Shown one piece after another: positions 1 through 64,000 of a stretch of 64,000 nucleotides of DNA. The translations under genes were made by a program, and so were the position numbers. Source of the stretch: Cryptosporangium aurantiacum (lineage in GTDB: Bacteria; Actinomycetota; Actinomycetes; Mycobacteriales; Cryptosporangiaceae). How positions within the stretch are numbered: position 1 is the stretch's first letter; the number at the start of each line of letters is the position of its first letter. The stretch spans positions 1 through 64,000 of the forward strand of contig NZ_FRCS01000004.1 in assembly GCF_900143005.1 (NCBI RefSeq). The letters run 5' to 3'. The notes beneath the pieces are model-generated. The model saw nothing but the letters and a program-made list of their open reading frames with translations, was not told where the DNA came from and did no database searches.

Positions 1-321
1 GCCGGCACGATCGGCCCCTGGGTCATCGCCATCGGCGCCTACCGCTACGCGTTCGTCGCCGCCGGCTGGGCCCTCCCCTGGCTCCGCGGCGACCTACCCC
101 GCCGCCAATCCCGCAGCGCCGTCGCCGCCCTCCAAGGCATCGTGCTCATCGTCGCCGCCACCGGCGTCGTACCCACACCGGTCATCGCGCTCTCCCTCGC
201 AGTGCTCACCTGGTCCTTCGCCCGCGACGTGCGCTACCTCCACCGGATGGGCGCCCGGCAACGCGCCGCGGTTCGCACCGCCCCGGCCGCCGAGCCGCTC
301 GTCGGGGCGGGTCGTTCCTGA
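1..321 (+). CDS. CDP-alcohol phosphatidyltransferase family protein, C-terminal part
   Basis: An open frame enters from the left edge and ends at TGA 319-321 (106 residues). It has two hydrophobic segments, an AIGAYRYAFV...LPWLRG stretch and a second helix ending ARDVRYLHR. This matches the C-terminal transmembrane half of actinobacterial CDP-alcohol phosphatidyltransferase relatives, which join a CDP-activated lipid to an alcohol head group in the membrane. The catalytic DG(x)2AR motif would lie upstream of the window, so the substrate cannot be judged. The assignment rests on recognition of the tail only. Confidence 0.55.
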   Translation, partial: AGTIGPWVIAIGAYRYAFVAAGWALPWLRGDLPRRQSRSAVAALQGIVLIVAATGVVPTPVIALSLAVLTWSFARDVRYLHRMGARQRAAVRTAPAAEPLVGAGRS

Positions 322-418
322 CTGAACGGCCGACCGTTGCGGTACGCAATTCCACGGCTCTAGCGGCTCTTGCGAGAATTGACTCCGGACGCTGCTCAAG
401 CCCCTGGAAGGACCACTC

Positions 419-1384
419 GTGGCCGGTGGACTCGTTGCACTCCTGGATGACGTGGCGGTGCTGGCTCGAACCGCCGCCGCCTCCATCGACGACATCGGGG
501 CGGCCGCGGCAAAAGCGGGCACCAAGGCGGCGGGCGTCGTCATCGACGATGCCGCCGTCACGCCGCAGTACGTCCGGAGCATCGCCGCCGAGCGCGAACT
601 GCCGATCATCAAGCGCATCGCCCTGGGGTCGCTGCGCAACAAGTTCCTGATCATCCTCCCGGCAGTGCTGCTGCTCAGCCAGTTCCTGCCGGGGCTGCTC
701 ACCCCGATCCTCATGCTGGGCGGCGCCTACCTGTGCTACGAGGGCGCGGAGAAGGTGTGGGCCAAGATCGCCCACCACGACGCCCACGGTCACGGCGACG
801 AGGGCGCCCCGGACGAGAAGTCGCTGGTCTCCGGCGCGGTGCGCACCGACCTGATCTTGTCGGCGGAGATCATGGTCATCACGCTGAACGAGGTCGTCGA
901 CGAGCCGTTCTGGTCGCGTCTGGCGATCCTGGCCGTCGTCGCGCTCGTCATGACCGTCGTGGTGTATGGGGTCGTGGCGCTGATCGTGAAGATGGACGAC
1001 GCCGGGCTGCGCCTCTCCGCGTCCTCCGGCGCCATCGCCGCCTTCGGTCGTGGCCTGGTGAAGGCGATGCCGCTGGTGCTCACCGCGCTGACCGTGATCG
1101 GCACCGCCGCGATGCTGTGGGTGGGCGGGCACATCCTGCTGGTCGGCACGGACGATCTCGGCCTGCACTTCCTGTACGAGACGGTCCACCACGTCGAGGA
1201 GGCCGCCCATGACGCCACGGGTGCTCTCGGCGGGTTCGTCGGCTGGGTCGTCAACACCGTTGCCAGCGCGATCCTCGGGCTGATCGTCGGCGCGCTGGTC
1301 GTCCTCGTCATCACACTGACGGTTCACCGTCGCAAGGCCAAGAAGGCCGCCGCCGCCGCCGCAACCGAGACCGACTCGCACTGA
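419..1384 (+). CDS. DUF808 (YedI-like) membrane protein
   Basis: 321 residues starting at GTG 419, with a GGAAGGA ribosome site just upstream. The N-terminus MAGGLVALLDDVAVLAR, the AGVVIDDAAVTPQYV segment and the LGGAYLCYEGAEK motif are the signature of the DUF808/YedI family, inner-membrane proteins of unknown function. About four to five hydrophobic segments follow (roughly residues 75-105, 155-180, 210-240, 275-300), and the tail is Lys/Ala-rich. Length is normal for the family. It stands alone between a partial gene and a convergent small gene. Confidence 0.85.
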   Translation: MAGGLVALLDDVAVLARTAAASIDDIGAAAAKAGTKAAGVVIDDAAVTPQYVRSIAAERELPIIKRIALGSLRNKFLIILPAVLLLSQFLPGLLTPILMLGGAYLCYEGAEKVWAKIAHHDAHGHGDEGAPDEKSLVSGAVRTDLILSAEIMVITLNEVVDEPFWSRLAILAVVALVMTVVVYGVVALIVKMDDAGLRLSASSGAIAAFGRGLVKAMPLVLTALTVIGTAAMLWVGGHILLVGTDDLGLHFLYETVHHVEEAAHDATGALGGFVGWVVNTVASAILGLIVGALVVLVITLTVHRRKAKKAAAAAATETDSH

Positions 1385-1386
1385 CC

Positions 1387-1420
1387 GCCGCCGGCCGTCG
1401 GTCGTTCCGCGACCGGCGGC
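1387..1420. terminator. GC-rich stem-loop after the DUF808 gene
   Basis: GCCGCCGG (1387-1394) pairs with CCGGCGGC (1413-1420) directly after the DUF808 stop. It lies between convergent genes, so it could serve both strands. There is no U-tract, as is common for actinobacterial terminators. Confidence 0.5.
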
Positions 1421-1432
1421 CCCGAGCAGCAC

Positions 1433-1708
1433 TCAGGGCGGGGGCAGGTGCGAGCAGCACCGCTTGCAGCTGCCACGCCCCTTGCTGAACACCTCACCGA
1501 TCGGAACCCAGGTCAGATCCGCGGGGACCCCACCGCGTCGCCGGACGGATCCCTGACCGTCACGGAGCCCGTCACAGTTCGCGTCGAGGTGGAAGACGCT
1601 GCCGCCTGCGGTGATCGCCACTCGCCTGGGGTAGCCGAGCGCCTGCGCGCGACAGTCCGCACACTGGCTGATCGGCAGGTCATGGATGCATCGTTCGTCG
1701 TCCGGCAC
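1433..1708 (-). CDS. small cysteine-rich hypothetical protein
   Basis: 91 residues from GTG 1708. Cysteines are spaced as possible metal ligands: RCIHDLPISQCADCR near the start, a middle VFHLDANCDGL, and a terminal SCKRCC. The segment RVAITAGGSVFHLDANC resembles small actinobacterial proteins of unknown function with zinc-ribbon-like ends. The open frame continues upstream to 2344, but that part is antisense to the YCII and sigma genes and reads as low-complexity Arg-rich shadow, so the start was placed at 1708. It is divergent from the YCII gene. Confidence 0.6.
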   Translation of the reverse strand: MPDDERCIHDLPISQCADCRAQALGYPRRVAITAGGSVFHLDANCDGLRDGQGSVRRRGGVPADLTWVPIGEVFSKGRGSCKRCCSHLPPP

Positions 1709-1757
1709 GCGAACCAGGGTCCACGATGGAGCGCCCGTCCGGCAACCGAGCCGCTTG

Positions 1758-1780
1758 ACGCCCCCCCTGGCCGGGGGGTC
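1758..1780. promoter_or_regulatory. inverted repeat in the divergent region before the YCII gene
   Basis: GACgCCCCCC and GGGGGGTC are arms around a short TGGCC core. The repeat sits about 20 bp upstream of the proposed ECF promoter -35 box and upstream of the divergent small gene. It could be an operator or a cruciform; its function is unknown. Confidence 0.4.
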
Positions 1781-1799
1781 AAAATTTCCGGGGTCGAGG

Positions 1800-1826
1800 T
1801 GTCGAGATCGTGGGTCGCCGTTCGTC
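1800..1826 (+). promoter_or_regulatory. putative ECF42-type promoter for the YCII-sigma operon
   Basis: TGTCGA at 1800-1805 and CGTC at 1823-1826 are separated by 17 bp, about 40 bp before the YCII ATG. From memory, the promoter described for ECF42 sigma factors has TGTCGA at -35 and CGA/TC at -10, so this looks like the autoregulatory promoter of the sigma factor encoded downstream. Confidence 0.6.
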
Positions 1827-1864
1827 TTAGCGCGTGACCATCCGGCAACGACGAGGAGGCGGCG

Positions 1865-2212
1865 ATGAAGTACGTGGTCCTGATCTACCAGGGTGACGCA
1901 CAGGAGCGACAGGCCGCGCTGTCCGAGGACGAGCAGAAGCAGGTCTACGCCGACTACCAAGCGATCAACGAGACTCCCGGCGTCACGTCGGTGCCGCCGA
2001 TGGGGCCGGCCGCGAACGCGACGACGGTCCGAGTCGAAGGCGGCAAGACGCTGACGACCGACGGCCCGTTCATCGGCATGAAGGAAGCCGTGGGCGGCGC
2101 GTTCATCCTGGAAGCCGACGACCTGGACGCGGCGATCGAGATCGCCGCCCGGGTCCCCGCGGCACGCTACGGCGGCGCCGTCGAGATCCGACCCTCGGAA
2201 GTGTATTGGTAA
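1865..2212 (+). CDS. YCII-domain (DGPF) protein
   Basis: 115 residues with a strong GAGGAGG ribosome site before ATG 1865. It starts [11 protein letters not shown] and carries the [21 protein letters not shown] motif (DGPF) followed by the [17 protein letters not shown] end, the full YCII-related fold (a dimeric ferredoxin-like barrel). Proteins of this family are the usual genetic partner of ECF42 sigma factors, although a direct anti-sigma role has not been generally shown. The stop codon lies inside the sigma gene, so the two are translationally coupled. Probable role: accessory protein or target of the sigma factor. Confidence 0.9.
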
Positions 2213-3390
2213 CGACACTCGAGCAGATCTTCCGCGACGAATGGGGCCGCGTCGTAGCGATCCTGATCGGCCTCCTCGGCGACTTCGACCTCGCCGAGGA
2301 GGCCGCCCAGGAGGCCTTCGCGATCGCGGCCGAGCGGTGGCCACGTCAGGGCATTCCCACCAACCCGCGCGCCTGGCTGATGACGACCGCCCGCAACCGA
2401 GCGACCGACCGCATCCGCCGCGATCAGGTCGGCGCGGCCAAGCTCGGTCTGCTCGCCGCTACCGATCGTGTGGAGGCGCCGATGAACGCCACGACGTTTC
2501 CCGACGAGCGGCTGGAACTCATCTTTACCTGCTGCCACCCGGCGCTCGCCGTCGAGGCGCAGGTCGCGCTCACCTTGCGGACGCTCGGCGGGCTGACCAC
2601 CGGCCAGATCGCCCGCGCGTTCCTCGTCCCGGAGCCCACGATGGCGCAGCGGCTCACGCGCGCCAAGCGCAAGATCAGGGCAGCCGGCATCCCGTTCCGG
2701 GTGCCGCCCGCGCACCTGCTCCGCGAACGCCTCGACGTGGTTCTCGCCGTCGTCTACCTCATCTTCAACGAGGGCTACGGCGGCCGTGACGAACTCGGGG
2801 CCGAGGCACTCTGGCTGGGACGCGCGCTGGCCGAACTGCTCCCCGACGCCGCCGAGGTCCACGGGCTGCTGGCGATGATGCTCCTGCACGACTCCCGCCG
2901 CGACGCCCGCTTCCGCGGTGGCGAGCTGGTGCTGCTCGCCGACCAGGACCGATCCCGGTGGAACACCACGCAGATCACCGCCGGACGCGCTGAGCTCGAC
3001 CGCGCGCTCGCCCTGAGCGGCCGTGGGCCCTACGTCCTGCAGGCCGCCATCGCCTCGCTGCACGCCGAGACGCCCTGCGACTGGCCGCAGATCGCCGCAC
3101 TGTACGGCGCGTTGGCCCGCCTGACCGGCTCCCCCGTCGTCGAGCTGAACCGCGCGATCGCGATCGCCGAGACCGACGGCGCCGCGGCGGGCTTGCGGAT
3201 CGTCGACAACCTCGGTCTCGACGACTTCCGCTACGCCCACGCGACCAGGGCCGACCTCCTGCGGCGCCTCGGGCGCGCCGACGAGGCGTGTGACGCCTAT
3301 CGACGTGCGTGGCTACTCACCGACGTCGGCGCCGAACGTCGCTTCCTCGAACGCCGGCTCAGCGAACTGGGAGCTGACGCGACTTCATAG
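2206..3390 (+). CDS. ECF42-type RNA polymerase sigma factor with TPR-like C-terminal extension
   Basis: 394 residues. The start is taken as TTG 2206, overlapping the YCII stop by seven bases; no ATG or GTG fits without losing region 2. Residues 5-75 form region 2 ([30 protein letters not shown], then [16 protein letters not shown]). Residues about 105-165 form region 4 with [30 protein letters not shown]. The remaining 220 residues are the long helical, DUF6596/TPR-like extension that defines this group ([28 protein letters not shown]). It directs polymerase core to its own promoter and to unknown targets. There is no anti-sigma gene; activity is probably controlled by the extension. Confidence 0.9.
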
Positions 3391-3622
3391 CGTCAGGGCT
3401 GAGGACGAACGTGCCGCGGCCCTGGCGGGTCACGACGAGGCCTTCATCGCGCAGCACCTCCATCGCCAGACGTACGGTGTTGCGGCCGATGCCGTGGCTG
3501 GCGATCAGCTTGGCCTCCGAGGGAATCGGCGTACCCGGGCCGTAGACACCACTGCGGATGTCGGCGCGCAGAAGGTCAGCCAGTTGCCGGTACAACGCTC
3601 GGTCAAGATCCGGGTCCAACAT
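3359..3622 (-). CDS. minimal GntR-family transcriptional regulator
   Basis: 87 residues from ATG 3622 (a GTG five codons upstream, at 3637, is the alternative). It is a winged-helix domain only: [31 protein letters not shown], then [29 protein letters not shown]. No effector-binding domain follows, and a normal GntR protein is about 230 residues, so this is the short stand-alone form common in actinomycetes, probably a dimeric repressor. Its 3' end overlaps the convergent sigma gene by 32 bp. Confidence 0.85.
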
Positions 3623-3662
3623 GGTCCCAGAATACACGCCTCATTCCAACGAGTGGTTGAGT

Positions 3663-4868
3663 TCAGCGAGGATCGGCGGTACTCCGGGGCGCCACCAACG
3701 CTTTGCTGCCGGGATACGTCGGACGCGGCAGGCCGAGCACGTGCTGCGCGACGATTCCGCGGAACACCTCCACCGTGCCGCCGTAGGTAGCGGTGCCCTG
3801 CGCGAATCGGTGGTTGAACTCCAGCAGCCCGTCGTCCAGCGCACCGTCGGCGCCGCGCGGCAACAGAGCCTGCGGGCCTACCAGGTCCAGGAGCAACGGT
3901 GCCTGCTGCACCAGGACGTCGGAACCTTTGATCCGGCCCATCGGCCCCGGCGTCACCCGCGCGACCTCGGCTTCCATCGCGGCCCTGCCGAGCGCTTCGA
4001 GAAAGGCGGAGTCCTCGGCGGCCGACGGGTTCGCCGTCTTCGCCCAGCGCGCCACCGCATCGACCCCGTGCTCGAGAAGGCGCGAGAACGTGATCCCGCC
4101 GGAGATGTCGCTGACGACGTCCGACGTCCCGAGCGCGTGCTCGGCGTCCAGCGGTTCGTGCAGCACCGACCAGCCCGCGTTGACCCCGCCGAGCCGGTAC
4201 CGGTCGTCGATGAGGACGTCGCCGAAGTACACGATGTTGGTGCGCTCGCCACCGTAGGTGCGGATCGCGTGGATCTCGACCCCGGGAGCGTCCAACGGCA
4301 CCAGGAACATCGTCAGGCCGGCGTGTTTCGGCAGCGACGGATCGGTGCGAGTGAGCAGGAACGTGTACTGACAGTTGTGCGCGCCGGTCGTGAACATCTT
4401 GGCGCCGTTGATCATCCAGCTATCGCCGTCGCGGACGGCACGCGTCTTGGCCGCAGCGATGTCGGAGCCGCCGTCGGGCTCGGTATACCCGAGCGCGAAC
4501 CGGATCCGCCCCTCCGTCACACCGCTGCCGAGCTCGGCCAGCAACGCGGGCTGACCGAACTTCTTGACGCTCGGCCACACCAACCCGGTGGTGCCGCGAG
4601 TGATCCCGGGGACCTCGTGCCGAACCAGCTCGAGCTCGAGGATCCGGGCACGCACCGGGTCGAGCCCCGCCCCACCCTCCACGACCGGGCTAGTGGGAAA
4701 CAGCCACCCGCGGCGTCCCAGCGCCAGGTGCACCGGCTCCCAGAACCCGTCGCCGGTACGCCGCTCGTGCTCGCGGCCCTCGTCGGTCATGTGCTCGCCG
4801 AGGTAGCTGCGGACGTCGTCGGCAAATGCTTGTTCTTCAGCAGTGAGCTGCAGCAGGCTGAGGTCCAC
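3663..4868 (-). CDS. acyl-CoA dehydrogenase
   Basis: 401 residues, normal for the family. It holds the FAD- and acyl-CoA-binding motif FALGYTEPDGGSDIAAAKT (about residue 140-160), the W(M)INGAKMFTTGAHN segment, and a C-terminal helical domain ending with TYGGTVEVFRGIVAQHVLGLPR. In this subgroup the region around VEVFRG carries the end of the catalytic C-domain. It oxidises an acyl-CoA at C2-C3, passing electrons to ETF. It lies 9 bp downstream of a second, shorter dehydrogenase gene; such unequal pairs often form heteromers that act on steroid side chains or other bulky acyl-CoAs. The substrate is inferred only. Confidence 0.88.
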   Translation of the reverse strand: MDLSLLQLTAEEQAFADDVRSYLGEHMTDEGREHERRTGDGFWEPVHLALGRRGWLFPTSPVVEGGAGLDPVRARILELELVRHEVPGITRGTTGLVWPSVKKFGQPALLAELGSGVTEGRIRFALGYTEPDGGSDIAAAKTRAVRDGDSWMINGAKMFTTGAHNCQYTFLLTRTDPSLPKHAGLTMFLVPLDAPGVEIHAIRTYGGERTNIVYFGDVLIDDRYRLGGVNAGWSVLHEPLDAEHALGTSDVVSDISGGITFSRLLEHGVDAVARWAKTANPSAAEDSAFLEALGRAAMEAEVARVTPGPMGRIKGSDVLVQQAPLLLDLVGPQALLPRGADGALDDGLLEFNHRFAQGTATYGGTVEVFRGIVAQHVLGLPRPTYPGSKALVAPRSTADPR

Positions 4869-4877
4869 GGAAGCTCC

Positions 4878-5912
4878 CTAGGCGCGAGCGATGAGCAGTG
4901 CGGCCGCCTCGCGGAGCCCGTCCGCCGGATTCCCGGCCAGAACACCCCAGCCTTTGGCACGGAGGAAGTACAGGCTCGCGTCGGCCTCGGTGGTGAATCC
5001 GAGCCCGCCCTGCACGTGTGCGGCGACGGTGGTTCCCCGCGTGGCGACCTCGTTCGCTGCCGCGAACGCCAGCGGCACGAGCTCGGGCTGGGTGTCCGGC
5101 TCGTTCTCCGTCATCCAGGCGGCCTTGCGCACGAGGTTCTGCACACCCGAAATGCCAATTTGGACGTCGACCAGGGGGAACGCCACACCCTGGAGCGTGC
5201 CGATGGGCACTCCGAGCGTCTCGCGGGTCTTCGAGAACTCGACGCCGAGCGTGAGCGCCGCCTCCGTCATACCGACCAGCGCAGCGGCGGTCAGCAGCTT
5301 CCACTCGGACACGGCTCGCCGGTGCAGCGTGGCGGCACGTTCGCCGGTGGCGAGGCCCGTGACGGCCGCGCCGGGATCGGCCTGCCACCAGCCCAGCGGC
5401 GTTGATCCCTGGTTGGGCACGTGTTCGGACGGCTGCGCCGCGCTGTGGAGCGCCAGGGTTTCGCCGTCGTAGACCACGACGTCCGCCGCGATCGCGGCGT
5501 CCGGGACCAGCCGGCGCGCGCCCGGCGGGACCGGTTCGAGAGCGAGCGTCACGATGCGCTCCCCGGTGGCCCCTTCACGCAGCCCCGACGCGGCGAGGAG
5601 CCGGGTGGCCACCGCGTGGCTGATGAACGGCGCCGGCGCCACGGCGTGGCCGTGACGCTCGGCGACCAATACGAGGTCGAGCAGGGTCGCGCCGTCGCCG
5701 CCTGCGGACTCCGGCAGGCCCATCGACGCGGCGCCCATCGACACCAGCTGCGCCCACAGCGCTTTGTCGTGGCCCAACGGCTCGGCGGCACGGACCACGC
5801 TGGTCGGCGACTCGTTGGCGTAGAAGTCGGCGAACGCGTTGTGGACCGCTAGCTGATTGTCGTCCAGCGAGAAGTCCTGCCGCCGAAGCGCGTCTCGATC
5901 CAATGAACCCAT
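4878..5912 (-). CDS. acyl-CoA dehydrogenase, short subunit
   Basis: 344 residues, shorter than catalytic family members (about 380-400). The N-terminal helices (SLDDNQLAVHNAFADFYANE), the SMGAASMGLPESAGGDGATLLDLVLVAERHG segment and the C-terminal HVQGGLGFTTEADASLYFLRAKGW end are seen. The middle beta domain is reduced and lacks the usual TEP.GSD motif, so this is probably the non-catalytic or half-site partner of the 401-residue enzyme encoded next, as in FadE heteromers. It follows the amidohydrolase gene with no gap, so the three genes form one operon. Confidence 0.82.
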   Translation of the reverse strand: MGSLDRDALRRQDFSLDDNQLAVHNAFADFYANESPTSVVRAAEPLGHDKALWAQLVSMGAASMGLPESAGGDGATLLDLVLVAERHGHAVAPAPFISHAVATRLLAASGLREGATGERIVTLALEPVPPGARRLVPDAAIAADVVVYDGETLALHSAAQPSEHVPNQGSTPLGWWQADPGAAVTGLATGERAATLHRRAVSEWKLLTAAALVGMTEAALTLGVEFSKTRETLGVPIGTLQGVAFPLVDVQIGISGVQNLVRKAAWMTENEPDTQPELVPLAFAAANEVATRGTTVAAHVQGGLGFTTEADASLYFLRAKGWGVLAGNPADGLREAAALLIARA

Positions 5913-7166
5913 CTAGTGCGCGGCCTCGTACATTTTTTTCCACTCGGCACGGGGCCGGATCGTGACGTCCACATCGGTGGCCGTCGCGCGCAGGGCGCCG
6001 ACCGTCGCGTCGGACTTCGAGATGTGCTTGAACGGGTCCCAGCCGAAGAACCGGGCGCTGTTCTGCCAGGTGATCATGTTGATCTCGTCGTCGGAGACGC
6101 CCGCGTTGTTCATCTCGTTGAGGACGAACTCGGGTGCGTTCGGGAAGATCGAGTCGGAGTGCGGGTAGTCGCACTCCCAGGCGATCGTCTCGATGCCGAT
6201 CTCGTGGCGGTTCTTGAGCGCCGCCGGGTCGGTGACGTAGCAGGCCAGCGAGTGCGCCTTGAAGACCTCGCTGGGCAGCGACCCACCGAAGTCACGCCGC
6301 AGCCAGCGCTGGTTGGTGTAGTGCCGGTCGCTGCGGTCGAGGTAGAACGGGATCCATCCGATGCCCGCCTCGGACCAGGCGATCTTGAGGTCGGGGAAGG
6401 TCCGCATCGCCGGACCCCAGAGCAGGTCCTGCGCCGCGAGCACCGACACCTGAGTGGCCAGGATGATCATGTTGTCGATCGGCGCGCCGGGGGTGAGCCG
6501 GAGCGCACCGAGCCCCGCGCCGATGTGCAGGCACATGACCGTGCCGGTGTCGCTGCAGGCCTGGAAGACCGGGCCCCAGTAGTCCATGTCGTGGTAACTC
6601 GGTACGCCCTGGAGGTGCGGCAGCTCCGGCATCGTCACCGCGCGGACGCCCTTGGCCGACAGGCGGTGGATCTCCGAGACCATCTGCTCCTGGTTCCACA
6701 CGGGCGCGATGCCGATCGGGATCATCCGGCCCGGATAGGCGGCGCACCACTCGTCCACATGCCAGTCGTTGTAGGCCTGCAGCATCCGGAACGCGAGGTC
6801 CTTGTCCGGGGCCTTCTGGAAGAAACCGGCGGAGAAGCCGGCGAACGTCGGGAAGCACATCGACGCGAGGATGCCGTTGCGGTCCATGTCGCGGACGCGC
6901 GAGTGGATGTCGTAAGCGCCGGGACGCATCTCGGCGTAGCCGGCGGGGTCCATGCCCCATTCCTCGGCCGGCCAGCTGACCACGGCGTTCAGACCCATCG
7001 GGCCCATCGACGCGCCCTGGAAGACCCAGTTGTCGATGCCCTTTTCATCCTTGATGCACTTGGGCGCGGCGTCCTTGAGCTCCTCCGGAAGGTGCCCCTC
7101 GAACATGTCGGGGGGTTCGACGACGTGGTCGTCGATGCTGATCAGGGTCATGTCCTCGATGCGCAT
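5913..7166 (-). CDS. amidohydrolase family protein (ACMSD-like metal-dependent hydrolase)
   Basis: 417 residues from ATG 7166, preceded by GGAAGGGACGG. The start was chosen because SIDDHVVEPPDMF is the usual N-terminus of the amidohydrolase-2 group; the upstream frame is Arg-rich and overlaps the TetR promoter. Metal-ligand motifs seen are DDHVVEP near residue 12, MCLHIG in the middle, and ETIAWECDYPHSDSIFPNAPE with the Asp/His pair near residue 330. Relatives hydrolyse or decarboxylate carboxylated substrates and often stand with acyl-CoA genes. It is the first gene of the operon with the two dehydrogenases, divergent from a TetR gene. A paralogue lies at 37773-39059. Confidence 0.85.
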   Translation of the reverse strand: MRIEDMTLISIDDHVVEPPDMFEGHLPEELKDAAPKCIKDEKGIDNWVFQGASMGPMGLNAVVSWPAEEWGMDPAGYAEMRPGAYDIHSRVRDMDRNGILASMCFPTFAGFSAGFFQKAPDKDLAFRMLQAYNDWHVDEWCAAYPGRMIPIGIAPVWNQEQMVSEIHRLSAKGVRAVTMPELPHLQGVPSYHDMDYWGPVFQACSDTGTVMCLHIGAGLGALRLTPGAPIDNMIILATQVSVLAAQDLLWGPAMRTFPDLKIAWSEAGIGWIPFYLDRSDRHYTNQRWLRRDFGGSLPSEVFKAHSLACYVTDPAALKNRHEIGIETIAWECDYPHSDSIFPNAPEFVLNEMNNAGVSDDEINMITWQNSARFFGWDPFKHISKSDATVGALRATATDVDVTIRPRAEWKKMYEAAH

Positions 7167-7287
7167 GATTCCGTCCCTTCCTTGCCAGGCCCGCCCGTGC
7201 CGACACGTTTCCCGTAACCCTTTCGGGACCGTAGCAGTCGTGTGGCAGACTCTGCCAGTACTCGACAGGATCTGCCTGAGGAGCGGC

Positions 7288-7908
7288 GTGGATCTACAGC
7301 AGTCCTTCCGTACGCAGACCGCGAACGCACGCCGCGAGGCGGGGCGCGACGTGATCACCGCGCGTGCGGTGGAACTGTTCGAGCGGCAGGACTACGACGA
7401 CATCACCGTGTCGGACCTGGCCGCTGCCGCGGAGATCTCCGAGCGGACGTTCTACCGCTACTTCGCCTCCCGCGACGACGTGCTGATCGAGTTCGGGGTT
7501 CGCGGCGGGTCGCGGATTCCCGATCAGCTCGCCGCCCGTCCGTTCAGCGAACCACCGCTGGAGGCACTGATCCGGGCGATCGCCCATCGCAACGAAGCGG
7601 CGCAGGAGCACTCTCGCGCCTGGAACGCGATCGCGAGGCGGCTGCCCGCGAAGTACGCGTTCATCGGCGAGGCGGTCGGACGCAAGATCCGGAAGATGAT
7701 CCTGCCCGTACTGCGGCAGCGGCTCACTGCCGAGCAGATCGCGCGGGGCGACGACGTCCTGCTGGTCGGCCTCGCCTGGACGATCGTCGCGAGCGTCGCC
7801 GCAGCGAACCACAGCACCACGTACACCGAACCGCTCGTCCTGGAGGCGGCCGCCCGTGCGCGGGCGGCCTTCGTGGCGATGAGCGAGCACATCCTGGAGG
7901 CAAAATGA
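7288..7908 (+). CDS. TetR-family regulator
   Basis: 206 residues from GTG 7288 with CTGAGGAG upstream; the frame is open further upstream but runs over the amidohydrolase gene. N-terminal HTH: RDVITARAVELFERQDYDDITVSDLAAAAEISERTFYRYFASRDDVL (residues about 20-66). The ligand domain contains LEALIRAIAHRNEAAQEHSRAWNAIARRLPAKYAF. Divergent orientation relative to the amidohydrolase/acyl-CoA dehydrogenase operon suggests that operon is its target. The stop overlaps the next ATG (ATGA). Confidence 0.88.
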   Translation: MDLQQSFRTQTANARREAGRDVITARAVELFERQDYDDITVSDLAAAAEISERTFYRYFASRDDVLIEFGVRGGSRIPDQLAARPFSEPPLEALIRAIAHRNEAAQEHSRAWNAIARRLPAKYAFIGEAVGRKIRKMILPVLRQRLTAEQIARGDDVLLVGLAWTIVASVAAANHSTTYTEPLVLEAAARARAAFVAMSEHILEAK

Positions 7909-8435
7909 GCGTCGAGGCCGCTGACCGGTCCTACAGCCCCGCCGACGTCGACGAGCAGGTCCGCGCCGTCGGCCGGTACGTGCTGAGTTATTCGCTGGTG
8001 GTCGAGGCGCTGCGGTGGCGCGTTCAGGTCATGCAGAACGCCCTGGACGAAGCCCCGACCGCCGCCCAGTTGCCGCCCCGGGAGCTGCTCGAAGCCTTCT
8101 CCGTTCTCACCCGCCGGTACAAGGACGATCTCCGGATCGACGCATTGCTGGCCTCATTGGAGGCCGAGCTGACGGCCGTCTTCGAAACCCGGGACGCCCA
8201 GGACCACGGCGACTGGCTCGTCGGGTACGCCTGGATCGACCCGGACATCGGCGTGGAGGCGCGCCGGGTCCCCACGCTCAAGCACCTGAACGTCGCCGAG
8301 CTGAACGCGGCGTCCGATCGTTTCGAGGCGTTGGAGCGCGTCTTCCGGATGTGGATGCACGCGATCAGCCCGCTGACCGGCGACCTCGGGGCGTCGCCCT
8401 ACTTCAAGATCGTCGACGACAAGGTGCGCTGCTAG
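7905..8435 (+). CDS. unrecognised 176-residue protein coupled to TetR
   Basis: ATG 7905 overlaps the TetR stop by four bases, so the two are co-translated. The product is soluble and mostly helical, with the motif stretch SYSLVVEALRWRVQVMQNALDEAP, an acidic middle, HGDWLVGYAWIDPDIGVEARRVPTLKHLN, and MWMHAISPLTGDLGASPYFKIVDDKVRC at the end. It has no signal peptide or membrane segment. No family is recognised. The coupling suggests a co-regulator or ligand-handling partner of the TetR protein, which is inference only. Confidence 0.7.
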   Translation: MSVEAADRSYSPADVDEQVRAVGRYVLSYSLVVEALRWRVQVMQNALDEAPTAAQLPPRELLEAFSVLTRRYKDDLRIDALLASLEAELTAVFETRDAQDHGDWLVGYAWIDPDIGVEARRVPTLKHLNVAELNAASDRFEALERVFRMWMHAISPLTGDLGASPYFKIVDDKVRC

Positions 8436-8438
8436 GCG

Positions 8439-8469
8439 GCTCCGCCGGGCCCTACCGGGCCGGCGGAGC
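8439..8469. terminator. stem-loop terminator
   Basis: GCTCCGCCG (8439-8447) is perfectly complementary to CGGCGGAGC (8461-8469), with further pairing possible in GGGCCC. It starts three bases after the stop of the 176-residue gene. There is no U-tract. Confidence 0.65.
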
Positions 8470-8508
8470 GGCCGGTCGCGACGAGTGCGCCGCAGACGTG
8501 GCAGGTGA

Positions 8509-9963
<1,455 letters not shown>

Positions 9964-10065
9964 CGGCAGACGTCGCCCAGGCTCGACCGGTGGCGCGCGT
10001 CACGCGACCGAGCCGTCACAAACGAGTGACCCACCGCCGTCTCCTGTTCACGGGCGTCGCGCTGC

Positions 10066-10085
10066 GCGGCGCGACTCCACGAGCA
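10066..10085. promoter_or_regulatory. stem-loop in the leader of the cytochrome b gene
   Basis: GTCGCGC (10066-10072) pairs with GCGCGAC (10079-10085), ending just before the ribosome site of the cytochrome b gene. A further inverted repeat, GTCAC...GTGAC, lies near 10013-10029. Either could regulate the gene or end transcription from the monooxygenase gene. Confidence 0.35.
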
Positions 10086-10096
10086 GGAGTTCGGGC

Positions 10097-11626
10097 ATGA
10101 ACGAACATTCCCACGGCCCCGGCCGGTCCGCGGCGACCCGGGCCGTTCCACCGTTGCGCGCCGTGCTCAACAGGGTCTTCCCCGACCACTGGTCGTTCCT
10201 GCTGGGTCAGATCGCGCTGTACTCGTTCGTCGTGTTACTCGTCAGCGGCACGTTCCTCGCGTTGTTCTTCGAGCCGTCGATGGAGGAGGCCGTGTACGAC
10301 GGGTCGTACACGCGGCTGCAGGGAACGACGATGTCCGAGGCCTACGCCTCGACGGTGGACCTCTCGTTCGAGGTTCGCGGTGGTCTGTTCATGCGTCAGC
10401 TGCACCACTGGGCGGCGATGCTGTTCATGGCGTCGATCGTGGTGTACCTGCTGCGGGTCTTCTTCACCGGCGCGTTCCGCAAGCCACGGAAGGCGCAGTG
10501 GGTGATCAGCCTGCTGTTGTTCTGGACCGGCCTGGTCGCCAGCTACACCGGCTACATGGTGCTGGACGACGGCATGTCCGCTTCCGGTATGCGGATCCTG
10601 TCGGCGATCCTCATGTCGGTGCCCGTGGTCGGCTCGTGGCTGGCGATGTCGGTCTTCGGCGGCGAGTACCCGGGCGAGGTGATCATCGGTCGCCTGTACC
10701 TCCTGCACCTACTGACGCCGGTGCTGATGATCGGTCTGGCAGCCGTCGGCGCGGTACTGCGGCTCCGGCAGAAGCCCGCCCAGTGGCCGGGTGCGCACCG
10801 CAGCAGCACGAACGTCGTGGGTCAGCGCGCCTTTCCGCAGTACGCGGCGAAGCAGACCGGTCTGTTCCTGGGCGTCTCCGCCGTGCTCGCGTTGCTGGGT
10901 GGCCTGTTCCAGATCAACCCGATCTGGCTCTACGGACCGTCGCACGCGGCGGTCGCGGCCGCGTTGTCGCAGCCGGCCTGGTACGTCATGTTCCTCGACG
11001 GTGCGGTCCGGCTGATGCCGCCCTGGGAGGTCACGATCCCGATCGGTGACGGGTACGCCGTCCCGCCGCTGTTCTGGGCGGCGGTGGTGCTGCCCACGAT
11101 CCTGGTCGTCCTGCCGATCGCCTACCCGTTCATCGAGGCGCGTGTGCGGCGGGATCGCCGTGAGCATCACCTGCTCGAGCGTCCCCGGGACGCGCCGGCC
11201 CGCACGGCGTCGGGGGCCATGGCCGTCACGTTCTACCTCGTGCTGACGCTCGCCGGTGCCGGTGACGTCCTCGCCCTGACGTTCCACATCAGCGCGAACG
11301 CGGTCACCTGGGCCGGTCGGATCGGGCTGGTCCTCCTGCCTGCGGTGGCGTACTGGATCACCTACCGCATCTGTCTGGGGCTGCAGCAGCACGACCGGGA
11401 GGTCCTGGCACGCGGCGTGGAGACGGGCATCATCCGGCGCCTGCCGGACGGTGGTTTCACGGAGATCCACCAGCCGCTCGCGCAGCCCGACGACCAGGGT
11501 CGTAGTGCGTTGCCGTACGCCGGCTCGGCGGTGCCGAAAAAGCTGAACCACCTCCGTGTGCTCGAGGCCGTGGAACCAGCGAGCCCCTCCACACCCCTCG
11601 ATCGAGGGGTACGACGGCCGGTGTAA
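10097..11626 (+). CDS. orphan QcrB-like cytochrome b with missing haem-ligand positions
   Basis: 509 residues from ATG 10097 with AGGAG upstream. It follows actinobacterial QcrB over its length: FPDHWSFLLGQIALYSF, MRQLHHWAAMLFMASIVV, RVFFTGAFRKPRKAQW, GEVIIGRLYLLHLLTP, NVVGQRAFPQYA, eight or more membrane segments, and a C-terminal cytoplasmic tail. Helix B keeps His103 but has Tyr117 where the second haem His is expected. Helix D keeps His204 but has Gly218/Ala219 at the second site. The quinol-site PDWY/PEWY motif is PAWY (293-296). No QcrA/QcrC or oxidase genes adjoin. It probably binds at most one haem and is unlikely to run a normal Q-cycle. Confidence 0.82.
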   Translation: MNEHSHGPGRSAATRAVPPLRAVLNRVFPDHWSFLLGQIALYSFVVLLVSGTFLALFFEPSMEEAVYDGSYTRLQGTTMSEAYASTVDLSFEVRGGLFMRQLHHWAAMLFMASIVVYLLRVFFTGAFRKPRKAQWVISLLLFWTGLVASYTGYMVLDDGMSASGMRILSAILMSVPVVGSWLAMSVFGGEYPGEVIIGRLYLLHLLTPVLMIGLAAVGAVLRLRQKPAQWPGAHRSSTNVVGQRAFPQYAAKQTGLFLGVSAVLALLGGLFQINPIWLYGPSHAAVAAALSQPAWYVMFLDGAVRLMPPWEVTIPIGDGYAVPPLFWAAVVLPTILVVLPIAYPFIEARVRRDRREHHLLERPRDAPARTASGAMAVTFYLVLTLAGAGDVLALTFHISANAVTWAGRIGLVLLPAVAYWITYRICLGLQQHDREVLARGVETGIIRRLPDGGFTEIHQPLAQPDDQGRSALPYAGSAVPKKLNHLRVLEAVEPASPSTPLDRGVRRPV

Positions 11627-11680
11627 TCCGCGCACCATCGGCCCTGCGCCTCAACTGCCCGAAGACAAAGGAGCACCACC

Positions 11681-12853
11681 ATGCACAGCAGGAGTTGGAC
11701 CAGACGCGACGTCCTCACGGCCGCAACGGCGGGCGTGGGACTGGCCGCGACGCTGAACTCGGCCGGCCCCGCGACCGCGGCCGAAGACGGCCGGTCGAAG
11801 GTGGCGTTGACCAACGTCCGGGTCTTCGACGGCCGCAGGCTCACCGCGCCGACGACCGTGGTGGTCACCAACGGCGTGATCGGCGGCAGGACGGCCGGCG
11901 CCCGGATCATCAACGGCAACGGCGGCACGTTACTGCCCGGCCTGATCGACGCCCACGTCCACGTGCGGAGCCTCGACATGCTGGGGCAGCTGACCGGCTA
12001 CGGCGTGACTACCGCACTGGACATGGGCTGCTGGCCGTCCACACTGGTCGACTCGCTCCGCCACCGGACCGGTCTGACCGACTTCCGCAGCGCCGGGGTT
12101 CCCGCGACCCCACCGGGAAGTCGTCAGAGTCAATCGCCGGGCTACCCGGCGAACGGCGTCGTCACCGGGCCGCAGCAAGCGTCGGCGTTCGTGGCCGCAC
12201 GGGTCCGCGAGGGCTCGGACTACATCAAGCTCATCGTCGACGTCCCCGGCCTGTCGCAGGCGACCGGCAACGCCCTCACGGTCGCGTCGCACGCGGCGGG
12301 CAAGCTCGTCATGGCCCACGCGGCGTCGAACGCCACCGCCAGTGCGGTGCTGGCCGCCGGGGCGGACGTCATCCACCACGTTCCGCTCGACGCCGCCCTC
12401 ACCGCCGCGCAGGTGTCGCGATTCGTGACGGGGGGCCGCGTGGCGGTGCCGACCCTCACGATGATGGAGGGCTTCGGGGCGCTCGGCGACCCCGCCTACG
12501 ACTACGCGCAGGCGCGCAACAGCGTCGCCGCGCTGCACCGGGCCGGTGCGCGGATCCTGGCAGGCTCGGATGCCAACACCACCCCCGGTGTCCCCGTCCA
12601 CCCGGAGTTCGGGTCGGGCCTGCACCACGAACTGGAGCTCCTGGTCCAGGCCGGGCTCTCCCCGGTCGATGCGCTGCGCTCGGCGACCGTGCTGCCGGCC
12701 TCGGCGTTCCGGCTGCGTGACCGCGGGCTCATCCGGCCGGGCTACCGAGCCGACCTCGTCCTGATCGACGGCGATCCCACCGCCGACATCCGGGCGACGC
12801 GGAACATCCGGCACATCTGGGCGGGCGGCATCGAGTATCCGCCGGCCGGCTGA
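11681..12853 (+). CDS. secreted amidohydrolase (imidazolonepropionase/prolidase-like)
   Basis: 390 residues with a twin-arginine signal (SWTRRDVLTAATAGVGLAATLNSAGPATA, cleavage near residue 34), so it is exported folded. Metal-site motifs of the amidohydrolase superfamily are seen: LPGLIDAHVHV (residue about 90), DYIKLIVDVPG with the bridging Lys, AHAASN and IHHVPLD (His ligands), and LAGSDANTTPG with the final Asp. The C-terminal ALRSATVLPASAFRLRDRGLIRPGYRADLVLIDGDP is the typical end. It probably hydrolyses a cyclic amide, carbamate or dipeptide outside the cell; the substrate is unknown. It stands as a single gene. Confidence 0.87.
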   Translation: MHSRSWTRRDVLTAATAGVGLAATLNSAGPATAAEDGRSKVALTNVRVFDGRRLTAPTTVVVTNGVIGGRTAGARIINGNGGTLLPGLIDAHVHVRSLDMLGQLTGYGVTTALDMGCWPSTLVDSLRHRTGLTDFRSAGVPATPPGSRQSQSPGYPANGVVTGPQQASAFVAARVREGSDYIKLIVDVPGLSQATGNALTVASHAAGKLVMAHAASNATASAVLAAGADVIHHVPLDAALTAAQVSRFVTGGRVAVPTLTMMEGFGALGDPAYDYAQARNSVAALHRAGARILAGSDANTTPGVPVHPEFGSGLHHELELLVQAGLSPVDALRSATVLPASAFRLRDRGLIRPGYRADLVLIDGDPTADIRATRNIRHIWAGGIEYPPAG

Positions 12854-12957
12854 GCGTCGTCGGTTCGAAATTTTCTGAGGGTCGATGTCCGGATCGGCCC
12901 GGTGGCCGCGACGCATGGGTGACAGGCATCCGAGAAGCCGCACCCCAGGAGCGAATC

Positions 12958-13248
12958 ATGTCCTTCCAGGCCTACCTCGACGCGATCGAAACCAAGACCG
13001 GCAAGACGCCCGCCGAGCTCGTCGCCGCCGCACACGAACGCGGCTACGGCTCCGACACCCGCGCGAACGAAATCCTGCAGTGGCTCAAGGACGACTACGA
13101 GCTCGGCCGCGGCCACGGCATGGCCCTCGTCCACGTGGTCAAGAACGGGCCGACGATCAGCGACAAACATGTCGGCAGCACCGGGACCCACCGCGATCCC
13201 AGCACCGTTCTGCACTTGGACGGCAAGGCCAACCGCGGCCGGGAATGA
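12958..13248 (+). CDS. DUF4287 family protein
   Basis: 96 residues from ATG 12958 behind CCAGGAGCG. MSFQAYLDAIETKTGKTPAELVAAA and ILQWLKDDYELGRGHGMALVHVVKNG are the DUF4287 signature, a small helical fold whose function is unknown and that is sometimes fused to DUF5655. The last 25 residues are the loosely conserved end. Single gene, convergent with the flavin monooxygenase. Confidence 0.88.
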   Translation: MSFQAYLDAIETKTGKTPAELVAAAHERGYGSDTRANEILQWLKDDYELGRGHGMALVHVVKNGPTISDKHVGSTGTHRDPSTVLHLDGKANRGRE

Positions 13249-13255
13249 CCCCGCG

Positions 13256-14437
13256 TCAGTCCTCGATGAGCGCGAGTTGCTTGGTGATCTCCGCCGGATT
13301 CGAGTCGCCCGCGACCTTCTGCAGGAACGGGGTGTGGTCGAACACGAAGTCGCGCACCGGCCGCAGGAGCGCCGGGGTGTGATGGAAGACCTTGCCGAGC
13401 ATCCAGGCCTGGTTCACCTGCCGGGCGGTGTGCGGCTTGCGCGGAGTCTCGTACGAGTGCAGCGCCGCGCAGACGGCGTCGAAGTCGGCGAGGTCGACAC
13501 CACGGAGGGCACGGCCGACGAAGTAGCCGTCTTCGATGGACATGCCGGCACCGTAGGCGGCGTACGGGGACGTCGCGTGGGCGGCGTCTCCGGCCAGGGT
13601 CACCCGCCCCTGCGACCACTGCTGGAGCGGCTTCCGGTCGCGGAGCACCCAGCGCTGGACGTTGCCCGAGTCGGTCGCGGCGACGAGGCCGGGGAGCGGC
13701 GCCGGGAACCCGGTGGCTAGCGCCGCGGCCGCGGCATGCAGGTCTGCCGGCGGGGGCGCGGCGGGGTCGGTGGCGGTGAGCACCCACCACTGGTGACCGT
13801 CACGGCCCTGGTGCCGGATCGACGTCCAGCTGCCCTGGACGGTGGGGCCATGAGTGAGGACGCACGTGTTCGGCGTGGTGCCCGGGACGTCGGCGAAGGT
13901 GAAGCCGCCGAAGATGTGCAACCGATGCTCGCGCTTCGGCGAGTCACCCCAGAGCGTCCGCCGCACGAGGGAGTCGATGCCGTCGGCGCCGATCAGAACG
14001 TCGTGCTCGGCAGTGCTGCCGTCAGCGAAGTGCAGCGTGACCGCCCGCTCATCCTGTTCGATGCGCGTCACCTGCTGGTTGAACCGGATCACATCGTCCG
14101 GGAGCGCGGCGAGCATCCGCTCGTACAGCTCCGGCCGCAGCAGCCCGATGAATCCGCCGCCGTAGGCGGCCTTCACGGCCGGGTCCAGTTTCACGGTGAC
14201 CCGAACCTTGCCGCGCAGGTTGCGGAACTGGGTGTCGGTGGGGGCGCCGAGGTCGTCGGTGTCCACGCCCAACCGGCGCAGCGCCTTCAGCGGCGGCGGC
14301 CACAGGTTGAGGATGTTGCCGGCCGGACGCGCTTCCCGATAGCGCTCGTACACCACGACCTCGTGACCGGCCTTCAACGCACCGAGCGCGGCGGCCATAC
14401 CGGCCGGTCCGGCACCGAGCACAGCAACAGAACCCAT
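13256..14437 (-). CDS. FAD-dependent monooxygenase (PHBH fold)
   Basis: 393 residues. Motifs are GAGPAGMAAAL (residues 8-18), VYERYREARPAGN, DVLIGADGIDSLVRRTLWGD, and VTLAGDAAHATSPYAAYGAGMSIEDGYFVGRAL, the three FAD/NAD(P)H fingerprints of class A flavin hydroxylases. It uses NAD(P)H and oxygen to hydroxylate an aromatic or similar ring; the substrate is unknown. It is divergent from a TetR gene with two operator copies between them, so its expression is probably induced by a TetR ligand that may be its substrate. Confidence 0.87.
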   Translation of the reverse strand: MGSVAVLGAGPAGMAAALGALKAGHEVVVYERYREARPAGNILNLWPPPLKALRRLGVDTDDLGAPTDTQFRNLRGKVRVTVKLDPAVKAAYGGGFIGLLRPELYERMLAALPDDVIRFNQQVTRIEQDERAVTLHFADGSTAEHDVLIGADGIDSLVRRTLWGDSPKREHRLHIFGGFTFADVPGTTPNTCVLTHGPTVQGSWTSIRHQGRDGHQWWVLTATDPAAPPPADLHAAAAALATGFPAPLPGLVAATDSGNVQRWVLRDRKPLQQWSQGRVTLAGDAAHATSPYAAYGAGMSIEDGYFVGRALRGVDLADFDAVCAALHSYETPRKPHTARQVNQAWMLGKVFHHTPALLRPVRDFVFDHTPFLQKVAGDSNPAEITKQLALIED

Positions 14438-14461
14438 CGGACACCCCAGCGTGTCGCAGAA

Positions 14462-14512
14462 AACAGTAGCGTTCGCTACTGTTAGGCGAGAACTTTAGCG
14501 TCCGCTACTGTT
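14462..14512. promoter_or_regulatory. double operator between monooxygenase and TetR genes
   Basis: AACAGTAGCG/CGCTACTGTT is a perfect inverted repeat at 14462-14483. A second, partly decayed copy (TTTAGCGTCCGCTACTGTT) sits at 14494-14512. The two copies cover the whole divergent promoter region and are the likely binding sites of the adjacent TetR protein. Confidence 0.75.
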
Positions 14513-14551
14513 CTGTCAAGACGTCATCCGGACGACGGGAGAGCGCGCGCC

Positions 14552-15199
14552 GTGGCCGACGCCGAGCTGGAGGTCCGGCCGCCGAAGCAACGCCGCAGCC
14601 GGGAGGCGTGGAACCGAGTCCTGGACGCCGGCGTGACGATCCTCGAGGAGGACGGCTACGAGGCGTTCACGATCGCGGCGGTGTGTGAGCGCGCCAACGT
14701 CGCACCACCCGCGATCTACGCCCGGACGACCAGCAAGGAAGCGCTGTTCCTGGCCGTGTACGAGCACGGGATCGCCCGTCTGGTCGCCGATCAGCAGGCG
14801 CTCGAGCCCGCGGACCGCTGGACCGGCTACGCCCCGGCCGAGCTCGTGCGGGCGGTGGTGGCCGAGACCGTGCGGATTCCCCTGCGGCACCAGCGCTTTC
14901 TCCGCCCGGTGGTGCTGCTCTCGGCGTCCCACCCGGAGATCCGGCGCCGGGGGTCCGGCTACAGCCGGGCCCTCGGCGAGCAGTTCACCCAGCTGCTGGC
15001 ACCGCTCGCCGATCGGATCACCCACGATCACGTCGGCGCCGCGATGTCGACCTGCTTCGACACCGTGTTCGCCACCACCGTCATCCGCGTGGCCTACGGC
15101 CCGGGCTTCGCCACGGCGGCGGTCGAGGACGACGACGCGTTCGCCGCCCGGCTGGGCGAGACCGCGGTGCGCTACCTCCTGAGCACCGATCCCTCCTGA
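14552..15199 (+). CDS. TetR-family regulator
   Basis: 215 residues from GTG 14552. HTH: RSREAWNRVLDAGVTILEEDGYEAFTIAAVCERANVAPPAIYARTTSKEALFLAVYEHG (about residues 15-72). The ligand domain is typical in length (LRHQRFLRPVVLLSASHPEIRRRG). It sits divergently to the flavin monooxygenase gene and beside the AGTAGCG palindromes, so it probably represses both itself and the monooxygenase. Confidence 0.88.
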   Translation: MADAELEVRPPKQRRSREAWNRVLDAGVTILEEDGYEAFTIAAVCERANVAPPAIYARTTSKEALFLAVYEHGIARLVADQQALEPADRWTGYAPAELVRAVVAETVRIPLRHQRFLRPVVLLSASHPEIRRRGSGYSRALGEQFTQLLAPLADRITHDHVGAAMSTCFDTVFATTVIRVAYGPGFATAAVEDDDAFAARLGETAVRYLLSTDPS

Positions 15200-15293
15200 G
15201 GCCCGCGGCGACTCGCTATCTCCGGCCTCACGCCTGGTCGTAGTGGATGTACGGATTCAGGATCTGCCGTTGCCACAGACCTTGAATGATGTT

Positions 15294-16982
15294 TCATCGA
15301 CACCAAGCCTCCAGGGAGGCGTGGTGCGCGGCGCGGTAGCCGAACGTCAGCGCGGCGCCGACCTGGCAGCCCGCACCCGGATATTCCGACCCCATCGGCG
15401 ACTGCGCGTCGTTGCCGCAGGCGTAGAGCCCCGGAATGGGCTCGGCGGCGGAGTCGAGCACGCGGGCCGAGGCGTCGATACGCAGCCCGAGGGTGGTGGC
15501 GAGTGGTGTCGGCACCACGGAGATCGCGTAGAACGGAGCCGTCTCGATCGGCCCGACGTTGGGGTTGGGCCGGTGCGACGGATCGCCGTACTGGCGCCCG
15601 TAAGGGCTCTCGCCCTTGCCGAACTCCTCGTCGATCCCGCTGATCGCCGAGCGGTTCGTCCGGCGCACGGTCTCCTCCAATCCGGCCGGGTCGACGCCGA
15701 TCTCCACCGCGAGATCTCGCACCGTCGCGCCGGCGCGCAGGTAGCCGTTCGCGACGTAGCGCTGGAGGACGCGGCGGGGAACCCTGGGCCGGACGAGGCC
15801 GAGCCCGTAACGCGCCAGGGACCGGGAGTCGATCACGAGCCAGGCCGGTGCGGCACCCGTCGCGTACATCGCGCGGACGAAGCGGTGGTAGGACACCGAC
15901 TCGTCGACGAAGCGGCCTCCGGTGGTGTCGACGGCGACGATCCCCGGCTTCGCCCGGTCCCAGATGTGCGGAAACACCACCTCCGACCCGTCCTTGCGCC
16001 GGCCGATCGAGCTGGGGAACCAGACGGCGTTGTCGTCCTGCGGCTCGCTCAGCGCGGCACCGCCGCGCTGGGCGAGGACGAGCGTGCTGCCGGTCGCGCC
16101 GTCGGCTGCGGGAGTGAAGGCCGGTGTCGGCGCCGGTAGGTGGACCGCGCGCCACTCAGGACTCGCCGCGAACCCCCCACCGGCCAGGACGATGCCACGC
16201 TTCGCCCGCACCCGGACGGTGGCACCGGCCTGATCGACGATCGCGCCGACGACTCGGCCGTCCTCGCGCACCAGCTCCGTGGCGCCCGCGCCGGTCCGGA
16301 CCACTCCTCCGCGGCGCACCAGTTGCCAGTACAGGTTCGCGACCAACGCGTTGCCCATCGTCAACCGGGTGCCACGGGGGAAACGCAGCCGGTCGGCCGC
16401 CCACCGCACTCCGAGCCGTGCCGCCAGTGCCGTCCCGGCGATCGAGCCGTCGAAGATCGCCATCAGCCGGTCCACCTCTGGCCTGCGCAGCATCATCGTG
16501 CCGCCGAACAGCGCGAATTCCGGTATCGGCCACCGCACCGTTCGGAATCGTTCCCGACCGAGCCGGCGTCCGTCGAACGTGGCGGGCTCCAAGGCCCGGC
16601 CGGTGCCCCACCCCGCGATCTCGGGGTGGTAGTCGACGACGGTCGCCGAGTGCCAGAACTCGACGCCGAGGCCGGCGAGGTGCGCGATCGCCGCCGGGCC
16701 GTGCGTCAGATACGCCTCCCGGAGTTCCCGCGGCGCGCGGTCCCCGACGAGCGCGTCCAGGTACCGGCGTGCCGCCGCGGTGTCCCCGGGCCCGTCGGCC
16801 CGGAAGTGGTGGCCGGGTATCCACGCCGTGCCCGCGGAGTAGGCGGTGGTGCCGCCCACCCACGCGGTTTTCTCCAGGACCAGCGCCGACAGCCCGGCGT
16901 CGGCGCCGACGAGCGCGGCGGTGAGACCACCGGCTCCTGCTCCGAGGACCAGCAGGTCGACGGTCTGATCCCAGTCGGCCAC
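15294..16982 (-). CDS. KstD-like FAD-dependent dehydrogenase
   Basis: 562 residues from GTG 16982, which follows the upstream hydrolase stop by two bases. FAD fingerprint VLGAGAGGLTAAL (residues 12-24), then EKTAWVGGTTAYSAGTAWIPG, RGIVLAGGGFAASPEW and the end LYACGNDAQSPMGSEYPGAGCQVGAALTFGYRAAHH. The EYPGAG motif matches the Tyr/Gly pair that binds the 3-keto group in 3-ketosteroid delta1-dehydrogenases, and the length fits KstD (about 510-570). It could equally desaturate another cyclic ketone. First-strand partners are an MBL hydrolase and an MHS transporter, which suggests uptake and ring breakdown of a lactone or ketone. Confidence 0.82.
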   Translation of the reverse strand: MADWDQTVDLLVLGAGAGGLTAALVGADAGLSALVLEKTAWVGGTTAYSAGTAWIPGHHFRADGPGDTAAARRYLDALVGDRAPRELREAYLTHGPAAIAHLAGLGVEFWHSATVVDYHPEIAGWGTGRALEPATFDGRRLGRERFRTVRWPIPEFALFGGTMMLRRPEVDRLMAIFDGSIAGTALAARLGVRWAADRLRFPRGTRLTMGNALVANLYWQLVRRGGVVRTGAGATELVREDGRVVGAIVDQAGATVRVRAKRGIVLAGGGFAASPEWRAVHLPAPTPAFTPAADGATGSTLVLAQRGGAALSEPQDDNAVWFPSSIGRRKDGSEVVFPHIWDRAKPGIVAVDTTGGRFVDESVSYHRFVRAMYATGAAPAWLVIDSRSLARYGLGLVRPRVPRRVLQRYVANGYLRAGATVRDLAVEIGVDPAGLEETVRRTNRSAISGIDEEFGKGESPYGRQYGDPSHRPNPNVGPIETAPFYAISVVPTPLATTLGLRIDASARVLDSAAEPIPGLYACGNDAQSPMGSEYPGAGCQVGAALTFGYRAAHHASLEAWCR

Positions 16983-16984
16983 CG

Positions 16985-17761
16985 TCAGGCGATCCGGACG
17001 ATGTGCTCGGCGACGGAGGGAAAACGGTTCCGCACCTCGGGGTCGTGTCCGGGCACGATGACGCCACCGTCGGCGAGCCAGCGGGCCCGGTCGAACGCGG
17101 TATACACACCGGCCATCGTGTGCAGGATCGTGCCCGGCCGGTCGGTGTCGAGGTTCTCGTAGAAGTGGCTGGAGTCCGACGCCAGGACGACCGGCCCGGC
17201 GTCGGTGTTCACCCGGACGATCTGCATGCCGGCGGTGTGGCCGCCGACCGGGTGCACGGAGAGCCCCGGCGCGATCTCGCGATCTCCCTCGACGAGCTCC
17301 GCCCGGGCGGCCACGTCGTCGAGGTCGGCCTTGTCGACCAGCCACGCCTCGCGGGTGATTCGCGCCGCCGCCGGGCCGGTCCAGTACTCCAGCTCGGCCG
17401 CCGTCACCACGACCCGGGCGTCGGGGAACGACCGCACCCCGCCCGCGTGGTCGTAGTGCAGATGGGTCAGCACGAGCGTGTCGACGCCGTCGATCCCGAC
17501 CGACGACAGCAGCGCCGGGACCGACGTGCGGAACTCCCAGCCGGACAGCGGCAGGTCGGCGTCCGGGTCGATGCCGGAATCGACGAGGATCGTCCGGTCC
17601 GCGGACAACGCCAGCCAGGCGTAGTACGCCGTGGGGTGCGGCTCGGCGGCGGTGGCGTCCCAGCCGAGGAAGTGCTCACCGCGGACGCCCGCCCGACGTC
17701 CGTACTGCAGCGCGTACACCGCGTACCGATCGCCGGACGGTCCACGAACCAGCGCGCTCAC
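16985..17761 (-). CDS. MBL-fold metallohydrolase (N-acyl lactonase-like)
   Basis: 258 residues from GTG 17761, overlapping the transporter stop (GTGA). The metal motif is LVLTHLHYDHAGGV (HxHxDH, about residue 100), further ligands are VGGHTAGM and VLASDSSHFYEN, and the final His is in IVPGHDP. The layout follows AiiA/AttM-type lactonases and related hydrolases with two zinc ions. In this operon a lactone-opening role beside a KstD-like enzyme is plausible, but quorum-signal lactonase activity cannot be excluded. Confidence 0.85.
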   Translation of the reverse strand: MSALVRGPSGDRYAVYALQYGRRAGVRGEHFLGWDATAAEPHPTAYYAWLALSADRTILVDSGIDPDADLPLSGWEFRTSVPALLSSVGIDGVDTLVLTHLHYDHAGGVRSFPDARVVVTAAELEYWTGPAAARITREAWLVDKADLDDVAARAELVEGDREIAPGLSVHPVGGHTAGMQIVRVNTDAGPVVLASDSSHFYENLDTDRPGTILHTMAGVYTAFDRARWLADGGVIVPGHDPEVRNRFPSVAEHIVRIA

Positions 17762-19089
17762 CGTGCCTCCTCCGCCGGCACTCGCGGGGTGCGTGCGCCG
17801 AGGTCGTCGGTCGGCACCCGGTAGGTCTCCTTGCCGGTCAACACCGCGACGATGTTCACGCCGCACAGCAGTGCGGTGATCAGGGCGGCGCCGACCCAGG
17901 CGTCCTTTCCGTCACCGGCCACGGCGGTGATCACCGAGGGCACGAATCCAGAGATCGCGAAGCCGATCTGAGTGCCGAACGCGGTGCCGGAGAGCCGCAC
18001 CCGGGCGGAGAACATCTCGCCGTAGAACGCCGGCCACACCGCGCTGGTGGCCGTGTAGACGACGCCGAAGAACAGGATGCCCGCGAGGAAGATCAGCACG
18101 TAGTTGCCGGTGGTGATCGTCCATAGGTACACGAACGTCATCACCGCGGAGCCGATCGAGCCGCCGATGAACTGCGGCTTGCGGCCGATCCGGTCGGACA
18201 GCTTGCCCCACTGCGGGATCGTGAACAGCGCGACGACGTTGGCCAGCACCCCGACCAGCAGCATCGGGGTCCGTTCCAGCTCCACCGTGTTGACCGCGTA
18301 CGACAGCGCCCAGACCGTGAAGATCGTGCTCGGCGTCGCGATCACCGCGGCGAAGATGACGCGCAGCACGGCCCGCCAGTGGTACCGGAACAGCTCCGCG
18401 AGCGGGACCCGCGGAACCTCGCCCCTGGCCGCTTCCCGCTCGAACACCGGCGTCTCGTCCAGCGACCGGCGGATCAGCACCGCGATGATCGCGACGATCG
18501 CGCTGAGCCAGAACGGCACCCGCCAGCCCCAGCTCTCCAGCGCGGAGTCCGGCAGCGTGGCGATCGGGATGAAGATCGCGGTGGCGATCGCCTGCCCGGC
18601 CTGGGTGCCGCCGAGCGTGAAGCTGCTGTAGTAGGCGCGGCGGTCCTCCGGCGCGTGCTCGAGCGTCATGGAGTTCGCGCTGGCCTGCTCACCGCCGGCG
18701 AAGAAGCCCTGTAAGAGCCGGAGGAACACCAGGAGGATCGGCGCCGCGACGCCGATCGCGTCGTAGGACGGGAGGCAGCCGATCAGGAAGGTCGCGATAC
18801 CCATCGCGATGACGGTCGTCATCAGCACCCGGCGTCGGCCGTACCGGTCGCCCACATGACCGAGGACGAGCGCGCCGAGCGGACGGGCGGCGTACCCGAC
18901 ACCGAAGGTGGCCAGCGAGGCCAGGGTGCCGGCCGCGGGGTCCTCGTTCGGGAAGAACACCGCCCCGAAGACGAGCGCTGCGGCGGTGCCGTACAGGAAG
19001 AAGTCGTAGTACTCCAGCGCGCTGCCGATCCAGGCCGCGCGCGCCGCTCTGGTCGAAGCGCTCGGAGGGGTGATTGCCGCAGGTGCCAT
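17758..19089 (-). CDS. MHS-family MFS transporter
   Basis: 443 residues, twelve hydrophobic segments. The features RAAWIGSALEYYDFFLYGTAAALVFG, GHVGDRYGRRRVL and RLLQGFFAGGEQASANSMTLEHAPEDRR, plus KLSDRIGRKPQ in the second half, are diagnostic of the metabolite:H+ symporter branch (ProP, ShiA, KgtP). It imports an organic acid or osmolyte with protons; the substrate is unknown. It is the first gene of the operon with the hydrolase and KstD-like genes and has a TetR-type operator just upstream. Confidence 0.9.
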   Translation of the reverse strand: MAPAAITPPSASTRAARAAWIGSALEYYDFFLYGTAAALVFGAVFFPNEDPAAGTLASLATFGVGYAARPLGALVLGHVGDRYGRRRVLMTTVIAMGIATFLIGCLPSYDAIGVAAPILLVFLRLLQGFFAGGEQASANSMTLEHAPEDRRAYYSSFTLGGTQAGQAIATAIFIPIATLPDSALESWGWRVPFWLSAIVAIIAVLIRRSLDETPVFEREAARGEVPRVPLAELFRYHWRAVLRVIFAAVIATPSTIFTVWALSYAVNTVELERTPMLLVGVLANVVALFTIPQWGKLSDRIGRKPQFIGGSIGSAVMTFVYLWTITTGNYVLIFLAGILFFGVVYTATSAVWPAFYGEMFSARVRLSGTAFGTQIGFAISGFVPSVITAVAGDGKDAWVGAALITALLCGVNIVAVLTGKETYRVPTDDLGARTPRVPAEEAR

Positions 19090-19125
19090 GTTCGTCCTCC
19101 TCGACGACGTACGCCACGCGCGTAT

Positions 19126-19143
19126 GTACTACCTCGTGAGTAC
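19126..19143. promoter_or_regulatory. TetR operator, copy 1 (upstream of the MHS transporter)
   Basis: GTACTACCTCGTGAGTAC lies about 37 bp before the transporter start. It shares GTAC-N8-GAGTAC with an element in front of the TetR gene at 19816-19833, so one protein probably binds both. Confidence 0.65.
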
Positions 19144-19147
19144 GCTA

Positions 19148-19807
19148 CTAAGCGCGGGGTCGAGCCGTCACGTGGTCGACGACCAGATCTCCCAGCACCC
19201 GGCGCAGGTGCCCCCGACGCCCGGGGTCGAGCAGATCCCGCCCGAAGATCGCTCGGAACGTGTACCGGTTCGCGCCACGGAAGATGCAAAACGAACTGAT
19301 GATCATGTGGACGTCGAGCGCGTCGAGATCGTCGCGGAACGTACCTTCGGATCGACCTCGTTCAAGGATCCGCGCCAGGACCTGCAGTGCGGGGGCAGCC
19401 AGCCCGTCGCGCGCCTCGGAGCTGAGCAGATGTTCGGCATGGTGAATGTTCTCGATGCTGACGAGCCGCACGAAGTCCTGGTGTTTCTCGTGGTGGTCGA
19501 ACGTCAACTCGGCCAGTTGCCGCAAGGCGTCGGGCGGGGAGAGGTGGTCGACGTCCAGGCTCTGCTCCAGCGCGCGGATCCGGCGGTACGCGTGCTCCAG
19601 AACCGCGACGTACAGACCCTGCTTGCTGCCGAAGTAGTAGTAGATCATCCGCTTGGTCGTGCGCGTCTTGCCGGCGATCTCGTCGACGCGCGCGCTGGCG
19701 TAGCCATGTTCCGCGAACGCGTGGGTCGCGACCTCGAGGATGTCCGCGCGAGTCCGCTCGGCGTCCCGGATGCGCTGGGACGGCGCCACCTTCGAATTAC
19801 CCACCAT
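19148..19807 (-). CDS. TetR-family regulator
   Basis: 219 residues from ATG 19807. HTH: RTRADILEVATHAFAEHGYASARVDEIAGKTRTTKRMIYYYFGSKQGLYVAVLEHAYRRIR (about residues 18-78). The C-terminal domain (RLVSIENIHHAEHLLS, TFRAIFGRDLLDP) resembles regulators of aromatic and fatty-acid genes. The start was set where the HTH preamble begins; the long upstream frame crosses into LivF. Operators before this gene and before the neighbouring transporter suggest it controls both units. Confidence 0.87.
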   Translation of the reverse strand: MVGNSKVAPSQRIRDAERTRADILEVATHAFAEHGYASARVDEIAGKTRTTKRMIYYYFGSKQGLYVAVLEHAYRRIRALEQSLDVDHLSPPDALRQLAELTFDHHEKHQDFVRLVSIENIHHAEHLLSSEARDGLAAPALQVLARILERGRSEGTFRDDLDALDVHMIISSFCIFRGANRYTFRAIFGRDLLDPGRRGHLRRVLGDLVVDHVTARPRA

Positions 19808-19815
19808 CGCCTCCC

Positions 19816-19833
19816 GTACGAACTGGTGAGTAC
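19816..19833. promoter_or_regulatory. TetR operator, copy 2 (upstream of its own gene)
   Basis: GTACGAACTGGTGAGTAC, nine bases before the TetR start, matches copy 1 at 19126 in GTAC-N8-GAGTAC. Its position overlaps the probable start of transcription, as expected for autorepression. Confidence 0.65.
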
Positions 19834-19881
19834 AGTACTGCGCCCGCACTCCCGAGCCCGGCGGACCGGCGCCGCACCGGC

Positions 19882-20613
19882 TCACAACCCGAGGTAGATC
19901 CGGCGCACGTTGGGGTCGTGCCGCAGCTCCTCGGAGGTCCCGACCATCGCCACCTCGCCGTTCTCCACGACCAGGCAGGTGCTCGTCGCCTCGAACGTGA
20001 GCTTGGCGTTCTGCTCGACCAGCAGCAGGCTGAGCCCCTCGGACGACAGGCGCTGCAGCACGGCGAGGATCTCGGCCACGAGCTTCGGCGAGAGTCCCAT
20101 CGACGGCTCGTCGAGCAGCAGCAGCCGGGGACGGCACATCAGCGCCCGTCCGATCGAGAGCATCTGCTGCTGCCCGCCGGAGAGCGCGCCGGCCAACCGT
20201 CCCTTCATCTCGCCGAGCACCGGGAACAGCTCGTAGACCTCCCCCAGCGCCTGCTTGGTCTCCGCCTTCCACGGCCGGGAGTAGGCCCCGAGGAGCAGGT
20301 TCTTCTCCACGGTGAGGCCCGGGAACACGTGCCGGCCCTCCGGGACGTAGCCGACTCCGTGCCGGACCATGTCGCGGGCGGGGACCTTCGTGAGGTCGAG
20401 GTCGCCCCAGCGCATCGTGGTCGCGGACCGCGGGACCAGACCCATGATCGCCCGGAGCGTGGAGGTTTTCCCCGCGCCGTTGGCGCCGATGATGCCGACG
20501 GCCGACCCCGCGGGAACGGTCAGGCCGACCGACCGCACCGCGGAGACACCGCCATAGTTGACGGTCAAGCCTTCGACCACCAGTTCTTCGGTGGTCGTCA
20601 CGGTCTGAGTCAT
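19882..20613 (-). CDS. livF: branched-chain amino acid-type ABC transporter ATPase LivF
   Basis: 243 residues. Walker A GANGAGKTS (about residue 43), LSGGQQQMLSIGRALMCRPRLLLLDEPSMGLSP signature and Walker B, then the D-loop and LLVEQN switch. The short LivF form with VGYVPEGRHVFPGLTVEKNLLLGAY is clear. It powers import with the fused LivMG protein. It is the last gene of the importer operon and overlaps LivMG by four bases. Family members carry amino acids, amides, urea or carboxylates; the substrate here is open. Confidence 0.92.
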   Translation of the reverse strand: MTQTVTTTEELVVEGLTVNYGGVSAVRSVGLTVPAGSAVGIIGANGAGKTSTLRAIMGLVPRSATTMRWGDLDLTKVPARDMVRHGVGYVPEGRHVFPGLTVEKNLLLGAYSRPWKAETKQALGEVYELFPVLGEMKGRLAGALSGGQQQMLSIGRALMCRPRLLLLDEPSMGLSPKLVAEILAVLQRLSSEGLSLLLVEQNAKLTFEATSTCLVVENGEVAMVGTSEELRHDPNVRRIYLGL

Positions 20614-22451
20614 TGCCGGCCCTCCGGTTCCTCTGCGGATGCCGCCGCCGAGGTCACGGCCGGAGGCAGGACGTCGTCCATCGAGTCACCGAGGTAGGCC
20701 TCGATGACCTGCGGCGCGGTCGCCACCTCGTCCGGGGTGCCGTCGGCGATGATGCGTCCGCTGGCCAGCACCGTGACGTGCTCGCAGAGCGACATGACCA
20801 GGCCCATGTTGTGTTCGATCAGCACGACCGTCACGCCGCTGTCCCGGATCGAGCGAACGATCTCGCCGAGTTGCCGCACCTCGTCGCCGTTGAGACCGGC
20901 GGCCGGTTCGTCCAGCAGCAGGAGCCGGGGCGCGCGGGCCATGGCCCGCGCGATCTCCACCCGGCGCTGGATCCCGTAGGGCAGCGCGCCGGGGAGGGAG
21001 TCGGCGAAGTCGGCGAGCCCGTACCGCTCGAGGATCCCGTCGGCCAGAGCGCGCAGCCGCCGGTCGTGGCGCCAGACGCCGGGCTGCCACACCGCGTACT
21101 GCCAGATGCTGCGGGTTCGGGTCTGGTCGAGCGCGACCAGCACGTTCTCCCGCACGGTCATCGCCGGGAAGAGCCGGAGGTTCTGGAACGTGCGGGCCAC
21201 GCCGGCCTGCGCCAGCCGGTACGAGGCCGCGTTGGTCAGCGGGCGTCCGGAGATGCGCACCGCGCCCCGGGTCGGCTTGTAGAAGCCGCTGATGACGTTG
21301 AACAGCGTGGTCTTGCCCGAGCCGTTCGGCCCGACGATGCCGCGAATCTGCCCCGCCGGAACGGTCAGCGACACGTCGTCGAGCGCCTTGAGCCCGCGGA
21401 AGTGTTTGCTGATCCCGTCGATCTCCAAGGCCGGCGGGGCGCCGACGGCGCGCGACGAAGCGTCCGCATAAGGCTGGAAGGGACGCAAAACCGCGCGGGA
21501 AGCCGAGGCCGGCCGTCGGCGCCGATAGGCGCCGCGGATCCGCTCCGGCAGACCGGCAAGGCCGGTCGGCGCGAACAGCACGGTGAGCACGACGACGCTG
21601 CCGTAGGCGATCTGGGCGTAGGTCGGGTAGTCGACCAGCCACTCCCGGACCAGCGAGAGCCCGACCGCGCCGACGACGCAGCCGACCAGCGACTGCCGTC
21701 CGCCGATGATGACCATCGCGAGCAGCAGGAACATGTTCGCGATGCTGAACGTCTCCGGCGCGACGTAGCGGATCAGGCCCGCGTAGAGCACACCGGCCAA
21801 CCCGCCGTAGACGCTGGAGAGCGCGAACGCGGTCATCCGCAGCATCGGTACCTCGGCACCCATCGCGCCGGCGGCGAGCGGGTCGTCGCGCATCGCGCGG
21901 AGCCGCCGCCCGAGCGGGGTGCGGACGACGAACTGCCCGAACGTAAGCAGCACCGCGAACGCGATGATCTCCAGGTAGTAGTAGAGGTACTCGCTGGAGA
22001 GGTCGACCCCGGGCAGCGTCGGCACCGGGATGCCGGAGATGCCCTCCGCTCCCCCGGTCAGCTCGGTGTTCGTGAGCCAGTTCGTGAACGCCAGCGCCAG
22101 GCCGAGCGTGACGATGCCCAGGTAGTGCGACTGGACCCGCAGCGCGGGCGTGCCGACGAGCAGACCGACGGCCACCGTCGCGATGACAGCGAGTACGGCG
22201 GCCGTCCAGAATCCCCAGCCCTCTTTGACCGTGAGGATCGCGGTCACGTAGCTGCCGAGGCCGAAGAACGCGATCTGCGCCAGGTTGATCTGGCCACCGA
22301 TGCCCATCGCCAGGCCCATACCGATGGCCAGGATCGCGAAGATGATCGTCACGTCGATGACGTGGATGGTGTAGCGGCCGACGGTGTAGGGCAGCACCAC
22401 GGCCACGAGCGCGAGCAGGGCGAGCACGCCGCCTTTCGACAACGACTTCAT
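20610..22451 (-). CDS. fused LivM permease-LivG ATPase
   Basis: 613 residues. Residues 1 to about 310 are the LivM permease, with eight or more hydrophobic segments, MGLAMGIGGQINLAQIAFFGLGSYVTAIL and the conserved LRAMRDDPLAAGAMGAEVPMLRMTAFALSS loop. Residues about 350-600 are the LivG ATPase: Walker A GPNGSGKTT, TFQNLRLFPAMTVRENV, signature LPYGIQRRVEIARAMARAPRLLLLDEPAAGLN, and VVLIEHNMGLVMSLCEH. In most systems these are two genes; the fusion joins the permease and one ATPase covalently. It overlaps both neighbours (LivH and LivF) by ATGA. Confidence 0.92.
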   Translation of the reverse strand: MKSLSKGGVLALLALVAVVLPYTVGRYTIHVIDVTIIFAILAIGMGLAMGIGGQINLAQIAFFGLGSYVTAILTVKEGWGFWTAAVLAVIATVAVGLLVGTPALRVQSHYLGIVTLGLALAFTNWLTNTELTGGAEGISGIPVPTLPGVDLSSEYLYYYLEIIAFAVLLTFGQFVVRTPLGRRLRAMRDDPLAAGAMGAEVPMLRMTAFALSSVYGGLAGVLYAGLIRYVAPETFSIANMFLLLAMVIIGGRQSLVGCVVGAVGLSLVREWLVDYPTYAQIAYGSVVVLTVLFAPTGLAGLPERIRGAYRRRRPASASRAVLRPFQPYADASSRAVGAPPALEIDGISKHFRGLKALDDVSLTVPAGQIRGIVGPNGSGKTTLFNVISGFYKPTRGAVRISGRPLTNAASYRLAQAGVARTFQNLRLFPAMTVRENVLVALDQTRTRSIWQYAVWQPGVWRHDRRLRALADGILERYGLADFADSLPGALPYGIQRRVEIARAMARAPRLLLLDEPAAGLNGDEVRQLGEIVRSIRDSGVTVVLIEHNMGLVMSLCEHVTVLASGRIIADGTPDEVATAPQVIEAYLGDSMDDVLPPAVTSAAASAEEPEGRQ

Positions 22452-23317
22452 GCGCGGTTCACCGTCGTCTCCCCGAAGATGCCGGTCGGCCGGAACATGA
22501 TGAGCACTGCGAAGACGACGAACGTCACCAGCTCGGAGTAGCCCTGGAAGTGACCGGCCGCGAACGAGTCCAGGACGCCGATCGCGAGGCCACCGATGAT
22601 CGCGCCGGGGATGCTGCCGAAGCCGCCGAGGATCGCCCCGGCGAACCCCTTGATGCCCAGCGCACCACCCATCGACGGGCTCACGTACAGCAGCGGCCCG
22701 ACCAGACCGCCGGCGAGCGCGGCCAGCCCGGCACCGATGACGAACGCGATCGCGTTGCTCCGTCCGACGTGGATGCCGACCGCGGTGGCGGCCTCGTGGT
22801 CCATCGCGACCGCCTGCATCGCCGCGCCGCGTTTGGTGCGCTGGAGGAACAGCACGAGCAGCACCATCGCCGCGGCGGCGACTGCCAGTACGACCAGGTC
22901 GTAGGTGCGGATCCGGATCCCGAACACGTCAAGCGGCGCGGACGGCACCGGCGACGGGACCGCGCGGCCGGTGGCGCCCCAGATCACGATCGCCAGCGCG
23001 TCCAGGACGATGCCGAAGCCGATCGTGCCGATCAGCATCAGGTCGAAATCCTTGTTCTCCAGCGGCCGGAGAACTCGCTCGATGATCACGCCGATCAGCC
23101 CGGTGACCGCGATCGCGACGACCATCGCGAGCGCGAACGGCAGCTTGACCGAGAGGTAGAACGTGGACGCCAGGTAGGCGCCGATCATGACGACGTTGCC
23201 GTGGGCGAAGTTGACCAGGCCCATCGTGCGGTAGACCAGGGAGAATCCCATGGCGACCAGCGCGTAGATCGCTCCGAGGCTGATGCCGCCGACAAGCGTC
23301 TGAACGAAGACTTGCAT
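22448..23317 (-). CDS. livH: branched-chain amino acid-type ABC permease LivH
   Basis: 289 residues from ATG 23317 with a GGGAGAG ribosome site. Eight hydrophobic segments; the diagnostic motifs are GISLGAIYALVAMGFSLVYRTMGLVNFAHGNVVMIGAY and the cytoplasmic loop AAMQAVAMDHEAATAVGIHVGRSNAIAF, followed by GALGIKGFAGAILGGFGSIPGA. It forms the membrane channel with the LivM half of the fusion. A stem-loop separates it from the binding-protein gene, which likely lowers its expression relative to that gene. Confidence 0.93.
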   Translation of the reverse strand: MQVFVQTLVGGISLGAIYALVAMGFSLVYRTMGLVNFAHGNVVMIGAYLASTFYLSVKLPFALAMVVAIAVTGLIGVIIERVLRPLENKDFDLMLIGTIGFGIVLDALAIVIWGATGRAVPSPVPSAPLDVFGIRIRTYDLVVLAVAAAAMVLLVLFLQRTKRGAAMQAVAMDHEAATAVGIHVGRSNAIAFVIGAGLAALAGGLVGPLLYVSPSMGGALGIKGFAGAILGGFGSIPGAIIGGLAIGVLDSFAAGHFQGYSELVTFVVFAVLIMFRPTGIFGETTVNRA

Positions 23318-23365
23318 GACTCTCCCTGTGCGGGCCGAGAACACGGGACGGAACGGGGCCGACCG

Positions 23366-23402
23366 CGGTGCGAGTCCGCCACCGGGAGGCGGACCCGCAC
23401 CG
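23366..23402. promoter_or_regulatory. intercistronic stem-loop between binding protein and LivH
   Basis: CGGTGCGAGTCCGCC (23366-23380) pairs with GGCGGACCCGCACCG (23388-23402), one mismatch, seven-base loop. It lies between the binding-protein stop and the LivH start. Such stems protect the upstream message or attenuate readthrough, giving excess binding protein over permease. Confidence 0.65.
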
Positions 23403-23415
23403 GGCCGGGGTCAGG

Positions 23416-24561
23416 TCAGCTCGCCGCGACGAGCTTTCCGCCGGTGATCGTGCCGATCGACGTCTCGAAGATGCCGACGCCGGTGTCGTCGAACGCGAAG
23501 TTCCCGAGCAGGCCCTCGTGCTTGACCGCGCGGATCGCGTCGGCCAGCTCCTTGCCGGTGGCGACCTTGCTGTTCTTCAGCGCGGTCAGCAGGATCTGCG
23601 CGCCGTCGTAGGCCTTGGCGCCGTGCAGCTCGGCCTCCTCGTTGAACGCCTTCTGGTAGTCCGCGGCGAACTTCTTGGACGCCTCGCTGATGTCGTTGCT
23701 CAGGTACGGCGAGGACACGATCGTCCCCTCGGCGTTCGCCGCGCCCGCGGTGTCGAGGAACACCGGCGTGCCCTGCGGAGCCGCACCGGCGAACGGCACC
23801 TTGATCCCCAGGTCACGGGCCTGCTTGACGATCAGGCCGGACTCGACCTCCTCCGCGCCGAGGAAGATCAGCTGCGGAGCCTTCTGCCGGATGTTGGTGA
23901 GCGCGGCGCTGAAGTCCTTCTGGTCGGTGGTGACGATCTGGTCGGCGACCGGCTTGATGCCCCGGTCGGCCAGCGCCTTGGTGAACGCGTCGTGCTCGCC
24001 CTTGCCGTATCCGCCGTTGTTGGTGATCATCGCGATCTTGGTGATCTTCTTCTGATCGACGATGTACTTGGCGAGCGTCTCGTCGTAGGTGGTGCTGGTC
24101 GGTCCGTTGAGGAACAGGAACGGGCTCTTCACCGCGACCAGGCCCGGCGACTGCCCGGACGTGATGTTCGGGATCTCGGCCTGCTGGAGGATCGGGGCCA
24201 TCGCGATCGTCACCGCGCTCTCCGCGGTACCGAGCATCGCGATGTATCCCTCGCTGTCGATCTTCCGCGCGAGGTTGGTGCCGATCGTCGGGTCGCCCTG
24301 GTCGTCGAAGAGGCCGAGTTCGATCTTCCGGCCCTCGATGCCGCCCTTCGCGTTCCACTCGTCGACCGCGAGCTTCACGCCCTTGTACTCCCACTTGCCC
24401 AGCGAGGACAGCTGCCCGCTCTGGGCGTCGACGACGGCGATCTTGATCGGGCCGGAGCCGCTGCCGCCGTCGTCTTCGTCTTCGCCGGGAGCGCTGCACG
24501 CGGCGCTGAGCGTCAGCGCGAGGACGGCCGCCGCGGCTGCCATGGCGCGGAGTCTGAACAC
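23416..24561 (-). CDS. lipoprotein solute-binding protein of the Liv-type importer
   Basis: 381 residues. Signal peptide with lipobox LSAACS (Cys near residue 22), then an acidic/Gly/Ser linker and the type I periplasmic-binding fold (Peripla_BP_6): IKIAVVDAQSGQLSSLGKWEYKGVKLAVDEWNAKGG, MLGTAESAVTIAMAPILQQAEIPNITSGQSPGLV, and AKAYDGAQILLTALKNSKVATG near the end. It captures the substrate outside the membrane for LivH/LivMG/LivF. A paralogue with very similar motifs is at 31989-33122. The dehydrogenase and CoA genes around it suggest a carboxylate or amino acid-like carbon source. Confidence 0.9.
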   Translation of the reverse strand: MFRLRAMAAAAAVLALTLSAACSAPGEDEDDGGSGSGPIKIAVVDAQSGQLSSLGKWEYKGVKLAVDEWNAKGGIEGRKIELGLFDDQGDPTIGTNLARKIDSEGYIAMLGTAESAVTIAMAPILQQAEIPNITSGQSPGLVAVKSPFLFLNGPTSTTYDETLAKYIVDQKKITKIAMITNNGGYGKGEHDAFTKALADRGIKPVADQIVTTDQKDFSAALTNIRQKAPQLIFLGAEEVESGLIVKQARDLGIKVPFAGAAPQGTPVFLDTAGAANAEGTIVSSPYLSNDISEASKKFAADYQKAFNEEAELHGAKAYDGAQILLTALKNSKVATGKELADAIRAVKHEGLLGNFAFDDTGVGIFETSIGTITGGKLVAAS

Positions 24562-24596
24562 GGATCATCACCTCAAGGGGGGTTGGGGGTGGTGGA

Positions 24597-26318
24597 TCAC
24601 TCGAAAATTCCGGCGTAAATGTCCTTGATGTTCCAGTGGCCCGGGGTGGGCACCGGCTCGTTGACCATCGGCACGTCGATCACCGCGGGACGCCGGTTGG
24701 CCAGGGCTTTCCGCAGCGCATCGCGGAGGTCTCCCGGCTGCGAGATCCGGTAGCCGTCGGCGCCGCAGGCCTCGGCGAGCGCAGCGAAGTCGGGGCTGTA
24801 GGGGTTGCCGTCGGCGTCGGTGAATTCGCAGCCGTAGCTCGCGCCGAAGTTCGCGGCCTGGAGGTCGGCGATCGTGCCGTGCGCCCGGTTGTTCATCACG
24901 ACGAACAGCACCGGCAGGCCCTGCTCCACCGCCATCGGCAGCGCCGGCAGTTGGGCACTCATCCCGCCGTCGCCGATCAGCGCGACGACCGGCCGGTCCG
25001 GCCACGCGATCTGCACGCCGAGCGCCGCAGCCGGGCCGAAGCCCATCGTCGAGGCGCCGCCGGGTGTGATGAACCGGCCCTGCTCGGGCAGCGGATACGC
25101 CTGGGCGACCCCGTTCTTGTTCCAGCCGACGTCGGTGACCAGCACGGTGTCGGCGGGCAGCGTCTCCCGGACGTCGAGCAGGATGCGCTCCGGCCGGAGC
25201 GGGAAGTCCTCGCTGCGGCCGCGCTCCTCGCTCCCGGCGAACAGCGCGCCGCGGGCGGTGTGGATCTCCGCGCGGAGGGCCGCCCTGGTTCGTGGGTCGT
25301 GCTTTCCCGCCGCCTCGGCGATCCGCGCGACGGCGAGCGCCGCATCGGCGACCACGCCGATCTCGACCGGGTAGTTGCGCCCGATCTCGGCCGGGTCGAT
25401 GTCGATCTGGATCAGCCGGGTGGGCGGGAAGCTCCAGGTGTACCGGTCGTCCCAGGAGCTGGCGTCGGTCTCGGCGAAGCGGGTCGCGATCGCCAGCACG
25501 ACGTCGGCTTCGCGGGCGTAGCGGTTCGTCTGCTCCAGGCCCCAGAACCCGGGCATGCCCATCACCAGCGGGTGGTCGTCGGGCAGCGTCCCCTTGGCCA
25601 TCAGCGAGTGCGCGACCGGGATGTCGAGGTGTTCGACGAGCGCGCGCAGCGCCTCCCGCCCCGGCCCGGCGGACAGCCCGCCACCCACGTAGACCAGCGG
25701 CCGCTCCGCTCCCGCCAGCGCGTCGGCGATCCGCTCGGCGACGTCGATCGGCAGGCCGGGCTTGCTCACCTCGCCCGGCTGCGGGTAGGCCTTCGCGGCC
25801 TGCGGCCGATTGAACAAATCCATGGGGACGTTGAGCAGCACGGCCCCGGGGCGCCCCGTCGTCGCCGTCGTGAACGCCCGCTCGGTGAAGCGCGGCAGGT
25901 CCTCCACCCGGTGCACGTGCCAGGCGCGCTTGACGAACGGGCGGTAGATCGCCGTCTGGTCGGCATCGTTGTGGAGGTTGACCTCCTGATGCGGATGCCG
26001 CCCGTGGAAGTACGACGGGATGTCGCCGGCGATCGCGACCAGCGGCACCGAGTCGAGCGCCGCGGTCGCGACCCCGGTGACCGCGTTCATCATCCCCGGC
26101 CCGACGTGCAGCAGGACGACGCCGGGCTTGCCGCTGGCCCGGGCGTAACCGTCGGCGGCGTGCGCGGCGGCCTGCTCGTGGCGGGCGATCACGAACTTGA
26201 TGCCGCTGCGCCCGATCGCGTCCAGCAGCGCGATGTTCGTGTGCCCGCAGGTGCCGAAGACGTACTCGACGCCGTAGGACTCCAGCTGCGCGGTGAGTGC
26301 GGCTGCGGCGGTAGTCAT
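24597..26318 (-). CDS. thiamine pyrophosphate-dependent enzyme (acetolactate synthase/decarboxylase superfamily)
   Basis: 573 residues with the three TPP-enzyme domains. The Pyr domain has catalytic Glu48 in ARHEQAAAHAADGYARA and HVGPGMMNAVTGVATAALDSVPLVAIAGD. The middle domain has RPLVYVGGGLSAGP. The PP domain has TPGGASTMGFGPAAALGVQIAWPDRPVVALIGDGGMSAQLPAL with the GDG metal motif and the MNNRAHG end of the loop. FAD-binding cannot be judged. It condenses or decarboxylates a 2-oxo acid-like substrate. It overlaps the alcohol dehydrogenase stop by ATGA and belongs to the 28.8-19.9 kb operon, where its aldehyde product could feed the dehydrogenases. Confidence 0.85.
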   Translation of the reverse strand: MTTAAAALTAQLESYGVEYVFGTCGHTNIALLDAIGRSGIKFVIARHEQAAAHAADGYARASGKPGVVLLHVGPGMMNAVTGVATAALDSVPLVAIAGDIPSYFHGRHPHQEVNLHNDADQTAIYRPFVKRAWHVHRVEDLPRFTERAFTTATTGRPGAVLLNVPMDLFNRPQAAKAYPQPGEVSKPGLPIDVAERIADALAGAERPLVYVGGGLSAGPGREALRALVEHLDIPVAHSLMAKGTLPDDHPLVMGMPGFWGLEQTNRYAREADVVLAIATRFAETDASSWDDRYTWSFPPTRLIQIDIDPAEIGRNYPVEIGVVADAALAVARIAEAAGKHDPRTRAALRAEIHTARGALFAGSEERGRSEDFPLRPERILLDVRETLPADTVLVTDVGWNKNGVAQAYPLPEQGRFITPGGASTMGFGPAAALGVQIAWPDRPVVALIGDGGMSAQLPALPMAVEQGLPVLFVVMNNRAHGTIADLQAANFGASYGCEFTDADGNPYSPDFAALAEACGADGYRISQPGDLRDALRKALANRRPAVIDVPMVNEPVPTPGHWNIKDIYAGIFE

Positions 26319-27301
26319 CGGGCGCCCTCCGCGATCGAGATCCAGGACTTGCCGGGCGACACGGCCGCGGTACGGAAGGCGGCGGCCGAGTCCCCGAGGG
26401 GGAACCGGCGGCGCAGTAGCCGGCCGGGGCGGACGTCACCGGCCCGGAGCAGCTCCAACGTCGCCGCGAAGCCGTGGGGGTGGTCGTAGATGAGGCAGCC
26501 GTGCAGGGTCAGCCGACGCTGGACGACATCGAAGGTCCTCACCGAGCTGGGGGTTTCGCTCTGGCCGATCAGCGCGATGCTGCCGCCGTGCGCGGTGCGG
26601 CTGACTGCTTCGGCGAGCGTGGACGGCGCCCCCGAGGTCTCGACGACGACGGCGAACCGTTCGTCGTTCCGGGCGAACTGCTCCGCGCCGAGTTCGACGG
26701 CGAGCTTCGCGCGCTCGGTGTTGATGTCGGTGACGACCGGAATTCCGCCACGGGCCCGCACCGCGAGGCTGACCAACTGCCCCTGGGCACCGGCACCGAT
26801 CACCAGACACCGCTGGCCGGGTTCCACGCCGACCCGGTCGACGGCGCTCAGCGCCACCGCGAGCGGTTCGACGCAGAGCGCGTCGCACGGGTCCAGATCG
26901 GCATCGACCGGCCAGGTGAACCGAGCCGGTACGACGATGCGCTCGGCCAGGACGCCGGGCTCGTTGATGCCGAGGCTCCGGCGGTGGGCGCACCCGGCGG
27001 TGAGGCCCGCACGGCACGACTCGCACCGCAGGCAGGGGAAATTCGGCTCGACGACGATCCGCTGGCCGACGTACCGATCGGTGACCGCGGCGCCCACGGC
27101 CACGACGTCCCCGACGGCTTCATGGCCGATCACCCAGGGCAGCGCCGGGACCGCGCGCCGGCCGGACACCACGGCGAGGTCCGACCCGCACACCCCCACG
27201 CCCCAGACGGCGACGAGCACGTCGTCCGGGCCGCACTCCGGCTCCGGGTGGTCGTCGCGAACCTCGAGCCGGTCGGGCGCGGCGAGCGTCACCGCGCGCA
27301 T
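26315..27301 (-). CDS. zinc-dependent alcohol dehydrogenase (MDR family)
   Basis: 328 residues. The catalytic zinc site has VGVCGSDLAVVSGRR (Cys37 region) and GHEAVGDVVAVG (His-Glu). The structural zinc loop is PCLRCESCRAGLTAGC (CxxCxxCx7C). The Rossmann motif is VIGAGAQGQLVSLAVRA, and NAD preference is suggested by VVTDINTERAKLA (Asp after the second strand). It oxidises an alcohol or polyol within the operon. The start at 27301 shares one base with the aldehyde dehydrogenase stop (TGATG), so translation is coupled. Confidence 0.88.
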   Translation of the reverse strand: MRAVTLAAPDRLEVRDDHPEPECGPDDVLVAVWGVGVCGSDLAVVSGRRAVPALPWVIGHEAVGDVVAVGAAVTDRYVGQRIVVEPNFPCLRCESCRAGLTAGCAHRRSLGINEPGVLAERIVVPARFTWPVDADLDPCDALCVEPLAVALSAVDRVGVEPGQRCLVIGAGAQGQLVSLAVRARGGIPVVTDINTERAKLAVELGAEQFARNDERFAVVVETSGAPSTLAEAVSRTAHGGSIALIGQSETPSSVRTFDVVQRRLTLHGCLIYDHPHGFAATLELLRAGDVRPGRLLRRRFPLGDSAAAFRTAAVSPGKSWISIAEGAR

Positions 27302-28776
27302 CAGCTCTCGCCCCAGATCGAGAGGTCGCGGAGCGTCAGCGTCTTCACGACCGTGTAGTCCTCGATCATCGACCGGGGCGTCTCACGGCCGAAACCCGAA
27401 TCCTTGACGCCGCCGAACGGGACGTGGTCGAGGCGGTAGTTGGACGATCCGTTGACGATCAGGCCACCGACCTCGAGCTCGCGCCAAGCGGTCATGATCG
27501 TCCGGATGTCGGTGGTGAACAGCCCGGCCTGCAGCCCGTAGCGGCTGCGGTTGCACTCCTCGATGACCTCGTCCACGGCGTCGAACGGCAGCACGGCGAC
27601 CAAGGCCCCGAAGATCTCCTCGGTGACGACGCTCGCCGAGCGCGGCGGGTCGGCGACGATCGTCGGGGCTGCGGTGGCGCCGTCGCGGGTGCCGCCGCAG
27701 ACGATCGTGGCCCCATCCTCGGCGGCCTCCCGGCTCCACCGGACCACTCGCTCGGCCGCGTCGTCGTCCACCATGGAGCCCACGTCGGTGGCCGGGTCGA
27801 GCGGATCGCCGACGCGTAACGCCGCGACGCCGGTGCGGAACGCGTCCAGGAATTCGTCGAACCGGGAGCGGTGGACGTAAACCCGCTGCACCGAGATGCA
27901 GCTCTGCCCGGAGTTGGAATAACCGGTCTTCGCGCAGACGCTCGCGGCACGCGCGACGTCGGCATCCGCGCAGACGATCGTGGCGGCGTTGCCTCCGAGC
28001 TCCAGGACCAGGCGCTTCGCACCGGCCGCCCGGGCGACCGCGGCGCCGGTCGCGGCGCCACCGGTGAAGCTGACGACGCTCACCTCGGGAACGGCGCACA
28101 GGGCGGCACCGACCTCGCCTCCGCCGTGCAGCAGCTGGACCGCCTCGGGCGGCGCACCCGCCTCCAGCAGGATCGCGACGATCGCCGCGGAAACGGCCGG
28201 CGCCTGCGGCGGGGCTTTGACGATCGTCGTGTTGCCGGCCGCGAACGAGGCGCCGAGCTTGTGGGCGAGCAGATTGGCCGGTGCGTTGAACGGGGTGATC
28301 GCCAGGGTGACGCCTGTGGGGGCCCGGTAGGTCAGCGCGGTGTTGCCGACACCGCGGGCGAACCCCGCGACCGGAAGGACCTCGCCGCCGATCTGCCGTG
28401 CCTCCGACGCGCAGACGCGGAACGTGTCGGCCACGCGGTCCATCTCGCCGCGACCGTCCTTCACCGGTTTGCCGAGTTCGAGAGCGATCAGCCGGGCGAC
28501 GTCGTCCCGGTGAGCGGCTGCTACCGAGGCGGCGCGATCGAGGATGTCCGCGCGCGTCGCCGGCGCCAGTCCGGCAATCGTGCGCGCCGCCCGGCGGGCA
28601 TACCGTCCGGCGGCGGGGACGTCGCCGGACGCCGCGATACGCGCGCGGCTCACCACCGTCCGCAGATAGGGACCGACGCGCTCGATGGTCGGACCGTCGG
28701 TTACCCACTTCCCTCCGAGGAAGGACCCGACCAGAACCGGCTCGGAATTCTCCCCGCGGACCAGAAGAGAACTCAT
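27301..28776 (-). CDS. aldehyde dehydrogenase (NAD(P)+)
   Basis: 491 residues from ATG 28776; a GTG 16 codons upstream has its GAGGAG only one base away and was not chosen. Catalytic motifs: FTGGAATGAAVARAAGAKRLVLELGGNAATIVC (active Glu in ELGGN), GYSNSGQSCISVQRVYV (nucleophile Cys in GQSC), and EIFGALVAVLPFD. It oxidises an aldehyde to an acid or acyl product. It is the first gene of the 28.8-19.9 kb minus-strand operon (aldehyde DH, alcohol DH, TPP enzyme, binding protein, permeases, ATPase). Confidence 0.9.
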   Translation of the reverse strand: MSSLLVRGENSEPVLVGSFLGGKWVTDGPTIERVGPYLRTVVSRARIAASGDVPAAGRYARRAARTIAGLAPATRADILDRAASVAAAHRDDVARLIALELGKPVKDGRGEMDRVADTFRVCASEARQIGGEVLPVAGFARGVGNTALTYRAPTGVTLAITPFNAPANLLAHKLGASFAAGNTTIVKAPPQAPAVSAAIVAILLEAGAPPEAVQLLHGGGEVGAALCAVPEVSVVSFTGGAATGAAVARAAGAKRLVLELGGNAATIVCADADVARAASVCAKTGYSNSGQSCISVQRVYVHRSRFDEFLDAFRTGVAALRVGDPLDPATDVGSMVDDDAAERVVRWSREAAEDGATIVCGGTRDGATAAPTIVADPPRSASVVTEEIFGALVAVLPFDAVDEVIEECNRSRYGLQAGLFTTDIRTIMTAWRELEVGGLIVNGSSNYRLDHVPFGGVKDSGFGRETPRSMIEDYTVVKTLTLRDLSIWGES

Positions 28777-29111
28777 TGAACTGTCCTGATCAGAGGGGTA
28801 TGTGCTGTTCGGAGTCAATTGCACGCTCCTCGGCGAAGCCGGGCCAGCCCAATGTTCGAACTAGTACGTACACGGTAGGGACGGCGAAGCATTGGCGAAA
28901 GGACTTGATCGATACCTATCTGCCATAACGATTCGGTGATGGCGTGCCACAGCGTGGACCGTATGGACCGCTGGGCGGACTGCGTGTAACCTACGGGCGG
29001 CTGCTCGCCGCTGGCAATAGGCGAGCTCGGAAAGTTACCGATGGATGACACGACCGTCCCCGGACGACAATCACGCCGAGTCCCATGACGTCCTTCGGGG
29101 AAGGTGTATTC
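28777..29111. other. divergent promoter region between the aldehyde dehydrogenase operon and the IclR gene
   Basis: 335 bp without a gene. It contains a partial palindrome near 28863-28872 (TAGTACGTAC) and the IclR-type box at 28967-28979. The two large divergent units start here, so it should hold both promoters, but no confident -10/-35 pair was seen. Confidence 0.5.
28967..28979. promoter_or_regulatory. inverted-repeat box, shared with the 33.2 kb region
   Basis: ACCGC-TGG-GCGGA within TGGACCGCTGGGCGG. Two boxes of the same design (ACCGC-N3-GCGGT) precede the second binding-protein gene at 33167 and 33188, and the flanks TGGACCGCT and TGxGTGxxACC also agree. Probable binding site of the adjacent IclR protein. 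Confidence 0.55.
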
Positions 29112-29909
29112 GTGAGTGCAGCAACCGCAGACGACCGGTCTACCGGCAAGGACACCGCCGGCGAGGCCGCAGGAGTCCGAAGCGTCCAGCGCGCGATGGA
29201 CATCCTGTCGCTGCTGACCGAGGACCGGCCCGTGGTCACCATCCGCGACATCACGGATGGGACCGGATTGGCCAAGACCACGGTCATCCGGCTGGTCCAG
29301 ACGCTGGAGCAGACCGGCCTGCTCTGGGCCACTTCCGGCGGCTACCTCGCCGGGCCGGCGCTCTGGCGGTGGGCCCACCTCGCGCGGACCAGCTGGGAGA
29401 TGCCGCCCGAGATGACGCGCGCGATGCGGGACCTCTCGGCCAGGCACCGGGAGACCGTGAACCTCTACGGCACCCGAGACCTGACCCGGATCTGCCTGGC
29501 GCAGCAGGAGAGCCCACAGGCGCTGCGGCATGTCGTGCGCGTCGGCGACGAGCTACCCCTCTGGGGAGGCGCGTCGGCGAAGGTGCTGCTCCGCGATGCC
29601 GACGAGAGCCGGCTGCGGCGGATCGTGCGCAGCTCGCCCGAAGGTGCCGAGCGGCTGGCTCGCTTGCGATCCGAGATCGCCGAGGCGTCCGCGCGGGGTT
29701 TCGCGGTAAGCCACGGCGAACGCGAAGCCGGGCTCTCCGCCGTCGCGGTCGCGATCGAGGGCCGTTCCGGAGGCGTCGTCGCGGCGCTCACGCTGAGCGG
29801 CCCGACCGTCCGCTTCTCCGAACCGCAGGTCGACGCATTCGCGCAGGACCTGATCGGGGTCGCGCGGCGCCTCTCGGAGCGAGGCTTCGACCACCCATTG
29901 GGCGCCTAG
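29112..29909 (+). CDS. IclR-family transcriptional regulator
   Basis: 265 residues from GTG 29112, which has GGGAAGG seven bases upstream; an ATG nine codons earlier (29085) lacks a ribosome site. HTH: RSVQRAMDILSLLTEDRPVVTIRDITDGTGLAKTTVIRLVQTLEQTGLL. The effector domain is of the GAF-like IclR type (RVGDELPLWGGASAKVLLRDADESRLRR, GFAVSHGEREAGLSAVAVAI, ALTLSGPTVRFSE). It sits between the divergent operons and probably controls both, sensing a metabolite of the pathway. Confidence 0.88.
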   Translation: MSAATADDRSTGKDTAGEAAGVRSVQRAMDILSLLTEDRPVVTIRDITDGTGLAKTTVIRLVQTLEQTGLLWATSGGYLAGPALWRWAHLARTSWEMPPEMTRAMRDLSARHRETVNLYGTRDLTRICLAQQESPQALRHVVRVGDELPLWGGASAKVLLRDADESRLRRIVRSSPEGAERLARLRSEIAEASARGFAVSHGEREAGLSAVAVAIEGRSGGVVAALTLSGPTVRFSEPQVDAFAQDLIGVARRLSERGFDHPLGA

Positions 29910-29960
29910 CCCACAGATCACCGCGCGGTCGAGCCGATCGGCCGCGGAAGGAGCACGCCG

Positions 29961-31169
29961 ATGCAGGGACGACCGCTCGACGGGATCCGTGTCCTCGACC
30001 TGACCAACGTTCTCGCCGGGCCGTACTGCAGCTACCACCTCATGCTGTTGGGCGCGGACGTGGTCAAGATCGAGACGCCGGGACGCGGTGACCTCGCGCG
30101 TCACCTCGGACCGGACCCCGAGCTCAACCGAGCGGGTATCGGCGCGTCGTTCCTCGCCCAGAACGCGGGCAAGAAGTCGGTCGAGCTGAACCTGAAGGAT
30201 CTCGCGGGACAGCGCGCCTTCGAAAAACTCGTCGGTGTCGCAGATGTACTGCTGGAGAACTTCCGGGCCGGGGTGCTGGCCCGGATGGGCTACCCGTGGG
30301 AGCGGCTGCACGAGCTCAATCCGGGCCTCGTCTACTGCGCGATCAGCGGATTCGGCCAGACCGGGCCGATGAGTCAGGCACCCGCCTACGACCAGATCAT
30401 CCAGGGCCTGTCCGGAATGATGAGCGTCACCGGCACGGCCGAGACCGCTCCCCTCCGCGTCGGCTTCCCGATCGCTGACACCGTCGGCGGCCTCACCGCG
30501 GCACTCTCGATCAGCGCGGCGCTCGCCGCGCGGGCCCGCACCGGCGAAGGGGTCCACCTCGACGTCTCCATGCTCGAAGCGTCGCTGTCGTCGATGGGCT
30601 GGGCGGTCTCGAACTACCTGGTCAGCGGGGTGGCCCCGGAACCGATGGGTGATCAGAACTCGACTGCCGCGCCGTCCGGCACGTTCGAGGCCGCCGACGG
30701 CCCGCTCAACATCGCCGCCAACCGGCAGGAACAGTTCGAGACGTTGTGCCGTCTGGTCGGCCGGGAGGATCTGGTGCTCGACGACCGGTTCGCCGAGCGC
30801 GAGGCGCGGAAAGCGCACCGCGTCGAGCTGAACACGGAGCTCAACCGTGCGCTGCGTTCCCGCTCGGCGCAGGAGTGGGAGCAGATCCTGTCGGCCGCCG
30901 GGGTACCGGCGGCACGGATCCTCACCGTCCCCCAGGCGGTCGAGCTCGAACAGGTAGCGTCCCGGGGGTTCTTCACCGACGTGCCTCTCCCGGGCGGGGC
31001 CGCGCTCCCGGGCGGGAACGTAAGTACCGCGCGGGTCAGTGGGAACGGCGTCCTGTTCGATGGCGTCCCACTCCGGCCCACCGGACCGGCGCCGGCGCTC
31101 GGTGCCGACAACGCCCGCCTTCCCGAGCTGTTCACCCGTTGGGGAGCCCCGGCCGAGGTCACGTCATGA
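29961..31169 (+). CDS. CaiB/BaiF-type (class III) CoA-transferase
   Basis: 402 residues, GGAAGGAG upstream of ATG 29961. Family hallmarks: GIRVLDLTNVLAGPYCSYHLMLLGADVVKIETPGRGD with the catalytic Asp expected near residue 165 in the following domain, VELNLKDLAGQ, LLENFRAGVLARMGYPWE, NPGLVYCAISGFGQTGP, and AYDQIIQGLSGMMSVTG. It moves CoA between carboxylic acids (oxalate, carnitine or alkyl-succinate type reactions). Its stop overlaps the start of the citryl-CoA lyase-like gene, so the two probably act in sequence: activation then C-C cleavage. Confidence 0.9.
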   Translation: MQGRPLDGIRVLDLTNVLAGPYCSYHLMLLGADVVKIETPGRGDLARHLGPDPELNRAGIGASFLAQNAGKKSVELNLKDLAGQRAFEKLVGVADVLLENFRAGVLARMGYPWERLHELNPGLVYCAISGFGQTGPMSQAPAYDQIIQGLSGMMSVTGTAETAPLRVGFPIADTVGGLTAALSISAALAARARTGEGVHLDVSMLEASLSSMGWAVSNYLVSGVAPEPMGDQNSTAAPSGTFEAADGPLNIAANRQEQFETLCRLVGREDLVLDDRFAEREARKAHRVELNTELNRALRSRSAQEWEQILSAAGVPAARILTVPQAVELEQVASRGFFTDVPLPGGAALPGGNVSTARVSGNGVLFDGVPLRPTGPAPALGADNARLPELFTRWGAPAEVTS

Positions 31170-32008
31170 CAACGGACCGGGCCGCCTCCGCGGTCGAGAA
31201 CCCGTTCCGGAAAGAGGCCGCCGACTGGTGGGCGACCGCGGTGTCCCGGATCGAACCGGGCGTGATCGAACTGCGCGGTCGCCCGGTGCAGGAGCTGATC
31301 GGAACGATCAGCTTCCCCGCGATGATCTGGCTGCTCGTACGGGGCTCACTGCCCACCGACCGGCAAGCGGCGCTGCTGGAGGCCGCGCTGGTCGCCGCGG
31401 TCGACCACGGCCCGCAAGCACCGTCGATCGCGGCCGCGCGGATGGCGGCGACGTGCGGCGTCGGCCTCAACAACGCGGTGGCGACCGGCGTGAACATGCT
31501 GGGCGACGTCCACGGCGGCGCCGGTGAACAATGCGTCGAGCTGCTCACCGACGTCCTGGCAGCCGGCCTTCCGTTACCGGACGCGGCCGCCGCAACGGTC
31601 GCGGCCTGGCGGGCGCGGACCACCTACCTGCCCGGCTTCGGGCACCGGTTCCACCCGATCGACCCGCGCCGCGATCCGCTGCTGGCACTGGTCGACGCCG
31701 CCGTGAGCGACGGCGTCGTCGCCGGTCGCCACCTCGCGGCCGCGCGGGCCGTCGAGGAGGAGCTCAACCGCGGGCGGAGCCGCCCGATCCCGATGAACAT
31801 CGACGGCGCCACCGCCGTGATCTACGCCGAACTCGGCTTCCCCGCGCCGCTGGCCCGCGGCCTGTTCGTTCTCAGCCGCAGCGTCGGCATCCTCGCGCAC
31901 GCCTGGGAGGAGACGGGGAGCGGCCTCCGGAACAAGGGTCCGCTCCCCCGCTCGGTGCTGCCGACCTATCTCGAGCCCGCGAAGTCGCTCAGGCAGCCAC
32001 CGGCGTGA
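31166..32008 (+). CDS. citryl-CoA lyase-like (citrate synthase superfamily, short form)
   Basis: 280 residues from ATG 31166 (ATGA overlap with the CoA-transferase). It lacks the N-terminal region of true citrate synthases (about 430 residues) but holds their active-site segments: GVGLNNAVATGVNMLGDVHGGAGEQCVELL (His), FGHRFHPIDPRRDPLL (His/Arg), and DGATAVIYAELGFPAPLARGLFVLSRSVGILAHAWEE (Asp-like and C-terminal helices). This form matches citryl-CoA lyase relatives that cleave a 3-hydroxy-3-methyl- or citryl-CoA-like thioester. It could equally run a Claisen condensation. Confidence 0.8.
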   Translation: MTTDRAASAVENPFRKEAADWWATAVSRIEPGVIELRGRPVQELIGTISFPAMIWLLVRGSLPTDRQAALLEAALVAAVDHGPQAPSIAAARMAATCGVGLNNAVATGVNMLGDVHGGAGEQCVELLTDVLAAGLPLPDAAAATVAAWRARTTYLPGFGHRFHPIDPRRDPLLALVDAAVSDGVVAGRHLAAARAVEEELNRGRSRPIPMNIDGATAVIYAELGFPAPLARGLFVLSRSVGILAHAWEETGSGLRNKGPLPRSVLPTYLEPAKSLRQPPA

Positions 32009-33122
32009 CCTTGCCCTGGGTGATGACGCCGATGGAGGTGGTGAACATGCCCACGCCGGTTTCGTCGAAGGCGAAGCTCCCCAGCAGCCCGTTGTACGTC
32101 GTGTCTCGAATGGCCTCCGCGAGCTCCGCTCCGGTCGCGACGTCACTGTTCTTCAGCGCTGTGAGCAGGATCTGTGCGCCGTCGTAGGCCTTCGCGCCGT
32201 GCAGCTCGGGCTCCTCCTTGTAGGCCGCCCGGTACGCGTCGGCGAACTTCCGGGTCGCGTCGTTGAGGTCGTTGCTCAGGTATGCCGAGCTGACGATCGA
32301 GTTCTCCGCATTCTTCGCGCCGGCCGTTGCGAGGAACACCGGTGTCACCAGCGCGGCGCCGCCGATGAACGTCGCGTGGATTCCGAGTTCGCGGGCCTGC
32401 TTGGCGATCAGACCGGACTGGATCTCCTCCGCACCGATGAACAGCGCGTCCGGGTTCGTTTGCCGGATCGAGGTCAGGGCGGCGCTGAAGTCCTTCTGGT
32501 CGGCGGTCACCACCTGGCTGGCCAGCGGCATGACGTTGTGGCCGACTACTGCCTCGGTGAACGCGTCCTTCTCCCCCTTGCCGTAGGAACCGTCGTTGGT
32601 GATCAGGGCGATCCGGGTGATCCGCTTCCGCTCCAGGACGAACTGCGCGAGCGTCTCGTCGTACGCCGTGCTGGTCGGTCCGTTGAGGAACAGGAACGGG
32701 CTGGCGACTGCGACCAGGCCCGGTGACTGCCCGGAGGTGATGTTCGGGATCTTCGCCTGGCGCAGAATCGGTGCCATCGCGATCGTCACCGCGCTCTCCG
32801 CGGTACCGAGCATCGCGATGTACTTTTCGCTGACGATCGTGCGCGCCACCTTCGTGGCCACCGCCGGGTCGCCCTGCTCGTCGAAGACGTCGAGCTGGAT
32901 CTTGCGCCCGTTGATGCCACCGTTCTCGTTCCACTCGTCGATCGCCAGCTTGGCGCCCTTGAGCTCCCAAGCACCCAGGGCGCTGAGCCGGCCGCTCTGG
33001 GCGTCGGCGAGCGCGATTCTGATCGGTTCTTTGCTGGGACGACTGCAGGCCGCGGTGGTCGATGCCAGGGCCAGAACCAGCGCACCTATCAGGGCGCGCC
33101 GGGCTGCGCGAGATCTGAACAT
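31989..33122 (-). CDS. lipoprotein solute-binding protein, second copy
   Basis: 377 residues, paralogue of the protein at 23416-24561 (same blocks: PIRIALADAQSGRLSALGAWELKGAKLAIDEWNENGG; MLGTAESAVTIAMAPILRQAKIPNITSGQSPGLV; AKAYDGAQILLTALKNSDVATG). Signal peptide with lipobox TTAACS (Cys near 26). Its 3' end overlaps the convergent lyase gene by 20 bp. No permease or ATPase lies next to it, so it probably delivers a related substrate to the LivH/LivMG/LivF importer. A pair of inverted-repeat boxes upstream links it to the IclR regulon. Confidence 0.9.
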   Translation of the reverse strand: MFRSRAARRALIGALVLALASTTAACSRPSKEPIRIALADAQSGRLSALGAWELKGAKLAIDEWNENGGINGRKIQLDVFDEQGDPAVATKVARTIVSEKYIAMLGTAESAVTIAMAPILRQAKIPNITSGQSPGLVAVASPFLFLNGPTSTAYDETLAQFVLERKRITRIALITNDGSYGKGEKDAFTEAVVGHNVMPLASQVVTADQKDFSAALTSIRQTNPDALFIGAEEIQSGLIAKQARELGIHATFIGGAALVTPVFLATAGAKNAENSIVSSAYLSNDLNDATRKFADAYRAAYKEEPELHGAKAYDGAQILLTALKNSDVATGAELAEAIRDTTYNGLLGSFAFDETGVGMFTTSIGVITQGKVTPVAA

Positions 33123-33166
33123 GAGGCAGACACCTGTTCGGTGAGGCGCGCCCGCTGGGGCATTGG

Positions 33167-33200
33167 ACCGCTAGGCGGTTCTGTGTGACCGCTGTGCGGT
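33167..33200. promoter_or_regulatory. tandem operator upstream of the second binding protein
   Basis: ACCGC-TAG-GCGGT (33167-33179) and ACCGC-TGT-GCGGT (33188-33200) are perfect inverted repeats whose centres lie 21 bp apart, two helical turns. They match the box at 28967 near the IclR gene. Confidence 0.7.
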
Positions 33201-33267
33201 GACCCCAGAACATACGCCGAGGCCTCGCGCGCCGCCGACAAAAACAGGAACCTGCTGATTCGCTCCG

Positions 33268-33888
33268 TCAGGACAGGGCGGCGGAGACGCCCTCGTACGC
33301 GGCGACCGGCACCGCGCCGATGTACTCGTACTCGAGGATGAGGACGCCCTTCGCCGTCACCTCGTGGCGGACGAGCCGCAAGCCGGCCGTGAGGCCGTGG
33401 TGGTCGAACAGTCGCCGCCCGGAGCCGATGACCGTCGGCGCAACGGCGAGACGCACGGTGTCGACGAGTCCCTCGGCGAGCAACGCGCGACCGAGTGTGG
33501 TGCTGCCGTGGATCTGCAGCTCCCGTCCGGGTTGCTCCTTCAACGCACCGACGTCGCGAAAGGAGACCACCGCCGTCGGGTTCCAGGGTGCGTCGACGGG
33601 CCCGCTCGTCACCACGTACTTCGGCAACGAGTTCATGCGTTGGGTGTACGGGTCGTCCGGGTCGGTGATCTGCGGCCAGTCGCGGGCAAACGCGTCGTAG
33701 GTCCGCCGGCCCAGCAGCAAGCCGTCGGCGAGGCCGAGCCACCCGGCGGTGCGCTCGACGAACACCTCGTCGAAGTGCGGCACGAGCCAGCCGCCGCCGC
33801 TGAATCCGTCGCTGGTGTCTTCGGTGGGTGAGCCGGGGCCCTGGCTCACCCCGTCGAGGGTCACGAACTGCAGCAGGGCCAGCTTCAT
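33268..33888 (-). CDS. dihydrofolate reductase/RibD C-terminal domain protein
   Basis: 206 residues from ATG 33888. LLQFVTLDGVSQGPGSPTEDTSDGF, GLLLGRRTYDAFARDWP, KYVVTSGPVDAPWNPTAVV, and ELQIHGSTTLGRALLAEGLVDTVRLAVAPTVIGSGRRLFD make up the RibD_C/DHFR-like fold with an NADPH site. These stand-alone proteins (YyaP/YwjB-like) have no settled reaction. It overlaps the SRPBCC gene by ATGA and forms an operon with it and an ArsR regulator, a combination frequent in actinomycetes. A second copy is at 46029. Confidence 0.87.
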   Translation of the reverse strand: MKLALLQFVTLDGVSQGPGSPTEDTSDGFSGGGWLVPHFDEVFVERTAGWLGLADGLLLGRRTYDAFARDWPQITDPDDPYTQRMNSLPKYVVTSGPVDAPWNPTAVVSFRDVGALKEQPGRELQIHGSTTLGRALLAEGLVDTVRLAVAPTVIGSGRRLFDHHGLTAGLRLVRHEVTAKGVLILEYEYIGAVPVAAYEGVSAALS

Positions 33889-34346
33889 TCGACGACCCCC
33901 GCGAGCTGCGCGGTGACCGTACCCCAGCCGTCGGCGAAGCCGAGTTTCTCGTGCAGGGCGCGCGCCTCGGGATCGCCGTGCCGGACGAGGATCCGGTAGT
34001 CGGTGCCGTCCGGGTGGTCGGCGAACGTGATCTCGGCCGTCATGGGTACCGGCTCGGGGATGGCGGGCCGCCAGGTGCTGTCGATCGCATTGGTGAACAC
34101 GATCCGTTCGAGGTCGTCGACCACGATGAACGCCGCGTCCAGGTGCGGTCCGAACGACGACCCGTCGTCGCTGATCCGGGTCAAGAGGCCGCCGCCCGGA
34201 CGCGCCTCCAGCCGTTCGACCCGGCACAGGGCGGGCGCCGGAACCCACCACTTCTCGAACCTGGACGAGTCGGTCCACGCCCGCCAGACGGATCGGCGTG
34301 GCGCGCGGATCACGCGCGACAGGGTCAGGTCAAGGTCAGGGTTCAT
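33885..34346 (-). CDS. SRPBCC (AHSA1-like) protein
   Basis: 153 residues. LTLSRVIRAPRRSVWRAWTDSSRFEKWWVPAPALC at the start and DGTDYRILVRHGDPEARALHEKLGFADGWG near the end are the AHSA1/START-like fold with a hydrophobic ligand pocket. The function of this bacterial group is unknown; it is nearly always co-encoded with an ArsR repressor, as here (four-base overlap), and may bind the ligand that induces the operon. Confidence 0.88.
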   Translation of the reverse strand: MNPDLDLTLSRVIRAPRRSVWRAWTDSSRFEKWWVPAPALCRVERLEARPGGGLLTRISDDGSSFGPHLDAAFIVVDDLERIVFTNAIDSTWRPAIPEPVPMTAEITFADHPDGTDYRILVRHGDPEARALHEKLGFADGWGTVTAQLAGVVE

Positions 34347-34669
34347 TGCTCCTCTTCCAGCATGGTGGTGAGGCGGTCGGTGCGGTCCTCCCAGACGCGG
34401 CGCTGCTCGGCGAGCCAGTCGTCGATCACCGCGAGGCGCTCCCGGTTGAGCGCGCAGGTCCGCACTCGCCCCGACTTGACGGTGCTGATCAGGCCCGCCG
34501 ACTCGAGCACGCGGATGTGCTTCATGAAGGAGGGCAGGGTCATCCGGTACTCGCTCGCGAGTTCGCCGACGCTGGTCGGGCTGGCGCCGAGACGCCGGAT
34601 CACGCCGCGCCTGGTCGGGTCACCGAGAGCGACGAAGACTTCGTCGAGCACCGCAGAATACTGTGCCAC
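34343..34669 (-). CDS. ArsR-family repressor
   Basis: 108 residues, start placed at GTG 34669 because an earlier start (34684) would lie inside a long palindrome. Winged helix: VFVALGDPTRRGVIRRLGASPTSVGELASEYRMTLPSFMKHIRVLESAGLISTVKSGRVRTCALNRERL. There is no CxC metal motif, so it belongs to the non-metal ArsR group that precedes AHSA1 genes. The message may be leaderless or nearly so, since the palindrome abuts the start. Confidence 0.88.
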   Translation of the reverse strand: MAQYSAVLDEVFVALGDPTRRGVIRRLGASPTSVGELASEYRMTLPSFMKHIRVLESAGLISTVKSGRVRTCALNRERLAVIDDWLAEQRRVWEDRTDRLTTMLEEEQ

Positions 34670-34670
34670 G

Positions 34671-34697
34671 CGGCTAAGTATCACAGATACTTAGCCG
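34671..34697. promoter_or_regulatory. near-perfect palindrome, ArsR operator
   Basis: 12-bp arms (CGGCTAAGTATC and GATACTTAGCCG) around ACA, directly upstream of the ArsR start codon. Size and position fit autorepression by the ArsR protein of the ArsR-SRPBCC-DHFR operon. Confidence 0.8.
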
Positions 34698-34748
34698 CCA
34701 AGCAAAGTGTTTGTCGCGAAGCCTTACTGGGTCCTAGCCTCCTGACCT

Positions 34749-36248
34749 TCAGACCAGCGACGCGTTCGTCCAGGACAGCCGCCCGGCATTGGTGAGGGCC
34801 TTGTTGAGCACGATGAAGGCCGCGCTGCACGCGTGCCAGCCTTCCCGTCCGGGATACGAGTCCTCGGTGTTGTTCAGCACGATCTGCCCGCCGGGCATGA
34901 CGCGCGCCCGGTCCTGCATCGCCTTGGCCGCCCTGCCGTGGATCGAGTCCCAGTGTTTCGGGCTGACCGGGACCAGCGCCGAGGTGCCGTTGCTTCCGAG
35001 AACGTGGGTTTCCATCAGGGAGTCCCACAGCCAGTAGCCGGTGTGCCGGGCGGTTCCCCAGTCCACTCCGTCCGGGAAGTACAGCGCCGGGCTGGTGGTG
35101 TCCCGGTACATCGGCTTGGTCGGGCTGGCCGTGCCCGGATAGACGACCGTCCGCATCGCACCGTAGATCTTCTCGCTGTTCCAACGCACCCATTCCGGGG
35201 TGGGTTCGCCGGCGAGCGAGTGGTGCAGCGACATGGCGAGCCGCATGGCGTCGGCCTGCATGTAGTCGGGGCTGCGCTTCCCATGATTGGTGACGACGTA
35301 CTGGTCGGACCAGTTGTAGCCGGACTTACCGATCTGTGACGGGCCGAGGGGCGGCGAGGACATCGTGATGCCGACCGTCCAGTGGTTCGGGCTCTCACCG
35401 TTGATGTCCGTCGTCGTGTTCCAGAGGTCGTTCCGCGACATCGCACCGACTATCCCGAACTGCGCGGCCTTCTTCCGCCAGGCGGCGGCGCGCGGGTGAC
35501 CCGGCATCATCGTGGCGGCGAGGTCCAGGACGGTCGCCTGCCACATGTCCTCCTCGGCGGCGCTGTCGCCGGTGCGCGTCCCGGTGCGATACACGCCGTT
35601 GAAAGGCTGGTCGGCGCCCGTCGAGTCGCGCCAGATCTCCGGCCGGTTCCGGTACAGCTGCTGATCCGCCTCGTACTCGAGCACGTCGCAGACGGCTTCG
35701 CGGTCCCAGGCGTTGGTCAGCTGCGTGTCCCAGAGCAGCCAGGCCGCCAGTCCGAGCGAATACGCCCAGTAGGCGGACTGCCAGTTGCCACCCCACCTGG
35801 CTCCGCCCGCTCCGTAGGTGACGTGCTTACGGGCCACCCCGACCACCAGCCGCGCCGCGCGGTTGCGCAGGTCCGCGAGGTTGAGAGGCACCGCCGACGG
35901 CAGGAAGCCGCCCCAGTCGGCGCACACCGCCATCGTGATCGCGGCGTTGCACGCCTCGCGAACCTTCACCTCCATTCCGGTGGCGTACGCGGACGTCCAG
36001 GTGATGTTCGGGATCCCGGTGGCGGCGTAGCGGTTCTTCGTGTTCCACCAGTAGGTCGAGAAGTAGTACGACGACTTGGTCACCATGCTCAGGCAGCGGG
36101 CGTCCGAGACCGCCGGTGCGAACGCCACCGGCGGCACGACGTACGTGTAGGCGGATCCCGCGGCGATCGTCGGCACCGTACGGGTGGTCCCCGTCGCCCT
36201 CTGTCGTGGGATCGCCACCGTCGGCGTCTGCGGATTCAAGAGCGTCAT
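34749..36248 (-). CDS. unrecognised 499-residue protein, possibly an alpha/alpha-toroid carbohydrate-active enzyme
   Basis: Start ATG 36248 with GGAAGG upstream. No clear signal peptide: the N-terminus (MTLLNPQTPTVAIPRQRATG) is not hydrophobic. The protein is rich in Trp/Tyr-containing helices (GGNWQSAYWAYSLGLAAWLLWD, YFSTYWWNTKNRY, WNSEKIYGAMRTVVYPG, HTGYWLWDSLMETHVLG, DSYPGREGWHACSAAF), the pattern of alpha/alpha-barrel glycoside hydrolases or polysaccharide lyases. Possible acid residues are ADWGGFL, EADQQLYRNRPEIWRD and NTEDSYPGREGW. I do not recognise the family, and no neighbour explains it. Confidence 0.6.
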   Translation of the reverse strand: MTLLNPQTPTVAIPRQRATGTTRTVPTIAAGSAYTYVVPPVAFAPAVSDARCLSMVTKSSYYFSTYWWNTKNRYAATGIPNITWTSAYATGMEVKVREACNAAITMAVCADWGGFLPSAVPLNLADLRNRAARLVVGVARKHVTYGAGGARWGGNWQSAYWAYSLGLAAWLLWDTQLTNAWDREAVCDVLEYEADQQLYRNRPEIWRDSTGADQPFNGVYRTGTRTGDSAAEEDMWQATVLDLAATMMPGHPRAAAWRKKAAQFGIVGAMSRNDLWNTTTDINGESPNHWTVGITMSSPPLGPSQIGKSGYNWSDQYVVTNHGKRSPDYMQADAMRLAMSLHHSLAGEPTPEWVRWNSEKIYGAMRTVVYPGTASPTKPMYRDTTSPALYFPDGVDWGTARHTGYWLWDSLMETHVLGSNGTSALVPVSPKHWDSIHGRAAKAMQDRARVMPGGQIVLNNTEDSYPGREGWHACSAAFIVLNKALTNAGRLSWTNASLV

Positions 36249-36399
36249 GACAGGCCTTCCGTAGCCGACACCGATCCAACGCCCGTGAGTGTGAGACGGG
36301 GAGAGGTCTAAGTTCCACGTTCCGTCGCGAGCACGACTACACAGTGGATCGAAATCGGGCATCGTCGGCGCCTGGCCGCCCGTTGGGATGCAGCGGCGG

Positions 36400-37719
36400 T
36401 CAGCGGGCGATGCCGCGCAGGACCGTGTCCCGGCCGAGTTGCAGGGCCGCTCGGGTGCCCCGATCCAGGAGGATGTTCTCCGGGATCCACTGCACGCTGA
36501 TCACGCACTGGGCGAGTTGATCGACGGGGGCGATGTCGGGCCGGATCTCTCCGTCGTCGATACCTTCGGACACGACCGCGGCGAGATGCTCCAGCTGCTG
36601 GGTGAAGTGCCAGCCAGGTTCGGCGGTGTTCGGCGAGGCCTGCCGCAGCCAGGCGAGCTGGATTTTGAACTCGTCCGGATAGTGGTGCAGCGTGTTGATG
36701 TTGATCCACATCATCGCGTCGAGCTTCTCCACCGGACTCGAGTCCGAACGGAAGACGCTGGCCCAGCCTTCAATGACATGCTCACCGAACGACCGCATGA
36801 TGGTGGCCAGGACCTCGTCCTTGGAGCCGATCACGCGGTGCACGGTGCCGACCCCGACTTCGGCCGCCGCCGCGATGTCCCGCAAGGTGGTCGTCTCGAA
36901 CCCGCGTCGGGCGAACTCGGTTCGGGCGGCCGCTCGGACCCGGCCGGCGGTGTCCGCGTGAGCGGGGCCGGGCTGCTCGATCCAGGTCCTGACGACGTTG
37001 TCCGCCGCGGTGAACGCGTTCGACGCGTCGAGCCGGTCATCACTGGTCTCCGTCGTGGCCAGGCCGTTCAGCAGGATGCCGGCCAGAACCTCGACGGTCC
37101 GCTCGGCCGGTGCCTGGTGGCGGATCGCGTCCAGCCCGACATGCAGCATGGTCTGGGCTGTCCGGTCGGCGGTCACCGGCAGATCGAGGTTCCGCCGGAG
37201 CACGCCCGTCCAGCGCAGTGCCCGAAGCGTGTCGAGCATCGCCCGGTTGATCGCCACCGGTCGGCGCCGGACGAGCTCTTTGAGTTCCGGGTTGCCGCTG
37301 GGCGCCTCGTAGAACGTGAGTTGGAGGGCGGCTCGGTGCCGGATCGCGCAGGCGGCGATCGTCGCGCCGAGCTCGGTCAGCCGCTCCGGCGCCGGCCGGT
37401 ACTGCGGCGCGTCGAGGGCCTGCTGGGTCACCTCGCCGATCCGGTCGAGGTCGGCGTGGTAGCGCCTGAGCAGTTCGACGAGGATCTCGTCCTTGGAACG
37501 GAAGTGGTGATAGAGGCTGCCGAGCTGGAGGTCCGTGGCGTCAGCGATCTGCTGGAGTGAGGTCTGTGGGCCAGACGACGCAATCAGGATCGCGGCGTGC
37601 TGGAGGATCTCCTCGCGTCTGCTCGACTCCGCCCGCGGCGCGTTCCGTATTCTCACCCGCCCGCGCCTCGACCTTTCCCACGGTGACCGGCACCGCCCAT
37701 CGGCCCCGTTCAGGACCAT
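36400..37719 (-). CDS. tandem TetR regulator (two TetR units in one chain)
   Basis: 439 residues, about twice the usual TetR length. The first HTH is at about residues 34-80 (SSRREEILQHAAILIASSGPQTSLQQIADATDLQLGSLYHHFRSKDEILVELL), followed by a ligand domain. The second HTH is near residue 255-300 (AGRVRAAARTEFARRGFETTTLRDIAAAAEVGVGTVHRVIGSKDEVLATIM) with a second ligand domain. Such single-chain dimers can bind asymmetric operators or two ligands. The exact start is uncertain; a later GTG is possible. It lies 53 bp downstream of the amidohydrolase gene on the same strand and may regulate the 37.8-44.9 kb gene run. Confidence 0.85.
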   Translation of the reverse strand: MVLNGADGRCRSPWERSRRGRVRIRNAPRAESSRREEILQHAAILIASSGPQTSLQQIADATDLQLGSLYHHFRSKDEILVELLRRYHADLDRIGEVTQQALDAPQYRPAPERLTELGATIAACAIRHRAALQLTFYEAPSGNPELKELVRRRPVAINRAMLDTLRALRWTGVLRRNLDLPVTADRTAQTMLHVGLDAIRHQAPAERTVEVLAGILLNGLATTETSDDRLDASNAFTAADNVVRTWIEQPGPAHADTAGRVRAAARTEFARRGFETTTLRDIAAAAEVGVGTVHRVIGSKDEVLATIMRSFGEHVIEGWASVFRSDSSPVEKLDAMMWININTLHHYPDEFKIQLAWLRQASPNTAEPGWHFTQQLEHLAAVVSEGIDDGEIRPDIAPVDQLAQCVISVQWIPENILLDRGTRAALQLGRDTVLRGIAR

Positions 37720-37772
37720 TCTCGCGCATGGATCCCCCGCGACGGCGACCTACCCTCGCGGGCGAACGGCAC

Positions 37773-39059
37773 TTAGTTGATGGTGGGCAGCTTGGCCGCG
37801 AGGTCGAGGACGGTGACGGTGTCGGTGCCGGTCTTCTTGAGCCGCTCCGACGACCGGAACCCGAGGTCGACGTCGCCGGCCTGGGCGCGCAGGGCCCCGA
37901 CCGTGAGCTGCTCGCGGGGGATCTTTCCGAACATGTCGAACTGGTAGAGCCGCAGCGCGTTCTCGTGCGTGATCTTGTTGATCTCGGCATCGGGCATGCC
38001 GTCGAGGTGGGGTGCGAGGCTCTCCGGGGCGAGCGGCCAGGTGGAGTCGGAATGGGGGTAGTCGCACTCCCAGGTCACCATGTCGAGGTTGAGCGCGTCC
38101 CTGGACCGGAGCCCGAAGCTGTCGACGATGAAGCAGGTGACGATGCGCTCGAGGAAGACCTCGGAGGGCAGCTTGTCGCCGAAGTCCTGCTTGGTCCAGG
38201 CCCGGTGCATCGTGTAGACGCGGTCGATGCGCTCCAGGAAGTACGGTATCCAGCCGATCCCGCCTTCGCTGAGAGCCAGGAGCAGGTCCGGGAACTTGCG
38301 CAGAACCGGTGACCAGACCAGGTCAGCTGCCGCCTGCACGATGTTTATCGGCTGCAGCGTGATCATCGTGTCCACGGGTGCGTCCAGCGATGTGATCACG
38401 ACCGACGACGACGAGCCGATGTGCAGGTTCACGATCGTGCCGGTGTCACTGCAGGCTCGCCAGAACGGGTCCCAGTGCTCGTTGTGCAGCGACGGGTAGC
38501 CGACCTTCTCGGGGTTCTCGGAGAACGTGACGGCGGAACAGCCCTTCCCGGCCATCCGGTGGACCTCCGCCGCCATGAGCTGGGGATCCCAGATGGGCGG
38601 CAGCGCCTGCGGGATGAACCGGCCGGGGTACGCGCCGCACCACTCGTCGACGTGCCAGTCGTTGTAGGCGCGCAGCACCGCCAGCCCGAGGTCCTTGTCC
38701 TGCGCGCGGGCGAAGTACTGCCCGCAGAACTGCGGGTAGGAGGGGAAGTTCAGCGACGCGGCCACACCGTTGGCGTTCATGTCGCGGACCCGCTCGTGGA
38801 CGTCGTAGCAGCCCTCTCGGATCTCCGCGAACTTGGTCGGTTCCGCGCCGTACTCGTCCGGCGGGCGGCCGGCGACCGCGTTCAGGCCGACGTTGGTGGC
38901 CTCTTGCCCCTCGAAGACCCACGCGTCGGTGCCGTCCGCACGTTGGATCACCTTCGGCGCGAGATCCCGGTACTTGGCCGGGATGTGGTGCTTGAACATG
39001 TCCGGTGGTTCCACGAGATGGTCGTCCACCGACACCAGGACGAAGTCTTCCATCTTCAT
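37773..39059 (-). CDS. amidohydrolase family protein (ACMSD-like), second copy
   Basis: 428 residues, GAGGAGGAG before ATG 39059. It parallels the protein at 5913-7166: LVSVDDHLVEPPDMFKHHIPAKY, YDVHERVRDMNANGVAASLNFPSYPQFCGQ, YNDWHVDEWCGAYPGRFIPQ, IVNLHIGSSSS (His ligand), and DMVTWECDYPHSDSTWPLAPES (Asp/His). Family members hydrolyse or decarboxylate aromatic or cyclic carboxylates. It is transcribed divergently from the binding-fold/SDR/ALDH/P450 run, and the 128-bp gap holds a promoter pointing that way. Confidence 0.85.
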   Translation of the reverse strand: MKMEDFVLVSVDDHLVEPPDMFKHHIPAKYRDLAPKVIQRADGTDAWVFEGQEATNVGLNAVAGRPPDEYGAEPTKFAEIREGCYDVHERVRDMNANGVAASLNFPSYPQFCGQYFARAQDKDLGLAVLRAYNDWHVDEWCGAYPGRFIPQALPPIWDPQLMAAEVHRMAGKGCSAVTFSENPEKVGYPSLHNEHWDPFWRACSDTGTIVNLHIGSSSSVVITSLDAPVDTMITLQPINIVQAAADLVWSPVLRKFPDLLLALSEGGIGWIPYFLERIDRVYTMHRAWTKQDFGDKLPSEVFLERIVTCFIVDSFGLRSRDALNLDMVTWECDYPHSDSTWPLAPESLAPHLDGMPDAEINKITHENALRLYQFDMFGKIPREQLTVGALRAQAGDVDLGFRSSERLKKTGTDTVTVLDLAAKLPTIN

Positions 39060-39122
39060 TGGCCACTCCTCCTCCTCATGATGGCGTCGACCGTAGGGTG
39101 GAACAGAAATCCGGTCAATATG

Positions 39123-39152
39123 TTGACGCGAAACGCGGGAATTCCCTAGCTT
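39123..39152 (+). promoter_or_regulatory. putative housekeeping promoter for the 39.2-44.9 kb genes
   Basis: TTGACG (39123-39128), 18-bp spacer, TAGCTT (39147-39152), about 36 bp before the ATG of the binding-fold gene. This is the best sigma-70-like match in the gap between the divergent amidohydrolase and binding-fold genes. Confidence 0.5.
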
Positions 39153-39187
39153 GGAACAGATGTTAGGCAGGCTCCACTGGAGGTGGC

Positions 39188-40300
39188 ATGTCCTACGAGG
39201 GCTCCGCGGCGCCGATCAAAATCGGGTATCTGATGGATTTCACGCTCCCCGACGCCTTCCCGGAGACCATGCGCGACGACCTCTTCCGGCCGTTCCACCT
39301 CGTCTTCGGCGACGCGCTCCGCGACGGCACGCTCGACCGCCCGATCGAATTCCGGTACCGCGAGGTCGAGGGGTTGCCCAAGGGCTCGGTCAAGGCGGTG
39401 ATCGACGCCTACGGCGAGCTGGTCGACGAAGGTTGTCTGGTCGTGATCGGGCCGAACATCACCGACAACGCGGTGCCCACCCGGGAGGCCATCGAGGAAC
39501 GGTTCCGGGTGCCCGCGGTCAGCGTCACCGGCACCGACGACTGGCTCGGCGAATGGACGTTTTCCTTCCCGATGGGATCGCTGACCGACGAGCCGATCTT
39601 CTGGGCCGACCAGCTCGTCAAGGCCGGGCACACCACGGTGGGCGTGCTGATGGAGCGGTCCCTGGTCGGCGAGACCTATGTGCGGCACTTCCAAACCGCC
39701 TGCCGACGACGAGGGCTGCGGATCGTCGCGCAGGAAGCCGTGCCGCAGACCGCGCAGGACGTCGCGGAAGCCGTGGCGAGGCTGCACGAGGCCAGGCCCG
39801 ACGCCCTCGTGCACGCCGGCTTCGGGTTCGGCATCGTCTTCGCCAATCCGGCACTCGAGGCGCTGGGCTGGGACCCGCCCCGCTACACCTGCACGGCCTT
39901 TCAGAACGCGTGGCTCAACGAGGCACTGTGGAAGGCGTTTCTCGGCTGGACCGGCAACGACCAGTACGACGAGCACAACCAGCTCGGGCAGCGCTTCCTC
40001 GACCGCTACCAGAAGGAGGTCGGGCGGCGCCCGGAGTACTGCGTCCCGGTCGTCAACCACGACATCGCCAACGCCCTACTCCACGCGTTCACCGAGGCCC
40101 ATCCGCTCAGTCCGCGCGGGGTCAAAGAGGCACTGGAACGGGTCAAGATGTTGCCGGCCGCCTCGGGCGCGCCCGGCACCCGAATCTCGTTCGGTAAGTG
40201 GACCCGCCGGGCCTGGATGGGCGCCGGGTACCTGGTCGCCCGCCGGCTCGACCCGGACGGCGTGAGCTCGCACCTCGTCGGCCGCTTCGGCGAGGAGTAG
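39188..40300 (+). CDS. periplasmic-binding-fold protein without signal peptide
   Basis: 370 residues from ATG 39188 behind GGAGGTGG. The fold is Peripla_BP_6-like: IKIGYLMDFTLPDAFPE, AYGELVDEGCLVVIGPNITDNAVPTREAIEERF, VPAVSVTGTDDWLGEW, AGHTTVGVLMERSLVGETYVRHFQTACRRRGLRI, PDALVHAGFGFGIVFANPALEALGWDPP. No signal peptide or lipobox precedes it, unlike the two other binding proteins here, and no ABC permease or ATPase is adjacent. It may bind a ligand in the cytosol and serve as a sensor or chaperone for the SDR/ALDH/P450 enzymes encoded after it. Loss of an export signal by mis-start seems unlikely, since the upstream frame has none. Confidence 0.75.
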   Translation: MSYEGSAAPIKIGYLMDFTLPDAFPETMRDDLFRPFHLVFGDALRDGTLDRPIEFRYREVEGLPKGSVKAVIDAYGELVDEGCLVVIGPNITDNAVPTREAIEERFRVPAVSVTGTDDWLGEWTFSFPMGSLTDEPIFWADQLVKAGHTTVGVLMERSLVGETYVRHFQTACRRRGLRIVAQEAVPQTAQDVAEAVARLHEARPDALVHAGFGFGIVFANPALEALGWDPPRYTCTAFQNAWLNEALWKAFLGWTGNDQYDEHNQLGQRFLDRYQKEVGRRPEYCVPVVNHDIANALLHAFTEAHPLSPRGVKEALERVKMLPAASGAPGTRISFGKWTRRAWMGAGYLVARRLDPDGVSSHLVGRFGEE

Positions 40301-40304
40301 CGCG

Positions 40305-41183
40305 ATGGTGGGCACCGTCGTCATCACCGGCGCGTCCCGAGGGCTCGGGCTGGCCTCGGCGACCCACCTGTACCAGCAGGGCTGGCGGGTGGTGGCAGCT
40401 GTGCGGACGGTCGAGGCCGGGCTCGAGCGGCTGCGCACGGCGACCGGCGCACCGGACGGCGACCCTCGCCTCGTCGGAGTGCGACTCGATCTGCGGGATC
40501 GGGCGTCGGTCGCCGCGGCGGCCGACGCGATCCTCGACGCCGTGGGCGCGCCGGAGGTCCTGGTGCACAACGCCGGCATCGCCGTCGCCGGCTGCGCCGA
40601 GGAGCTGCCGGCGGAGGTCTGGCAGGACATGTTCGCCACCCACCTGTTCGGGCCGGTGGCGCTGACCAACGCGCTCCTGCCCTCGATGCGGGAGGCCCGC
40701 CGGGGCCGCATCGTCGTCGTCTCCAGCCTCATCAGCATCCGCGGATTCCCTGGTGCCTCCCCGTACTCCGCCGCCAAGAGCGCCCTCGAGCGTTGGGCGG
40801 AGGCGCTCGCCAGCGAAATATCGCCTCTTGGGCTGGGCGTCACGGTGCTGGTGACCGGCACGTTCGACACCGAGATCATCACCGACGCGATCGATGACTA
40901 TCGCGATTTCGACGGTCCGTACGCCGTTCAGAATCAGTGCATCGATCGGCGCGGACGATCGGCGATCCGGTTCGCGTCGCCGCCCGAGCGATTCGCGCGC
41001 GGGTTGTCGAGGGCTCTCCGAGCCACCGGCCCGTATGTCCGCCGACCGGTCGGGGCCGACGCCCGGCTGACGCTGATCGCCCGTCGGCTGCTTCCCGACG
41101 GCGTTCTGCATCAGGTCGTCCGCCTGGCCATGGGCCTCCCGCGAGCTGGCTCCATCCCGGAACCCAGCACAACGATCCGATGA
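40305..41183 (+). CDS. short-chain dehydrogenase/reductase
   Basis: 292 residues starting four bases after the previous stop. Rossmann motif VVITGASRGLGLASATHLYQQG (TGxxxGxG), LVHNAGIAVAGCAEELP (NAG), catalytic Ser in VVVSSLISIRGF, and YSAAKSALERWAEALASEIS (YxxxK). Typical length is 250-300. It reduces or oxidises an alcohol/ketone in the pathway. The Asp/Arg pattern after the second strand (VAAVRTVEAGLERL) suggests NADP(H). Confidence 0.88.
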   Translation: MVGTVVITGASRGLGLASATHLYQQGWRVVAAVRTVEAGLERLRTATGAPDGDPRLVGVRLDLRDRASVAAAADAILDAVGAPEVLVHNAGIAVAGCAEELPAEVWQDMFATHLFGPVALTNALLPSMREARRGRIVVVSSLISIRGFPGASPYSAAKSALERWAEALASEISPLGLGVTVLVTGTFDTEIITDAIDDYRDFDGPYAVQNQCIDRRGRSAIRFASPPERFARGLSRALRATGPYVRRPVGADARLTLIARRLLPDGVLHQVVRLAMGLPRAGSIPEPSTTIR

Positions 41184-41198
41184 AGGAGCGCACCGTCC

Positions 41199-42680
41199 AT
41201 GGTTGACACCGCGGACGCCTTCGAGCGGCGGATGCTGATCGACGGCGTCCTCGTCGAGGGTGGGGCCGGCGTGTTCGTGAACGTCAACCCGGCGACCGAG
41301 GAGGTGCTCGGCGCCGTCTCCGACGCCTCGCGGTCAGACATGCTCCGAGCGATCGACGCCGCCCGCCGGGCGTTCGACGAGACCTCGTGGTCGGCCGACC
41401 GTCCGTTCCGGAAGCGTTGCCTGGAGCAGTTGCACGCGGCGATCGACGCTGACCGGGAGGCGCTCCGCGAGGAACTCATCCGGGAGGTCGGCTGCCCGCG
41501 GATGACCACCCACGGGCCACAGCTGGACGCCCCGCTGGCCGACGGACTGACCTACCCGGCCGAGCTGATCGAGCAATACGCCTGGGAGACCGACCTCGGC
41601 GAGACGTTCGTCGAGTTGACCGGCGTGCAGACCAGACGCGTGGTCTGGCGTGAGCCGGTCGGCGTGGTGGGCGCGATCGTGCCCTGGAACTTCCCGTTCG
41701 AGGTCACGATCAACAAGCTGGCGCAGGCGCTGGCCACCGGGAACACGCTCGTGCTCAAGCCGGCCCCCGACACGCCGTTCAACGCCACCCGGCTCGGCCG
41801 GTTGATCGCCGAACACACCGACATCCCCGCCGGCGTCGTCAACGTCGTCACCGCCTCCGACCACCTGATCGGCGAGGAGCTGACGCTCTCCCCCAAGGTC
41901 GACCTGATCTCGTTCACCGGCTCCACCGCGGTCGGCAAGCGAATCATGGAGAAGGGCGCCGCGACCATGAAACGGCTGTTCCTGGAGCTGGGAGGCAAGT
42001 CCGCGACGATCGTGCTGGACGACGCCGACCTGGGGGCCGCCTGCCTGCTGGGGATCGCGCCGTGTGTGCACGCCGGCCAGGGCTGCGCCATCCCGACCCG
42101 GATGCTGCTGCCCGGCTCCCGCTACGACGAGGGCGTCGCGATGCTGCAGGCGATGTATGAGGGCATCGCGCCGGGCGACCCACGGGACCCGGCGACGCTG
42201 TGCGGCCCGGTGATCTCCGCCGAGCAGCGCGATCGGATCCGCGGCTACATCCACCGGGGAATCGACGAGGGAGCCCGCCTGCTGGTCGGCGGCGCGGAGT
42301 CGCCGGACGGCTTCGATCGCGGGTACTGGGTGCGGCCGACCCTCTTCGTCGACGTCGACAACACCTCGACGATCGCCCGGGAGGAGATCTTCGGGCCCGT
42401 GCTCACGGTCATCCCGTACACCGACGAGGACGACGCCGTGCGGATCGCCAACGACAGCCCGTACGGCCTGGCCGGGAACGTGATGTCCGGCACGAGGGAC
42501 CACGCGCTAGCCGTCGCGAAGCGGTTGCGGGCCGGGTTCATCGGCGTCAACGGCACCGTCGGGTACGGCGCCGACGTCCCGTTCGGTGGCTACAAGGCCA
42601 GCGGCGTCGGCCGACAGAACGGCATCGCCGGCTTCGACCAATACACCGAGGTCAAATCCGTCGCCTACCCGGTGGAGTGA
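41199..42680 (+). CDS. aldehyde dehydrogenase (NAD(P)+)
   Basis: 493 residues, GAAGGAG before ATG 41199. Motifs: VGAIVPWNFPFEVTINKLAQALATGNTLVLKPAPDTPF, FTGSTAVGKRIMEKGAATMKRLFLELGGKSATIVLDDADLGAAC (Glu), CVHAGQGCAIPTRMLLP (nucleophile Cys; a GQGC rather than GQVC variant), and REEIFGPVLTVIPYTDEDDAV. It oxidises an aldehyde to an acid, likely downstream of the SDR. It is distinct from the one at 27301-28776 (different spacing and C-terminal motif). Confidence 0.9.
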   Translation: MVDTADAFERRMLIDGVLVEGGAGVFVNVNPATEEVLGAVSDASRSDMLRAIDAARRAFDETSWSADRPFRKRCLEQLHAAIDADREALREELIREVGCPRMTTHGPQLDAPLADGLTYPAELIEQYAWETDLGETFVELTGVQTRRVVWREPVGVVGAIVPWNFPFEVTINKLAQALATGNTLVLKPAPDTPFNATRLGRLIAEHTDIPAGVVNVVTASDHLIGEELTLSPKVDLISFTGSTAVGKRIMEKGAATMKRLFLELGGKSATIVLDDADLGAACLLGIAPCVHAGQGCAIPTRMLLPGSRYDEGVAMLQAMYEGIAPGDPRDPATLCGPVISAEQRDRIRGYIHRGIDEGARLLVGGAESPDGFDRGYWVRPTLFVDVDNTSTIAREEIFGPVLTVIPYTDEDDAVRIANDSPYGLAGNVMSGTRDHALAVAKRLRAGFIGVNGTVGYGADVPFGGYKASGVGRQNGIAGFDQYTEVKSVAYPVE

Positions 42681-42685
42681 AGAAC

Positions 42686-42802
42686 GTGGCTGCGCTCATC
42701 ATGCTGGGAACGCTCGTCGGGCTGATCGCCCTCGTCTTCGGTCTGGTGCTTCGCTACGACGCCGAAGCACGTCGTCCCTCGGCGGACGCGGACGCCGAAT
42801 GA
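42686..42802 (+). CDS. small single-pass membrane protein (38 residues)
   Basis: GTG 42686 follows the aldehyde dehydrogenase stop by five bases; its TGA overlaps the next ATG (ATGA). One hydrophobic helix (LIMLGTLVGLIALVFGLVL) is followed by a charged tail. The tight coupling on both sides shows it is part of the operon and suggests a subunit or anchor for the AveC-like membrane protein. Confidence 0.65.
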   Translation: MAALIMLGTLVGLIALVFGLVLRYDAEARRPSADADAE

Positions 42803-43596
42803 ACACCGAACTGACGCCGCTGCTGGCGGCGGCCGTCGGATTCGCCTACGTCGGCGGATCGGCTTTCGTCGTGGCCGGTGTCGTCCTGAGCGTTCGACAC
42901 GGCCGGCTGCACCCGCTGTTGCTCCTGTGCATCTCGGCGATCTCGTTCTCGTGGATCGAGGCTCCCTACGACTGGGCGATGTACGCGCAGTTCCCGCCCG
43001 CCCTCCCACGCATGCCGTCCTGGTGGCCGCTGAACATGACCTGGGGCGGCGGCCTGCCGTCCTCGGTGCCGGTCGGCTACATCGCCTACTTCGTGCTGCC
43101 CTCGGTGATCGGGGCCGCGCTGGGTCTGCGGTTGAGCGCCAGGTTCCGATGGCGCAGGCCGCTCGCGCTGCTGACGACCGGCCTCGTCGTCGGCTTCCTG
43201 TGGGCGTTCCTCTTCAACGCGGTCATCGGCGCCCAGCTCGGCGTCTTCTACTACGGCCGCGTGATCCCCGGCCTCGCGCTGTTCGAAGGCACCAAACACC
43301 AGTACCCGCTCTACGACTCGCTGGCCATGGGCGTGCAGATCATGGTGTTCGCCTACCTCTTCGGGCGAACCGACCCCAAGGGACGCACGGTCATCGACGT
43401 GTGGGCCGACACGAAGGCCACGACCCGCTTTCGATCCGCGCTCCTCGCGGCCCTGGCGGTCATAGCCCTCGGGCACGTCGTCTACGGCGCCGTCTTCGCG
43501 CCCCACCTGGCCACCAAACTGGCCGGCCAGGTGACCTCGGGGCCGACCGAGGAGCTGTTCGAGGGTGTGCCGAACCAACCGCTGCACGGCCGTTGA
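42799..43596 (+). CDS. AveC-like membrane protein
   Basis: 265 residues, six to seven hydrophobic segments. ISFSWIEAPYDWAMYAQFPPALPRMPSWWPLNMTWGGGLPSSVPVGYIAYF and YYGRVIPGLALFEGTKHQYPLYDSLAMGVQIMVFAYLFGRTDPKGR match the family annotated after AveC of avermectin biosynthesis, a spiroketal dehydratase/cyclase. Most relatives in actinobacteria stand in catabolic gene runs beside P450 genes, as here, and their reaction is unknown. It may act on a lipophilic substrate in the membrane. Confidence 0.75.
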   Translation: MNTELTPLLAAAVGFAYVGGSAFVVAGVVLSVRHGRLHPLLLLCISAISFSWIEAPYDWAMYAQFPPALPRMPSWWPLNMTWGGGLPSSVPVGYIAYFVLPSVIGAALGLRLSARFRWRRPLALLTTGLVVGFLWAFLFNAVIGAQLGVFYYGRVIPGLALFEGTKHQYPLYDSLAMGVQIMVFAYLFGRTDPKGRTVIDVWADTKATTRFRSALLAALAVIALGHVVYGAVFAPHLATKLAGQVTSGPTEELFEGVPNQPLHGR

Positions 43597-43632
43597 CCCG
43601 TGCGGTCCGACCGATAGATCGGAGAGACCACC

Positions 43633-44856
43633 ATGGCCACTGCGACCCCGGCGGCAGAGGTTCGCTACGACCCCTACGACGTGGACATCGACGACAACCC
43701 CTATCCCACCTGGAAACGGCTCCGCGACCAGGCGCCGCTGTACCGGAACGAGGAGCACGACTTCTTCGCGCTGAGCCGGTGGGACGACGTCAAACCGGCC
43801 TTGGCCGACTGGAAGACCTACCGATCCGGCCGCGGAACCGTACTGGAGATCATTCGCGCCGACGTCGAGATACCACCCGGCATCCTCCTCTTCGAGGATC
43901 CCCCACTCCACGACGCGCACCGCGCGCTGCTCTCCCGCGTCTTCACCCCGAGGCGCATGCTCGACCTCGAACCACTCGTCCGGGAGTACTGCACCAGTGC
44001 CCTCGACGCGCTCGTCGAACGGGACGAGTTCGACATCGTCGGCGAGTTCGGCATCGAGATCCCCCTACGAACCATGGGCTTTCTCTTCGGCATCCCCCAC
44101 GCCGACCAGCTCGCTTACCGTCGGCGAACCGACGACGCGCTCGCCACCGACGGCACACCGATCAGCTTCGACCAGTCCTCGTTCGACGAGGTCCTGGGCG
44201 CTCTCGCCGACTACGTCGACTGGCGATCAGATAACCCGGGCGACGATCTCATGACCGAGCTGCTGAACGCTCAGGTCGACCAACCGGACGGCACCCGGCG
44301 TCCCCTCACCCGCGAGGAGGTGATCACCTACGCCAGCATGGTCGCCGGTGCGGGCAACGAGACGGCGACCCGTCTCATCGGGTTCACGATGCAGCTGCTC
44401 GCTCAGCATCCCGGTCAGCGTCGGCTGCTCGTCGACAACCCGTCGCTGATCCCCAACGCCATCGAGGAGATCCTGCGGCTCGAGGCCCCCTCGCCGGTCC
44501 AGGCCCGATACGTGCAGCGCGACGTCGAGGTACACGGCACCACCGTGCCGGAGGGCTCGACCATGCTGCTCCTCAACGGCGCCGCGAACCGCGACGAACG
44601 CCACTTCTCACGACCCGACACGTTCGACGTCCACCGCGCCGAGGGACCGCATATCTCGTTCGGCTACGGACTGCACTTCTGCCTCGGCGCCGCCCTCGCC
44701 CGACTGGAGGGCAGGGTGGCCCTCGAGGAGATCCTGCGACGCTGGAGAGGATGGGATGTCGACACCGACCGAGGGGCGATGGCCCACACCGCGAGCGTGC
44801 GAGGGTGGGGCTACCTCCCCGTTCGACCCCACCGAACGACAGAAGGTGCTCGCTGA
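43633..44856 (+). CDS. cytochrome P450
   Basis: 407 residues, ribosome site GGAGAG before ATG 43633. I-helix VAGAGNETATRLIGF with the acid/Thr pair, K-helix ExxR in EEILRLEAP, and haem loop ISFGYGLHFCLGAALARLEGR (Cys ligand about residue 350). It is a soluble class I enzyme needing ferredoxin and reductase, and no ferredoxin gene is adjacent. It hydroxylates a lipophilic substrate, probably the one handled by the preceding SDR, ALDH and AveC-like proteins. Confidence 0.9.
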   Translation: MATATPAAEVRYDPYDVDIDDNPYPTWKRLRDQAPLYRNEEHDFFALSRWDDVKPALADWKTYRSGRGTVLEIIRADVEIPPGILLFEDPPLHDAHRALLSRVFTPRRMLDLEPLVREYCTSALDALVERDEFDIVGEFGIEIPLRTMGFLFGIPHADQLAYRRRTDDALATDGTPISFDQSSFDEVLGALADYVDWRSDNPGDDLMTELLNAQVDQPDGTRRPLTREEVITYASMVAGAGNETATRLIGFTMQLLAQHPGQRRLLVDNPSLIPNAIEEILRLEAPSPVQARYVQRDVEVHGTTVPEGSTMLLLNGAANRDERHFSRPDTFDVHRAEGPHISFGYGLHFCLGAALARLEGRVALEEILRRWRGWDVDTDRGAMAHTASVRGWGYLPVRPHRTTEGAR

Positions 44857-44943
44857 CCTGCCCTGCGGCTTCACCGATGAGAAATCCTCCGCCATGTCGT
44901 CAGTTCTGGTGGCCCTCTCGCACCGGTGGAAGGATTGACGACC

Positions 44944-45951
44944 ATGACCGACGCCAGACGGCTGGGCACCGACGAGGCCGCGTTCATCGCGGCGGTCCGC
45001 TCGGACGATACGGCGCGGTTCACGCTCATCACCGAGCGCCACCGGCGTGAGCTGCAGGTGCACTGCTACCGGATGCTCGCGAACTACGACGACGCCCAGG
45101 ACGTGACGCAGGAGACGTTCCTGCGGGCGTGGAACAAGCGGGAGTCGTTCGAGGGCCGCGCTGCGCTACGGACTTGGCTGTACCGGATCGCGACGAATGC
45201 CTGCCTCGACTTCCTGGAGAAACGCAACGACCGCACACCCGTGCCTGCCGGGCTGCCGGGTGCGGACTCGGAACTGCCCTACCTGCAGCCCTACCCGGAC
45301 CGGATGCTCCCGGAGGACCCGCAGGAGTCGGTGGTGGCGCGGGAGACGATCGAGCTGGCGTTCATCGTCGCCGTCCAGCACCTGCCGCCGCGGCAGCGGG
45401 CGGTGTTCATCCTGCGCGACGTCCTCGGCTGGCCGGCGTCGAAGGCCGCCGACGACCTGGAGCTGACCGTCGCGTCGGTGACCAGCGCACTGCAGCGTGC
45501 GCGCGTGACGATGCGCGAGCAGCTGCCCGGCCGCCGCCTCGACTGGCGGAGTCCTGCCACCCACGAGCTGTCGGAGGGCGAACGCGGCGTGGTGAAGTCG
45601 TATATCGACGCCCATGAGCGCAACGACCTCGACGGGTTGATGTCCCTGTTGCGCGACGACCTGCGCTTCGCGATGCTGCCCGATCCGGGCACCGTGGTCG
45701 TGGGGGCCAAGGACGCGGTGGACGGCTGGATCTCCGGTGGGCTCTTCCAGGCCGGCTACGACGACTGGCGCTGCATCACCACGACCGTCAACCGCATGCC
45801 TGCCGCCGCGCTGTACCGGCGCACCTCCGACGACCCGGAGTACCGGCTGTTGAACATCGCCGTCCTGCACATCGTCGACGGGAAGATCGCCGAGCTCACC
45901 GGATTCGACGCCACCGACAAACCGTGGCTGGGCCTGCCCCCGACGCTGTAA
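44944..45951 (+). CDS. ECF sigma factor with SnoaL-like C-terminal domain
   Basis: 335 residues from ATG 44944 with GGAAGGA upstream. Region 2: FTLITERHRRELQVHCYRMLANYDDAQDVTQETFLRAWNKRESFEGRAALRTWLYRIATNACLDFLEKR. Region 4: LAFIVAVQHLPPRQRAVFILRDVLGWPASKAADDLELTVASVTSALQRARVTM. The last 120 residues are a SnoaL/NTF2-like fold (YIDAHERNDLDGLMSLLRDDLRFAMLPDPG, LNIAVLHIVDGKIAELTGFD), as in the SigX5-type group. The extension probably replaces an anti-sigma factor in controlling activity. Confidence 0.9.
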   Translation: MTDARRLGTDEAAFIAAVRSDDTARFTLITERHRRELQVHCYRMLANYDDAQDVTQETFLRAWNKRESFEGRAALRTWLYRIATNACLDFLEKRNDRTPVPAGLPGADSELPYLQPYPDRMLPEDPQESVVARETIELAFIVAVQHLPPRQRAVFILRDVLGWPASKAADDLELTVASVTSALQRARVTMREQLPGRRLDWRSPATHELSEGERGVVKSYIDAHERNDLDGLMSLLRDDLRFAMLPDPGTVVVGAKDAVDGWISGGLFQAGYDDWRCITTTVNRMPAAALYRRTSDDPEYRLLNIAVLHIVDGKIAELTGFDATDKPWLGLPPTL

Positions 45952-46028
45952 TCGCCAAGTCCTGCTCGTCGACGAATCCAGCGCGGGGTGCCGTTCGTGG
46001 CCCTACAAGCCCAGCATGTGGCCCGTGC

Positions 46029-46592
46029 TCATCGCCTCGTCTCGTATCGGGTCAGCATCACGCCGCCGGGAAACATCCGCGTCTCCACCAGGTTCAGGTT
46101 CACCCAGCTGTCCACCGCGGTGAAGAATGGTGCGCCGCCGCCCAGCAACACCGGATGGGTCACGATCTCGTACTCGTCGACCAGCCCGGCCCGCATGGCC
46201 GCGCCGGCGAGCGCAGCGCCACCAACCCTCATCGGCTCGCCGTCCTCGGCCTTCAGCCGGGTGATCTCCTCGACCGCGTCGCCGGTGACTATCCGGGTGT
46301 TCCAGTCGACCTTGTCGACCGTCGAAGAGAACACGACCTTCGGCGTGTCCCGCCAGTTCTGCGCGAACTCGACCTCCGCCGGGGTGGCGCCCGGCTGCTG
46401 ATCGCCGGTCGGCCAGTAGGAACTCATTGTCTCCCACAGCCTGCGCCCGTACAGGAACAGGCCGATCGCCCGCTCCTGGTCGAGCCACCACTGGAACAGC
46501 TCGTCGCTCGGCTCGCTCCAGCCCAGGTCGTCGCCCGGCGCGGCGATGTAGCCGTCCAGGCTCACGTTCATGCCGAAGATCAATTTCCGCAT
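46029..46592 (-). CDS. dihydrofolate reductase family protein, second copy
   Basis: 187 residues. RKLIFGMNVSLDGYIAAPGDDLGWSEP, LFLYGRRLWETMSSYWP, PKVVFSSTVDKVDWNTRIVTGDAVEEITRLKAEDGEPMRVGGAALAGAAMRAGLVDEYEIVTHPVLLGGGAPFFTAVD show the RibD_C/DHFR-like fold (YyaP group). It is a single gene. It is a different branch from the one at 33268 and has no ArsR partner. Confidence 0.87.
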   Translation of the reverse strand: MRKLIFGMNVSLDGYIAAPGDDLGWSEPSDELFQWWLDQERAIGLFLYGRRLWETMSSYWPTGDQQPGATPAEVEFAQNWRDTPKVVFSSTVDKVDWNTRIVTGDAVEEITRLKAEDGEPMRVGGAALAGAAMRAGLVDEYEIVTHPVLLGGGAPFFTAVDSWVNLNLVETRMFPGGVMLTRYETRR

Positions 46593-46688
46593 CGTGCCAG
46601 CCTCTCGTGAGTCGATCTCACAGGTACAGACGGGCGCGGCGCGGAAACCTCATCGGTGCGCGATCTCGAATCGCCGCGCGGAGGGCGG

Positions 46689-47324
46689 TCAGTCCGGCGC
46701 GCCGAGCACCGCGGCGACGCTGTCCACGAACCATCGCTCGAACCGCTCGACCGGCCACCCACGCTCGCGGACCAGCCAGTCGTAGTTGCGGATGTCCTGC
46801 GCGAGCCACAGCACGTCGGCCGCCCGGTCCTGACTCACCAGGACCTCGCCGGTGGCCGCGAGATCGGCGGCGAACATTTCCATGCCGCGGCGCCGGTCCT
46901 CGAGGTTCTTGCGCCAGATCATCGCCGCGTCGGCGTCGGCGGTCGCCGCACCGGCCAGCGCCAGCATCACGTGCACCTGCCGCGCATGCGTCTCGGCGAG
47001 GTGCCTGGCGTACCGCGTGAGCTTCGCCCGCAGGCCGGTCAGCGCGCGGATGTCGGCGACGAACGACCGCTCCGCCATCGCCACCCGCTCGTCGTCGCCG
47101 ACCAGGGTGACATCGACGAGATCGGAGAGCAGTTGGCGCTTGTTGCCGAACACCGCGTACACGGTCTGCACGGCAACGCCGGCCTGGGCGGCGACGGCGG
47201 TCAGCGGCGTCGCGGCGTAGCCCGGGTCCACGAACAGCTTGGCCGCCGCGTCGAGGATCGCTCGCCGGGTTTGGCGAGCCTGTTCCTGACGGCGGGGCGA
47301 GACGTAACGCCGATTGACAGTCAC
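46689..47324 (-). CDS. TetR-family regulator
   Basis: 211 residues. HTH: RQTRRAILDAAAKLFVDPGYAATPLTAVAAQAGVAVQTVYAVFGNKRQLLSDLVDV (about residues 18-73). The C-terminal domain has LAETHARQVHVMLALAGAATADADAAMIWRKNLEDRRRGM. It is divergent from a small monooxygenase-like protein and a methyltransferase, with a 23-bp palindrome between them that should be its operator. Confidence 0.88.
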   Translation of the reverse strand: MTVNRRYVSPRRQEQARQTRRAILDAAAKLFVDPGYAATPLTAVAAQAGVAVQTVYAVFGNKRQLLSDLVDVTLVGDDERVAMAERSFVADIRALTGLRAKLTRYARHLAETHARQVHVMLALAGAATADADAAMIWRKNLEDRRRGMEMFAADLAATGEVLVSQDRAADVLWLAQDIRNYDWLVRERGWPVERFERWFVDSVAAVLGAPD

Positions 47325-47345
47325 GGTCGTAGCGTAGTCTTCTAT

Positions 47346-47368
47346 TCGATAGAGCTTAACTCTATCGA
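47346..47368. promoter_or_regulatory. TetR operator palindrome
   Basis: TCGATAGAG-CTTAA-CTCTATCGA, perfect 9-bp arms, central in the 65-bp gap between the TetR gene and the divergent operon, so it can repress both. Confidence 0.75.
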
Positions 47369-47389
47369 TCGAACCTGCAGGAGCCAGCT

Positions 47390-47683
47390 ATGCCGTACGG
47401 CGTCGTTCAAGACATGCCCGGAGTCAGCGAGCAGGAATACCGGCAGGTGGAAAAGCACCTCGGCCCGGATCGGCCGCCGGGCCTGCTGGCCCACGTGGCC
47501 GGTCCGTCCGACGAGGGTTGGCGGATCATCAACATCTGGGCCGATCAGGCCGCGTTCCGCAGGTTCCAGTCGGAGCGCCTGGTCCGGGCCGCCGGGCTGG
47601 CCGCCCAGGAGGAGGGCTTTGATGCGGCGAAGGCCGCCGCCTTCCGGTCGGTGAGCGTCGATGGCGCCGAGATGCCGTTCTGA
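47390..47683 (+). CDS. small dimeric alpha/beta-barrel-like protein
   Basis: 97 residues, GCAGGAG before ATG 47390. GVVQDMPGVSEQEYRQVEKHLGPDRPPGLLAHVAGPSDEGWRIINIWADQAAFRRFQSERL has the pattern of antibiotic-biosynthesis-monooxygenase (ABM)-like ferredoxin-fold proteins common in Streptomyces. The reaction is unknown. Its stop overlaps the methyltransferase start, and the pair is controlled by the TetR palindrome. Confidence 0.7.
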   Translation: MPYGVVQDMPGVSEQEYRQVEKHLGPDRPPGLLAHVAGPSDEGWRIINIWADQAAFRRFQSERLVRAAGLAAQEEGFDAAKAAAFRSVSVDGAEMPF

Positions 47684-48558
47684 TGGCCGACGCTGCCACC
47701 CAGCGCGCCCGCAACGCCGACTTCTGGGCCCGGACGGCGCCGGGTTGGGTCAATCAGGCTGACCGGCACGACGAGATCGGCCGGCCGCTGGGCGCCGTGG
47801 CATTCGATTGGCTGCGGCCCCAACCGGGGGAACGGGTGCTGGACGTCGGCTGCGGGTGTGGCGGCACGACCGCCGAGCTCGCGCGGGCCGTCGCTCCGCT
47901 GGGCAGCGCGATCGGTCTGGACCTCGCCGCGGCGATGGTCGCGACGGCGCGCGAGCGGTTCACCACGCCGGACGGCGCGGAACCGCGGTTCGTCGCAGGT
48001 GACATCGAGACGCTCGATGCCGTACCCGGGGCGCCGTTCGACGCCGTCTACTCCCGGATGACGTTGATGCTCCTCGCCGATCCGGTCGCGGGCCTGACCA
48101 CAGTCCGGCGGTCGATGCGTGCCGGCGCCCGACTGGCCGCGACGGTGTTCCGCGACGGCCGGGTGAACCCATGGCTCTCGGCGGCGATGCTGGGCGCGGC
48201 GGCCTACTTGGGACCCCTGCCGCCACTGCCGATCGGCGACGAGCCGGGGCCCTTCGCATTCGCCGACGCGGCGCGAGTGACCCGCCTGCTCACCGCCGCC
48301 GGCTACACCGACATCGGCCTTCACCCGTACGACGTCACGCTCGATGCCCCGGACGACCCGGAAGCGGTCACCGAATGGCTCATCGAGATCAGCCCCGCCA
48401 GCGCGGCCTACCGAGACGCCGAACCTACCGCCCAGGGGCATGCCCGGCGCGGGGCGGCACGCCTGCTCGAACGGTTCCGCACCGCCGGCGTCGGCTACCA
48501 GCTGCCGACCGGCCTTTGGTTGATCACCGCTCGCTCAGACAGGACCAGCACACAATGA
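47683..48558 (+). CDS. SAM-dependent methyltransferase (class I)
   Basis: 291 residues starting on the last base of the previous stop. SAM motif I is VLDVGCGCGGTTAELARAV (about residue 46), motif II VGDIETLDAVPGAPFDAVYSRMTLMLLADPVAGLTTVRRSMRAGARLAATVFRD. A C-terminal cap follows. This is a small-molecule methyltransferase of the UbiE/Coq5-like type; the substrate is unknown. Its stop overlaps the lipoprotein start by four bases. Confidence 0.87.
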   Translation: MADAATQRARNADFWARTAPGWVNQADRHDEIGRPLGAVAFDWLRPQPGERVLDVGCGCGGTTAELARAVAPLGSAIGLDLAAAMVATARERFTTPDGAEPRFVAGDIETLDAVPGAPFDAVYSRMTLMLLADPVAGLTTVRRSMRAGARLAATVFRDGRVNPWLSAAMLGAAAYLGPLPPLPIGDEPGPFAFADAARVTRLLTAAGYTDIGLHPYDVTLDAPDDPEAVTEWLIEISPASAAYRDAEPTAQGHARRGAARLLERFRTAGVGYQLPTGLWLITARSDRTSTQ

Positions 48559-48959
48559 CCTCTCCCAGGTGCCTGGCCGCAGTCCTCACACTGCTCATCG
48601 GCAGCGCCGTGCTGTCCGGCTGCACTTCAGCCGACACCAACCCGCCGTCCACCGACGCGCCTACGTCGGTCGGCGACGGAGCAACCCGAGCCAGCGGCAA
48701 GCCGCCCGCAGCGGTGAGCGGCTCCTACTCGGCGAAGGACGTCTGCACCTACCTAGAGGGCGAAATCCCTGCACTGAAGGAGATCAGCAGCCCGGTCGGG
48801 CGGCACGCCAATCTGGCCGGCAAGCTGGCCACCTTCTTCGAATCCCACGGCAAGCCGGAGAACGGCACCGTACTGGACGCAGCGACCAAGGCGGAATGCC
48901 CGGCCGTGCGTGCCGAGGTGCTCACCCTGATCGACGTGGACAGCTTCAGCTCGTTCTAG
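48555..48959 (+). CDS. small lipoprotein
   Basis: 134 residues. Signal peptide with lipobox VLSGCTS (Cys near residue 23), then a Ser/Thr/Pro linker and a 75-residue globular end (DVCTYLEGEIPALKEISSPVGRHANLAGKLATFFESHGKPENG, ...CPAVRAEVLTLIDVDSF) with two further cysteines. It is a surface-anchored hypothetical protein of unknown function. It overlaps the methyltransferase stop, so it is in the TetR-controlled operon. Confidence 0.8.
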   Translation: MTSPRCLAAVLTLLIGSAVLSGCTSADTNPPSTDAPTSVGDGATRASGKPPAAVSGSYSAKDVCTYLEGEIPALKEISSPVGRHANLAGKLATFFESHGKPENGTVLDAATKAECPAVRAEVLTLIDVDSFSSF

Positions 48960-49131
48960 GACCGCGACGGCGATAGTCGGCCAAGCGATCACCTGCAGTT
49001 CTAGTTCAAGGCGCCACCGGGGCGTTGCCCACTTCACCCACGTCCACCCGCACCGTCAGCGGCCGGGTGGCCCGCCGTGTCGCAAGTATCCTGCCGGTCC
49101 GACCGACATTACGCGCCAACGGAGGTTGAGC

Positions 49132-52083
49132 ATGACGCACCGGCCGGACCCGGAGACGGTGGGTGGAAGCACGTGGGTCGAGGACCCCGCACACCCACCG
49201 CACCGGATCTTCGGACCCGGCGACGGCCAACGCTTCGTGGTCGGGCGGGTGGACGGGAAGCTAGCGCTGGCGCACCGAGGCCGAGACGGTGGGCCGCAGG
49301 TCGTGGATCTTGCGACCGGCGCCCGGTGGCACCACCGCGCCGGATGGCACCCCGGGTGGGTGTCGGCCCTGACGTACGGTCGGCTCGGTGATCTCGAGGT
49401 GGTGGTGTCCGGCGGCGCCGACGGCCGGGTCCTGGTCCGCGACGCGGTCTCGGGGGAACCGCTGCACGTACTGAAGGGGCAGGGGCAGGGGCGGGACTGG
49501 GAGATCGAGGCCCTGCGGGTCGGACAGGTAGACGGCCGGTCCGCCGTCTTCATCCTCGACGCGCAGCGCTCGGTCCGGGTCTGGGATCCGCTGGCGGACG
49601 TGGAGCTGATCCGGTGGGACAACCCGAGGGCGATCGCGGAAGCCGGCTTCGCCGACCGGGACGGCCGCGTGGTGATGTTGACCCGCACCGACGGTGACTT
49701 CCAGGTCCGGGACGTGGCGTCGGGAGTACCGGTCGGCGCGTCGTTCACCGTCGACTCTGACTACCTCGGTGGCGTAGGAGCGGCGTTCGGCAGTGTCGAC
49801 GGCCGCCTGGTGGTTGCCCTCACCGTCCACGAGCATCCCGTCCACGTGTGGGACGCCGTCACGGCTGCACCGCTCGGCCCGCCCATTCCCGAGAACCTGT
49901 CCGGCAAACGGTGCCTGGCTTTCGGCCGACACGCCGGGCGGACCGTTCTGTTCATCGGGCACGGACACTCCGTGCAGGTCGGAAACCTCGGTGTCCAGAC
50001 GTGGGACCCCCACACCGGCGCACGGGTACCCGGACCCTTCGACGGCCACGACGACGACGTCCAGTCCCTCACGGTCGGCGAGTTCGACGGACGGTCCTAC
50101 GCCGTCGTCGGCAATCCCTACGGGTTCGGCAGCGCGCTGTTCCTCCGGGGCCCCAGCACGTCCTGCGAAGCCATCCGGCTCGACGACGACAGCCGGTCGT
50201 TCGCCTTCGCGCGGATCGGGAACCGGCCGACGGTGCTGATCGGCGGCTTCGACGGCACCGAACGCCTGGTGAACCTGGACACCGGTACGGAGTCGCCGCA
50301 TCGGTACTTCGGGCCGCCGACCGACACCGTCCTCGCCTTCGGCGAGGTGGACGGACGGGCGACGCTGCTGCTCGAGGGCCGCGGCTGGCTGCGGTTGTGG
50401 GACGTCGTCGCGGGACTGCCCTCCGGGCCGCCTCAACGCATTCCCGACGGCTTCCGGCTGTTCAGCGCGCCGGACGGGCAGGTGGGCGCCTCGGCAATAG
50501 CGGTGACGGTCAACCGCAACGCCGAGGAGAGAGCCGGCGTCTGGGACCGGGCGACCCGGCAACTCGTGGACGACCTAGCGATGGACGACGACTGGATCGT
50601 CGTCGCAGCGACCCGCACCCGGATCGCCGGACGAGCGGTGGCGCTGTTCGCGGTGAACGAGCGACGAGAGTCGTTCGTGCTGTGGTCGGACGCGGCGACC
50701 GGCGAGCAACTCGGCTCGTACGAGGGGCACGGCACCGATCTCGCCGAGGTGGCGGTCGGCGACGTCGGCGGGAGGCCGGTCGTGGCGTCCGGGGACCACG
50801 ACGGAGTCGTGCGCCTGTGGTATCCGGGCACCGGCGAGGACGTCGCCCCGCCGTGCACGGGCCACACCGACAGGATCACCACGCTCGCGTTCGGCACGAT
50901 GGACGGCCGCACCGTCGTCGCGTCGGGCAGCGACGACACGACCGTACGGGTCTGGGACGCCTCGTCCGGAGACCTGGTCGCCGGTCCGTTCGCCGGCCAC
51001 GGCGACGAGATCATGTCGGTCCTGGTGACCGAATTCGGCGGCGAGCCGGTCGTGGTGTCGGGCGCACAGAGCGGCCCGTACCGCATGTGGTCATTGCGGG
51101 CCCCGGCAGTGGAGACCGGGCACCTGTCGGCGGTGACCTGCCTGGCGTCAGGGACGTTACGCGGGCGGGCAGTATTCGCCTCCGGGAGCACCGACCGCAC
51201 GATCCGCCTGTGGGACGCGGGCTCCGGCGAACCGGTCGGCGCGCCGCTGACCGGGCACACCGCCGCAGTCAACGGCGTTGCCGTGGTCGAAACCGACGGC
51301 GTGACGGTCGTGTTGGGCATCGACGCACACGGCACCCTCCTTCGGTGGGACGCCGCGGCCGGCACGTTGCTGGGCGATCCGCAGACGGGGCTCGAAGAGA
51401 AGGTCGGATGGGTGACGACCGTCGCGTACGACGGGCGCACTCTCGTCGCGTGCCCGGTGCCGGCCGATGGAGCGACGCTCTCCGGGATCCGGCTCTGGGA
51501 CGCCGTGACGGGCGCACCGTACTGCCTCCTGGAGTGCGGGCCCGCCTGGCGGGCGGCGCTGGCGGAGATCGACGGACGGCTCATCGCCGCGGTCGTCGGC
51601 CGCGCGGAGGACGGCGACGTCCTCCGCGTGAGCGTGTGGGACGTACGCAGTGGCCAGCAGTTGCACGAGCCTTACTGGGGCATCTGGGAGGAGCAGAGCT
51701 TCGTCGCGTTGACCACCGTCGACGGACGGTGGGTGGTCGTCCTCGGCGAGGACTACACCGATTGGGACGAGCGCGACGACCCGTCCGACGAAGACATCCT
51801 GCAGCTCCGGGACCTGGTCACGTTGGAGAGGCTGGACCAGACGTTCGACGCTCCCCGTGCGCGTGCCGTCCTCGGCTCGTACGACGGGCGGCCGGTGCTC
51901 GCGGAGGTCAGCGAAGACCGGGTCCACCTGTCGGCGCTGACCGGCGAGCACCTCGGCAGCGCGTCCGCCGGAATTCCCGTGTCCGAGGTGGCGATGGCCG
52001 AGGTCGACGGTCGCACGGCGGTCGCCATCAGCGCGGATGCGACGGTACACATCGTCCCGTTCGTCCCGTGCCCCTCGGATTGA
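49132..52083 (+). CDS. giant WD40-like beta-propeller protein
   Basis: 983 residues from ATG 49132 with GGAGG upstream. The chain is made of more than fifteen repeats of the form (DG)RxVVVSGGxDGxVRVWDxxxGxPxGxPLTGHxxxV, for example VVVSGGADGRVLVRDAVSGEPLH, VVASGSDDTTVRVWDASSGDLVAGPFAGHGDEI and FASGSTDRTIRLWDAGSGEPVGAPLTGHTAAV, giving two or more propellers. No signal peptide, membrane segment, kinase, protease or NTPase domain is seen. It is likely a cytoplasmic scaffold. Many actinobacterial proteins of this kind carry an N-terminal effector domain; this one does not. Confidence 0.85.
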   Translation: MTHRPDPETVGGSTWVEDPAHPPHRIFGPGDGQRFVVGRVDGKLALAHRGRDGGPQVVDLATGARWHHRAGWHPGWVSALTYGRLGDLEVVVSGGADGRVLVRDAVSGEPLHVLKGQGQGRDWEIEALRVGQVDGRSAVFILDAQRSVRVWDPLADVELIRWDNPRAIAEAGFADRDGRVVMLTRTDGDFQVRDVASGVPVGASFTVDSDYLGGVGAAFGSVDGRLVVALTVHEHPVHVWDAVTAAPLGPPIPENLSGKRCLAFGRHAGRTVLFIGHGHSVQVGNLGVQTWDPHTGARVPGPFDGHDDDVQSLTVGEFDGRSYAVVGNPYGFGSALFLRGPSTSCEAIRLDDDSRSFAFARIGNRPTVLIGGFDGTERLVNLDTGTESPHRYFGPPTDTVLAFGEVDGRATLLLEGRGWLRLWDVVAGLPSGPPQRIPDGFRLFSAPDGQVGASAIAVTVNRNAEERAGVWDRATRQLVDDLAMDDDWIVVAATRTRIAGRAVALFAVNERRESFVLWSDAATGEQLGSYEGHGTDLAEVAVGDVGGRPVVASGDHDGVVRLWYPGTGEDVAPPCTGHTDRITTLAFGTMDGRTVVASGSDDTTVRVWDASSGDLVAGPFAGHGDEIMSVLVTEFGGEPVVVSGAQSGPYRMWSLRAPAVETGHLSAVTCLASGTLRGRAVFASGSTDRTIRLWDAGSGEPVGAPLTGHTAAVNGVAVVETDGVTVVLGIDAHGTLLRWDAAAGTLLGDPQTGLEEKVGWVTTVAYDGRTLVACPVPADGATLSGIRLWDAVTGAPYCLLECGPAWRAALAEIDGRLIAAVVGRAEDGDVLRVSVWDVRSGQQLHEPYWGIWEEQSFVALTTVDGRWVVVLGEDYTDWDERDDPSDEDILQLRDLVTLERLDQTFDAPRARAVLGSYDGRPVLAEVSEDRVHLSALTGEHLGSASAGIPVSEVAMAEVDGRTAVAISADATVHIVPFVPCPSD

Positions 52084-52141
52084 CGCTGATGACGTCGGCG
52101 AGCTCCTTCCCGCCGCGTCGGCCGCGCGCGTGACGTCGCCG

Positions 52142-53677
52142 TCAGTCGGCACGCGCCTGTCGGCTCAGGCCAGCCAGCGCTTCCGGGCGAGAGAGGCGCA
52201 CTATGCCGACCCAGACGAGGCCGATGAGGAGCCCGCCGGCGATGCTTGCCGGGATCAGCCAACCGTAGGTGTGGCCTGCGGGTAGCAGGGCGGGCAGCCG
52301 AACGGTTCCCACGACCACGACGAATCCTGTGGTCAGGAACGCGAACATCGCCGCGACGAGCCTGCCCTCCCAGCCGAAGAAGCCGGCCTCTCCTTCATCG
52401 GTGCGCAAGAGCCATACGATTGTGGCCAACGAACTGATGGTGAGCACCGCGGTGATGGCCAACCCACTTCCCACCAGCAGATAGAGGACGATCTCCGAGG
52501 GCTGGCCGGCGGCGGCCAGCAAGGCGACGGCACCCGCGGTCAGCGGCGCGATCAGCCCAGCGGACAGCGGAGCGCCCCCGTTGAGCCGTGGCTGTAGCCG
52601 CGCTGTCATCACTCGGTCTCGCGACAGGCCGCTGAGCTGGCGGGCGACGACTTGGCACAGAACCACGGCGCTGGCCAGGCCGCCGAGGATCAGCGTCCTG
52701 GTCAGAGCGTTCACGACGGTGTCAAGGTGGTCTCCGCCGACTGCTTGCCGCGCCACGGTGACCGTGAACGGCTCCCCAGATCCCCCGGTGCTGCCTTCGA
52801 GCTGACCCGTCGCTGCGGCGACGATGTTGGCCGGTCCGACGACGACGCTGGTCGCCCACGCACTGATCAGCAGAGTCGCCGTGGTGATGGCGTAGCCCGC
52901 GAGTGTCGCTCGGGGAACGGTTCGACTCGGTGTGACCACCTCCTCGGAGAAGCTGGAGCCGATCTCTGATCCGATGAAGTTCGTGACCGCCACGCAGAGT
53001 GCCAGCGAGAACGATCCGGTGAGAAGGCCCGCGGGATCCAGCGCTGCGGCGGCGGCGGTGTCGTCCGCCGGGTGGAGGACGGCCAGGACACCGAATGCGA
53101 GTACCACCGCGACTTGGAGGATGACGACTATGGCGACACACCTTGTGAAAACGCGCAGGGGGACACGTTCCACGGCGATCAGGACGCCGACGAGAAGCAC
53201 TATGAGCAGCGAAATCGGAGCGTCGACGCCGATCGCGTCGAAGAGCTGCCCGGTCAGACCGCCCGCCAGCACAATAAGAAAAGCAGCCAGCAGGCCGATG
53301 TACCCCGCAATGGACAGAGTTGCCACTCCGAGTCCGGGAATCGGGCCTAACGCCCGGGAAACGAGGGCGTAGAGTCCACCACGGTGTCGGATTCGACCGG
53401 CGACGCTCATATTTCCGATCGCGAAAGCGCAGAGACACAATCCGGCGATGGCCATGGTCAACGGCACGCCCTGGGAGCCGGAGAATTGGTAGCCGGTGGG
53501 AACCGCACCCAGCATGAGCACGACTGGCCCGTGCGATGCGACGATTATGCAGAGTAGCTGCCTCCCGTTCAGCGCAGAGCCCGGCGCCGCCGCCCCGGGT
53601 CTTCTTGCCGAATTCCTGTGCGTGGGAAAAGGTCTTTGCGTCGCGGACACGAAGTGAGGACCGGATCTGCCGGACAC
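52142..53677 (-). CDS. APC-family permease
   Basis: 511 residues; start GTG 53677 with AGGAGG five bases upstream (a longer frame reaches 53830 but begins with an Arg-rich stretch). About twelve hydrophobic segments. The N-terminal block GPVVLMLGAVPTGYQFSGSQGVPLTMAIAGLCLCAFAIGN, RGGLYALVSRALGPIPGLGVATLSIAGYIGL, and NFIGSEIGSSFSEEVVTPSRTVPRATLAGY match the amino acid-polyamine-organocation superfamily. It exchanges or imports an amino acid or amine; the substrate is unknown. A palindrome and a promoter-like TATCCT lie upstream. Confidence 0.85.
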   Translation of the reverse strand: MSGRSGPHFVSATQRPFPTHRNSARRPGAAAPGSALNGRQLLCIIVASHGPVVLMLGAVPTGYQFSGSQGVPLTMAIAGLCLCAFAIGNMSVAGRIRHRGGLYALVSRALGPIPGLGVATLSIAGYIGLLAAFLIVLAGGLTGQLFDAIGVDAPISLLIVLLVGVLIAVERVPLRVFTRCVAIVVILQVAVVLAFGVLAVLHPADDTAAAAALDPAGLLTGSFSLALCVAVTNFIGSEIGSSFSEEVVTPSRTVPRATLAGYAITTATLLISAWATSVVVGPANIVAAATGQLEGSTGGSGEPFTVTVARQAVGGDHLDTVVNALTRTLILGGLASAVVLCQVVARQLSGLSRDRVMTARLQPRLNGGAPLSAGLIAPLTAGAVALLAAAGQPSEIVLYLLVGSGLAITAVLTISSLATIVWLLRTDEGEAGFFGWEGRLVAAMFAFLTTGFVVVVGTVRLPALLPAGHTYGWLIPASIAGGLLIGLVWVGIVRLSRPEALAGLSRQARAD

Positions 53678-53806
53678 GGAAGCCTCCTGCTCAATTCGGC
53701 ATCGTCGCCAGGGCAAGGCTCGACCAATACGTCGACGCGCGATTCCGCAATAGCGGACGTGGCATTGAAGAGGGCCTAGGATAGCCCTGACCACACCTAG
53801 TGCCAC

Positions 53807-53822
53807 ACGAATAGCTATTCGT
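53807..53822. promoter_or_regulatory. 16-bp palindrome upstream of the permease gene
   Basis: ACGAATAGCTATTCGT, perfect. An imperfect stem (AGGGC...GCCCT, 53771-53788) holding a TATCCT -10-like box on the minus strand lies between it and the permease start. Probable operator plus promoter of the permease gene. Confidence 0.5.
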
Positions 53823-53929
53823 CTTCCCAATAGCTGTCATCCGCATCGGAAATGCATCGTCGATGCGTGGGCAGCGAGGAAGCGCGGGAGCCGCGCTCAC
53901 CTGCGCTGTAACGCTGTCGATCGCGGCCC

Positions 53930-54235
53930 AAGTTGTCGAACAACACTTCCCGCTCCGAACGCCCTTGCCGACGGGCCGGCGCAGCCACCTCGTCGAACTC
54001 AGACATCACTTGCACGAGCACACCATCGGCGCGCCCGACCTTGACCGCGACGGTCTCGCCCAGCACTTCTACGTGGACGACCACGCGCACCAGTGCCGTC
54101 TTGCAGCGCGGCGACTCCCGGACGCCGGGTGCTGGTGTAGGCATAGGACGCACCGGCCTCCAGCAGCGCGCTCAGCACACCCGGCCAGAACCGCGGATAT
54201 GCGGCAGGCCGAGGCTCACCGACCTGCACCTTCAA
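53930..54235 (-). pseudogene. C-terminal fragment of larC (nickel-pincer cofactor/UPF0272 protein)
   Basis: Two blocks of LarC are visible in different frames. PRFWPGVLSALLEAGAS (about 54200-54150) matches the middle of LarC. RVVVHVEVLGETVAVKVGR...MSEFDEVAAPARRQGRSEREVL (about 54090-53941) matches its C-terminus. The region between them (about 50 residues, usually with the MKKGRPAHTL motif) is missing, and a frame change lies near 54150. No N-terminal two thirds is present. LarC inserts nickel into the lactate racemase cofactor; this fragment cannot function. Confidence 0.6.
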
Positions 54236-54589
54236 ACGACTTCGAGCTCCTGCCGAGCCACGAACACCCCACGCCGGCGAAACGCCGCGGGCGCGTGGAC
54301 CACCGCGTCGACGCTGGCCGCCCGAGTGTTGAACGGGAACCAGAACGTTCGCAAGGAGCGGTCGTCAGCCCAAGACGGCGCCGCGTGCTGGTCCTTCGCA
54401 GCCAAGTGCTCAGCGAGCGCCGCCAAGAAGACGTCCCAGCGCTCGTCGCCAGTCTCTGGAGGCTCAACCTCAAGCAGGGCAAGCCGAGCTGAAGGCGGTT
54501 CCCACCCGTACTCGGTCAGAAACTCTGCAACCAGCCGCCAACAGCCACCCCAACCGAGCGATCGTCAGCGGCCGATAGGGCTCGACCAT
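54232..54589 (-). pseudogene. toxin-antitoxin-associated conserved protein, frameshifted
   Basis: ATG 54589 starts MVEPYRPLTIARLGW in one frame; the rest, GCWRLVAEFLTEYGWEPPSARLALLEVEPPETGDERWDVFLAALAEHLAAKDQ through the end FWFPFNTRAASVDAVVHAPAAFRRRGVFVARQ, is in the next frame. Joined, it resembles a family of actinobacterial proteins that sit next to AbiEii-like nucleotidyltransferase genes. One extra base (or two lost) near 54540 breaks it. A shortened product could start internally at TTG 54426. A sister copy is at 56836-57030. Confidence 0.65.
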
Positions 54590-54757
54590 GCCCCTCCCCT
54601 GTAGTTGCATCGTTCGCTCGACACCCAGCGCCCAGTATGCATGTGTACTAGCGTCCACGTGCCCTCGGAGGGTGAGCTACGACTGGAGATCGTCGCCGAG
54701 GCTAACTCCACTCGCGGAAGAGCGATACGCGAGTTACCTGAAAGAGAAGGAGGGGCC

Positions 54758-55081
54758 ATGAGCCCTCATGGCTACGACCGGGACGCTTTCCTCAACGAAT
54801 TCTTCCCCGACCCCGCCGACCGCGCCGAGGTCGAGGCGGGCGCCGAAACACTCATCAACGTCTCCCGCGCTCACCGACTCGCAGAAATGCGCAAGCGCCT
54901 CGGCCTGACGCAAGCCGAGGTCGCCAAGCGTATGAACGTGCGCCAGGAACGCGTCTCGGCCATCGAACGTGCGAACGTCGACGCCAGCGAACTCAGGACA
55001 CTCGCGGCCTACATCAAGGCTCTCGGCGGCAGGCTCGAAATCGTCGCGGACTTCGGCGGCGAGCGCCTCGTCGTCGGCTAA
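54758..55081 (+). CDS. XRE-family HTH antitoxin-like protein
   Basis: 107 residues from ATG 54758 with GAGAAGGAGG upstream. The N-terminal tail has FLNEFFPDPADRAEVEAGAETLINVSRAHRLAEMRKRLGLTQAEVAKRMNVRQERVSAIERANVDASELRTLAAYIKALGGRLEIVADFGGERL, the HigA/MqsA-like antitoxin layout (HTH near residues 48-85). No HigB/RelE-type toxin gene is seen immediately upstream, so it may be an orphan antitoxin left after toxin loss. The reading frame is intact. Confidence 0.8.
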   Translation: MSPHGYDRDAFLNEFFPDPADRAEVEAGAETLINVSRAHRLAEMRKRLGLTQAEVAKRMNVRQERVSAIERANVDASELRTLAAYIKALGGRLEIVADFGGERLVVG

Positions 55082-55417
55082 GCGGGAACCAGCAGCAGAC
55101 GCCGGATCCCATCTCGTTCCACGACCAGGATTATGAGGACTCACGGGCGTAGCACTGCGCGGATCAGCGAGACGCAGGTCGACGCGCACCGTCGAGCGCC
55201 GAATACTTTGCTGTAACCGAAGCCTTTCGTGCGTGCCGTCATCCCGATCTATGAGACACCGATCCCACAACCCGCTCGGCGCGCCGATAGGCATGCATCG
55301 ACGTCGATCGTGCCGGTCTACATGGCGCGCGGGACCGCCGACCACGGTGACCGGACTCGGTACCTTGAAGGCCCAAACCGCAGGGTGCGGTCCAAGACGG
55401 CGGTTGGGGAGGCGCGG
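55082..55417. other. gap with repeat copy 1
   Basis: 335 bp between the XRE and MntA genes. It holds repeat copy 1 (55130-55213) preceded by a decayed tRNA-like stretch (TTCCACGACCAGG). Nothing else was recognised; a promoter for MntA must lie in the last part. Confidence 0.5.
55130..55213. repeat. 85-bp dispersed repeat, copy 1
   Basis: Begins ATTATGAGGACT and ends GAATACTTTGCTG. It shares most positions with copies at 56165 and 58179, including the block CTGCGCGGA.CAGC and GACGCAG.TC...CGCACCGT. Only a trace of the tRNA fragment found beside the other copies remains to its left. Confidence 0.8.
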
Positions 55418-55726
55418 GTGCACGAGAACGTGGCGACGAAACGCGCGGAGATCGAGGCGCTCTGCCGCGACTACGGCGTGCGCCGCCTCGACGTCTTCGG
55501 CTCGGCCGCCGCTGGCCCGTTCGATCCCGCCGCGAGCGACGTCGATGTGCTCGTCGAGTTCGACTCGACGCGAGACACTGACTACGTCGAGTCCTTCTTC
55601 GGCCTCAAAGAAGGCCTGGAGGCCGTACTGGGTCGGCCGGTCGATCTCGTCAGCGTGACCAGCATTCGCAACCCATATTTTCGCGAAGAAATCCTGCGCA
55701 CCAGGGAAAACGTTTATGCCGCGTGA
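55418..55726 (+). CDS. MntA-type minimal nucleotidyltransferase (antitoxin of an MNT/HEPN pair)
   Basis: 102 residues from GTG 55418. The nucleotidyltransferase motif VFGSAAAGPFDPAASDVDVLVEFD (GSx10DxD, residues about 25-45) is intact, followed by FFGLKEGLEAVLGRPVDLVSVTSIRNPYFREEILRTRENV. In MNT/HEPN modules this protein adds AMP to the HEPN RNase and silences it. The HEPN gene follows with an 11-bp overlap but is frameshifted. Confidence 0.85.
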   Translation: MHENVATKRAEIEALCRDYGVRRLDVFGSAAAGPFDPAASDVDVLVEFDSTRDTDYVESFFGLKEGLEAVLGRPVDLVSVTSIRNPYFREEILRTRENVYAA

Positions 55727-56062
55727 CTCGCGTACTTACCTTGGGACGCTCTGCACGCCGCTGAACTAATCAAGCAATTCAGCACGGGGCGCACGTTCGC
55801 CGAGTACCAGGCTGACGCGATGCTACGGTCTGCCGTGGAGCGACAGTTCGAGATCATTGGTGAGGCGCTGAACCAGCTCTCAAAATTTGATCCGGAAACC
55901 GCTGCCCGGATCCCGGATCTACCGCGTGTAGTGGCCTTCCGCAAAATTCTAATTCACGGTTACGCCACCGTAGATGACATCCTGGTATGGCAGCTCGCCA
56001 CCGACAGACTCTCCGAACTCGAACGAGTCGTGCGGATGCTGCTTCCCGAGAACGGGGACTGA
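55716..56062 (+). pseudogene. HepT-type HEPN toxin gene with a one-base frameshift
   Basis: ATG 55716 reads MPRDSRTYL. The rest, WDALHAAELIKQFSTGRTFAEYQADAMLRSAVERQFEIIGEALNQLSKFD...PRVVAFRKILIHGYATVD, lies in another frame, so one base is missing near 55742 (TACCT(T)GGGAC). The HEPN RNase motif RKILIHGY (Rx4HxY) is intact downstream. A shorter product from ATG 55820 would keep the motif but lose the first helix. The frame break suggests toxin inactivation, while its MntA partner is intact. Confidence 0.75.
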
Positions 56063-56127
56063 TCCGTCCAGGAGCCAAGCCTCTGCTGTACCAACTCATC
56101 GTCAAGGCACGACGAGTGCGTGTTTTG

Positions 56128-56172
56128 TGGTGGGGCGGGTGGGGCTCGAACCCACGACCAAGGGATTATGAG
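56128..56172 (-). pseudogene. 3' half of a CAU-anticodon tRNA gene (integration remnant)
   Basis: On the minus strand: CTCATAATCCC (anticodon loop CTCATAA), TTGGTC, an intact T-arm GTGGG-TTCGAGC-CCCAC and CCGCCCC-A-CCA. The 5' half (acceptor strand, D-arm, first half of the anticodon stem) is absent: the bases before CTCAT belong to the repeat, not to a tRNA. This is a classic mark of an element inserted in the 3' end of a tRNA gene. Confidence 0.75.
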
Positions 56173-56249
56173 GACTAAGGGGTCTAGCGCTGCGCGGACC
56201 AGCGAGGACGCAGCTCAGCGCGCACCGTAGAGCGTCGAATACTGTGCTG
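56165..56249. repeat. 85-bp dispersed repeat, copy 2
   Basis: Runs from ATTATGAGGACTAAG to ATACTGTGCTG, directly joined to the tRNA 3' fragment (8 bases of the anticodon loop are shared). It is similar to copies at 55130 and 58179. Confidence 0.8.
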
Positions 56250-56304
56250 TAACTTCAGGGCGGAATCCATAGAGGACCGGAGCGCTAACGAGTCGATCCG
56301 CCGG

Positions 56305-56835
56305 TCACTCGTAGCCGAAGACGTCCTCAAGGGTGCGGTGCGCCCTCGGTGGCACCTCCTCGTCAGGGAAGACCTCAGCGCATACTGCCAACAACTGCTC
56401 GACGTCGGCCAAGTCGAGGTGCTTGACCAAGAAGCGGATGTCATCGACATCCCGGCGCATCGCCGCGACCACCTTCATAGCCAAGAGATGCTCTGGCGAA
56501 GCCGCAACCCCTCGCAGCCCAGGATGATCGAAGACCCTCGCCGCATCGGGATCGCCGCGTGGTGCGACATAGCTGCTCGCCTGCTCGTTCAACCACCATC
56601 GGGCAAACCGAGTTCGTCCGCTACCGCCCGCGCCTCGACCAGGACAACGCCCTGTGGCCGTAAGACCCGCGTCAACGTCGCGGGTCGACCGACGCGCGTC
56701 ATAGGCAAGCACCATCGCCGTCCCGCCGGAGATGTACAGGTCCGCGATTTACACTGCGGCGCGCCAGCGGTCGCCAAGGCGCCGGAACGCGTCCTCGATC
56801 GCCGGCCGGTCGAGAAACGAGTCACTGCCGCTCAC
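56305..56835 (-). pseudogene. AbiEii/DUF6036-like nucleotidyltransferase, multiply disrupted
   Basis: Reading from GTG 56835: SDSFLDRPAIEDAFRRLGDRWRAAV then stop TAA (56751-56749), then IADLYISGGTAMVLAYDARRSTRDVDAG. A 22-residue stretch follows in another frame (RPQGVVLVEARAVADELGLP), then the first frame again with WWLNEQASSYVAPRGDPDAARVFDHPGLRGVAASPEHLLAMKVVAAMRRDVDDIRFLVKHL. The family keeps GGxAM and DVD motifs, both still visible. A stop and two compensating frameshifts make it a pseudogene. Confidence 0.75.
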
Positions 56836-57030
56836 GCGACATCAAGCTCCTGAGCCGCTGGCTCCTCCGCCAGCAGGTGAGGTCGGACGTCGGCCGACTC
56901 CTAGCGGTACTCCTCCAAAGCTCCGCCACCCAACGCCCCCGCTCCGAGTCGGCGCTCGACCGAAGTCCTTGGCCAGGCCGGGCAAGCGTCAGCGGCTCGT
57001 AAGGACGGATCGACGCGTTGCCTTGCACGG
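56836..57030 (-). pseudogene. degraded partner of the AbiEii-like gene
   Basis: From GTG 57030: ASIRPYEPLTLARPGQ...GRWVAEL in one frame, then EEYR, a stop, and ESADVRPHLLAEEPAAQELDVA in another. It corresponds to the N-terminal half of the protein at 54232-54589 (RPLTIARLG, WRLVAEFLTEYGWEP) and lacks its C-terminal FWFPF...AFRRRG domain. With the following AbiEii-like pseudogene it forms a decayed two-gene module. Confidence 0.6.
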
Positions 57031-57073
57031 ACTCAGGATAGCCGAGTCAACCTTTCCGGCACTCTACGGGAGC

Positions 57074-57970
57074 CTAGGCCAAACGCAGCGTGGTCACGTT
57101 CGACTGACCATCACCCCGTCCATCGGACCAGGTAACAGTGCACTTGACCTGACTTGCCATTCCCAGAGCAGCAAAGAGTATAAGCCGAATTGACGCACCA
57201 GGTGCGATGATTTCCACGTCGGCACCCGTACTGGAATTTGACCTGTGGATGTCCCATGGCGGGCTATCGGGTTCAGATGACTCGAACTTGACGCTGACGT
57301 TTTCAGCCGGCACCTCACCAGTGTTCTCAAGAACCAGGTACCAGTTCCGGCTAGTCCGAACCCGTCCCTTACTGTCCGTCCTGACGCGATCTTCTGATAC
57401 AACCCTGGGAATGATGAGGGCAGCCGACGTTGGCTCCGGCAACTCCATCCTCGTTCGGGTGATCTCGCTCTGCACTGCGGCCACCAGAATGGTCTCCACC
57501 TGGTTTCCGAGAGTTAGGTCATCTTCATACTCAAGGATCAGGGCTTTGGAAGTAAGTCGCTTTAGATACTCGTCGAGCTTCACCGCCTGCTGCAGATCTA
57601 TATTCGATCGCGACACCTCGCGATTCGATCGGAGCACAGCAACGTACTTACCCGCTTCCCCGAGTCGTTCGATCTCCTCCGCCGTTCCAGATTCTGCGTT
57701 GCTCGTCGGAGTTCCCAGCCGATTAGCGAAAATCGCGATACAAAAGTCGCATCGATCTACCAGTTGCCGATTCAAGAGATCCTGCGGCGTTCCGCCGAAC
57801 TGCGCCGCGGCATGCGTCCCCCAAGAAATTGGCAATACGACAGACGCAAAGCGCTCTCCGTACACGCCGTTCCAGCGATTAATAGCATGGTGAATCACGG
57901 TGAGGTCACTTCGTGGCACGTCGCCAGGGCAAGAGATCAGGACACGACGTACGGATGCGCTGAAGGCCAC
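57074..57970 (-). CDS. SSPGDV/TIR-like domain protein with C-terminal Ig-like domain
   Basis: 298 residues from GTG 57970, AGGAG before the start. Residues 5-160: RRVLISCPGDVPRSDLTVIHHAINRWNGVYGERFASVVLPISWGTHAAAQFGGTPQDLLNRQLVDRCDFCIAIFANRLGTPTSNAESGTAEEIERLGEAGKYVAVLRS, a Rossmann-like alpha/beta domain of the DUF4062/TIR-like sensor group with a conserved ESGTxEEIE acid pair. Residues about 200-298 are a beta-rich, Ig/FN3-like domain (RNWYLVLENTGEVPAENVSVKFESSEPDSP, CTVTWSDG). The function is unknown; relatives occur in anti-phage and NAD-consuming systems. Base composition is lower in GC than the chromosomal genes. Confidence 0.65.
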   Translation of the reverse strand: MAFSASVRRVLISCPGDVPRSDLTVIHHAINRWNGVYGERFASVVLPISWGTHAAAQFGGTPQDLLNRQLVDRCDFCIAIFANRLGTPTSNAESGTAEEIERLGEAGKYVAVLRSNREVSRSNIDLQQAVKLDEYLKRLTSKALILEYEDDLTLGNQVETILVAAVQSEITRTRMELPEPTSAALIIPRVVSEDRVRTDSKGRVRTSRNWYLVLENTGEVPAENVSVKFESSEPDSPPWDIHRSNSSTGADVEIIAPGASIRLILFAALGMASQVKCTVTWSDGRGDGQSNVTTLRLA

Positions 57971-58142
57971 GGGGATTCTCCTGCTGGACGGTGTCGTCAG
58001 CCGGACAACATAGTCGAGGTGTGGGCACCGGTCGACCGCCAAACGGTGGCCCAATGAGCCCTCGCTGGGCGCTCGGTAGGACTGCGGCTCGCGTGCGCAC
58101 GAGGCCAGCACACGAACCAGCGGGACGGGAGTGCACGTTGCC

Positions 58143-58186
58143 TGGTGGGGCGGGTGGGCTCGAACCCAGATCCAAGGCATTATGAG
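58143..58186 (-). pseudogene. 3' half of a CAU-anticodon tRNA gene, second remnant
   Basis: Minus strand: CTCATAATGCC, TTGG, then a T-arm with CTGGG-TTCGAGC-CCA (one stem mismatch) and CCGCCCCACCA. As at 56128, the 5' half is missing and the sequence passes into the repeat. Slight decay suggests an older copy than the one at 56128, or recombination between element ends. Confidence 0.7.
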
Positions 58187-58263
58187 GACTAACGGACGTG
58201 GCGCTGCGCGGACCAGCAAAGACGCAGGTCGGCACGCACCGTAGTGCGTTGAATACTTTGCTG
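58179..58263. repeat. 85-bp dispersed repeat, copy 3
   Basis: Runs from ATTATGAGGACTAACGG to GAATACTTTGCTG. It carries the same central block as copies 1 and 2 (GCGCTGCGCGGACCAGC, GACGCAGGTCGG, CGCACCGTAG) and is joined to the tRNA fragment at 58143. Confidence 0.8.
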
Positions 58264-58509
58264 CTGAAGACGCTGGCGGATCCGCTTTAGATCGAATCGC
58301 TCCTGAGTCGATTCGACTCCGTTGCCGTGCGAGTGCAGCGATCTCGCCCTGACCCTCTTGGTCTGAGACATGGAGTGGGGGAGGGAGCGAACGGACTGGC
58401 TGTCCGCCGGGGATCCGGGACAGCACCCCTGGCGCGTCCTGAAGGTCGAATGCTCAGTAAGCAAGGGCAGGGCGCGTCATGGCAAGCGGGCTGCTCAAAG
58501 AGCAGTACG

Positions 58510-59727
58510 CTATGCGCTCCTGGTCTGATCGTTTATGACAACCAGTATGGACTCTGCCAAGGATCCTATCCACTCGATTATCTGCATTACCTCCGAGACG
58601 GATATTGCCGCGCGCCGGCCAGGGTGGCGAGGATCGGCATCGTATTCATGGGCAATCTTATTGCGACGATTCACAATATCTTTTAGTCGACGCTGTACCT
58701 CAGTTCCTGAAATATCTTCTGCCGCACCTCCGCGCTGGGATAATACCCTTGCAACAGAGTCCCATAGCCTTCCCGTATCAGCGACTAGACCGAAGGCTTC
58801 TTTTATCTTCTCGGGCTGCTGATAGGTGAGGTGACCACGAGTGTCCTTCAAGCGTTGGTCGATCGCATCCGCAATGGAAATCTCGCCAAGCGATATCCGC
58901 TCATGCTGATCAAGGGTGACGGAGAACGAGAGGTAGCCCTTCGGTTTAGGTGAGTCAGATTCTCCGGCTAGCGCGATCATCCCGGCACGAACCTCTTGGC
59001 GACCCCAGTAATCAAGCGCTGCCACTGCTTGCACCCATGCGGCCCTGTAGACGTCCGATACCTCGAAGGATCCCACTTGCAATTGACCCAGATGACGTCC
59101 TGCGGAGGCCAATCTTCGAGCGTACGCCAAGTCTCGGTTAAGCCCAGCTATCGCTTCGCCTCGCTCAGGTACGGAGGACGGTATCTCGACCGTCGGCTCC
59201 AATGCGTCGTCCTGGTACGCCGCTGCGGACATGTCGCCGGCCAGCGAGGAATCGCCCAGAACCTTCTCAGTTATTTGCCTGACTAGGTCTGTACCACCTA
59301 GATGAGTAACCATAGGAAGGGAAGGCAGCCCCACCAGCTCTGGCTCAAGCAGACTCCTGGGGACATCCTTCCGCAGCCACCGAACCGCTCGGACATGACG
59401 GACCCCAGACACTACGTCGGTTCGGAAGTCGTAATCACCGACGACTTCGGCAACGGCAACATCGAGGCTGGAGCGACGGAACTGCACGACTAAGTCACCA
59501 ATCGACATGCCCGACCTGAACTCGTACAGTTGATCAACATAGCCGGCGAGCGTCTTTCGGTCCGCAGACGGATACGCTGCTCGGACAACCTCCCGGACAT
59601 CAGCCAGTGTGTAGAGTTCAGCAAGGTCATCAACTGCTGGCCATCCCACGGCTATTAGATCCTTTGCCAGCAGATATTCATCGCTTTCGCTGATTCGCAC
59701 AGCGCGGACTACCCATGCCTCCGGCAT
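58510..59727 (-). CDS. two-domain protein: Mrr-N-like domain fused to RiboL-PSP-type HEPN RNase domain
   Basis: 405 residues. Residues 1-140: AWVVRAVRISESDEYLLAKDLIAVGWPAVDDLAELYTLADVREVVRAAYPSADRKTLAGYVDQLYEFRSGMSIGDLVVQFRR, like the N-terminal module found on Mrr-type restriction and EVE/PUA-like proteins that read DNA or modified bases. Residues about 225-405 are helical with the HEPN motif RNKIAH (Arg355, His360; Rx4H) and QQPEKIKEAFGLVADTGRLWDSV, as in RiboL-PSP-HEPN RNases. It probably cleaves RNA once a DNA- or complex-sensing front end fires. It is the last gene of an operon with a ParA ATPase and a SAP-like protein, 15 bp after the latter. Confidence 0.7.
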   Translation of the reverse strand: MPEAWVVRAVRISESDEYLLAKDLIAVGWPAVDDLAELYTLADVREVVRAAYPSADRKTLAGYVDQLYEFRSGMSIGDLVVQFRRSSLDVAVAEVVGDYDFRTDVVSGVRHVRAVRWLRKDVPRSLLEPELVGLPSLPMVTHLGGTDLVRQITEKVLGDSSLAGDMSAAAYQDDALEPTVEIPSSVPERGEAIAGLNRDLAYARRLASAGRHLGQLQVGSFEVSDVYRAAWVQAVAALDYWGRQEVRAGMIALAGESDSPKPKGYLSFSVTLDQHERISLGEISIADAIDQRLKDTRGHLTYQQPEKIKEAFGLVADTGRLWDSVARVLSQRGGAAEDISGTEVQRRLKDIVNRRNKIAHEYDADPRHPGRRAAISVSEVMQIIEWIGSLAESILVVINDQTRSA

Positions 59728-59742
59728 ATCACACCCTCATGG

Positions 59743-60126
59743 CTACCTGCCCGACTTGCGATGAATCGCGGCTGAGTCCAAGACTGCGCCAGCAGTGGCC
59801 TCTACAATCTTTTCTCGGATGGTCTCCATGTTGTCTCGGCTCCGCACACCGACACGTAATTGCTTCGCAAGCGAAATGAGTTGCGCGCGACCGAGATTAA
59901 GCTGCGCGAGATACTCGTTAGCCTCAGAACGGCTGCCAACCGCGCCTAGCTCCTGCTCGACCTTCGCTGCGTCCGGCCCCTGTACCACCACTTCGGCGCC
60001 AGGTGGAATGAAAGAAACCTTCCCTGTACCTTCTAACGCCTGCTCAACTTGATCAGGCGTCATCTTCCGGATGGTTTCGAGGACGAGTCGAATAGTTGCG
60101 ACAGCCATTGACTGTACGTCAGTCAT
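59743..60126 (-). CDS. small protein with SAP-like C-terminal helix
   Basis: 127 residues from ATG 60126, overlapping the ParA stop by eight bases. Residues 1-45 helical (VATIRLVLETIRKMTPDQVEQALEGTG), a short VVVQGPDAAKVEQELG middle, and the end LNLGRAQLISLAKQLRVGVRSRDNMETIREKIVEATAGAVLDSAAIHRK. The last part has the two-helix SAP-like pattern (leucines at i, i+4; K/R-rich loop) often linked to DNA or protein binding in conflict systems. It is probably an adaptor between the ATPase and the HEPN protein. Confidence 0.65.
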   Translation of the reverse strand: MTDVQSMAVATIRLVLETIRKMTPDQVEQALEGTGKVSFIPPGAEVVVQGPDAAKVEQELGAVGSRSEANEYLAQLNLGRAQLISLAKQLRVGVRSRDNMETIREKIVEATAGAVLDSAAIHRKSGR

Positions 60127-61060
60127 TAGAATCCTTCCACCCGATTTTTGCAAGGAATTCAGTAGCGAGATTTCTTATCTCGCGCGCGACATCTGAATGT
60201 AACTCAGGCGTTAGTGCCACTGGTACGCCCTTGTGTGATGACTGAGCAAATACTCCTTGATGTGAACGAATTTTGACGTCGAAGGTGGGGACCATTAGGC
60301 GGTTCTGCATCCGCGAGATGAAATCCTGGCTTGCGATCGTCGGCCTGCCACCGTACAGCTGCACCATCGTGAACAGGACACCGAGAACTCGCGGCTCAAT
60401 TCGCGTCCACGTTTTCGCTCTTTTGCCACCGACCTGTCCCGTGTATTCGTTATATTCTCCGACCAAGTCGTTGACGTTTCCAAGTAGGTAGCTAATTCCC
60501 AGCGTCGAGAGGTAGTCCGCCCTCGACGGAATCAAGATGTCGTCGCTAGCCACGATTGCCGTCTTAGTTACCACATTGAAGTTCGGCGGGCAATCGATAA
60601 GAACAACGTCGTACGCCGGAAGGCCAGGGGAAGCCAGACCTGCCGCCAGCCAACTATGCACTTCTAAATACTTCGGACGAGACTTCGCTGGAGCCACGAC
60701 GAGCTCTGCTGCCAGGACTAAGTCCACGTTGATTAAGCCGAGATGCGAGGCCACTAAGTCTATGCTGCCCGCTCCCTTAATCCGAGCATTCGCAGCAGGC
60801 GGCCGGACTATCAAATCTACGAGACTCGTATCGCCCTGCGCCACAACGAGTTCGTCGAACCATCTCTTGATAGTGTGCGAGTCCGCAAGACTCGCCTCCC
60901 ATTCATTCGGATCGTAGAACGAAAACGTGAGGCTCGCCTGCGGATCGAGGTCTATAAGCAGCACCCGAAAACCTCTGCGGGCTAGCTCTGCGCCGAGGTT
61001 TGCCGTAACCGTCGTCTTACCAACGCCACCCTTGTAGTTAATGACGGATACGACCCTCAC
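60119..61060 (-). CDS. ParA/MinD-type ATPase
   Basis: 313 residues from GTG 61060. Deviant Walker A YKGGVGKTTVTANLGAELARRGFRVLLIDLDPQASLTF (residues 9-45; the signature Lys and the A' Asp), Walker B YDVVLIDCPPNFNVVTKTAIVASDDILIP (about 155-180), and IRSHQGVFAQSSHKGVPV. There is no HTH or ParB gene nearby, so this is not a complete partition locus. Such ATPases form nucleotide-dependent dimers that coat DNA. It heads the three-gene operon with the SAP-like and HEPN proteins; the ATPase may hold or release the effector. Confidence 0.88.
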   Translation of the reverse strand: MRVVSVINYKGGVGKTTVTANLGAELARRGFRVLLIDLDPQASLTFSFYDPNEWEASLADSHTIKRWFDELVVAQGDTSLVDLIVRPPAANARIKGAGSIDLVASHLGLINVDLVLAAELVVAPAKSRPKYLEVHSWLAAGLASPGLPAYDVVLIDCPPNFNVVTKTAIVASDDILIPSRADYLSTLGISYLLGNVNDLVGEYNEYTGQVGGKRAKTWTRIEPRVLGVLFTMVQLYGGRPTIASQDFISRMQNRLMVPTFDVKIRSHQGVFAQSSHKGVPVALTPELHSDVAREIRNLATEFLAKIGWKDSND

Positions 61061-61370
61061 GTTTCCCCCATCGTCCGTGGAAGGTTCGAACGACGGTCAC
61101 TGTAGTGCCTATTCGCCGACACGGAACGGGTCTTCAGTCTTTTGCGTCTACAGAGGATTAAGTAGCTCCTGCCACGGTCGTGACAGACGATTCAGTCTTA
61201 TTGTCGTGTTTCGTTTGTACCCATTACGTGTCTCAAACGCTTCGCGGGCACGATGATTGATATGTGGAGTCGCGCACTTGCCCGAGTACTGTGATTCGGG
61301 CGCCTCCGCCAACGACTGACGTCTGCTCCCCGAGACCTGGTCGGCTCCACCGTGCTTCCGCGACGGGAAG
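61061..61370. other. promoter region of the ParA operon
   Basis: 310 bp between ParA and the small AICE gene. It is less GC-rich than the flanks. No clear gene was seen; minus-strand frame 61148-61501 is Arg/Ser-rich shadow. Its right part must hold a terminator for the tra-side operon and its left part the ParA promoter. Confidence 0.45.
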
Positions 61371-61649
61371 CTACCCACTGCGTGTGCGCTTACGCGCTGC
61401 GCGTAGCGCGAGCGCCGAGAAGTAGGCGCTTCGAGCCGCGGCGGCGCGCTTCGCGCGTTCCTCCGGCGGCAGCTTGCCATCGGGATCAACCTCGCGCTCA
61501 AAGCGGCTCATGAACGTGCGTCGCGCGGCTTCGGTTCGTGCGGTCCGATCTTCGACCCGCGCCCAGAGGCTGTACGCGCCGATGCGGGCGATGAGGGCCC
61601 GCTGTCGAGCGAGCGCTTCGCGCTGATGATCCGACTGTTCCGTCGTCAG
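61371..61649 (-). CDS. small AICE-type helical protein
   Basis: 92 residues if it starts at CTG 61649, preceded by AGGAGG (two bases away); no ATG/GTG/TTG exists in frame upstream, and the first internal ATG (61511) would cut it to 46 residues. QREALARQRALIARIGAYSLWARVEDRTARTEAARRTFMSRFEREVDPDGKLPPEERAKRAAAARSAYFSALALRAARK matches a common small hypothetical of actinobacterial integrative elements, all-helical and basic. It is the last gene of the translocase operon. Confidence 0.65.
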   Translation of the reverse strand: MTTEQSDHQREALARQRALIARIGAYSLWARVEDRTARTEAARRTFMSRFEREVDPDGKLPPEERAKRAAAARSAYFSALALRAARKRTRSG

Positions 61650-61679
61650 TTCCTCCTCTCGTCGTGACTTCTCGTGATC

Positions 61680-61773
61680 GTCTCCGTCTCGCTCGTCTCG
61701 TCTCCGCCGGATGTATCTCGTACGCGCAGGCGCGCGAGACGGCGGAGACGAGACGTTGGAGGAGACGGGAGAC
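61680..61773. repeat. cluster of GTCTC/GAGAC repeats with an inverted repeat
   Basis: GTCTC at 61680, 61686, 61695, 61700 and GAGAC at 61736, 61745, 61750, 61762, 61769. The arms CGTCTCGTCTCCGCC (61694-61708) and GGCGGAGACGAGACG (61741-61755) form a perfect 15-bp inverted repeat with a 32-bp loop. It lies just beyond the translocase gene, where clt/TRS loci of conjugative actinobacterial plasmids sit. Candidate loading site for the FtsK-like protein or its origin of transfer. Confidence 0.65.
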
Positions 61774-61785
61774 GATTACTCGCCG

Positions 61786-63594
61786 TTAGCGGGTGGTGCG
61801 CCACCGGCCGCGTTGGGCTTGGGTGGCTTGGCGCTGCCGAGCGAGAGCGGAGAGCTGTCGGTAGACCCAGGCTCGGGACATCCCGGTGACCTGGATTAGC
61901 TCGCCGATCTCGGTTCCCTCCTGGGGTGCGCCGGCGAGGGCATCGCGGAGCTTCTGTTCGGCGGTCGTCGTGTTCTCGGCGCTCTCGCGCTGAGGCGGGA
62001 TGGTCGGAGACGGCGCGGCGGACGGCTCAGGCCAGGGCTGCTTAACCTCGGGTCGGTCGGCCAGATCCCGCGGGCGGATGGGTGCGTGAGCAGCGGCCAG
62101 CGCGCTCACAGCGTCGTCGGGTAGCCAGTAGGCGCGGCCGGGTCGGGGCTGGTTGTGTTCAGGGTCGGAGATCAGCAGCTTCCCCGGAGCGTCCAGGGCC
62201 TGGGCGTTCCAGCCGGCCGCGTTCATGCCCTGCCCCAGGATCAGGTCGACGTCCCGGGCTTCCCGGACTCGCAGGCAGATCCGGACGTCCATCTGGGACC
62301 GGATGGCGCCGCCCTGCATGGCCTTCTGGGTCGGCCGTTGGGTCGCGGCGAGCAGGGTCACGCAGACCGCTCGTCCCCGGCGAGCGAGCGAGTCGGCTAG
62401 CGGTGCGGCTGCCGCGGGGAGTTCGGCCCACTCGTCGACGACCAGAACGAGCGCGGGATGGGCCGGACTCGGTTGCCAGAGCCGTTGACCGGCTGCAGCT
62501 TGCTCGCCCGCACGCCGGTCGAGTTCAGCGACGGCGTCCCGCAGCATCCGAACCGCCTGGGCCGGCTCAACGGCGAGCCGGGCAAGGCTGGGCATCCACG
62601 GCAGGAGTTCCATGCCGCCCTTGAGGTCGATGCCCCACACGAGGACATCCGGGCAAGCGATCAGTCCGGCGAGCAGCACGTTCAGCACGCCCGACTTGCC
62701 GGAGCCGACCACTCCCCCAATGAGTGCGTTGCGGTACGCGAGCTTCACCGCCAGGGCCGTCGCGTCCTCGAACACGCCCAGCGGGAACGGGCGCAGGATC
62801 GAACTGGGTCCGATCGGTTCCGGGTACGGGATCGGCCGGGCGAGCGGGTCGACCTGCATCACGCGGACGATCGCGCGGTCGGCTCGTACCGGGTCGGCTT
62901 CGATCCGGACGGACCCGGGTCGCGCGCCGAGTCCGGATTCGATCCCGCCGGCCGCCCGGACTGCCTGCTGGACGGTCTGGCCCCGGCGCAACGCCAGGCG
63001 CACGACGTACCCGAACCTGCCGACCGTCGCGGACGCTACCCGTGAGCCGGTCAAGCCGATCTGATCGGCTATGCCGGGCCAGGCCGACAGCCTCCGTTCG
63101 ACCTGGATCCGGGCACGACGCCGTCGGTGTACCCACCACGGGATCGCACCGGCGAGGGTGAACAGCATTCCGAGTCCGGGGAGCGGACCAGTACCGGGTC
63201 CGGCCGTGACCGCCGCGGAGAGCCAGGTTCCGGCGAGTGCGACGCACAGCGCCGCGTAGGCCCGTTCGATCCGGCGCGGCAACCAGCACCTACGGACGAC
63301 CGCCCAGCGTGACGGCAGCAGCAAGAGAACGAGAACGACGGTCCAGGCGCCGGCTGCGATCGGCAGCGCCCAGCGGGGATGGGTGTAATGCCAGTACCAG
63401 CCGGCCACGGTGAGCGCTCCGGCGATCACCAGCGGCGCCAGTTCCGACCGGTACCGCCAGGCGGTCCGCGAGAGCGCGCGGACCGTCTTGACGATGAGGA
63501 AGAAGCCGAAGCCGAGAAGGATGCCGACCAAGGACGGTGGGATGAAGCCAATCCCGAGGCCGTATCCGTATCGGTCGCGGTGGCGTCCGGTCAT
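61786..63594 (-). CDS. FtsK/SpoIIIE (TraB-like) DNA translocase of an AICE
   Basis: 602 residues, ATGA overlap with the upstream gene. N-terminal part has four hydrophobic helices (residues 15-90, 105-145). The motor domain (about 235-490) has Walker A GGVVGSGKSGVLNVLLAGLIACPDVLVWGIDLKGGMELLPWMPSLARLA, Walker B LVLVVDEWAELPAAAAPLADSLARRGRAVCVTLLAATQRPTQKAM and IRSQMDVRICLRVREARDVDLILGQGM. A winged-helix (AEQKLRDALAGAPQEGTEIGELIQVTGMSRAWVYRQLSALARQR, about 545-595) ends it, as in TraB proteins that bind short repeats. It pumps double-stranded element DNA between hyphae. Confidence 0.88.
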   Translation of the reverse strand: MTGRHRDRYGYGLGIGFIPPSLVGILLGFGFFLIVKTVRALSRTAWRYRSELAPLVIAGALTVAGWYWHYTHPRWALPIAAGAWTVVLVLLLLPSRWAVVRRCWLPRRIERAYAALCVALAGTWLSAAVTAGPGTGPLPGLGMLFTLAGAIPWWVHRRRRARIQVERRLSAWPGIADQIGLTGSRVASATVGRFGYVVRLALRRGQTVQQAVRAAGGIESGLGARPGSVRIEADPVRADRAIVRVMQVDPLARPIPYPEPIGPSSILRPFPLGVFEDATALAVKLAYRNALIGGVVGSGKSGVLNVLLAGLIACPDVLVWGIDLKGGMELLPWMPSLARLAVEPAQAVRMLRDAVAELDRRAGEQAAAGQRLWQPSPAHPALVLVVDEWAELPAAAAPLADSLARRGRAVCVTLLAATQRPTQKAMQGGAIRSQMDVRICLRVREARDVDLILGQGMNAAGWNAQALDAPGKLLISDPEHNQPRPGRAYWLPDDAVSALAAAHAPIRPRDLADRPEVKQPWPEPSAAPSPTIPPQRESAENTTTAEQKLRDALAGAPQEGTEIGELIQVTGMSRAWVYRQLSALARQRQATQAQRGRWRTTR

Positions 63595-63899
63595 CGCTGC
63601 TCACCGCCGTCCGGGGCAGCCTCATCAGACAGCGGGTGGCCGATCGGCGCGGGTGGGAGTTCGTCGCGGAGGTACCAGAGCGGATCTGCTTCGCCTTCGG
63701 CATCGGCCAGGAGCGCGGCGCGGGCGGCAGCGACGAGGTTGGCGTGGTGCCGCTGCAGATCGGTCAGGCGCTTTTCAAGGCGCGCGAGCTGATCGTCGAG
63801 GTCGGTGGACGGCTTATCGGGGCTCGGGATGCGAGGGAAGCAGTGGGTTCGGTGGGTGGACTCTCCGTCGGGCGTCGGGGTGTTCTGAGTGTCGTTCAG
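63591..63899 (-). CDS. small coiled-coil AICE protein upstream of the translocase
   Basis: 102 residues if CTG 63899 is the start (GGAGG seven bases upstream; no usual start codon in frame). STDLDDQLARLEKRLTDLQRHHANLVAAARAALLADAEGEADPLWYLRDELPPAPIGHPLSDE: a short coiled coil then a Trp/Pro-rich end. Its stop overlaps the translocase ATG, so it is translated with it. Function unknown; likely part of the transfer or replication unit. Confidence 0.6.
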   Translation of the reverse strand: MNDTQNTPTPDGESTHRTHCFPRIPSPDKPSTDLDDQLARLEKRLTDLQRHHANLVAAARAALLADAEGEADPLWYLRDELPPAPIGHPLSDEAAPDGGEQR

Positions 63900-63967
63900 C
63901 GTGTACCTCCGTTCATCGGTGGTTCGGTCGAGCGGTCGTGGATCCGGGCTGCGGTCGTCGCTGTCAT
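63896..63967 (-). CDS. 23-residue leader-like ORF
   Basis: ATG 63967 with GAAAGG upstream; the frame is MTATTTAARIHDRSTEPPMNGG then TGA at 63898-63896, which overlaps the CTG start of the next gene (CTGA). It may couple translation of the non-AUG-started gene. The coding call is weak because of size, and the window ends close by. Confidence 0.35.
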   Translation of the reverse strand: MTATTAARIHDRSTEPPMNGGTR

Positions 63968-64000
63968 GCGGTGCGCCTTTCTCGGTCTGAGTTGCTGGAT

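Follow-up and report, generated by a model that had tools for sequence, protein, structure and literature searches.

A QcrB paralogue in Cryptosporangium aurantiacum

Within the window, by which we mean the whole 64-kb stretch of C. aurantiacum DNA analysed here, an open reading frame without internal stop codons runs from 10097 to 11626 on the plus strand and encodes a protein of 509 aa. The product scores 625 bits against the NCBIfam profile bc1_QcrB_actin (NF050120, cut-off 500) and matches Corynebacterium glutamicum QcrB (7q21) in phmmer at 1e-162. Its fold, predicted by AlphaFold with an input of 60 sequences, has a pLDDT of 84.1 (53.6 when only 11 sequences were supplied) and a TM score of 0.84 to 7q21_B. 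Together with its position in the tree, where it nests among the QcrBs of Micromonosporaceae, these data identify the paralogue as a full-length QcrB. No Rfam element was found near the gene. The features of the locus are given below, where "clade" refers to the protein and its five orthologues described in a later section, and "others" to a comparison set of 122 ligand-complete QcrBs from Micromonosporaceae, Geodermatophilaceae, Nocardia, Streptomyces and Cryptosporangium.

10085-10089, plus strand: Shine-Dalgarno-like AGGAG, 7 nt upstream of the ATG at 10097 (sequence)
10097-11626, plus strand, stop included: QcrB paralogue of 509 aa, predicted to lack haem bH (translation, NF050120, AlphaFold)
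10403-10408, plus strand: His103, the helix-B bL ligand, kept, followed by His104; invariant in 60/60 rows of alignment A3
10445-10447, plus strand: Tyr117 at the position of the helix-B bH ligand; Y in 6/6 of the clade, H in 122/122 others
10562-10564, plus strand: Leu156 for the Pro of the Qo-side motif GYSLPDD (here GYMVLDD); L or M in the clade, P in 122/122 others
10706-10708, plus strand: His204, the helix-D bL ligand, kept; invariant in the 60 aligned sequences
10748-10753, plus strand: Gly218/Ala219 at the position of the helix-D bH ligand; G/L/Q/Q/L/L in the clade, H in 122/122 others
10775-10777, plus strand: Pro227 for an invariant His, turning QKHTQ into QKPAQ where TMH4 ends on the N side, from the comparison of near-invariant positions
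10973-10984, plus strand: PAWY (P293-A294-W295-Y296) for the Qo motif PDWY/PEWY, Asp294 to Ala; A in 6/6 of the clade, D in 122/122 others

Predicted loss of one haem site

In cytochrome b, haem bL is held by the first histidine of helix B and the first of helix D, while the second pair holds bH. The paralogue has both bL ligands and neither of the two bH ligands. A ligand histidine shifted along its helix was ruled out, since TMH2 and TMH4 of the paralogue hold no further histidine able to serve as one; TMH4 carries a one-residue deletion in both clade members from Cryptosporangium. With both bH ligands gone and both bL ligands present, the expected product is a one-haem protein rather than one with two damaged haems. 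Judged by its ligands, exactly one haem site, bH, is erased, as opposed to one ligand of each haem, and the paralogue very probably binds bL only.

An earlier note on this DNA had listed His103, His204, Tyr117, Gly218/Ala219 and PAWY in an intact gene, and translation and a residue check agree with it throughout. Its claim that the second haem-ligand positions are missing holds as far as absence goes, with the correction that the missing residues are both ligands of a single haem, whereas "haem-poor", in the sense of damage to both haems, is not supported. The note had named two observations that would speak against it, a shifted ligand histidine and the same residues in a functional bc1 complex. 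The former was not seen, and the latter residues are absent from the QcrBs found beside qcrA/qcrC. The proposed one-haem protein with a changed role fits the ligand counts, as well as the conservation of the clade and the purifying selection described below.

Both quinone-site regions are altered. In Mycobacterium tuberculosis QcrB, QP lies close to bL and QN close to bH (PMC8616580). The acidic residue of the Qo motif is lost in all six clade members; a PEWY-acid mutant, E295V, nevertheless keeps reduced Qo activity (PMC10583091), and PAWY alone is thus no proof of a dead Qo site. Tyr153 of the Qp pocket, to which the Qo inhibitor stigmatellin is bonded in C. glutamicum QcrB (PMC8795186), is retained in the paralogue, as is Arg120.

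Distribution and phylogeny

The search, by profile and by pattern, took in approximately 1,030 genomes of actinobacteria: 399 sampled from the order, 395 sampled from the class, and 355 from Micromonosporaceae. The Tyr117/PAWY protein was found in six of them, two from Cryptosporangium and 4/355 from Micromonosporaceae. One of the three other Cryptosporangium genomes carries it, at 82% identity to the C. aurantiacum copy; the Dactylosporangium fulvum orthologue is 70% identical, those from three further Micromonosporaceae of different genera are 68-73% identical, and the clade-wide range of identity is 68-85%. A codon-pattern sweep, which targeted bH-ligand codons not starting with C and so misses C-initial codons such as those for Gln, returned 1/395 class genomes (C. 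aurantiacum) and 5/355 Micromonosporaceae, namely the four clade members and one Actinoplanes.

All six proteins have Tyr117 and Ala294, have lost Pro156 and lack a ligand at 218; Met154 and Leu146 are likewise fixed across the genera. The suggestion that a Tyr/Gly/Ala set might define a clade is thus upheld for Tyr117, to which PAWY can be added, but not for 218/219, where the residues vary.

In a tree built with the trait columns removed, the clade has 100/100 support and nests within Micromonosporaceae QcrBs, away from the canonical QcrB of Cryptosporangium. Grouping it with the latter is disfavoured, although the AU test (p=0.056) falls short of rejection. Because this result speaks against vertical descent, the gene is likely to have reached Cryptosporangium by transfer from Micromonosporaceae. 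A viral origin was rejected, as viral contigs hold no relatives, and every plasmid-borne QcrB is less than 60% identical to the paralogue.

Selection and pattern of change

Ninety-seven positions are at least 98% conserved in the 122 ligand-complete QcrBs, and eight of them are changed in 6/6 clade members: K26R, L49V, H117Y, N134, P156 (of LPDD), H218, H227 and D294A (of PDWY). That both bH ligands are among just 8/97 such positions is more than chance would give. Identity to Micromonospora-type canonical QcrB drops to 43% in TMH3 and 44% in TMH4, compared with 56-91% elsewhere, and TMH4 is 56% conserved within the clade vs 90% in Micromonospora-type QcrBs. In the Qo loop, TMH6-8 and the C-terminus, similarity does not fall below that seen between ordinary QcrBs of different families, as would be expected for partner-facing regions if partner contacts were retained. 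The frame is intact in all six genomes and within-clade dN/dS is 0.09-0.18 (YN00), which speaks against a pseudogene; the paralogue value is above that of the canonical pair (0.10 vs 0.04). At the level of sequence, the clade shows focused remodelling under purifying selection and not general decay.

A second loss in Actinoplanes

A graded series of orphan QcrBs was found in Actinoplanes, with H218L in L163, H218S in L116/L025, H117D and H218S in L162, and H117Q, R120F and H218S in L127. All of these carry H227P, so that the invariant histidine has been lost in parallel with the clade, and all keep PDWY, LPDD and the bL ligands. Their closest relatives, L114 and L117, are orphans too and have complete ligands, and the order of loss was helix-D histidine first and helix-B histidine afterwards. 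K26, L49, H218 and H227 are changed in both lineages, along with E38 and N134 in some members, and the Actinoplanes lineage is also under purifying selection. A single origin of bH loss with the clade was rejected by the AU test, at p=0.0004 with four Actinoplanes sequences and p=0.038 with two. Going by these alignments and trees, the bH site has been dismantled twice independently, in Actinoplanes in a stepwise manner. Loss of a bL ligand was not seen among the QcrBs examined.

Genomic context

The earlier note saw no QcrA/QcrC neighbour, and by tblastn this extends to the whole window, in which no match to either protein was detected; none was present at the other five clade loci. The paralogue is therefore not encoded with qcrC and qcrA. 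A canonical C. aurantiacum QcrB with all four ligands adjoins qcrC-qcrA on a different contig, and at least one ligand-complete QcrB is likewise present in 6/6 clade genomes. The clade gene is thus an orphan, a lone qcrB outside the qcr-cta cluster of a genome that also holds a canonical copy. In the assembly of one Cryptosporangium clade genome (G002; L006/L007, contig 68) the canonical qcrB is frameshifted at about residue 380.

No conserved partner gene was found, and the neighbours of the six clade genes belong to unrelated families. In C. aurantiacum these are an upstream flavoprotein resembling rifampin monooxygenase (Rox) and an amidohydrolase. At the other loci they are an NAD-binding/hydrolase fusion with an M24 peptidase, a SpoIIE-type phosphatase with CopCD, a cellulase with a glycosyltransferase, an acyltransferase, and a DUF4062 protein with a P450; in one clade genome a P450 gene begins 18 bp downstream of the paralogue. 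Since the neighbours all differ, a partner, if there is one, would be encoded elsewhere. The Rox-like gene lies at 8545-9963 on the plus strand behind a TetR gene, and its product, at 788.8 bits, falls short of the NCBIfam cut-off of 800.

Ligand-complete orphan QcrBs are frequent in Micromonosporaceae and Streptomyces. A QcrA remnant upstream, which would be a trace of operon duplication, was not found in the clade. In another orphan qcrB (L098:4187-5908) the open reading frame opens with what is left of the C-terminal end of QcrA, which shows that it arose by partial qcrCAB duplication. At three further loci (L106, L111 and L118) orphan QcrB genes adjoin a common gene of approximately 560-600 aa, and L111 and L118 also have a short membrane-protein gene resembling one near the canonical cta genes; these three loci look like an alternative oxidase cluster. 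Many Micromonosporaceae carry a second, deeply divergent qcrCAB-like operon (e.g., L089, L105, L120, L121 and L122), whose QcrB is 43-47% identical and has all ligands. Lastly, a very divergent QcrB paralogue of Actinomadura rupiterrae (L029:9980-11398) has Gln in place of the helix-B bH histidine and a helix-D histidine displaced by one. An NRPS gene of three modules, ending in a thioesterase, precedes it by 78 bp, and the paralogue is possibly a self-resistance or tailoring gene of that cluster.

Discussion

The paralogue resembles canonical bcc-aa3 QcrB (7q21, 7e1v; NF050120) in its full-length homology and fold, its bL ligands, Tyr153 and its N- and C-terminal parts, and differs from it in lacking the bH ligands, the Asp of PDWY, the Pro of LPDD, the invariant His227 and qcrCA neighbours. 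Most likely it is conserved across several genera for a different, perhaps regulatory, role. We tentatively favour a neofunctionalised one-haem (bL) QcrB that would serve bcc-aa3 in trans, whether as an alternative subunit or as a throttled or regulatory one, and could not run a Q-cycle alone, a reading to which we give somewhat less than even weight. Its structural part is well supported by the sequence comparisons, and the functional part is what we infer from them. Without bH and with an altered Qn side, an electron on bL would have no path to an N-side quinone, and hence the paralogue by itself should be unable to complete the Q-cycle. By analogy with the orphan QcrB3 of Streptomyces spores, it might join the bcc-aa3 supercomplex in trans, partnered by QcrA/QcrC or by canonical QcrB, for example in a dimer with one dead half when flux is low or during development. 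The focal remodelling, the conserved partner-contact regions and the coexistence of a ligand-complete QcrB in each clade genome all argue for such an in-trans subunit; on the other side, the neighbours identify no partner, and the conserved loops could serve a different one. On balance, the conservation pattern favours a Q-cycle-incapable subunit within, or docking to, the bcc complex.

Three systems offer comparisons. The orphan QcrB2 and QcrB3 of S. coelicolor (SCO7120 and SCO7236) are likewise encoded off the qcr-cta cluster beside an intact canonical complex, and QcrB3 was recovered together with the bcc-aa3 supercomplex and Nar1 on purification (PMC7931247). By analogy, this precedent suggests a possible bcc-aa3 association of the paralogue. 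Unlike the paralogue, the Streptomyces orphan QcrBs that we examined, among which SCO7236 was not identified, keep the four ligands, LPDD and PDWY. The H212N bH knockout of Rhodobacter capsulatus (PMC4330944, PMC4807273) also lacks bH through ligand loss and keeps bL. In an R. capsulatus bc1 mutant lacking both hemes bH, reduction attributed to heme bL persists, while those phases of the complete cycle that are sensitive to antimycin are absent (PMC4330944). H212N is, however, a point mutant made in the laboratory, and its complex is otherwise active, whereas the paralogue has changed both ligands and further near-invariant positions, in nature, and has been kept by selection. The third system is the Actinoplanes lineage, which consists of orphans that have lost bH ligands, replaced His227 by Pro and kept bL, but arose independently and retains PDWY and LPDD, with only the bH/Qn side dismantled.

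The main rival is that the protein has left complex III and works as a stand-alone one-haem b-type membrane cytochrome in quinone or redox sensing or in electron delivery, with its partner encoded elsewhere. We regard this as unlikely, though it accounts for an orphan gene without qcrA/qcrC whose neighbours are unrelated in every genome, and for altered quinone-site regions next to an intact bL site. The P450 gene at 18 bp and the Rox-like flavoprotein gene in the window could be read in the same sense, but neither linkage is common to the clade, and the earlier proposal of electron transfer to a nearby flavoenzyme is not supported, the Rox-like gene being absent beside the paralogue in the other five genomes. 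Against a stand-alone function, the complex-facing C-terminal half, the Qo loop and the C-terminus match canonical QcrB in their degree of conservation, which would not be required of a protein outside the complex. Simple decay is less likely than this, and we consider it improbable that the gene is a pseudogene in the making that lost bH by drift. The unconserved neighbours, the loosened TMH4 and the raised dN/dS are what a decaying duplicate might show; against this stand the intact frames, dN/dS values clearly below 1, the residues fixed across genera (Tyr117, Ala294, Met154 and Leu146), and the fact that the same haem was lost twice and bL never.

We see a slimmer chance still that the paralogue acts as a decoy or confers tolerance, offering an additional Qo/Qp site to which respiratory inhibitors produced by neighbouring actinobacteria bind, or that it is a self-resistance copy. 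The Qp site of QcrB is the suggested target of reported inhibitors such as Q203 and TB47 (PMC8616580), the A. rupiterrae paralogue follows an NRPS gene, and the C. aurantiacum gene follows one that is near the cut-off for a rifampin monooxygenase. Yet a copy incapable of turnover does not substitute for the target, resistance paralogues normally retain catalysis, and an NRPS adjoins only the distant Actinomadura copy, none being seen among the clade flanking genes examined. The least probable reading of all, which would surprise us greatly, is a normal QcrB with two haems, bH being ligated by Tyr117 and one more residue. Tyrosine is a haem-iron ligand in some proteins, and Arg120 is kept. His-Lys ligation of bH works in R. 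capsulatus H212K (PMC4807273). The helix-D position, however, offers no common ligand (G, L, Q, Q, L, L), and the clade has lost N134 and H227 as well.

Returning to the in-trans subunit that we favour, a further and rather doubtful extension is that bH-less QcrB is a natural pseudo-subunit of complex III, pairing with normal QcrB or with QcrA/QcrC in trans to give a CIII2 with half or none of its activity, and the cell would tune the Q-cycle by swapping in the one-haem subunit; such a form would have arisen at least twice, bH being lost step by step and bL never.

Electrons pass between the two quinone sites of cytochrome bc complexes by way of the stacked pair of b haems. Removal of bH was previously known mainly from laboratory mutants, and our search of the open-access literature found no natural bH-less QcrB; the clade represents a loss fixed in nature. 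The curated HMM scores these genes as ordinary QcrB even though half of the haem ligands are missing, which calls for caution in annotation. The case for a naturally bH-less cytochrome b, with a convergent second example, as a real and new form of QcrB is strong on sequence, and the clade and the graded Actinoplanes intermediates make it possible to ask which functions remain to cytochrome b when there is no Q-cycle, and whether pseudo-subunits regulate complex III.
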